DNA from: Bacillota bacterium
Lineage (GTDB): Bacteria; Bacillota; Dethiobacteria; Dethiobacterales; Dethiobacteraceae
Assembly: GCA_012521405.1 (NCBI GenBank)
Contig: JAAYMK010000061.1
Span: forward strand, 1 to 35,132
Length of the DNA stretch: 35,132 nucleotides
Direction: 5' to 3'
Shown here: piece after piece, positions 1 to 35,132 of the stretch
Layout of the letters: each line of letters starts with the position of its first letter
How positions within the stretch are numbered: the stretch's first letter is position 1
Notes under the pieces: model-generated
Database searches by the model: none
Told to the model about the DNA's origin: nothing
Seen by the model: only the letters and a program-made list of their open reading frames with translations
Position numbers and translations under genes: made by a program

Positions 1-49
1 GCAAAAGTTTTAATTTTTCCTTCAGTAAAGCATGCTCTTTTTCCGACAT
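1..49 (-). CDS. uvrC: UvrC N-terminus (partial, runs off window)
   Basis: Sixteen codons are visible from an ATG at 49 to the window edge, starting MSEKEHALLKEKLKLL. Excinuclease ABC subunit C proteins typically begin with a short helix ending in a KEKL-LLP stretch, which this matches. The ATG is preceded by GAGG at a spacing of 6 and lies 7 nt after the uvrA stop, so it is co-transcribed with uvrB-uvrA. UvrC is the nuclease that makes both incisions after UvrA/UvrB damage recognition. The call rests on a short N-terminus plus context; the rest of the gene is outside the window. Confidence 0.7.
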   Translation of the reverse strand, partial: MSEKEHALLKEKLKLL

Positions 50-56
50 GACAGCC

Positions 57-2885
57 TCATGCTCCACCCTCTTGTAAAACTTTTTGCAGAAAACGGCCGG
101 TATAGGAAGCCTCAATACGGCAGATTTCTTCCGGCGTCCCGGTGGCCACAACCGTCCCACCGCCGTCGCCGCCTTCCGGCCCCAGATCAATAATATAATC
201 AGCCCGTTTAATCACATCAAGATTATGCTCAATTACTAAAACCGTATCGCCGTTATCCACCAGACGATCCAAAATATTAAGCAATTTATTTATATCATCA
301 CTGTGCAAACCTGTGGTAGGCTCATCAAGAATATAAAGTGTTTTGCCGTTGCTACGGCGGGAAAGTTCTGTGGCCAATTTCACACGCTGGGCTTCACCGC
401 CGGACAATGTGGGTGCCGGTTGCCCTAATTTGATATAGCCAAGCCCCACATCATATAAAGTCTGTAATTTATTTTTTATGCGCGGAATAGCATCAAAGAA
501 TGCCAATGCTTCCGCCACCGTCATATTGAGAATGTCGGCAATATTTTTGCCTTTATAGCGAATCTCCAAGGTTTCGCGGTTATAACGTTTTCCGCGACAA
601 ACTTCACAAGGCACATAAACATCAGGTAAAAAATGCATTTCTATACGCAAAATCCCGTCACCGCGACAGGCTTCACAACGTCCCCCTTTAACGTTGAAGC
701 TAAAGCGTCCCGGCTTATAGCCTCGTGCCCGTGCTTCGGGCGTACGTGAAAACAATTCACGGATATAATCAAACACTCCTGTATAAGTGGCCGGGTTTGA
801 GCGCGGTGTGCGCCCAATGGGGGACTGATCCACATTAATCACTTTATCCAAATACTCCAAACCTAAAATGTCATCATGTTCTTTTGGTTTCACATGACTA
901 CGATGCAGTTCCATGGCCAGCCGCCGGTAAAGAATTTCGTTGACCAGCGTACTTTTACCGGAACCGGAAACACCGGTGACACAAATGAAAACACCCAGTG
1001 GAAAGCGCACATTGATATTGCGCAAGTTATTGGCCCGTGCCCCCCTAACTTCCAACCATTTCTCATTGGGTTGACGCCGCCTTTGCGGAACTGGAATCTG
1101 CTTTTTCCCTGACAAATATTGACCTGTAATTGAGGCAGGTACTTTTTGGATCTCCTCCACTGTACCGGCCGCCACCACTTGCCCGCCCCAGGCTCCGGCA
1201 CCGGGACCAATATCAACAATATAATCGGCACTGCGTATGGTATCTTCGTCGTGCTCCACCACAATTACCGTATTACCCAGGTCACGCAAATCAGTAAGCG
1301 TTTTTATCAGCAACGCATTGTCACGCTGGTGCAAACCAATGCTCGGCTCGTCCAAAATATACAGCACGCCGGTTAAGCTGGAACCTATTTGTGTTGCCAA
1401 TCTAATACGCTGGGCTTCACCGCCGGAAAGTGTGCCGGAAGGCCGGTCTAGGGTTAGATAATTAAGGCCCACATTCTGTAAAAATTTCAGTCTTTCTTCA
1501 ATTTCTTTCAACACCAAACGCGCTATTTGCTTTTCTTTTTCCGTTAACTGCAAATTTCTTAGAAATGCAAGCGCTTTTTCCACAGACATAGCTGTAAACT
1601 GGGCAATATTAATCCCGCCCACCAGTACCGAGAGGCTTGCAGGTTTCAAACGTGCCCCGCCACATTCAGAACAAGGGTACTGGGACATATAGCTTTCTAT
1701 ATCTTCCCGGATCATATCCGATGTACTTTCCTGATACCTTCGGGTTAAAATGGGGATTACACCTTCAAAGCGCACATAATATTCCTTGATACGGCCGCCG
1801 AAACTTTTATGGGTGAATCTCACCCGCTCCGGCATCCCGTAGAGCAGAATATCTTGCTGTTTTTTGGGCAATTTTTCAAAGGGTGTGTCCAAATCAATAC
1901 CGGCTTGCTCGGCCACGGCCAAGAGCATCTTCTGGTAGTATCCTTGCGTACCCGGTGTCCAGGGTGCAATGGCGCCTTCATTTAAGCTGCGCCGTTTATC
2001 CGGAACCACCCGGTCCGGATCAATCTCACTACGAAAACCTAAACCACTGCACCGGGAACATGCGCCATAAGGACTGTTAAAGGAAAACATCCGGGGAGAA
2101 AGTTCTTCGAAAGAAAAACCGCATTGCGGGCAAGCAAAAGTTGAAGAAAAAAGCAGTTCTTCCTGACCAATAATATCAATGAGCACTAAACCTTCGCCGT
2201 ATTTTAAAGCTGTTTCCAATGAATCAGCCAAGCGTGTTTCCAGCCCCTCCTTGATGACGAGCCGGTCCACCACAATCTCGATGTTGTGTTTTTTGTTTTT
2301 TTCCAACTTAATTTCTTCTTCCAGGTCACGTATTTCGCCATCTACCCGGACGCGCACAAAACCATCGGCCCGTATGGCGGCAAAAAGTTTTTGATATTCT
2401 CCCTTACGTCCCCGCACCAGCGGTGCCAGCACCTGAATTCTTGTTTTTTCCGGCAGCTCCATAATGCGATCCACCATTTGCTCCACAGTCTGTTGGGCAA
2501 TGGGAATTTTACAATGGGGACAATGGGGGCGGCCAACGCGGGCATATAAAAGACGTAAATAATCGTAAATCTCTGTTACCGTCCCCACCGTTGAACGCGG
2601 GTTGCGAGACGTAGTTTTTTGGTCAATGGAAATGGCCGGGGAAAGACCTTCAATATAATCCACATCCGGCTTGTCCATTTGCCCCAAAAACTGGCGGGCA
2701 TATGCCGAAAGTGATTCCACGTAACGGCGCTGCCCCTCGGCAAAAATTGTATCAAAAGCCAAGGAGGATTTGCCGGAACCGGATACCCCGGTAATAACCA
2801 CCAGTTTATTGCGGGGAATATCCACATCAATATTTTTTAAATTGTTTTCACGTGCACCATGAATACGTATATAATTCTGACTCAT
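57..2885 (-). CDS. uvrA: Excinuclease ABC subunit A (UvrA)
   Basis: UvrA is the ATP-binding damage sensor of nucleotide excision repair; it loads UvrB on distorted DNA in the cytoplasm. The 942-aa length is normal. Two ABC modules are visible: Walker [14 protein letters not shown] near residue 34 and [13 protein letters not shown] near 640, each with an LSGGEAQR signature and an ILDEP Walker B. CxxC zinc-finger pairs are present (CPHC, CPQC with CSRC, CSEC, CEAC with CEVC). The ATG shares one base with the uvrB stop (TAATG), implying translational coupling. The gene sits between uvrB and uvrC in one minus-strand operon. Confidence 0.98.
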
Positions 2886-4873
2886 TATCTTCCGCCTTCT
2901 GCTTTTATTTTCCGCAATTCGAAAATTAAATCACGCAACATAGCTGCTTTTTCAAACTCTAAATTACGGGCTGCTTCCTTCATTTCTTTTTCCAGTTTCT
3001 TAATGGCTTTATTCCGTTCCGCCGCTTTCAAATTCTTAAGATCTTTAGGCAGCCCTTGGGGCAACTCTACCACAGGTTTTGTAGCTTCAATGACATCGCG
3101 AATGGCTTTTCGCACAGTAGCCGGTGTAATACCATGCTTTTTATTATACTCCATCTGCAACCTGCGGCGCCGCTCTGTTTCGTCTATGGCACGGCGCATG
3201 GATTCGGTAATGGTATCAGCATACATAATTACTTTACCATTTACATTACGGGCAGCCCGCCCAATTATCTGTATGAGCGACCGCTCTGCCCGGAGAAAAC
3301 CTTCTTTATCGGCATCAAGGATGGCCACCAACGATACTTCCGGTAAGTCAAGCCCTTCCCGCAGCAAATTAATACCGATAAGGACGTCAAAGACACCCAG
3401 ACGCAAATCGCGGATAATCTCCATTCGCTCCAAAGCATTAATTTCCGAATGGAGGTACCTGACCTTTAAGCCTAATTCTTTATAGTATTCGGTTAAATCT
3501 TCAGCCATCCGTTTCGTAAGGGTTGTCACCAAAACACGTTCATTTCGTGCCACTCTTTCACGAATCTCACCGTAAAGGTCGTCAATCTGTCCTTTTACAG
3601 GACGCACCACAACTTCCGGATCAACCAAGCCGGTGGGACGAATAATTTGCTCCACTACCTGCTGTGAATGTTCCTGCTCATAGGGCCCGGGAGTGGCTGA
3701 GACATAGATGACTTGGTTCACCAATTTTTCAAATTCCGCAAATTTTAAAGGCCTGTTGTCCAGTGCCGAAGGTAAACGAAAACCATGTTCAACCAAAACT
3801 TCTTTCCGCGACCGGTCACCGGCATACATCCCTCTGATTTGCGGTATGGTCTGATGTGATTCATCTATCAGTAAAAGAAAATCTTTGGGGAAATAATCCA
3901 GGAGGGTATAGGGGCGTGACCCGGGCGGGCGTCTGTCCAAATGCCGCGAATAGTTTTCAATGCCATTACAATATCCCAATTCGTTCATCATTTCCAAATC
4001 GTATTTAGTTCGTTGCTCCAGCCGTTGCGCTTCCAATAGTTTGCCGGCACGGCGCAGTTCAGCCAAGCGTTCTTCCAGTTCCAGGCGGATATCAGCCATG
4101 GCAGCTTCTAGGATCTCCCGGGACGTCACATAATGGGAAGCAGGAAAAATAGCAATATGCTTGCGTTCCCCTAAAATTTCTCCTGTCAGAACATCAAACT
4201 CGCGAATACGTTCTATTTCATCACCAAAAAACTCTACCCGTACTGCTTTCTCGGTAAAATAAGCCGGGTAAATTTCTAAAACATCTCCTTGTACCCGAAA
4301 GCAACTGCGCTCAAGCACCAGGTTATTCCGTTCATATTGTATATCTACCAATTGCCGTACAACTTCATCGCGATTTTTTTCCATCCCTACACGCAAAGAT
4401 ACTACATTTTCTCTATATTCATCAGGGGAACCCAAACCGTAAATGGCGGAAACGCTGGCCACTATAAGCACGTCGCGCCGTTCAAAAAGGGCACTGGTGG
4501 CTGAATGTCGCAGCTTTTCAATTTCATCATTAATGGAAGCATCCTTCTCGATATACGTATCTGTTTGGGGAATATAAGCTTCCGGTTGATAATAATCATA
4601 GTAGCTGACAAAATATTCCACCGCATTGTCGGGAAAAAATTCCCTAAACTCACTGCAAAGCTGGGCAGCCAGCGTTTTATTATGCGCAATAACCAAAGTG
4701 GGACGCTGTACGCGTGCAATCACATTGGCCATGGTAAAAGTTTTGCCTGAACCGGTTACCCCTAAAAGTGTTTGGTGGCGGTAACCTTTATTTAAACCTT
4801 CCACTAGGCGCTCTATAGCCTGGGGCTGATCTCCCTGCGGGCGATACTCGCTTTTGAGGCGAAATTGACCCAT
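2885..4873 (-). CDS. uvrB: Excinuclease ABC subunit B (UvrB)
   Basis: UvrB is the helicase-like damage-verification subunit that receives DNA from UvrA and recruits UvrC. Visible features are Walker [13 protein letters not shown] near residue 40, the beta-hairpin region with [10 protein letters not shown], helicase motif DESH, motif VI region QIIGRAARN, and a C-terminal UVR motif ([11 protein letters not shown]) that contacts UvrC. I start at the ATG at 4873 ([10 protein letters not shown], 662 aa), which has AAGGAG 9 nt upstream. The open frame continues 19 codons further upstream, but that stretch covers the 5' leader and promoter. It is the first gene of uvrBAC. I see no clear LexA box. 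Confidence 0.97.
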
Positions 4874-4910
4874 CGCACATTTCTCCTTACAGCTAGAAGT
4901 AAACATAAAT

Positions 4911-4919
4911 ATTATACCA
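4911..4919 (-). promoter_or_regulatory. Extended -10 promoter of uvrBAC
   Basis: On the minus strand this reads TGGTATAAT, a perfect TATAAT with a TGn extension. It lies about 40 nt before the uvrB start codon and downstream of the terminator at 5016-5047. No good -35 hexamer is at 17 nt, consistent with an extended -10 promoter. The expected transcript start is near 4904. Confidence 0.6.
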
Positions 4920-5015
4920 TATCCCATCAACTAAATATGACATTTCAATTATGACAGTAAAAAGCGTGCATATTTAATTCAACGCCCAAAATTAAACTCC
5001 TGGCAAAAAGGAAAG

Positions 5016-5047
5016 TAAAAAGCCTGCGCAAGATAATGCAGGCTTTT
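5016..5047 (-). terminator. Rho-independent terminator after the 89-aa gene
   Basis: A perfect 10-bp inverted repeat (5018-5027 with 5038-5047, arms AAAAGCCTGC/GCAGGCTTTT) with a 10-nt loop is followed on the minus strand by a T-rich tract. It starts 4 nt after the stop codon at 5051 and separates the upstream genes from uvrBAC. Confidence 0.85.
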
Positions 5048-5050
5048 GCT

Positions 5051-5320
5051 CTATTGCAGCTGTGGAGGCTTGGCAAATAACCAGGGTGGTAAATTTCCGT
5101 CCTTTTCCGGCGGGAGGCAGCGATATTCCCACAGAGGCTCATAACCGGTTTGCTGCAAATTTTGATGGAATTTCTTATCATCCGCAATTAGCTGTTGTGC
5201 TTGTAACAAAACAGTTATTGCCTGTTGTAAAGCTTGCAAGACTTGTCCGTCTAGATCCTCCTGCCGTAGCGATAACTGTTTTAACAGTGCTTTTGCGTCA
5301 GCTTGCCGCTGTTCCTTCAT
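5051..5320 (-). CDS. Hypothetical 89-aa glutamine-rich helical protein
   Basis: I do not recognise this protein. The start at 5320 (MKEQRQADAK) is well supported: AAGGAGGTGTCCA directly precedes the ATG. Residues 1-60 are strongly helical and rich in Q, L, A and K, suggesting a short coiled coil. The C-terminus is proline- and aromatic-rich (WEYRCLPPEKDGN, LPPWLFAKPPQLQ). There is no signal peptide or membrane segment. It lies 46 nt downstream of the MinJ-like gene in the same orientation and is followed at once by a terminator, so it is probably the last gene of the ctpB-minJ-like unit. A role in that module is inference from position only. Confidence 0.7.
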   Translation of the reverse strand: MKEQRQADAKALLKQLSLRQEDLDGQVLQALQQAITVLLQAQQLIADDKKFHQNLQQTGYEPLWEYRCLPPEKDGNLPPWLFAKPPQLQ

Positions 5321-5366
5321 TGGACACCTCCTTATGTGGCACCCACTTTGCTTCATCCTAAAAACA

Positions 5367-6665
5367 TTAACGCCGGAAAAAGCGATTTCTTTTTAACAAA
5401 TTTTTTATTTTTTGCTGTAATGCCTCCCAAAAACGAACCTGTTTGATCTGCATGTAAACAGTGGTAAAACGATCCGGAACAACAATAATACCCGGATCAT
5501 GTTGACAATCAATGATTAACAAACGGGATTGCCCGCCGCGCTCCACTAAAACCTGCAGCGGTCGCCAAGTGGAGCGAAGCACAGCCTGAAAGGCGAAAAA
5601 GTTTTCTATGGGGATACCGTTAATATTGGTAATAATGTCGCCCGGCAACATGCCTGCAGCCTTGGCGGCAGAATCGGCAAACAAATCCAAGACTTTTACA
5701 CCATAAGCAGGTGCTTTAAATTTGGGCTCCCCTTCCAGCTCCCTTTTAATTCCTAGCTGTATTATCAATTCATGGCCCAAAGGAACAAAAAGTGCTGCCA
5801 GTAAAGTGAGTGCCGGATGGCCATTGGCGATAAAAGCCAGCAAAATCACAAGCAAACTGTAAAGCCCTAAATGCAAGGCAGAGCGTTTTGCTTTTTCCCT
5901 TGGTGATGTAGAAACGGCCAAATCGCCAAAACCTAAACCGGCCACAATGGGAAAGATAAAATATGCTAAAGTAAACCCGGCCTCAACAATTATTTTGCTG
6001 GCAAAAAGTGGCCACCAATCAGGCATAGGCGTTCCGGCTAAAGTCTCTGCCGTAGCCTTTGGTATCACTTCAGCGATAATTCCCACCAAGGGCAGCGGCC
6101 AGAAGCGCTGGAGGACAAAAGCCCCCACCACTCCATGGTCAGTTTTGATATAGGCGGGACTGGGATGAAGGTGGCCGCTCAAGGCAATAAGAATACTTTC
6201 AGCAAAATGCAGCGTACCAATCAGAGCAATAAGGCCCGGCACATGAATCCCATGGATTCCTTTTAAAAAACTATCCGGTCCAAAGGGCAAGACCCCGGAA
6301 AGCATTTGTACTATCGCCGCCACCGCTCCCACCAATCCGCCGGCATAAGCAAAACAAAGATATCGAGGATGAACAAAAGCCAAAATTAGCGCCAGCGGCC
6401 AAACATAAATAATGCCGATTTCCATTAAATTTATACCCAGCACAAAGAGAATCACGCCGGCAATGAGACCGCCTACAAGACCAAAGAGGACGGATGCCAG
6501 TACTTGCTCCCAGAGAAGATGGCGGCCTCGCCCCAAAAGCCTTTTTTCATTTTGTTGCAGACGGCGGTACTGTAGGGTGATAAGGATCAGAACCAACCAG
6601 TACAACGGGTTAAGTGGGAAACTAAAATAAGTTTGCCCAAAAAGCATGATAATATTTTTCAGCAT
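5367..6665 (-). CDS. MinJ-like polytopic membrane protein with C-terminal PDZ domain
   Basis: The protein has about seven to eight hydrophobic segments in the first 300 residues, then a PDZ domain (about residues 315-390, VLDLFADSAAKAAGMLPGD then IITNINGIPIENF), and a basic tail (KIKNLLKRNRFFRR). This architecture and the location beside ctpB and near ftsEX match Bacillus MinJ (YvjD), which bridges DivIVA and MinD in division-site selection. The start is uncertain: ATG at 6665 (432 aa) is listed, but an in-frame GTG at 6668 has better spacing from AGGTG, and a GTG at 6680 directly follows the ctpB stop. It is translationally close to ctpB. Family membership is fairly sure, the MinJ role is inferred. 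Confidence 0.75.
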   Translation of the reverse strand: MLKNIIMLFGQTYFSFPLNPLYWLVLILITLQYRRLQQNEKRLLGRGRHLLWEQVLASVLFGLVGGLIAGVILFVLGINLMEIGIIYVWPLALILAFVHPRYLCFAYAGGLVGAVAAIVQMLSGVLPFGPDSFLKGIHGIHVPGLIALIGTLHFAESILIALSGHLHPSPAYIKTDHGVVGAFVLQRFWPLPLVGIIAEVIPKATAETLAGTPMPDWWPLFASKIIVEAGFTLAYFIFPIVAGLGFGDLAVSTSPREKAKRSALHLGLYSLLVILLAFIANGHPALTLLAALFVPLGHELIIQLGIKRELEGEPKFKAPAYGVKVLDLFADSAAKAAGMLPGDIITNINGIPIENFFAFQAVLRSTWRPLQVLVERGGQSRLLIIDCQHDPGIIVVPDRFTTVYMQIKQVRFWEALQQKIKNLLKRNRFFRR

Positions 6666-6680
6666 CACATGTCTACACAC

Positions 6681-8093
6681 CTAATTTAATTTTTCTTTCA
6701 GCACTTCCAATGCTTTTTGTTTTTGTGTATCCATTTGCTCCAGAAGCAAGTCAATCTCTTCACCTATACGCGTACGGAATGCCTGATCTGCATAACCGGT
6801 AACGGCTAACCCCTGCTGCTGTTGGAAAGCACGTACCGCTTTTTCTGTGTCCTTGTCAAATTCGCCTGTTTCCGCCACGGAAAAAGAAAGTTTATTTAAC
6901 ATTCTTTGCAGGATCAAAACTTCCGTACTTTTATCTCCCGGCTTCAAATCCCGGAACAGCTTAAATTGTAGAAGATAAAAATCCTCCGGCAGTTCCACAA
7001 CGATATCCGGCTCTAATCCTTGGCCATGGATATCCCTGCCATTGGGCGTCTGATATTTAGCAATAGTATAACGCAAGCCATAACCGTTGGAAATATTCTC
7101 TAAATGTTGCACCGTAGCTTTGCCATATGTTTTTGTCCCCACCAGTATGCCTGTCCCGGTGTCCTGCAGGGCACCACAAATAATTTCCGCAGCTGAAGCA
7201 CTGGTGCCGTTAACTAAAGCCACAATGGGGTAATCTTTTTGCGTACCGTAGGAATAATAGACATCAATAACGTTACCGTCGGCATCCACCATTTGTGTAA
7301 TCGGCCCTTCCGGCAAGATTTCCTGGCCCATTTTGATGGCTTCTGAGAGGAGGCCGCCGGGATTGCCGCGAAAATCCAGGATCAGGCCGCGCATGCCTTT
7401 GGTTTCCAGTGCTAAAAGCGCCTCCTGGAAGTCCTTCCCTGTATGCTCATCAAAATTGGTAATTTGAATATAACCGATTTTTTCTTCCAGCATTTCCGGG
7501 AAGACACTGGGCATCACAATATTGCTGCGGGTAATTTCCAGCTCAAAGGGCTCTTCCAAACCGTCCCGCTCTACAGTTAATTTTACCGTTGTCCCCTCTT
7601 CTCCCCGCAGTAGTGTTGCCGCCTCCCAAGTGGAAGCACCATATAAGTCTTGACCGTCTACGGCAATAATACGATCACCCGGTAAAAGACCGGCCCGCTC
7701 TCCCGGTGTATCTTTAATAGGTACAACAACTGTAATATAACCGTCAATGGAGGTAATTTCCACACCCACGCCGGAAAAGGAGCCGTCAATTTTAATCATA
7801 ATTTCTTCCCAGTCACGGGCACTCATATACGTAGTCTGGGGGTCGCCCAGGGAATCCACCATGCCGTGAATGGCGGCGTTAATGAGTTCCTGGCGCGAAA
7901 CATCCTCCAGATAACGTTCAGTTAAGATGTCGAGCACTTCAATAAAGGGCTGTAGTTCCAGATCCGATTCTTGTTCTTCTACCGGCTGCGGCGGTTCTGT
8001 TTCTTGCCGGTAAAAATTTTCACTGGCCAAAAAGGTAAAGATATTGCTGATAATAAAAAGAAGTACCACCAGGTACACAGTTTTCCTGCGCAA
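6681..8093 (-). CDS. ctpB: Carboxy-terminal processing protease CtpA/CtpB (S41) with peptidoglycan-binding domain
   Basis: This is an exported, membrane-anchored serine protease. Residues 7-23 form an uncleaved signal anchor, followed by an acidic linker, a PDZ domain (about 100-180, GERAGLLPGDRIIAVDG), and the S41 core. The catalytic dyad is visible: Ser300 in NGTSASAAEI and Lys325 in GTKTYGKATVQ, 25 residues apart as in CtpB. Residues about 385-450 form a PG_binding_1 domain (LQRMLNKLSF, TEKAVRAFQQQQGL). In Bacillus CtpB acts in the SpoIVF sporulation signalling pathway. The only in-frame start upstream of the RRK motif is TTG at 8093, preceded by a distant AGGAAAG, so translation may be weak. 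The stop abuts the MinJ-like gene. Confidence 0.93.
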   Translation of the reverse strand: MRRKTVYLVVLLFIISNIFTFLASENFYRQETEPPQPVEEQESDLELQPFIEVLDILTERYLEDVSRQELINAAIHGMVDSLGDPQTTYMSARDWEEIMIKIDGSFSGVGVEITSIDGYITVVVPIKDTPGERAGLLPGDRIIAVDGQDLYGASTWEAATLLRGEEGTTVKLTVERDGLEEPFELEITRSNIVMPSVFPEMLEEKIGYIQITNFDEHTGKDFQEALLALETKGMRGLILDFRGNPGGLLSEAIKMGQEILPEGPITQMVDADGNVIDVYYSYGTQKDYPIVALVNGTSASAAEIICGALQDTGTGILVGTKTYGKATVQHLENISNGYGLRYTIAKYQTPNGRDIHGQGLEPDIVVELPEDFYLLQFKLFRDLKPGDKSTEVLILQRMLNKLSFSVAETGEFDKDTEKAVRAFQQQQGLAVTGYADQAFRTRIGEEIDLLLEQMDTQKQKALEVLKEKLN

Positions 8094-8131
8094 GCAAGCA
8101 CCAACTTTCCTAGATAAAGTTCATGTAAAAC

Positions 8132-8160
8132 ATTATAAACCTTTTAGCGCAATTTATCTA
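8132..8160 (-). promoter_or_regulatory. Sigma-A-type promoter of ctpB
   Basis: On the minus strand TAGATA (8155-8160) is separated by 17 nt from a perfect TATAAT (8132-8137). It lies between the terminator of the ftsEX unit and the ctpB start, so ctpB and the MinJ-like gene have their own promoter. Confidence 0.65.
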
Positions 8161-8248
8161 CAGCATCATCTTGCCAGTTTAAAGTTTCCACACTAAGACT
8201 CTTGGCAAAGGCCGGCCTTATAAAACGGCAGCAGTTTTTGCAAAGCTT

Positions 8249-8290
8249 AGCTGATTAAAAAAGCCCGTCTCCGGGCTTTTTTAATCAGCT
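8249..8290 (-). terminator. Strong terminator after the ftsEX-hydrolase operon
   Basis: A perfect 19-bp inverted repeat (8249-8267 with 8272-8290) has a 4-nt loop. The GC core is GCCCG/CGGGC, flanked by A6 and T6 so that it can work on either strand. It begins 14 nt after the hydrolase stop codon. Confidence 0.92.
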
Positions 8291-8304
8291 TGGCAAAAGA
8301 CTTT

Positions 8305-9486
8305 TTAACGTAAATATGACAGAGGATTTACACGTTGTCCGTTGATACGGACTTCAAAATGCAGATGTGGTCCGGTGGAGTAACCGGTGCTGCCAACGAT
8401 GGCAATAGGTTGTCCTTGGGCAACAGGTTGCCCGTTTGCCACTAAAAAGGAGTGCGTATGGCCATACACAGTTGCAACTCCGCCGCCATGGTCTACAATA
8501 ACCAGGTTTCCATATCCGCTGCCCATTTTATATGTATACGCAATTCCTGCATCGGCAGCTACAATATTTACCGGATTGCCTTTGTAGGAAGCAGAACCGG
8601 GCCAGCGGCTATGGGGGATACCGATGTCTATACCGCCGTGAAAGACGCCTTGCCTTCCCGTAATGGGATCTCTACGGTATCCATAGCCGGAGGTAATCCA
8701 ACTTCTGCCATATTCCGGAACCGGCCAGGTGAGTGTGCCGGTACCGCGTGAAGCAGTATTTTTTTGTTGCTCCTGCAACCGTTTAATTATTTCTGTTACT
8801 TCTGCCGCTTTTTCTTCCAGTTTGCTGATTTCTCTATTTGTTTGTTCATATGCTTCCTGCAGTGCCGCCACTAAATTTTTCTGCTGTGCATGTTTAAGTT
8901 CTTTTTCCTGTCTTTTATTAAGACTGTCCCGGCGTAGCGTCAAAAGCTCCTGCCGGTGTTCTTCCAAGTCAGCTTTTAAAGCAACTATTCGCTCGCGCTC
9001 CTGCTTGCACTGCAATAAAAGTTCTTTGTCCTGCTGAATAATTTGCTGCAGGTCATGAAAACGTGACAAAAAGTCGGCAAAGGAAGTGCTGTTAAATAGG
9101 ACTTCCAGATAATTTACTTGGCCGTGTTCATGAATGGCACGCAACCGGACGGAAAGGATTTCATCCATTTTGGCCATATTTTCTTCTGCTTCCTGCAAAT
9201 CTGCTTCCGCCTGCGCAATTTTATTTTCCGTATCTGTAATCTTATTATTTAAGGAGCGTATTTCCGCTTCTACAACGGCAATTTCTTTTTCCAAAAGCTT
9301 AATTTCCCGTAAAATTTTTTCTTGTTCCTGTTTATTTTGGGCCAATTCCTTTTTACGCTGCTGAATATTTTGATTAATTTTATCCAGCTCTTGTTTCTTT
9401 TCATCAATGGTATTGGCCAAAACCGGGAAAATATTTAGACAAAGCAGTACTGCCACCAATAGCATAATAAATACTTTCCTCTGCAT
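8305..9486 (-). CDS. Coiled-coil murein hydrolase (EnvC/PcsB-like, M23 peptidase)
   Basis: The 393-aa protein starts at ATG 9486 with GGGGAG at a spacing of 6. It has a signal peptide ending near VLA-NT, a long coiled coil (about residues 25-245, EKKQELDKINQ heptads), and a C-terminal M23/LytM domain. The zinc and catalytic motifs are intact: HGGID, YGH and GPHLHFEV, so it is probably an active endopeptidase and not a degenerate activator as in E. coli EnvC. Its start lies 17 nt after the ftsX stop. FtsEX is known to control such coiled-coil hydrolases (EnvC, PcsB, CwlO) across the membrane, so this is the likely FtsEX-gated septal or elongation hydrolase. Confidence 0.92.
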   Translation of the reverse strand: MQRKVFIMLLVAVLLCLNIFPVLANTIDEKKQELDKINQNIQQRKKELAQNKQEQEKILREIKLLEKEIAVVEAEIRSLNNKITDTENKIAQAEADLQEAEENMAKMDEILSVRLRAIHEHGQVNYLEVLFNSTSFADFLSRFHDLQQIIQQDKELLLQCKQERERIVALKADLEEHRQELLTLRRDSLNKRQEKELKHAQQKNLVAALQEAYEQTNREISKLEEKAAEVTEIIKRLQEQQKNTASRGTGTLTWPVPEYGRSWITSGYGYRRDPITGRQGVFHGGIDIGIPHSRWPGSASYKGNPVNIVAADAGIAYTYKMGSGYGNLVIVDHGGGVATVYGHTHSFLVANGQPVAQGQPIAIVGSTGYSTGPHLHFEVRINGQRVNPLSYLR

Positions 9487-9503
9487 TTTCCGCTCCCCTT
9501 TCC

Positions 9504-10385
9504 TCACACTTTGAGAAAACGACGCATGGATAACATACTTCCCAGGGCACCAATAGTTGCACCTAATAACAGCAATAACTTACTTAAATCCATCAAAATT
9601 TGCTCCGGTGCCACCAGCGGTAAAAAATAGAGATTCATTCTGGCCCAATTAAAAGCTTCTCCATAGGCATAAATTAAAATCAAGGAAGGAATTAACGCGC
9701 CGATTGTACCAAGAATAATCCCTTCAAAAATAAAGGGCCAGCGTATAAACCATTCTGTTGCCCCTACCCATTTCATAATCATAATTTCCTTGGCCCGGGC
9801 ATTAACGGTAAGTTTTATGGTATTGGCAATTAAAGCCATGGCCGTCCCGGCCAGCCCAATCATAAAAGCGAAGCCAACCCATTGAATTACATTGGTAGAA
9901 CGAAAAAGTTTATCAACAACTTCAGCGCCGTAATCAACGGCGGCAATACCGGGAATTTTTTTTATTTCCGCGGCAACGGCCGGTACGTCCTCCGGATTTA
10001 TGGTGCGAATTTCAAAGGAATCCCGTAAGGGGTTATGCTCTTGTTCATATCCTTCCATAAATTCGCCCAATTGTTCTTTTAATCTTTCCAGAGCTTCTTC
10101 TTTAGAAACAAAGCGGACTTCTTCCACTTGTGCAATTTGTATGAGCGATACACGTATTTTTTCCACTTCATCCGGCCTACAATTTTCATCTACCCGCGCA
10201 ATTATTTCCACTTGCTCTTTAATTTCGTTGGCAATATGCTCCACATTAAGATTTAAAAGAATAAATGAACCCAGTATGAGTAAAGTAATGGTAACTACGG
10301 AAATGGAGGCAAAACTCATCCAACCGTTGCGACCAATGCTGCAAAAAGCTTCTTTAATGTAGTAGAGAAAATTTCTAATGAGCAT
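9504..10385 (-). CDS. ftsX: Cell division ABC transporter permease-like protein FtsX
   Basis: FtsX forms the membrane part of the FtsEX complex, transmitting ATP hydrolysis to a periplasmic or extracellular hydrolase. I use ATG 10385 (MLIRNFLYYIKEA, 293 aa), the family's usual N-terminus; it overlaps the ftsE stop by 11 nt, and GGGGAG lies 12 nt upstream within ftsE. There is one N-terminal membrane segment (about 25-46), an extracellular domain (about 47-155, with EEALERLKEQLGE), and three C-terminal segments (FAFMIGLAGTAMALIA, GIILGTIGALIPSLILIYAY, LLLLLGATIGALGSML). The motif around AKEIMIMKWVGAT is typical of FtsX. The gene lies between ftsE and the M23 hydrolase. Confidence 0.95.
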   Translation of the reverse strand: MLIRNFLYYIKEAFCSIGRNGWMSFASISVVTITLLILGSFILLNLNVEHIANEIKEQVEIIARVDENCRPDEVEKIRVSLIQIAQVEEVRFVSKEEALERLKEQLGEFMEGYEQEHNPLRDSFEIRTINPEDVPAVAAEIKKIPGIAAVDYGAEVVDKLFRSTNVIQWVGFAFMIGLAGTAMALIANTIKLTVNARAKEIMIMKWVGATEWFIRWPFIFEGIILGTIGALIPSLILIYAYGEAFNWARMNLYFLPLVAPEQILMDLSKLLLLLGATIGALGSMLSMRRFLKV

Positions 10386-11064
10386 GCTGCTGATATACTC
10401 CCCTCTGCTCATCCCGGATGATTTTGCCCGCACTTAAAGTAATGACACGTTTTCTCATAGAGTCCACAATTTCTTTATCATGTGTAGCCATAATTACCGT
10501 TGCTCCACGCAGGTTAATTTCTTCTAACAGTTGGACTATTTCCCTGGAAGTCTCAGGATCCAAGTTCCCTGTTGGTTCATCGGCAATGATCAGAGAGGGC
10601 TTATTGACAATGGCACGGGCTAAACATACCCGCTGTTGCTCCCCTCCCGACAATTCACGTGCTTTTCTTTTTGCTTTCCCTGTCAGTTTAACCATTTCCA
10701 GCGCTTCCGGTACCTGCCGCCGGATTTGCCTTGGGGAAGCGCCCACCACCTGCATAGCAAAGGCCACATTCTCAAAAACAGTCCTGTTTTCTAAAAGACG
10801 AAAATCCTGAAAGACAACGCCGATTTTACGCCGGTAATAAGGCACTTCACGGCGGCGTAAACGGGTTATGTCTTTATTAAAGACACGGATACTACCTGAA
10901 GTGGGCAGAAATTCTCGTCCCATTAAACGTATTAAAGTGGACTTTCCAGCACCGCTGGCACCTACAACAAAAACAAATTCACTGCGCTCAATGGTAAGAT
11001 TTATATCTTTAAGTGCTTTCACACCATTGGGATAGACCATGTTCAGATTCTGAATTTCAATCAT
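10375..11064 (-). CDS. ftsE: Cell division ATP-binding protein FtsE
   Basis: FtsE is the cytoplasmic ATPase partner of FtsX. The 229-aa protein shows Walker A GASGAGKST, Q-loop VFQDFRLL, the ABC signature LSGGEQQR, and Walker B LIIADEPTGNLDP followed by the switch histidine (MATHD). The start is either ATG 11064 (used here; MIEIQNL fits the family) or TTG 11070. AGGAGG is 11 nt from the ATG and 5 nt from the TTG, so neither is ideal. It is the first gene of ftsE-ftsX-hydrolase. The 247-nt region upstream is AT-rich without a convincing -35/-10 pair. Confidence 0.96.
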   Translation of the reverse strand: MIEIQNLNMVYPNGVKALKDINLTIERSEFVFVVGASGAGKSTLIRLMGREFLPTSGSIRVFNKDITRLRRREVPYYRRKIGVVFQDFRLLENRTVFENVAFAMQVVGASPRQIRRQVPEALEMVKLTGKAKRKARELSGGEQQRVCLARAIVNKPSLIIADEPTGNLDPETSREIVQLLEEINLRGATVIMATHDKEIVDSMRKRVITLSAGKIIRDEQRGVYQQHAH

Positions 11065-11144
11065 TTGCAATAGGTCCTCCTGTCAGCACCCTACGCGTTA
11101 AATTAACATAAACTTACAAAATTGTTGTGAGTACTTAACATAAA

Positions 11145-11151
11145 TTCGACA
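11145..11151 (-). promoter_or_regulatory. Possible Spo0A box upstream of ftsE
   Basis: The minus strand reads TGTCGAA, the core of the Spo0A-binding box, about 80 nt before the ftsE start. A 7-mer can occur by chance; only its location in the regulatory gap of a division operon makes it worth listing. Two copies of TTTATGTTAA also occur between this site and the gene. Confidence 0.2.
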
Positions 11152-11272
11152 GTTATTAAGAAAAACCTTTTGTTTTTTGTACTTTTTTTAAAACATTTTT
11201 TTCCCTGCCGGATTTTACTCTTTTAATATCCAAATAGTACCAATGCTAAAGAAATATTCTCTTTAAAATCTA

Positions 11273-11296
11273 AAAGCCCACCGTTTGGTGAGCTTT
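11273..11296 (-). terminator. Terminator of the pyr operon
   Basis: The arms AAAGC-CACC / GGTG-GCTTT pair with a single mismatch around a 4-nt loop (11283-11286). On the minus strand the 3' arm runs into TTTTAGATTTT. It lies 16 nt after the pyrE stop. Confidence 0.65.
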
Positions 11297-11311
11297 ACAA
11301 AATTTCGCTTT

Positions 11312-11887
11312 TTATTTGCGGCTACCCGGCTTAACCACAGGGATTCCTTTTTGGCAAAGGGGACAAGTCTCCGGTTCGTAGGAATTAATCTCTAAACGCA
11401 TGAGAGCATGAAAAGGAACGCCAAAATCTACTTTGCCGTTGCTCCGGTCCACCAGCGCACCAACTCCGCACACTTCACCGCCCCATTGCTCAACCACTTT
11501 TATTACCTCCCGCACTGATCCTCCCGTGGTAACCACGTCTTCCAGCACCAAAACCCGTTTTTGAGGTTTAATTTGAAAGCCGCGACGCAAGGTCATAGTA
11601 CCGTCAGTATCCCGTTCTGTAAACAAACCGCATACATTTAAAGCCCTGGCTGTTTCATACGCAATTACCACGCCCCCTAACGCCGGGCCGATACAAAGGT
11701 CCGGTTGCAAAGGCTTAAATTTTTCTGCCAGTGCGCGGCAGATTTCTTCAGCGTAACGGGGATATTGAAACACCCGGGCACACTGTATGTATTGGTCGCT
11801 ATGAAGTCCTGATGAGAGTAAAAAATGTCCCTGCAGCAAAGCACCGGTTTCCTGCAAGATTTCCTTCACTCTTACTTCTGAAATCAT
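11312..11887 (-). CDS. pyrE: Orotate phosphoribosyltransferase
   Basis: PyrE joins orotate to PRPP to give orotidine 5'-monophosphate. The 191-aa protein has the type I phosphoribosyltransferase PRPP loop (VLVLEDVVTTGGSV) and the GPALGGVVIAYETA segment. A C-terminal CPLC pair (ETCPLCQKG) may bind metal and occurs in some clostridial PyrE proteins. The ATG at 11887 has GGGAGG at a spacing of 8. It is the last gene of pyrC-K-D-F-E, 20 nt after pyrF. Confidence 0.96.
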   Translation of the reverse strand: MISEVRVKEILQETGALLQGHFLLSSGLHSDQYIQCARVFQYPRYAEEICRALAEKFKPLQPDLCIGPALGGVVIAYETARALNVCGLFTERDTDGTMTLRRGFQIKPQKRVLVLEDVVTTGGSVREVIKVVEQWGGEVCGVGALVDRSNGKVDFGVPFHALMRLEINSYEPETCPLCQKGIPVVKPGSRK

Positions 11888-11907
11888 CTTTTGTGCCTCC
11901 CACTATT

Positions 11908-12618
11908 TCACTTTGTTACTTCAGCCAAAAGTTTTTTCGCCGCTTCCCGGGGGTCTGCAGCCGCAGTTAAAGGACGCCCGATTACCAAATAATCTGCTCC
12001 GGCAGCAAGAGCCTGTCCGGGAGTCACGATGCGTTTTTGATCATCTCCGGCCGCCCAGAGGGGCCTGATCCCCGGCGTAACAATGATAAAATCCTCGCCA
12101 CAAGCAGCACGAATCCAAGGTACTTCCTGGGCTGAAGCCACCACGCCGTCTAAACCGGCTTCTTGTGCCAGGCGCGCCAATGCCGCCACCTGCTCTGGCA
12201 AAGAACGCGCCACACCCAGTTCACCCTGCAGCTCCTCCTCTGTAAGGGAAGTTAACACAGTCACACCAAGCAGGATAGGCGGTGCAATACCTAAAGCTGC
12301 AGCTTTTTCCCGTGCTGCTTTTTGTGCCGCAAACATCATTTTTTTTCCACCGCCGGCATGGACGTTAAACATAAAAGCTCCCGTCTCCACGGCAGCAGCA
12401 GCCGCCTGTGCCACTGTATTAGGTATATCGTGAAATTTCAAATCCAAAAAAACTTTAACTCCCGACTCCACCAGTTTGGACACAATACCGGGACCCGCCC
12501 GGTGAAAAAGCTGTAAACCTACTTTAAATGCTCCCACATACGCTTTCAACGCTTCCGTTAATGCCAGCGCCTCCTGCTCGCTATCCACATCCAAAGCCAC
12601 AATGATTTTTTCCTGCAC
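11908..12618 (-). CDS. pyrF: Orotidine 5'-phosphate decarboxylase
   Basis: PyrF decarboxylates OMP to UMP, the last step of the pathway. The catalytic DxKxxD motif is visible as DLKFHDIPNT, and the phosphate loop region as VTPGIRPLWA and DYLVIGRPLT. I start at GTG 12618 (236 aa, VQEKIIVALDVD), which has AAGGAGG at a spacing of 7. The frame is open further upstream, but that would overlap pyrD and lacks a ribosome binding site. The length fits the short group I family. It lies 13 nt downstream of pyrD. Confidence 0.96.
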   Translation of the reverse strand: MQEKIIVALDVDSEQEALALTEALKAYVGAFKVGLQLFHRAGPGIVSKLVESGVKVFLDLKFHDIPNTVAQAAAAAVETGAFMFNVHAGGGKKMMFAAQKAAREKAAALGIAPPILLGVTVLTSLTEEELQGELGVARSLPEQVAALARLAQEAGLDGVVASAQEVPWIRAACGEDFIIVTPGIRPLWAAGDDQKRIVTPGQALAAGADYLVIGRPLTAAADPREAAKKLLAEVTK

Positions 12619-12631
12619 AAATTTACCTCCT

Positions 12632-13555
12632 TCACCTATCTCCTTGTGTGCGGGCAAGACCAATAATCTCCCGGACGCTTTGGAAACCATGACGGGTAAG
12701 ATAATTTTCAATACCATTAATTACTTCCGGACAAACTGTCGGATTGCGGAAATTTGCCGCGCCGATGGCAACGGCAGTAGCTCCGGCCAGCAAAAACTCC
12801 ACTGCGTCTTTGGCATTACTGATCCCGCCCATACCAATGACCGGAATCTTGAGGGCTTCACTAACCTGCCAAACCATCCGCAAAGCCACAGGTTTGACGG
12901 CAGGACCCGATAACCCGCCGGTTATATTGGCCAGCACCGGTCGCCTTCGCTCCACATCTATTGCCATCCCTAAAAGGGTATTAATCAAAGACACTGCATC
13001 GGCCCCGGCAACTTCCACCGCTTTAGCCACGTCCACAATATCGGTAACATTGGGCGACAGTTTGACGATTAATGTTTTTTGCGTGGCCGGTCGCAGAGCC
13101 GCCACCAGTTTGGCCGCCGTGTCCGGATCAGTACCGAAAGCCATCCCGCCTGCTTTAACATTGGGACAGGAAATATTAATTTCATAAGCGGAAACAGTCT
13201 TTTCCCGCTCCAAAACTTCAATGACCTGTAAATATTCCTCCACGGTATTTCCCGCCACATTAACAATAACAGGGGTTTTATACGCCTGCAAACGGCGGAT
13301 TTTTACACATGCTGCCTCCACACCGGGATTTTGCAGGCCGATGGCATTAAGCATCCCCGCCGGGGTTTCCGTAATCCGCACCGGTGGATTGCCTGTACGC
13401 GGGGTGGCCGTAGTGCCGGTGACAACAATCGCCCCTAAACATGACAGGTCATAAAAGGAAGCATATTCTTCACCATAACCAAAACAACCCGAGGCAGGCA
13501 TTACCGGATTTTTTAAAAGTAAATTGCCGATTTTCACCGTTAAATCAGGAGCCAA
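12632..13555 (-). CDS. pyrD: Dihydroorotate dehydrogenase, class 1B catalytic subunit
   Basis: PyrD oxidises dihydroorotate to orotate with FMN; class 1B enzymes pass electrons through PyrK to NAD+. The class 1 catalytic cysteine is visible in NISCPNVK, with [10 protein letters not shown] and the FMN phosphate region [20 protein letters not shown]. The best start is TTG 13555 (307 aa, [10 protein letters not shown]), with GGAGGAGG at a spacing of about 9. This overlaps the pyrK stop by 11 nt, consistent with coupled expression of the two subunits. Use of a rare TTG start is inferred from spacing and family length. Confidence 0.95.
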
Positions 13556-14309
13556 AACGAAATACCTCCTCCGCGGCAAAAACAGGTCCGTCGGCACAAA
13601 CACGACGATAATTGCCGTCCGCAGTAGCTACGACACAACCAAGACATGCCCCCACACCGCACGCCATTTGTGCTTCCAAAGAAACGAAACAGGGTAATTT
13701 TTTTTCTGCCGCCGTTTGGGCCACAGCGCGTAGCATGGCATTGGGGCCGCAAGCAAAGATCTCAGCTTCATTTTCCCCTAAAATTTGCGGCAGTAAATCC
13801 GTTACCAGACCTTTTGTGCCCGCTGTCCCGTCTTCTGTAATCAGATAGAACTCCCGCGCCAAAGACCTGTACTCATCTTCCAAAACAATTTGTGCCGCCG
13901 TTTTCGCCCCATACAAAAAGATGACATCTTTACCTTCTGCTCGCAGCATACGCATTAAATAGTAAAGTGGAGCGGCACCGATACCTCCGGCAACAAGCAC
14001 TGCCTGCCGCCTTTTTGTTGGCGGGAACCCCTTGCCAAGGGGACCCACCACAGATAAAATTGACCCTCTTTGTTTTTGGGCAAGGAGGCGTGTACCGTGG
14101 CCCACCACACGATATAAAAGTGACAATGTGGTTTTTGTGCAGTTGTGCACCGAAAACGGTCTGTTTAAAAATGGTTCCCAAGTCGGCCCCAGGCCTACCT
14201 GCACAAACTGCCCCGGTTTGGCGCCTATGCCCCCGGCAAGGGTAAGGCGGAAAATTTCTTCTGTAAGTTGTGTATGTTCAAGTATTTCCATTTGTCTTTT
14301 TTGCATCAT
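13545..14309 (-). CDS. pyrK: Dihydroorotate dehydrogenase electron transfer subunit PyrK
   Basis: PyrK is the FAD and [2Fe-2S] subunit that links PyrD to NAD+. The 254-aa protein shows the ferredoxin-reductase fold with FAD site (RPFSVHN), the NAD-binding segment [13 protein letters not shown], and a C-terminal [2Fe-2S] cysteine set in [12 protein letters not shown] plus a later RRVCADGP. The ATG at 14309 is followed by a second ATG; GGGAG precedes it at normal spacing. It starts 14 nt after pyrC and overlaps pyrD. Confidence 0.95.
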
Positions 14310-14323
14310 CTTAACTCCCTAAA

Positions 14324-15613
14324 CTATTTTACAATTTTACCCTCTTGCATGATAATTTTTCCTCCCACCATGGTCAAGACCGGCACGCCATTGACTTGCC
14401 AACCATGAAAGGGCGTATTTTTACCTTTGGAATAAAAACGCTCCTTATCAATAATCATTTCCCGCTTTAAGTCAAATACGGCCAAATCGGCCGGACTTCC
14501 CGGTTTGAGCGTTCCGTAGGGCAGAGCAAAAATTTTTGCCGGACCGCAAGACATTCTTTCCACTAAAGTTTCAAGCTTTATAATTCCTGGTTTTACTAGA
14601 TAAGTGTACAGCAAGGGAAAGGCAGTTTCCAGTCCCACCACCCCAAAAGGAGCTTGTGTAAAATAGCGCTCTTTTTCCTCCCTAGTGTGGGGGGCATGAT
14701 CTGTGGCCACAATATCAATGGTTCCGTCTACCAAAGCTTGGCAAAGCGCTCTCCGATCAGTTTCTGAGCGCAGGGGAGGTTTCATTTTCGCCAAGGTATT
14801 ATAACCGTCCACAGCCGTTTCCGTTAATAGTAAATGGTGCGGTGTTACTTCTGCCGTTACCTTTACCCCCCATGCCTTGGCCAGCCTGATCAACTCTATA
14901 GAATCTGCACAGGACACATGCATAATATGGAGATGTGCTCCTGTTTCCCTGGCCAAAAGCAAATCACGCGCCAGCATTACCGTTTCGGAGGTAACTGGTA
15001 TAGCGGCAACCTCCAATTTTTTCGCAATTTCCCCGTTATGGATCTGCCCTTCACCGGCCAGGCTTTCATCCTCACAATGCTCCAAAAAGGGAATACCGCA
15101 TTGTTTACACTGCCGCAAAATTTCCCGTAAAATACCAGCATTTTGCACACCCCGCCCGTCATCGGTAACAGCAAAGGCGCCGCTTTTAACCATGGCGGCA
15201 ATCCCTGTGGGCTCATTCCCTAAAGAGCCTTTTGTCGCAGCACCTACCGGCAAAACGCGGACAAGACCGGCTTTTTGAGCAAGGGCGGCAACCTGTTTAA
15301 TTTTTTCCGCATTATCAATAACGGGATTTGTGTTGGGTAAAGCAGTGATACAAGTGTAACCTCCGGCGGCGGCAGCACAACTTCCCGTGAAAACGGTTTC
15401 TTTTTCCTCGCCTCCCGGTTCCCGCAAATGAGTATGTAAATCGATGAGGCCGGGCACGATGGTCAAACCGTCAAGACTAATGACCTTCCTGCCTCGCGTC
15501 TCAATTTTTTTTGCAATTTCCACAACGCAACCGTCTTTGAGATAAAGATCGTAGCGCCCATGCAGTCCCTGGCTGGGGTCAACCACCGTCCCCCCTTGTA
15601 GCACTAACTCCAC
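14324..15613 (-). CDS. pyrC: Dihydroorotase
   Basis: PyrC cyclises carbamoyl-aspartate to dihydroorotate. The metal-binding motif DLHTHLREPG and the later ATDHAPHT and HCEDESL segments identify a class I dihydroorotase. GTG 15613 (429 aa) has AAAGGAAGG about 5 nt upstream and gives the family's usual N-terminus; ATG 15637 (MLEERKVKVE) is an alternative with only a weak AGGT. This is the first gene of the operon here. Neither pyrB nor pyrR precedes it, and I see no PyrR-type attenuator in the 160 nt upstream. Confidence 0.95.
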   Translation of the reverse strand: MELVLQGGTVVDPSQGLHGRYDLYLKDGCVVEIAKKIETRGRKVISLDGLTIVPGLIDLHTHLREPGGEEKETVFTGSCAAAAGGYTCITALPNTNPVIDNAEKIKQVAALAQKAGLVRVLPVGAATKGSLGNEPTGIAAMVKSGAFAVTDDGRGVQNAGILREILRQCKQCGIPFLEHCEDESLAGEGQIHNGEIAKKLEVAAIPVTSETVMLARDLLLARETGAHLHIMHVSCADSIELIRLAKAWGVKVTAEVTPHHLLLTETAVDGYNTLAKMKPPLRSETDRRALCQALVDGTIDIVATDHAPHTREEKERYFTQAPFGVVGLETAFPLLYTYLVKPGIIKLETLVERMSCGPAKIFALPYGTLKPGSPADLAVFDLKREMIIDKERFYSKGKNTPFHGWQVNGVPVLTMVGGKIIMQEGKIVK

Positions 15614-15740
15614 TTTAACCTTCCTTTCTTCTAGCATGTACCTAAATTAGCTTTTATTTTCCTCAAATTCCGTAACTAGTTCGTCACCACAACGGTTTTA
15701 TCCTTTTTCTTTTTTTCGCCGCCACTTCCTGCAAACAGTA

Positions 15741-15772
15741 AAGCGGACGAAAGCTATTGCTTTTGTCCGCTT
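15741..15772 (-). terminator. Hairpin terminator after the 147-aa gene
   Basis: A 14-bp inverted repeat (15741-15754 with 15759-15772; one G-T pair) has a 4-nt loop. It starts 6 nt after the stop of the gene at 15778. The T tract after the 3' arm on the minus strand is short (CTTTACTGTTT), so termination strength is uncertain. Confidence 0.65.
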
Positions 15773-15777
15773 ACTTG

Positions 15778-16221
15778 CTAGATTCCCGGCAGCTGAATTT
15801 TCCTGCCGGTTTTACTTTTGCGTAAAAGTGGATGAAAAAATACTTCGTGATTTACCCTCCATAAATTATCTTTATACTTTAGCCCTAATTTCATGCAATG
15901 TTCGGGAAAACGTTCATAACGCAACAGTTCCGCCACCTGGTGGTAGAAATCATAGCCCTTGGGCGTAAGCTCCAGCAGCTTCTCCTGTAGCAATCCTCCC
16001 CGACGTAGGTCATTTAGATATCCTTGGATATCAAAACTGTGTACGCCGGTATTACTTTTATAAAAAGTATAATGAATACCGGGGCGCTGAAATGGAGAAC
16101 TGCTGACAATGGCCAGAAAAAGAAAATTATGTAAAGTACGTACCCGGTCAAAGGGAAAAGAAGCAATGAGTTTGATCAGCAAAATATGATGTAACGTATA
16201 AGTTAATGAATAGACGCTCAT
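15778..16221 (-). CDS. Unknown 147-aa protein, winged-helix-like
   Basis: I do not recognise a named family with confidence. The start at 16221 (MSVYSLTYTLHHILL) has AAGGGGCAGAG upstream; the longer frame to 16308 would run through the preceding gap. The pattern FYKSNTGVHSFDIQGYLND, followed by LRRGGLLQ and LELTPKGYDFYHQ, looks like the YwgA/DUF4065 type of small winged-helix domain, in which a tyrosine-rich strand precedes a recognition helix and an LT-KG turn. The C-terminus is basic (LRKSKTGRKIQLPG). It lies 95 nt downstream of the ComK-like gene's terminator and ends in its own hairpin. A DNA-binding role is inference. Confidence 0.6.
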   Translation of the reverse strand: MSVYSLTYTLHHILLIKLIASFPFDRVRTLHNFLFLAIVSSSPFQRPGIHYTFYKSNTGVHSFDIQGYLNDLRRGGLLQEKLLELTPKGYDFYHQVAELLRYERFPEHCMKLGLKYKDNLWRVNHEVFFHPLLRKSKTGRKIQLPGI

Positions 16222-16316
16222 CTCTCTGCCCCTTAACGCAAATAAAATACTACGCTCATTTTGCACGGAAATGTAGCAAATTATGCTGGTTAGGTTTGCC
16301 AGGGGCAATAATTATG

Positions 16317-16352
16317 AAAAAACGCGCTTTGTCAACAACGTAAGCGCGTTTT
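16317..16352 (-). terminator. Terminator after the ComK-like gene
   Basis: A perfect 11-bp inverted repeat AAAACGCGCTT/AAGCGCGTTTT (16319-16329 with 16342-16352) has a 12-nt loop. On the minus strand it ends in a T6 tract. The 5' arm overlaps the stop codon of the gene at 16351. Confidence 0.88.
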
Positions 16353-16878
16353 ATTGCCGGTCCTTGCTCATAGTTTTTTGCATTAACTCCACATTGGCTT
16401 CATGATCCATCAACTGAATATACTGTTCCAAAAGATAAGCTTCCAGTTTGCGCGCCTTACGCAAATGGCTGCATGTGGCACGATAAGATTGTATAATAGG
16501 CAACTTATGTCCGCCTTCCAAAAGCAAAAGACATGATGGCGGGGATGAAATCACATCCTGCACGGAACGGAGACGAAAATAACCATAAGCTGGATCTCCT
16601 GGGACAAGAGGTTTACGTGCTTTCAGAGGCACAAACAGTAAAAAAGGAGTAAGAACCAAAGGAATTAAATTTTTACTACCAATGACGGGTCCGTAGCGCC
16701 GCCTGGCTTCTTGGAGATTTACAGCAAATGTTTTGGCTAAATTTTTTATAAAGGAACGAAAACTGCACTGAAGCCAATGGATAGAACCGTCACGATAATA
16801 GATTTTTACACTGTGGCCGGCCCCACTTTGGTAATCCGGTATAAATGCGGCAATTTGTATGATTTCATGTGCTTCCAA
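16351..16878 (-). CDS. ComK-like protein (possible competence-regulator fold)
   Basis: The 175-aa protein resembles ComK in length and in the order of motifs. A basic N-terminal half with CSFRSFIKN is followed by GSKNLIPLVLTPFLLFVPL (compare the ComK KPPIMVDP...IFLFPT region). Next come AYGYFRLRSVQDV (ComK CGWISHVHV), a hydrophobic strand then GGHKLPI (ComK NGKTMELPISYN), and a C-terminal helix RKARKLEAYLLEQY. ComK binds AT-boxes and activates DNA-uptake genes in bacilli. I judge homology by eye only. The start is TTG 16878 with AAGGGGG at a spacing of 7; that ribosome binding site lies in the 3' arm of the adjacent hairpin. No com genes are nearby. Confidence 0.55.
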   Translation of the reverse strand: MEAHEIIQIAAFIPDYQSGAGHSVKIYYRDGSIHWLQCSFRSFIKNLAKTFAVNLQEARRRYGPVIGSKNLIPLVLTPFLLFVPLKARKPLVPGDPAYGYFRLRSVQDVISSPPSCLLLLEGGHKLPIIQSYRATCSHLRKARKLEAYLLEQYIQLMDHEANVELMQKTMSKDRQ

Positions 16879-16880
16879 GT

Positions 16881-16916
16881 AAAAACCCCCTTACCTTATT
16901 ATGTAAGGAGGTTTTT
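16881..16916 (-). terminator. Hairpin: terminator of the TPR gene and/or RBS-sequestering element
   Basis: The arms 16881-16894 and 16903-16916 pair with a single C-A mismatch (on the minus strand AAAAACCTCCTTAC with GTAAGGGGGTTTTT) around an 8-nt loop. The 3' arm holds AAGGGGG, the ribosome binding site of the ComK-like gene, and ends 2 nt before its TTG start. On the minus strand it also has a GC-containing stem and a T5 tail as a terminator would, 44 nt after the upstream gene's stop. Confidence 0.75.
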
Positions 16917-16959
16917 GAACATTATATGCATCGTTCTTTTATTCTGTGCCTACATCAGC

Positions 16960-18096
16960 TTATTCCAATTCTCTTTTAAAAAAGGCAAGCATATTCTGAA
17001 AGGCCTTCTCTTCCAAATGTAAAGCTTCATTAATCCGTTTAAAATTACCGGAGATACTAGTACAGGACACCCCATACTCGGCCGCCAGTTCCTTTTGCGT
17101 CAAATCCAGAAAATGGAACCGCGCCAGACTATATTCCAAAGCGGCAGCCCATGCCTGCACTTTTACAATGCGGGGTGTATCGGGGTAGACAGTATTAATA
17201 TAATCCAGCCAAATGGCCTGCACATCTTCAAAAAAGCCATCGTCATAACAATTACTTTTTTGCATATTGCGTATGGTGCAGTCAATTACTTGCTGCCATT
17301 CCTGCCGCCAGACAGGATTGGGAAGGGATAATTGGTTTAATTTAATCTTGACAAGCTTCCCCTCAGCATAGATTTTTACCTGTTCTTCTCCCATCTTTTT
17401 TAAAGCCAAAAGGGCCAGTTGACGAAAGCGTTCCTTAATCCAAGGATTTTTGACAAACTTACGTAATACTCTTTTAGCTTTGTCTCCACCTACACGGTCG
17501 TATAAATCAAGTATTTTTTCTTTATATTCATCAGGGCCGTCATAAAGCCAAATGCGCAGTCCCCTGCGGAATTCCGGGCTGCGGTCATACAATAAACACA
17601 GCTCTTCCATTTCTGAATTTGTTAAAACTGTCTCCATGTAGAAATCACGTTCAGAATAGGTGTCCTCAGCATAATCTTCCAAGGCACTAAGTAGTTCTGA
17701 GGCCTCGTAAGCCAGTTCACCAAAAGGCTCTGCACTTAAATACTGTTTTAAGTAATACTGGGATAATTCCATTTCCCCCAACAAACCGTAATTAATGGCC
17801 AGCAAAAAATAACATTCCGTCATGCCTTCATCCAAATGTTGGAGAATATGCAAGAAAATACGGTTAGCTTCACGCAACTGGCCCATTTTGCTTAACATAC
17901 AAGCCAAGTTATAATGATTAAAAGCATTATTTGGTTCTACGCTCACGGCCTTTTGAAAGTAAAAAAGGGCTTTTTCTGGCTTGTTTTTGCGGTAATAGGA
18001 CACACCTTTTTTTAAATAAAAACCGGAATCCTGTTCAAAAGGAATTACATTGGGTGTTTTCGTTTTTGTTTTAACCTTTTCAGGAAAATTTCTCAT
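16960..18096 (-). CDS. TPR-repeat protein with C-terminal helix-turn-helix
   Basis: The 378-aa cytoplasmic protein begins with tetratricopeptide repeats (about residues 27-145: GVSYYRKNKPEKALFYFQKA, HYNLACMLSKMGQLREANRIF, AINYGLLGEMELSQYYLKQYL). A charged middle region follows. The last 60 residues contain a helix-turn-helix, LTQKELAAEYGVSCTSISGNF, of the type that binds DNA. I know no named regulator with this exact layout; TPR plus HTH suggests a signal- or partner-responsive regulator, or a scaffold. It starts 17 nt after the yhaM-like stop (weak GGTGGTG site), so the two are probably co-transcribed. The hairpin at 16881-16916 follows it. Confidence 0.75.
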   Translation of the reverse strand: MRNFPEKVKTKTKTPNVIPFEQDSGFYLKKGVSYYRKNKPEKALFYFQKAVSVEPNNAFNHYNLACMLSKMGQLREANRIFLHILQHLDEGMTECYFLLAINYGLLGEMELSQYYLKQYLSAEPFGELAYEASELLSALEDYAEDTYSERDFYMETVLTNSEMEELCLLYDRSPEFRRGLRIWLYDGPDEYKEKILDLYDRVGGDKAKRVLRKFVKNPWIKERFRQLALLALKKMGEEQVKIYAEGKLVKIKLNQLSLPNPVWRQEWQQVIDCTIRNMQKSNCYDDGFFEDVQAIWLDYINTVYPDTPRIVKVQAWAAALEYSLARFHFLDLTQKELAAEYGVSCTSISGNFKRINEALHLEEKAFQNMLAFFKRELE

Positions 18097-18113
18097 TTTT
18101 TCACCACCAAATC

Positions 18114-19076
18114 TTATTCAACCAAGCCTAAATAAATATCTCTTTCCAGCAGACGGTTCCATTCCGTCCAGCCATCCGCTTTCGCGCCCTTCGCTGCAGC
18201 CAAAGCAAATTGATTCAGCCTGGCTGAAACCAAGTCGGCATGAAAAAGCGCAAAGGCGGCAAATGTGCGCGGGACCTCCGGAGATCCCCACTCTTTCTGA
18301 CCATGATGGGATAAAATCATATGATTCAGCTCGAGTTGCAAATTTTCCGGGAAACCGTCCACTTGATTTATCCGTTCATTGATCATTTCCACGCCTATAA
18401 CTATATGGCCTAAAAGTTTCCCCCGTGTTGTCAGTTCAATAGACAAACCTTTCATTTCATATTCTTCAATTTTACCCACATCGTGGAGGAGCGCTCCACA
18501 TAACAGCAAGGATAAATCTAAGCTGGGATGTATCTTCACAAATTCCTGGCACAGGGCTGCAACTTCCAAAGAATGTTCTGCCAAGCCACCCACGTAATTA
18601 TGATGAACCGAACGGGCAGCCGGTGCTTCAAGATAGCGATTAAGGAAGACATCATCTATGAAAAAAGCTTCCAGCAGCTTTTGTAAATATGGATCTGTAA
18701 TCTGTTTATATAATGCCTGTAGACGGCGTAATAATTCTTCTCGACTAAACGCTGTCGTCTTTTGGAGATGGCTGCGTACAATTTCTTCAGCAGGCATAAG
18801 TTCCAGGCTATAGATAGTCAGCTGCAAGCCGCGGTAATTGCTAACTTCACCCCGTACCCGGATTACATCGCCCACGGCAAACATTTCTGCCATTTCTTCT
18901 GCCTTTTCCCAGACTACGGCACGGATGGTACCGGAAGCATCTGCCAATTGCAGACGCAGATAGTATTCCCCGGCACGGTTAGGTTGATTAAAAGGCAGTA
19001 AGTTTTTTTCTGTGACGATAAAATACGAATGCACCACATCTCCAACTTGTAAATTGGCAATAAATTGTTTTTCCAC
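18114..19076 (-). CDS. YhaM-like 3'-5' exoribonuclease (OB-fold plus HD domain)
   Basis: The 320-aa protein matches YhaM in size and order: an N-terminal OB-fold nucleic-acid-binding domain (about 15-95, YYLRLQLADASGTIRAVVW) and an HD phosphohydrolase domain (about 150-290). The HD metal residues are visible: HHNYVGGLAEHS, LLHDVGK, GHIVIG and LSHHGQ. In Bacillus YhaM is a Mn2+-dependent 3'-5' exonuclease of RNA and single-stranded DNA. GTG 19076 is chosen because GGAGG lies 5 nt upstream; an ATG at 19097 is in frame but has no ribosome binding site. It starts the leftward unit that continues into the TPR gene and diverges from the UroD-type gene. Confidence 0.88.
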   Translation of the reverse strand: MEKQFIANLQVGDVVHSYFIVTEKNLLPFNQPNRAGEYYLRLQLADASGTIRAVVWEKAEEMAEMFAVGDVIRVRGEVSNYRGLQLTIYSLELMPAEEIVRSHLQKTTAFSREELLRRLQALYKQITDPYLQKLLEAFFIDDVFLNRYLEAPAARSVHHNYVGGLAEHSLEVAALCQEFVKIHPSLDLSLLLCGALLHDVGKIEEYEMKGLSIELTTRGKLLGHIVIGVEMINERINQVDGFPENLQLELNHMILSHHGQKEWGSPEVPRTFAAFALFHADLVSARLNQFALAAAKGAKADGWTEWNRLLERDIYLGLVE

Positions 19077-19244
19077 AAGAACCTCCAAGCACAACATCCA
19101 AACTGTTTACAAGTTATTTTATTCCCTACAACTCCCCAATTTCCTCTTTCTTTATCTTCAGTACCATAAGTTTCACAAATTGTTAACATCATGGAGTGGA
19201 AAATAATACTGCAAAAATATTCACAAAGTTTTTGCTATGTAATA

Positions 19245-19273
19245 TTGTTATAACTTACAACAGCTTATATAAT
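19245..19273 (+). promoter_or_regulatory. Sigma-A-type promoter of the UroD-type methyltransferase gene
   Basis: TTGTTA (19245-19250) and a perfect TATAAT (19268-19273) are 17 nt apart, giving a leader of about 60 nt. A second TATAAT at 19311-19316 lacks a good -35 but could be an alternative. An inverted repeat TTACAA (19255-19260) / TTGTAA (19277-19282) brackets the -10 box, a position where a repressor would block transcription. Confidence 0.65.
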
Positions 19274-19340
19274 AGTTTGTAAAGCACTACTTTAATCTTA
19301 GGTAGTTTACTATAATTAAATAAAATTAAGGAGGTAAATT

Positions 19341-20330
19341 ATGCTCACTAAAAGAGAAAATCTGTTGGAAACCATTCGCGGAGGAAAGCCGGACAGATTC
19401 GTCAACCAGTATGAATTTTTAGGTATCATTATGTCAGATCCACTTTCCCAGCGTAATTTAAGGCCAAAGCGTGGCGAACCAAACAAAGTTGACGGCTGGG
19501 GCGTTACTATCAGCTGGCCGGAACACGTACCCGGTCCCTTCCCTGTACATGATGAAGAGCATAAAGTTGTCAAAGATATTACCAAATGGAGAGATGTAGT
19601 CCATGCTCCCCGCACTGATGCTCCTGATGAAGAATGGGCTGAATACATTGCAGAAGCCGAAGCCATCGACCGCAATGAACAATTCCTCACCGTGTTTCAA
19701 GCACCGGGTGTTTTTGAACAGCTACATTACTTAATGGGTATGGACGACACACTCATCAACTTCCATGAAGAGCCTGAAGCAATGCGCGAGCTCATCGACT
19801 ACATTGTGGATTATAAAATTGCTTGCGCCCATAGCTGTCTGAAAAGAATTAAACCCGACGCTATTTTCCAACATGATGACTGGGGCAGCCAAATTAATTC
19901 TTTCCTCTCCCCGGCCATGTTTGCCGAGTTTATTGTCCCGGCCTATAAAAAGCTTTACGGTTTCTGGAGAGAAAACGGCGTAGAATTAATTGTACACCAT
20001 TGCGACTCCTATGCTGCCAACCTGGTTCCCCATATGATTGAAATGGGTATTGATATCTGGCAGGGCTGCCTGTCCACCAACAACAATCCCGAGCTTATCA
20101 AAAAATATGGTGGGAAAATTTCCTTTATGGGCGATATTGATAACGGTCTTGTTGACAGAGAAGATTGGACCCAGGAACTTATCGCCAAAGAAGTGGAACG
20201 TGCCTGCCGTTCTTGTGGCAAACTATACTTCATTCCCTGCACAACCATGGGACTTCCGCAAAGTGTATATCCCGGTGTCTATGAAGCAGTAAGTGAAGAA
20301 ATTGACAGAATGAGCAAAGAAATGTTCTAA
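19341..20330 (+). CDS. Uroporphyrinogen decarboxylase-family corrinoid methyltransferase (MtaA/VdmB/CmuA type)
   Basis: The 329-aa protein has the URO-D fold (N-terminus TKRENLLETIRGGKPDRF) but belongs to the methyltransferase branch. It carries the zinc ligands expected of MtaA-type enzymes: His219 and Cys221 in IVHHCDSY and Cys300 in FIPCTTMG. These activate a thiol or bind the methyl acceptor or donor in enzymes that move methyl groups between corrinoid proteins and substrates or H4folate. The start has an excellent TAAGGAGG site. It is a monocistronic plus-strand gene with its own promoter and terminator, convergent with the MetF operon. No corrinoid protein gene is in the window, so substrate and partner are unknown; heme biosynthesis is unlikely. 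Confidence 0.88.
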   Translation: MLTKRENLLETIRGGKPDRFVNQYEFLGIIMSDPLSQRNLRPKRGEPNKVDGWGVTISWPEHVPGPFPVHDEEHKVVKDITKWRDVVHAPRTDAPDEEWAEYIAEAEAIDRNEQFLTVFQAPGVFEQLHYLMGMDDTLINFHEEPEAMRELIDYIVDYKIACAHSCLKRIKPDAIFQHDDWGSQINSFLSPAMFAEFIVPAYKKLYGFWRENGVELIVHHCDSYAANLVPHMIEMGIDIWQGCLSTNNNPELIKKYGGKISFMGDIDNGLVDREDWTQELIAKEVERACRSCGKLYFIPCTTMGLPQSVYPGVYEAVSEEIDRMSKEMF

Positions 20331-20335
20331 AAGCG

Positions 20336-20370
20336 AAGAGAGTCCGAAGCAAAATTCGGACTCTCTTTTT
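20336..20370 (+). terminator. Terminator between the UroD-type gene and metF
   Basis: A perfect 13-bp repeat (20336-20348 with 20355-20367) with loop GCAAAA is followed by T5 on the plus strand. It lies 5 nt after the methyltransferase stop and 7 nt before the metF stop, so it probably serves both converging transcripts, though the minus-strand T tract is shorter. Confidence 0.9.
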
Positions 20371-20376
20371 CTGCCT

Positions 20377-21294
20377 TTAGTCAAATTTAGGACGCGGCAG
20401 GAGGCCTGCACGCTCCACAATTTCCGGCACAATTTCTTCCCAGGCCACCGCCATAATGTGCACCCCTGCCACACCCTCGATGGTTTTCAGGTGCTCAATC
20501 ATTTCTACCGCAATTTTCACACCTTCGGCTTTTTTATCTTTAGCACCTTTTAAGCGGTCAATAATATGATCAGGAATCAACATGCCAGAAACATTATTTT
20601 TCATATAGCGCGCGGCACCTAGTGACTTGAGGGGAATAATACCCGCCATAATATGCACTTTTTTATGCAGACCTAATTCGCGCACCTTTTCCATCCACCG
20701 CTCAAAGCGCTCCATGTCAAAAATTGCTTGTGTCTGGATAAAATCGGCGCCTGCTTCTATTTTTTTCGCCAAGCGATAAACCCGGTATTCAAAAGGATCG
20801 GCAAAGGGGTTGGCCACCGCTCCGATAAAAACATCCAGGGGAGCTTCCAGCTTATCTCCGCCAAGCAGTTCCTGTTCGTCACGCATTTTTTTCAGCGTGC
20901 TGATTAAATTAATGGAATCTAGATCATTCACGTTTTTCGCTTGCGGTTCATTACCAAAAGAGGCATGATCTCCTTGGAGGCAAAGCATATTTTTTATGCC
21001 CAATGCCGCCGCCCCCAAGACATCTGATTGAATGGCAATCCGGTTACGATCGCGGCAAGTTATTTGAATATTGGGCTCTATGCCCATGTCCAAAATGATT
21101 TTTCCACAGGCAATGCTAGATGTCCGCACAATGGCAGTTTGGTTATCTGTAATGTTGACGGCATCAACGTTTCCTTTCAGAAAAGAAGCATGGTGCTCGA
21201 TAACTTCCCGTTCCGCGCTTTTTGGAGGTCCAAGTTCGCCTGTAACCGCAAATGCTCCACTTTCCAATACTTTTTGCAGATTGCTTTTACCCAT
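20377..21294 (-). CDS. metF: Methylenetetrahydrofolate reductase, MetF type
   Basis: MetF reduces methylene-H4folate to methyl-H4folate with FAD. The 305-aa TIM-barrel protein shows family segments: TGELGPPKS near the N-terminus, VDAVNITDNQTA, ITCRDRNR, LCLQGDH, ADFIQTQAIFD and IMAGIIPLKS. In acetogens this short form works with the zinc-binding protein MetV and draws electrons from a partner oxidoreductase. Its ATG overlaps the metV stop (TAATG), showing coupling. It is the last of four coupled genes and ends at a shared terminator. Confidence 0.95.
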   Translation of the reverse strand: MGKSNLQKVLESGAFAVTGELGPPKSAEREVIEHHASFLKGNVDAVNITDNQTAIVRTSSIACGKIILDMGIEPNIQITCRDRNRIAIQSDVLGAAALGIKNMLCLQGDHASFGNEPQAKNVNDLDSINLISTLKKMRDEQELLGGDKLEAPLDVFIGAVANPFADPFEYRVYRLAKKIEAGADFIQTQAIFDMERFERWMEKVRELGLHKKVHIMAGIIPLKSLGAARYMKNNVSGMLIPDHIIDRLKGAKDKKAEGVKIAVEMIEHLKTIEGVAGVHIMAVAWEEIVPEIVERAGLLPRPKFD

Positions 21295-21962
21295 TACAGT
21301 CTCACATCCTCCCTAATAGTTTTGCGCGGACCACCGTGGTGGGATGTCGACCAATCCTTAGGCGGTTTAACTTTCAAAATATTGTCCAGTTTATTAAAAC
21401 GCATCAGCCGTTCAACAATGAGATGCCAAGCACAATCAATCTCTTTGCTTACTTCACATTTGCCGTTTTGCGAACCTCCGCAAGGACCGTTAAGCATGCT
21501 TTTTGCACAACGGGCAATGGGGCAAATTCCCATAGTTTCTTCTAAAACACAGTCCCCACAGCCAAGGCAGTTTTCCATCCATACGCCTTGTTCTACAGGC
21601 ATACCCATAAAGGTAGTATTGACTCCGGGAAGGGTTTGTTTTTCGTCATAATACATATTCATGGTTTGGATTCCCACACCGCAGGCCAACGAAATAACCA
21701 CATCTGCTTCTTCCACCAATTTACGGGCGGATTCCAGGTATTCAAATTCACACTGGCGTTCAACTGTATGGCTCTTTATCTGCAAAGGTTTGCCGGCTTT
21801 TTGCCGCGCAATGGATAAAGCCAGCGCAGTTTCACGTGCTTCCCTGTCACCGCCGGCCAGACAGACGGTAACACATTCACCACAACCAAGGACAAGGACT
21901 TTCTCATAAGGCTCTATTGCTTTTATAATTTCTGCAAGGGGTTTGCGTTCAGCAACAATCAT
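21294..21962 (-). CDS. metV: MetV, methylene-H4folate reductase partner subunit
   Basis: The 222-aa protein has an N-terminal segment with GCGECVTVCLAGG and a C-terminal cysteine-rich region (CLGCGDC, GICPIARCAKSM, NGPCGG, GKCEV, then EIDCAW). This matches MetV, the zinc-binding subunit needed by MetF in acetogens such as Moorella. It is thought to pass electrons between MetF and FeS or flavin partners. The ATG has AAGGAGG about 10 nt upstream and directly follows the stop of the 697-aa oxidoreductase (TAA-ATG, zero spacing). Order with metF and the oxidoreductase supports one complex. Confidence 0.9.
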   Translation of the reverse strand: MIVAERKPLAEIIKAIEPYEKVLVLGCGECVTVCLAGGDREARETALALSIARQKAGKPLQIKSHTVERQCEFEYLESARKLVEEADVVISLACGVGIQTMNMYYDEKQTLPGVNTTFMGMPVEQGVWMENCLGCGDCVLEETMGICPIARCAKSMLNGPCGGSQNGKCEVSKEIDCAWHLIVERLMRFNKLDNILKVKPPKDWSTSHHGGPRKTIREDVRL

Positions 21963-24871
<2,909 letters not shown>

Positions 24872-25233
24872 CTACCGCATACCTCCTTTTGCTAAGATAT
24901 TTGGCAAAACTTAACCATACACCGGCATACTGCTTGTAAACAATTACGAACCAGGCCATCCGTTTATTTGTGCAAGAACAGCCAGCTTTTACCATTTAAT
25001 TTTGCAAATAAAAAATAAAAGCAACTAAATCAAGGGCTTTTGTATACTATTCGTCAAAAACGCCCTCTTCCCTTTTTCCAAAGAAAAACATCTCCTTTAC
25101 TTGGCGCCGCCCCGAAAAATGTCGTTTTTCCTCACTTATTTAATCGGTTATATACATGTGTATGTGATTCTACAGAATGACCCGAATCCCTTTTAAGTTC
25201 GCATTTTCACAAGGAATATTTTAACAAATAAAG
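24872..25233. other. Non-coding gap between the one-carbon operon and clpC
   Basis: No convincing gene lies in these 360 AT-rich bases. On the minus strand TTTACA followed 15 nt later by TATGGT (about 24915-24941) is a modest promoter candidate for the methyltransferase operon; the spacing is short. A 12-bp inverted repeat ATACA-TG-TGTAT at 25152-25163 could be an operator. I looked for riboswitch-like conserved stems, including cobalamin and SAM types, and saw none. A sigma-54 -24/-12 look-alike was rejected for wrong spacing. Confidence 0.5.
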
Positions 25234-25272
25234 AAAACTGCTGCACGAACCCAAGTTAGTCCATGCAGCAGT
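25234..25272 (-). terminator. Terminator of the ctsR-clpC operon
   Basis: Arms ACTGCTGCA and TGCAGCAGT (25237-25245 with 25264-25272) form a 9-bp perfect stem with an 18-nt loop. On the minus strand it is followed by TTTTCTTTATTT. It lies 16 nt after the clpC stop. Confidence 0.75.
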
Positions 25273-25288
25273 CCTTTAGACAAGGAAA

Positions 25289-27739
25289 TTATATGGTGCT
25301 TTGTGCAGAAAGATTAACTTTGACAAATTCAAGCTTGCCGTCCTTTTCTTCTACGCGGATCGTATCACCATGTGTAAATTCACCGCGCAGCAGCAGTTCT
25401 GAAATTTCATCCTCAATTTTCTGCTGAATCACTCTGCGTAAAGGACGCGCTCCGTAAGTGGGATCATATCCTGCTTTCGCCAAATATGCTTTGGCTGCTT
25501 CCGTGACCTCTAAACCAATTCCTTGCTCGGCCAGCCTTCCCTTTAAGTCTTTGAGCATGAGCGTGACAATTTCCGCCAAATGTTCTTGCTCCAAAGCATG
25601 GAAGACAATGATTTCATCAATGCGGTTTAAAAATTCCGGTCTGAAAGTGCGTTTTAATTCGTCCATCACTTTGTCTCTCATATCTTCATAAGATTTTTCC
25701 GGATCTGCTGCTCTGAAACCTAGGGAAGTTTGTTTCCGCAATTGACTGGCCCCCACATTTGAGGTCATTATCAGCACGGTGTTGCGGAAATCAACTGTCC
25801 GGCCTTTACCGTCCGTTAAGCGCCCGTCTTCCAAAACTTGCAGTAGCACATTAAAGACTTCCGGATGAGCTTTTTCAATTTCATCGAATAAAACTACTGA
25901 ATAAGGTTTACGACGGACTTTTTCCGTGAGCTGGCCGCCTTCATCATAGCCCACATAACCCGGAGGAGAACCAATTAAACGTGCCGTGGAATGCTTTTCC
26001 ATATACTCCGACATATCCAGCCGGATCATGGCATCTTCATCACCAAAAAGGCTTTCTGCCAAGGCCCTGGCCAATTCAGTTTTACCCACCCCGGTCGGAC
26101 CAAGGAAAATAAAGGAGCCAATGGGCCGTTTAGGATCCTTAAGCCCGGCATGAGCCCGCCGGATAGCACGGGAAACAGCTTTTACCGCCTCGTCCTGCCC
26201 AATAACACGGTCGTGTAAAATTTCTTCCAACTTTAACAGGCGCTCTGTTTCTTCCTGTTGCAGCTGGTTCACCGGTATCCCTGTCCAGGCAGCAACAATT
26301 TCGGCAATATCTTCAGCAGTTACTGCTTGGGTATCTTTCAGTTTATTTTGTTCCCATTCCTTTTTCAGGCTTTCCAGTTCAGCCTTTAACTGCTGTTCTT
26401 TGTCGCGTAATTGCGCCGCCAATTCAAATTCCTGACTATGAACGGCCGATTCTTTTTCCTGCCGCAGCGTTTCCAGGCGTTCTTCAATCTCTTTAAGGTT
26501 AGGCGGAGCCGTGTAAGTTTTCATCCGCACTCTTGATGCTGCTTCGTCAATTAAATCAATGGCTTTATCAGGTAAAAAGCGGTCTGTGATATAGCGATCC
26601 GACAGGTTTACAGCAGCTTGCAGCGCCTCATCTTCAATTTTTACCCGGTGGTGTGCTTCATAGCGGTCGCGTAAACCTTTTAAAATCGCCAAGCTTTCTT
26701 CCTTGGTGGGTTCACCTACCATAATGGGTTGGAAACGACGTTCTAAAGCAGGATCTCGTTCAATATGCTTCCGGTACTCATCCAGTGTGGTAGCACCGAT
26801 GGCTTGTAATTCGCCTCGCGCTAAAGCCGGTTTTAAAATATTTGAAGCATCTATGGCTCCTTCGGCTGCTCCGGCACCAATGATAGTATGCAGCTCGTCG
26901 ATGAAGATAATCACATTACCGGCCTGCATTACTTCATCCATCAGTTTTTTCAAACGTTCCTCAAATTCACCGCGATATTTTGTGCCGGCCACCACGGCGG
27001 CCAATTCTAAAGTTACGACTCTTTTATCTTTTATCGTTTCAGGTACATTGCCTTCAACAATTCTTTGCGCCAACCCTTCTGCAATGGCGGTTTTCCCCAC
27101 ACCCGGTTCACCAATTAAACAAGGATTGTTTTTGGTGCGGCGAGACAGTACTTGGATAACGCGCTCTATTTCCGTCTCTCTACCGATTACCGGATCCAGT
27201 TTGCCTTCTTTAGCCAGTTGTGTCAAATCGCGACCAAATTGATCAAGTGTAGGCGTTGCTGGGGCTTTGGCACTTCCGCCGGGTTGACCACTAGGGGCGC
27301 CTCCCAAGTGCGCCAGCACAGATTTGCGTGCTTTTCCCAAATCGACACCCAGATTAGCCAAAACTTGGGCAGCGATTCCCTCCCCTTCTCTGATTAGCCC
27401 TAAAAGGAGATGCTCTGTACCCACATAATTGTGCCCCAGATTGCGCCCTTCTTCGAAAGCCAGCTCAATTACTTTTTTCGCCCGGGGCGTATAATTAAGA
27501 TTTTGAGTGGTGGAGCGCTGCTCACCTTTGCCAATCATTTTTTCAATTTCAGCACGGACTCTTGCCAAGTCTACACCGAGAGAAAGCAAAACTTTAGCGG
27601 CAATACCGCTGCCCTCCCTGACAAGTCCTAACAAAATATGCTCTGTGCCAATAAAATTATGTCCGAAACGTACAGCTTCTTCTTGCGCCAAAAGCAGTAC
27701 TTTTTGTGCTCTTTGCGTAAAGCGTCCAAACATAAACAC
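25289..27739 (-). CDS. clpC: ATP-dependent Clp protease ATPase ClpC
   Basis: ClpC is the Hsp100 unfoldase that feeds proteins, including arginine-phosphorylated ones, to ClpP. The 816-aa protein has two N-terminal Clp repeats ([26 protein letters not shown]) and two AAA+ modules with Walker [14 protein letters not shown] and [13 protein letters not shown]. An M-domain with a UVR-type motif ([13 protein letters not shown]) distinguishes ClpC from ClpA and ClpE. GTG 27739 (MFMFGRF) has AGGAGG at a spacing of 7; the ATG two codons later is 13 nt away. It starts 2 nt after the mcsB stop. It is the last gene of the CtsR-controlled operon. Confidence 0.98.
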
Positions 27740-27741
27740 AG

Positions 27742-28821
27742 TTATCCCTCCTCTGATTCTAATGCCCGCTCTTGCAGATACCGGCGAATGAGACGCGCAC
27801 GTTGGCGGTCCCTATCCATGCTGTCCAACATCTGGCCGCACAGCATCTGCAAATTCGCTGGGCGTTGTAATACCATTAATTCTTTTAAAACAACTTTATT
27901 TTTTACACCCTCAATGAGCCCTAAATCAATACCCAGGTGCACATCCGACAACAGTTGCATTGCTTCTTGCGAGGAAATCAGCTGCGCATGCCGGAGAATG
28001 CCAAAACTGCGGTTTACACGATCGGCAAGCTGGTCTCGGCTTTCATTAAGCAAAACTTGCCGAGCTTGAGATTCCTGTTCGACAATTTGCTTGGTTACAC
28101 CATACAGATTTTTAATAATTTCTTCTTCGGCTTGCCCTAAAGTTATTTGGTTTGAAATTTGTACCAAATTACCGGTTATCTCTGATCCTTCTCCGTACAT
28201 ACCGCGGACCGCCAGTCCAACTTGTGCAATGGCAGACAAAATACGGTTAATCTGTTTTGTCATCACTAAAGCCGGAAGATGAACCATGACTGAAGCCCGC
28301 AAACCTGTACCCACATTAGTGGGACAAACAGTTAAAAATCCCCATTGTTCATCAAAAGCATAATCTAATTTTTCCTCCAGTAAATCGTCACACTGTCCCG
28401 CCAGTTGAAGTGCTTTTTCCAATTGCAGCCCGGGCAGCAGGCATTGAATACGCAGATGATCTTCTTCATTAATCATAATGCTCAAAGCTTCATCCTGACG
28501 CAGGATCACTGCAGAATTACGCTGCTCCTTTGCCAGGGCAGGACTAATTAGGTGCTTTTCCACCAACACCTGCCGCTCCAATGGGGAAAGCTCTTTCATC
28601 CGCAAAAAAGTCATGGGCCCAAATATTTCTGGCAGAACTTCACTGGCTTCTTTTATCTTTTGCAAAACAGTCTCCGTTTGACTATCTGAGGCCAAATAGG
28701 GAAAGGGAATATCACGGAGGTTGCGCGCCAACCGAATACGGCTACTTAGAACAATATCGCCATCCGGTCCGGAAAAACGCATCCACTCACTGACTTGTTT
28801 TTGTTTTTTTTCCTCACTCAT
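27742..28821 (-). CDS. mcsB: Protein-arginine kinase McsB
   Basis: McsB phosphorylates arginine residues, marking proteins for ClpCP and inactivating CtsR. The 359-aa protein shows phosphagen-kinase motifs: SSRIRLARN near the N-terminus, the ATP-contacting and catalytic region [18 protein letters not shown], and a C-terminal [11 protein letters not shown] start at ATG 28821 (MSEEKKQKQ), which overlaps the mcsA stop by 8 nt with GGCGGTG upstream; the frame runs 6 codons further but without a site. It needs McsA for full activity, which is encoded just upstream. Confidence 0.96.
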
Positions 28822-29344
28822 TATTTTCACCGCCCTCAATCTTTGCCTCTAAAGCACGAATTTGATCCCGCAAAATTGCCGCCTGTTCAAATTCTTCCCG
28901 TGCCACTAAAATCTGCAGTTTTTTTCTCATTTCCTCAAGATTCCGGCGCAATTTTACCGTGGCTCCGGCTCGTTTAGGAATTTTCCCCACATGTTGGGCC
29001 GAACCATGTATGCGTCGCATGAGCGGTTGCAAACGTTCGCCAAAAGCAGTATAACACTGACTGCAGCCGAAACGTCCAATTTGTCCAAATTGGGCATACG
29101 TTAAACCGCAGTTTTCACACTGCTGTTTTCTGGCTGCAATCTCTACAGGCTGGTTGCCTGTCTGCGCATCTATGTTTAGCAGGCCTGACAGTAAATTTTG
29201 GATAGAAAAAGGCGGAAAATCAAAATTAAATTCACCTTTCTCGCGTGCACATTGTTCGCATAAATGTGAAACTGTTTTCTCTCCATTAATGATTTCCGTC
29301 AAATGAACAGTTGCCGGTCTTTTTTGGCACGCCTGACATAACAT
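28814..29344 (-). CDS. mcsA: McsA, zinc-finger activator of McsB
   Basis: The 176-aa protein has four CxxC pairs: CQAC and CEQC in the first 40 residues, CENC and CSQC near residues 95-120. A C-terminal UVR motif (EEFEQAAILRDQIRALE) follows. McsA binds zinc and activates McsB, and takes part in CtsR control. The ATG 29344 has GGAGG at a spacing of 9; a TTG one codon before is possible. It lies 16 nt after ctsR and overlaps mcsB. Confidence 0.95.
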   Translation of the reverse strand: MLCQACQKRPATVHLTEIINGEKTVSHLCEQCAREKGEFNFDFPPFSIQNLLSGLLNIDAQTGNQPVEIAARKQQCENCGLTYAQFGQIGRFGCSQCYTAFGERLQPLMRRIHGSAQHVGKIPKRAGATVKLRRNLEEMRKKLQILVAREEFEQAAILRDQIRALEAKIEGGENNE

Positions 29345-29360
29345 CAAATGCCACCTCCGC

Positions 29361-29813
29361 TTATATTTCCTCCAGAATAACTTCCAACATGGAAATCAGC
29401 ACTTTAGTACAGGCATGTTCATGCTGAAACGGGTCCTGTGACAGTACCGCCCTCATTAAATTGCTCTCACGCCGTGTTATAAGTTTAGATTCAGCTAAAT
29501 TAGTCACAAAATCCAACGCCTCACATCTGGAGATACCTTTATTTAATTTTTGTAAAGCAGTTAACACTTTTGCCACTTTTTCCCGATCTAAATCTAACCG
29601 TTTAATGCGCAAAAAGCCGCCGCCACCACGGCGGCTTTCAATTAAATAGCCGCGTTCAGTGGTAAAACGTGTAGAAAGCACATAATTAATCTGTGACGGC
29701 ACACACTGGAAGCGTTCGGCCAATTCCTTACGCTGTAATACAAGTGTGGCATTGGGACTGGCATCCAAGAGCCTATTAATGTAAGCTTCAATTAAATCAG
29801 CTAAATTACTCAT
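29361..29813 (-). CDS. ctsR: Class III heat-shock repressor CtsR
   Basis: CtsR is the dimeric repressor of clp genes. The 150-aa protein has the winged HTH (RKELAERFQCVPSQINYVLSTRF) and the glycine-rich wing RRGGGGFLRI, which is the temperature sensor in Bacillus. The C-terminal domain (about 75-150) carries the McsB/ClpC contact region. ATG 29813 has GAGGG upstream at good spacing. First gene of ctsR-mcsA-mcsB-clpC. Two operator-like heptad pairs lie in front of it, so the operon is autoregulated. Confidence 0.97.
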   Translation of the reverse strand: MSNLADLIEAYINRLLDASPNATLVLQRKELAERFQCVPSQINYVLSTRFTTERGYLIESRRGGGGFLRIKRLDLDREKVAKVLTALQKLNKGISRCEALDFVTNLAESKLITRRESNLMRAVLSQDPFQHEHACTKVLISMLEVILEEI

Positions 29814-29829
29814 GCGGATCCCTCGTTTG

Positions 29830-29846
29830 TTTGACCTTTACTGACT
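29830..29846 (-). promoter_or_regulatory. CtsR operator, promoter-proximal
   Basis: On the minus strand AGTCAGT-AAA-GGTCAAA: the second heptad is perfect and the first differs at two positions from the CtsR consensus of tandem GGTCAAA heptads with a 3-nt gap. It sits just downstream of the -10 box, where bound CtsR would block transcription. Confidence 0.75.
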
Positions 29847-29849
29847 AAT

Positions 29850-29878
29850 ATTATAGCTGATTATAACTTTAATTTCAA
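29850..29878 (-). promoter_or_regulatory. Sigma-A promoter of ctsR-mcsA-mcsB-clpC
   Basis: On the minus strand TTGAAA (29873-29878) and TATAAT (29850-29855) are separated by 17 nt, a near-consensus sigma-A promoter about 40 nt before the ctsR start codon. It is flanked by CtsR operator-like sequences. Confidence 0.88.
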
Positions 29879-29907
29879 TACCTAAAAATTCCTTTAGCGG
29901 CGTATAA

Positions 29908-29924
29908 TTTGACCTTTATCGACC
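29908..29924 (-). promoter_or_regulatory. CtsR operator-like sequence, distal
   Basis: On the minus strand GGTCGAT-AAA-GGTCAAA, again with a perfect second heptad and the same AAA spacer. It lies 30 nt upstream of the -35 box, so it may aid cooperative repression or control a second promoter further upstream. Confidence 0.6.
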
Positions 29925-30120
29925 ATTATCTATAGTTTGTGCAAACTTTTGCTTTTTTATTTTTAGTTTTTACTCTCTTTTACAACCTCATGCTTCTGTC
30001 CGTTTACAGGTAAAATACTGCCAAAACCCTTATAAATAGTATAAGATGACAGGGCATGGGAAAAACTTAAAAATAACTTAAAAAATTTCAATTTGTAAAA
30101 ATTCTTCTTATTTGTACCAG

Positions 30121-30149
30121 ACATATTAACAACAAAAATGCGCACACTA
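30121..30149 (+). promoter_or_regulatory. Possible forespore (sigma-G/F-like) promoter
   Basis: ACATA (30121-30125) and CACACTA (30143-30149) are 17 nt apart. This is one base off the sigma-G -35 core GNATR and one base off the -10 core CATACTA. The match is suggestive only; it precedes a small basic ORF with spore-protein-like composition. Confidence 0.25.
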
Positions 30150-30193
30150 TGATTGAAGTTCCAATCCCATAAAAGGAGAGTGTGGCAAAACAC

Positions 30194-30361
30194 ATGGCGA
30201 AAAAAAATAAACAAAACCGCAATAAAAGCCGAAATCGCCTGGGTGAGAACTTCCAAGCCAAGGATATAAATGTTGAGTTTGCCGGGGAAATCGCCGGCGA
30301 CAAACAAAAAAACATCCGGGATAGCAAAAACCGCCGCAAGCAAAATGGTGGGGGCTGCTAA
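30194..30361 (+). CDS. Small basic 55-aa protein, possibly a small spore protein
   Basis: The ORF starts MAKKNKQNRNKSRNRLGENF and ends KNRRKQNGGGC. It is rich in N, K, R and Q, with a short VEFAGEIAGD segment, a composition and EFA-type motif like clostridial small acid-soluble spore proteins, but I cannot assign a known SASP type. AAAAGGAG lies 15 nt before the ATG and 3 nt before an in-frame GTG at 30182, so either start is possible and translation may be inefficient. A strong hairpin terminator 11 nt after the stop, in the correct strand, supports it as a real transcript. It is a single plus-strand gene between ctsR and ku, both on the minus strand. Confidence 0.6.
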   Translation: MAKKNKQNRNKSRNRLGENFQAKDINVEFAGEIAGDKQKNIRDSKNRRKQNGGGC

Positions 30362-30372
30362 ACAAACTTTTT

Positions 30373-30402
30373 AAGCGGAAACACATGTTTCCGCTTATTT
30401 TT
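30373..30402 (+). terminator. Terminator of the 55-aa gene
   Basis: A perfect 10-bp stem AAGCGGAAAC/GTTTCCGCTT (30373-30382 with 30387-30396) with a 4-nt loop is followed by ATTTTT on the plus strand. It also sits 6 nt after the ku stop, so it may stop both convergent transcripts. Confidence 0.85.
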
Positions 30403-30407
30403 ATGCT

Positions 30408-31244
30408 TTATGCACCGGCGGCCTTTTTACGCTGTTTTTTCTTTTGCGGTGATTTTTTTTCTTGCTTTTTGGCTTCTTTCTGCGCCATTTCCACCGATGC
30501 TTTCAATGCTTCCATTAAATCAACTACTTTGGCACGTTGCGGGTCTTCCGTAATCACAATTTGCTGACCTTCTATTTTGGCATGAATCATTTCCAGCAAT
30601 TGTTGGCGGTACTCGTCCTGGTATTTGGCAGCATCAAATTCCGTAGCTAAATTTTCAATTAACTCACATGCCATTTTCATTTCATTATCATGCAACTTAA
30701 TTTCGTAATCAAAACCCGGCAGTTGTGCGGGATTTCTAATTTCATCGGGATAAAAAATCGTCTCCATCAGCAGCAAATCTTTATATCCTCGAATCACGAC
30801 CAAAGATTCTTTGTTGCGCATAATAATTTTTGCCACGGCGATTTTTCCTGTCTTCTCCATGGCTTGACGCAAAAGAGCATATGCTTTTTCCCCCGCCTCG
30901 CCGGGTGTGAGATAATAAGTTTTGTCAAAATAGATAGGATCAATTTCTGCCAAAGAAACAAAATCTATGATATCAATAGTTTTAGTTTTGGCATCAGGCA
31001 CTCTTTCCAGATCTTCCTCATTAATTATGACAAAACGTCCGCTTTCATATTCATAACCACGCACCAGCTCTTCCTGGGGCACTTCTTTGCCACAGGCTGA
31101 ACAGACACGTTGATACTTTATCGGAGCCTGGCAGGGTTCATGCAAATAACGAAATTTTACATCCTTTTGTTCGGTGGCGGCAAAAAGTTTTACCGGGATA
31201 CTGACTAAACCAAAACTAATTGCCCCTTTCCAAATTGTTCTCAT
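30408..31244 (-). CDS. ku: Ku protein (non-homologous end joining)
   Basis: Bacterial Ku binds DNA ends as a homodimer ring and recruits a ligase. The 278-aa protein begins MRTIWKGAISFGLVSIPVKL, the family signature, followed by a CxxC pair (CSACGKE, with an upstream Cys at PCQAP) and the ring core (EEDLERVPDAKTKTIDI, KTYYLTPGEAGEKAYALL, VVIRGYKDLLLMETIFYPDEIR). The last 30 residues are a lysine-rich tail (KKQEKKSPQKKKQRKK), which in other Ku proteins increases DNA binding. ATG 31244 has GGGAGG at a spacing of 7. The partner ligase LigD is not in the window. In sporulating bacteria Ku often protects the spore genome. Confidence 0.97.
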   Translation of the reverse strand: MRTIWKGAISFGLVSIPVKLFAATEQKDVKFRYLHEPCQAPIKYQRVCSACGKEVPQEELVRGYEYESGRFVIINEEDLERVPDAKTKTIDIIDFVSLAEIDPIYFDKTYYLTPGEAGEKAYALLRQAMEKTGKIAVAKIIMRNKESLVVIRGYKDLLLMETIFYPDEIRNPAQLPGFDYEIKLHDNEMKMACELIENLATEFDAAKYQDEYRQQLLEMIHAKIEGQQIVITEDPQRAKVVDLMEALKASVEMAQKEAKKQEKKSPQKKKQRKKAAGA

Positions 31245-31360
31245 CCTGGACCTCCCTTTAGTTTATGCTTGCAACAGCTTTTTTAAGTAGTTTTTAACTA
31301 AAAACGAACAATATACAACCCCCCCCTATTGCTTTAGGACTGGGATAATTTCCTGGCAAG

Positions 31361-31386
31361 TAAAAAAGCAGCGGCGTTCCGCTGCT
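31361..31386 (-). terminator. Terminator of trxB-trxA
   Basis: The stem AGCAGCGG/CCGCTGCT (31367-31374 with 31379-31386) with loop CGTT is followed on the minus strand by T6. The 5' arm overlaps the trxA stop codon. Confidence 0.88.
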
Positions 31387-31720
31387 AATTTAAGCCAAAA
31401 ACGTCATTAATTTTTTGCTGTAGCTGTTCTTTCGGGAGAAAACCTATTTGTGTGGCAACAGTTTCTCCGTCTTTGAAAAATAAGAGGGTAGGAATACTCA
31501 TGACCTGATAGCGTTGGACGGTTTGTTTATTTTTGTCGGCATCTACTTTGACAAACTTTACGCGGTCATTCATTTCGCGCGCCAATTCCTCAAAAATCGG
31601 TGCCAGCATACGGCACGGGCCGCACCAAGATGCCCAAATATCAACGACCACCGGTTTATCGGCTTTAATAACTTCGTCCTCAAAATTATTATCAGTGATT
31701 TCCGCTACATATTCGCTCAT
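31385..31720 (-). CDS. trxA: Thioredoxin
   Basis: The 111-aa protein has the thioredoxin active site [10 protein letters not shown], the cis-Pro loop SIPTLLFF, and the usual alpha/beta fold length. It reduces disulfides of cytoplasmic proteins and is itself reduced by TrxB. ATG 31720 has AGGGAGG upstream and overlaps the trxB stop by 4 nt (ATGA), so the pair is translationally coupled. Confidence 0.97.
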
Positions 31721-32667
31721 TTTTTTGCCTCCCTTTCTTTCATTTCATCAACATAATGTCCGGCACGGACTGCCGCAATGGCTCCATCAGCAACGGCCGT
31801 AACTACTTGACGCAAACTCTTTTGGCGAACATCCCCGGCCGCAAAAACCCCAGGTACGGAAGTTTCCATTTCTTCATTAGTTATCACATACCCTTGTGCA
31901 TTAATTTCTATGCTCCCATTTAAAAATTCTGTATTGGGGATGAGACCCACATACATAAAGATCCCGTCAATAGGCATTTCCCAGGTTTTATTCTGACCTT
32001 TATGGTACAGTACGACGCCTTCCACGCGGTCTGTACCCTTAATTTCCTTTACTTCTGTTTCTAAAATAAATTCAATTTTAGGATTAGCTTTTGCTTTTTC
32101 CTGTAAGAGATTTACTGCTCGTAATTGGTCACGGCGATGAACGATATAAACCTTTGAGGCAAATTTTGTTAAATACATCCCTTCCTCCAGCGCTGAATCA
32201 CCGCCACCTACAACTAAAACTTCCCGATCCTGATAGAAAAATCCGTCACATGTGGCACAATAAGAAACGCCCTTTCCTTTTAATTCTTCCTCCCCCGGCA
32301 CATCCAATGTCCGCGGCCGGGTACCGGAAGCAATGATCAGGGTACGCCCCCTAAATGTCCCTTCAGTAGTATGTACTTCTTTGATTGCTCCTGCCACGCT
32401 TACGCTTTCCACATTGGCCAAGACCATCTCGGCGCCAAAGTTGCGTGCCTGCGTTTCCAAAAGCTGACCAAATTCTATGCCTCCTATACCCTCGGGAAAT
32501 CCGGGATAGTTTTCCAGACTTTCCGTGGTGGCAATTTGGCCGCCCGAAAGTGCTGCTTCAATAACAAGCACCGACATTGTCGCCCGGGCAGCATAGATAG
32601 CGGCTGTTAAACCGGCCGGGCCGCCTCCAATAACCAGCATGTCATATAGCTTATCCTGACGGGTCAT
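31717..32667 (-). CDS. trxB: Thioredoxin-disulfide reductase
   Basis: The 316-aa flavoprotein shows the FAD motif [18 protein letters not shown], the redox-active disulfide CATCDG, the NAD(P)H motif [12 protein letters not shown], and the C-terminal FAD motif GVFAAGDVR. The NAD(P)H loop after GGGDSALEE continues [12 protein letters not shown], as in NADPH-type enzymes. ATG 32667 has GGAGGAGG at a spacing of 8. It is the first gene of trxB-trxA. Confidence 0.97.
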
Positions 32668-32747
32668 TTAATAGGCCTCCTCCACTAAATATTGCTTAAT
32701 TAAATATCCTTCTAACTGCTTCTGGCCGGTTGCTAATGGCTTGGTCA

Positions 32748-32756
32748 ATTATATCA
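32748..32756 (-). promoter_or_regulatory. Extended -10 promoter of trxB-trxA
   Basis: On the minus strand TGATATAAT: a perfect TATAAT with the TGn extension, about 80 nt before trxB. No good -35 hexamer is seen at the usual distance. Confidence 0.55.
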
Positions 32757-32829
32757 GAAATAGTAACAAAAAATATTACAGCAAAATTAAGGTCAAGGAT
32801 TTATGCCATTACACCGGCACTACAGGAAA

Positions 32830-33654
32830 TTAAATTTCCGCAAAAGGCAATTCTAAGATAATCTGTTCACTAATACTGCCGTCTTTTGCATTTTGCGTAA
32901 ATAACACCAACTGCAAAGGTGATCCTACAGGTAAATTTTCCTCAATCTTTAGCTCGAGGACAAAGTATTTCCAATCACCCATGGCTGCAGTACTATAACC
33001 GGCAACTAATGTTTTCCCAAAACTATCCGTTAATTTATATTGGAAATTCCCCTCAACAACATTGGCTATCCCCTCGACGGTAAACCTGCGTCCTACTTGC
33101 GTTCCCGGTGGCGGCGAAAAAATTTTAATCCCATCTGCTTGTGCCACTATCGGTTGTAGGTAGTCAATTTCCAATAATTGCGGCACGTACTCCTCGGCTC
33201 CGTGGACAACAAATTTTACCGGCAGCCCTGTGGCATCAATGCTTTCCAAAGCATACGGATAAGTAATTAAAGTCTCCGCATTCTCGGTCTCTTGTGGTTG
33301 CCTGAAAGTGACATGGACCTCAACATGATCTTCTAATTTTTCAATTTCTGTAATCTCTACACTATACCCACTGCTTTTTTTTCTGCCATACGTAACTAAA
33401 AAGTACTGTTTCCCCGCCAGCTCGCGACTTTGCGCTAAAAAAATATCTTTTGAATTTTCTATCCACTCCTCCAGCTCATCTTCCACTGTTTTTACCTCGG
33501 TTTCCGCCTCTGCTGCATCCATTATTTCTAAAGCATCCTCATTTGTCTGTGCCGGCACATCCGAAAGGTTATTTTCCCGGGAACAGGCTGTAGCAATGCT
33601 GCTTAGCACTATTATCAATAATATACCAATAAGCTTGCATGAAAACTTGTACAT
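32830..33654 (-). CDS. Lipoprotein with PrcB-like and Gmad2 domains
   Basis: The 274-aa exported protein has a lipoprotein signal (residues 1-23, hydrophobic core then SSIATAC with Cys24). An acidic linker (about 30-70) follows. A PrcB_C-like domain lies at about 80-150 (GKQYFLVTYGRKKSSGYSV, ITEIEKLEDHVEVHVTFRQ). A Gmad2 immunoglobulin-like domain lies at about 173-272 (IKIFSPPPGTQVGRRFTVEG, MGDWKYF, SISEQIILELPF). Gmad2 is found with GerM and related spore-germination or cell-envelope proteins; PrcB-type domains accompany surface proteases. Together they suggest an envelope protein acting outside the membrane. ATG 33654 has AAGGTG upstream. It is a single gene downstream of ddh. Confidence 0.8.
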   Translation of the reverse strand: MYKFSCKLIGILLIIVLSSIATACSRENNLSDVPAQTNEDALEIMDAAEAETEVKTVEDELEEWIENSKDIFLAQSRELAGKQYFLVTYGRKKSSGYSVEITEIEKLEDHVEVHVTFRQPQETENAETLITYPYALESIDATGLPVKFVVHGAEEYVPQLLEIDYLQPIVAQADGIKIFSPPPGTQVGRRFTVEGIANVVEGNFQYKLTDSFGKTLVAGYSTAAMGDWKYFVLELKIEENLPVGSPLQLVLFTQNAKDGSISEQIILELPFAEI

Positions 33655-33751
33655 CTTTTACACCTTCGCATCATGTGAAAATTTAGTTTTGCAGTCTTTA
33701 TTCTATAATAGATCATGCATAAAAGAAAGGAAAGGCAAAAACAGCTCTTTT

Positions 33752-34744
33752 TTACAGGAATTCTTTACGCAAGTCTTCCGGAGACCTGGGCGAGATATAA
33801 GCTAAAGGAATATCGAAAATTGTTTTGGCACCATACTGACCTTCTTGCTGCAAACGATAAGCCGCCCTGGCATAAGCAACCAGAACACTGGCTGTAAACT
33901 CTGGATTACTCTCCAGTTTTAAGGAAAACTCCATGAGTTGTTTATGTTCTTGCTTAATGCCGGTAACACCGTTGCGCAATACGAAACCGCCATGGGGCAT
34001 TTTAACATGGTCTTGTTTAAATTGTTCTTCTGTAATAAAAAATACATGTGTTTCATACTCAGCAAAATAATTTGGCATAGATTTTATGGCGGCAGCAATT
34101 TTATCTTTGTCCGCACCTTCTTCAGCCACCACAAAACATTGGCGCAAATGCTTGTCCCGTGCAGACAATTCCGGAGTTTCACCTTTGCGCACACGAGCGA
34201 CGGCGTCTTCTTTGGGAATGGTATATTGCACCCCATATTTAACTCCCGGCACCTTTCTGATGGCATCAGAATGGCCTTGGCTAACACCACGTCCCCAAAA
34301 AGTGTACTCTTTACCTTGCGGCAATACAGCATCTGCCAACATACGCTGCAGTGAAAACAGTCCCGGATCCCAACCTATACTGATAATGCCTGTCTTTTTG
34401 CCCTTTTGCGCCGCCTTATCCACAGCCTCAAAATATTCCGGTATCTTTGCGTGCGTATCAAAACTATCCACTGTATTAAACATTTGCGCCAAATAAGGGC
34501 CCTGCTGTGGTAAATCCTTGGCAGATCCACTGCATAAAATCATGACGTCAATCTCGTTAATCATTTTTTCCGCTTGCGCTAACGGTAAAACTTTGGTTGT
34601 ACTTGTATTTACATTTATTAATTTGGGGTCTCTTCTGGTAAAAACAGCAATTAACTCCATGTCCCGGTTCTGCTGCACAGCCAGTTCGGCACCTCGCCCC
34701 AAATTACCATAACCGGCAATACCAATTCTAATTTTTCCAGTCAT
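33752..34744 (-). CDS. ddh: meso-Diaminopimelate dehydrogenase
   Basis: Ddh makes meso-diaminopimelate in one NADPH-dependent step from tetrahydrodipicolinate, bypassing four enzymes, for lysine and peptidoglycan. The 330-aa protein has the N-terminal Rossmann motif GIAGYGNLGRG, then LCSGSAKDLP, VDSFDTHAKIPEY, SIGWDPGLFSLQRM and the substrate region WGRGVSQGHSDAIRKVPGV, all typical of Ddh. ATG 34744 has GGGAGGAG upstream. It has its own promoter and no dap genes adjacent. Some family members act as amino-acid dehydrogenases, but the motifs here are canonical. Confidence 0.96.
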   Translation of the reverse strand: MTGKIRIGIAGYGNLGRGAELAVQQNRDMELIAVFTRRDPKLINVNTSTTKVLPLAQAEKMINEIDVMILCSGSAKDLPQQGPYLAQMFNTVDSFDTHAKIPEYFEAVDKAAQKGKKTGIISIGWDPGLFSLQRMLADAVLPQGKEYTFWGRGVSQGHSDAIRKVPGVKYGVQYTIPKEDAVARVRKGETPELSARDKHLRQCFVVAEEGADKDKIAAAIKSMPNYFAEYETHVFFITEEQFKQDHVKMPHGGFVLRNGVTGIKQEHKQLMEFSLKLESNPEFTASVLVAYARAAYRLQQEGQYGAKTIFDIPLAYISPRSPEDLRKEFL

Positions 34745-34788
34745 GCCGTCTCCTCCCTGCGAAAATATATTTTCTCATACCATATACA

Positions 34789-34818
34789 ATAATACCGCCG
34801 GATTGGAGATTTTGTCTA
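34789..34818 (-). promoter_or_regulatory. Sigma-A promoter of ddh
   Basis: On the minus strand TAGACA (34813-34818) and TATTAT (34789-34794) are 18 nt apart, each one base off consensus. It lies between the terminator of the upstream transporter gene and the ddh start. Confidence 0.7.
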
Positions 34819-34883
34819 TCACTACATTAAAATTAGAGCATTAATTGTTATACCGTATCTATAACCTCTAAGAAGATATAAGG

Positions 34884-34917
34884 AAATCGCCGTTCCGAAA
34901 ATCTGGAACGGCGATTT
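34884..34917 (-). terminator. Terminator after the solute-binding protein gene
   Basis: A perfect 13-bp stem (34884-34896 with 34905-34917, core GCCGTTCC/GGAACGGC) with an 8-nt loop lies 16 nt after the stop at 34933. The T tract on the minus strand is modest (GATTTCCTTAT). Confidence 0.75.
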
Positions 34918-34932
34918 TGTCAGCTGCCGTAT

Positions 34933-35132
34933 TTATTCCTCATAATATATATCCTGGTAGTAAATGCTTCCGGCTATCATGTATTCTACGCCGGCCAGTT
35001 CAGGTGCTTCCGCCCTGGCGCCCACCGACTCGCACAATCCATACCAGGGTGTGTAGTCCACGAAAATTTCTAACGCTTCATACAACAGATCTGCTCTTTC
35101 CTCAGGATCATAGGTAGTTAAAGCTTTCATGC
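34933..35132 (-). CDS. ABC transporter solute-binding protein, family 5 (C-terminus, partial)
   Basis: About 66 codons are visible to the window edge. The pattern DPEERADLLYEALEIFVDYTPWYGL, then a short variable stretch and a terminal YYQDIYYEE, is the end of a peptide/nickel-type (SBP_bac_5) extracellular binding protein, in which a helix from a D-PEER motif precedes the last strand. The N-terminus with signal peptide is outside the window. Substrate (oligopeptide, nickel or other) cannot be told from this fragment. A terminator follows, so it is the last gene of its unit. Confidence 0.7.
   Translation of the reverse strand, partial: MKALTTYDPEERADLLYEALEIFVDYTPWYGLCESVGARAEAPELAGVEYMIAGSIYYQDIYYEE

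Follow-up and report, generated by a model that had tools for sequence, protein, structure and literature searches.

The window, a stretch of 35,132 nucleotides of the host genome (G000), contains on its forward strand an open reading frame for 55 residues (positions 30194 to 30361, ATG to TAA), which belongs to a lineage-restricted family of small proteins. It is flanked upstream by the divergent gene for CtsR (29361 to 29813, reverse strand), the first of a ctsR-mcsA-mcsB-clpC operon in which mcsA, mcsB and clpC are presumed identifications of ours, and downstream by the convergent gene for Ku (TIGR02772; 30408 to 31244, reverse strand). A ribosome-binding site, AAAAGGAG, lies at 30171 to 30178 on the forward strand. 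With an in-frame GTG at 30182 as alternative start the protein would have 59 residues, and the ATG at 30194 appears to be the best-placed start, because it is aligned with the starts of the relatives described below. The basic, N/K/R/Q-rich frame pointed out in an earlier note on this DNA is indeed present, with 15 Lys and Arg, 6 Asp and Glu, 13 Asn and Gln and a pI of 10.5. The protein has no Pfam or NCBIfam match at E ≤ 10 and no match among PDB sequences, and Rfam gave nothing above gathering scores in the whole window. The AlphaFold model of the protein, of low confidence (mean pLDDT 61.6, pTM 0.13), has no secondary structure, and is weakly consistent with disorder.

To define the family, 99 relatives were searched, which gave a clear match in the same genus (71% similarity) and weak matches in five genomes of the same family, all having in common the frame, a VEFAxE core and a lysine-rich tail. 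Matches in G045, G027 and G023 and at a second place in G003 (E 0.09 to 0.46) were taken as chance. A profile built from seven members, i.e. these relatives and the host, found matches in 17 of the 19 genomes of the host's family, covering ten genera (E ≤ 3.3e-4), ten of them outside the profile, and the frame is open in all 17 members. With a profile of the 17 members, which these match by construction, no further family genome was added; a second match in G011 (E 0.007), in a low-complexity frame of 208 residues, was judged to be chance. In the rest of the class (78 genomes) there was no convincing match, as those outside the family have E ≥ 0.099 with the seven-member profile and E ≥ 0.2 with the 17-member one. 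Within a phylum sample of 398 genomes, convincing matches were confined to five genomes of the family; this search also returned five matches outside the family (E 0.011 to 0.08), two of them within longer frames (457 and 530 residues). The other three were translated: L149 looks like a chance frame, while L150, with NIEFVDEP at its C-terminus, is presumably a small protein already known. The third, in G098 from another family of the phylum, is a basic 66-residue frame with NVEFAEEA (L151:566-763, forward strand), located 3' of another small frame and having no Pfam match. A separate phylum search gave a match inside a 1035-residue frame of G210 (E 0.0065).

Two genomes of the family have no match. 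In G002 the contig ends inside ctsR, whereas in G014 the ctsR region is assembled and the gene is absent there, with no profile match anywhere in the genome. The six named loci with relatives all come from MAGs. A literature search, which had limited reach into subscription papers, found nothing on the family.

The 17 members have 53 to 62 residues, a pI of 8.5 to 10.5 and one to four cysteines. In eight hand-chosen close pairs, which are not all independent, dS exceeds dN per site in every case; dN/dS is 0.11 to 0.37 in seven of them, the exception being G003/G012, where dS is saturated. Conservation of the frame in close relatives was the check proposed in the earlier note. Since the frame is kept in 17 of the 19 family genomes and dN/dS is below 0.4, it is practically certain, on this comparative evidence, that the 55-residue frame is a conserved protein-coding gene.

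An intrinsic terminator follows the gene on the forward strand (30372 to 30402). It is perfect, as claimed, with an 11-bp stem (30372 to 30397, with a 4-nt loop) and a tail with five consecutive T, and it starts 10 nt past the stop codon, not 11 as previously given; the T run is found only on the forward-strand side of the stem. A perfect stem of 10 to 12 bp is present after the stop codon in 16 of the 17 members, and one of 6 bp in G012. Because the unbroken T5 is restricted to G000 and G001, and T-rich tails to G003 and G007, the stem-loop of the other members could represent a different type of terminator, or one shared with the convergent gene.

Upstream of the gene we found the pair that had been likened to sigma-G/F promoters, ACATA (30121 to 30125) and CACACTA (30143 to 30149) separated by 17 nt on the forward strand, and just before it a GTACCAG (30114 to 30120, forward strand), which corresponds to a TTCCAG-like block that most relatives have directly before the −35, as read by eye. 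For comparison we used the alpha/beta SASP genes of the class: 31 of the 32 that were read, from 30 loci of which nine are in the host's family, are preceded by G[TC]AT[AG]-N17/18-NANAHTA. A matrix trained on these 31 has its best common position in the 17 members at a site ending 32 to 44 nt before the start (one base nearer in G012), with a mean of 7.7 bits, against a best mean of 0.13 bits in 200 shuffled sets, which ignore shared ancestry; four of the 17 members belong to one genus. In single scans no more than 7 of the 17 members have a significant site (p ≤ 0.05) at this position, the best site is elsewhere in G000, G001, G016 and G018 (in G000 and G001 a site about 106 nt upstream of the ribosome-binding site ranks higher), and the opposite strand outscores the gene strand in G010, G005 and G013. 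The proposed sigma-G/F likeness thus stands as regards the matrix peak at one position across the family, but in the host itself another site scores higher, and the ACATA/CACACTA pair is supported mainly by its conserved position. In C. difficile the −10 side is reported to have a G in sigma-F promoters and an A in those of sigma-G (PMC3789822); the promoter-like sites of the family do not decide between the two. From these promoter comparisons, expression of the gene in the forespore is likely.

The most conserved part of the protein is the core. Over the 17 members the only invariant columns are the start residue, V27, E28, F29, A30 and E32, and TDSVEFAxEPF is found in 11 of them; outside the core the members are rich in Lys, Arg and Asn and variable. 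In the host the core reads VEFAGE (codons at 30272 to 30289, forward strand), and resembles the site of the germination protease, GPR. By motif match, each of the 17 members has exactly one GPR-type site (VEFAxE). Cleavage is predicted between E28 and F29, the position expected from the SASP literature. The alpha/beta SASPs of the same organisms carry E-[IVL]-A-x-E-[LI]-G, and those of the host contain five such sites in four genes, three of which have a single site (YEIANELG, LEIAEELG and EELAAELG) and the fourth two (MEIATELG and HEIAAELG). An alpha/beta SASP frame of 110 residues in the host (L154, C120:20527-20859) has two E-I-A-x-E-L-G sites. The conserved EIA sequence of SASPs is described as cut by GPR (PMC8452069). 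The EFAxE codon pattern occurs at 11 places in the whole host genome, compared with one for a reversed control pattern, and the other ten are in frames longer than 200 residues or of 18 and 24 residues, none being in a frame of 30 to 130 residues.

The protease itself was found in 16 of the 19 family genomes, including 15 of the 17 members (in the host as a 352-residue frame on C91), and alpha/beta SASP genes in all 19, thus in every member. Of the 16 family loci that were read, 15 have RTDLAIEA, which we take to be an autoprocessing type of site, close to the N-terminus of GPR; the readout of the 16th ends before that point. Of the 19 genomes, G010, G014 and G018 had no gpr match, possibly due to incomplete MAGs in the case of G010 and G018, which have the family gene; G014 lacks a match to both. 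On the basis of the core, the 55-residue protein is probably a GPR substrate. The GPR-like core, which does not figure in the earlier note, is further support for a spore protein, and the new small spore protein suggested there appears well supported by comparison, given the conserved frame, the forespore-type promoter position and the gpr and SASP genes of the host.

The basic character of the members, their Lys/Asn richness and the lack of predicted secondary structure would also be expected of a vegetative or stress peptide that binds nucleic acid or ribosomes and resembles a GPR substrate by coincidence. Against such a peptide, VEFAxE is the most conserved part and the flanking basic parts are not, and the promoter position resembles that of SASP genes; this explanation seems unlikely. 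A spore coat or crust protein made in the mother cell under sigma-E or sigma-K, with its cysteines and C-terminal Cys forming coat disulfides, is in our judgement rather improbable. Cys is indeed the last or second to last residue in 12 of the 17 members, and the −35 reads ACATATT in G000, G001 and G007, which resembles a sigma-E element. The spacer of sigma-E promoters is shorter, however, and the −35/−10 pair of the family, with its spacing of 17 to 18 nt, fits the SASP-gene matrix, which was the only matrix compared; moreover, it is not obvious what a GPR-like core would do in a coat protein.

The commonest neighbour of the family gene is the divergent ctsR operon (ctsR-mcsA-mcsB-clpC), seen in 12 of the 17 members, with clpC or mcsB beyond the stretch in some. 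This arrangement would suit a small protein acting as adaptor or anti-adaptor in the CtsR-McsA/B-ClpC proteolytic system, but the family gene persists in G013 and G018, where ctsR is on another contig, ctsR is missing from the 16 kb examined in G005 and G016, the gene is equipped with a promoter-like pair and a stem-loop of its own, and its core resembles a GPR site, all of which make an adaptor very improbable. Finally, a chance frame, or a leader or antisense feature, which the short length and the lack of a family-model match might suggest, is refuted as far as sequence allows by the conservation in 17 genomes and the low dN/dS, and has next to no chance of being correct. Between ctsR and the gene, at 29825 to 29930, we noted by eye two GGTCAAA sites upstream of ctsR and apart from the promoter of the small gene, which resemble the consensus of CtsR boxes.

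On the other side, Ku is found on the same stretch, in convergent orientation, in 10 of the 17 members, of which G000 and G001 are the only ones where the two genes are immediate neighbours. Genes for a LigD ligase and a LigD polymerase separate it from the family gene in G003, G006, G007, G009, G010, G011 and G012, five of which also have an M24 peptidase in between (Pfam was run on the proteins of G003 and G007, and the others were read by eye), and unrelated genes do so in G008. In the remaining seven members Ku is absent from the stretch examined, some of them being near contig ends. The adjacency to Ku had been taken to suggest a role in the spore, an argument that is weak given that the two genes are directly adjacent in two genomes only and are convergent there. 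As Ku is adjacent in only two members and other genes lie between elsewhere, its link to the family is, from this gene order, a loose neighbourhood with repair genes, neither an operon nor a fixed partnership. At L101 and L105, between the family gene and Ku, the ligase and the primase-polymerase of LigD are encoded by separate genes, which are missing there in G000 and G001. Further along the window (32830 to 33654, reverse strand) there is a 274-residue frame, lipoprotein-like by eye, with Gmad2 (spore germination Ig-like) and PrcB_C domains.

We compared the family with the known small spore proteins. Pfam searches of the 17 members at E ≤ 10 gave no match to alpha/beta SASPs (PF00269), gamma SASPs (PF04259), SspO or YfhD (PF14151); two unrelated models matched one member each (E 0.79 and 2.4). 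An NCBIfam cysteine-rich repeat model matched one member (E 0.0067). PF04259 had no match over its cut-off in 97 genomes of the class, with a B. subtilis control over the cut-off, and PF14151, run over 20 genomes, had none in the host and a single match below the cut-off elsewhere in G004 (E 0.65).

The alpha/beta SASPs (PF00269, with five matches in four host genes) occur in the same genomes and have a similar GPR-site core and promoter, but no resemblance was seen beyond the core, which is followed by proline or isoleucine-alanine in the family and by leucine/isoleucine-glycine in the SASPs. Unlike the family, with its one to four cysteines, Bacillus SASPs have few or none. The gamma-type SASP of Bacilli (SspE, PF04259) is likewise small, N/K/Q-rich and preceded by a promoter of forespore type, and its GPR sites, EFASE, are very like EFAxE. 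These sites are repeated in gamma-type SASPs, whereas the family has one site per member without repeats, and contains Cys. The minor SASPs of Bacilli (SspO) and YfhD (PF14151) are also short basic proteins, with EFAxE/EFSxE-like stretches. A 109-residue protein of G003 (L132:1501-1827, reverse strand, C53), with no Pfam match, has three repeats, TMEFADTT, TVEFADEQ and TVEFIDPE, which are reminiscent of those of gamma SASPs; a relative was seen in a 57-residue frame of G009 (L133), and G017 has a weak one.

Taken together, we infer that the gene encodes a small, basic and intrinsically disordered spore-core protein. Sigma-G or sigma-F would direct its transcription in the forespore, and the product would be stored in the dormant spore. 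During germination GPR would cut it once, between E28 and F29 of VEFAGE, into halves of some 27 residues each, which would then be degraded. Its role would resemble that of a minor or gamma-like SASP, as a spore-core filler that binds nucleic acids loosely and serves as an amino-acid reserve. We regard this SASP-like role as reasonably likely. A stronger version, in which the family is a separate class of GPR-cleaved spore proteins of this Bacillota lineage that replaces the gamma-type SASP, with its recurrent cysteines forming reversible disulfides in the dry core that are undone at germination as GPR cuts the one site, is unlikely.

Gamma-type SASPs, and most of the minor ones, are reportedly absent from clostridia (PMC3533761, PMC8452069), and yfhD and sspO are reported from most bacilli and from no clostridia (PMC3533761). 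The conservation of this small family, with its GPR-like core, points to lineage-specific spore-core proteins outside the current family models. If this is true, such proteins could be found systematically, as short open reading frames that combine a GPR-type site with a forespore promoter.
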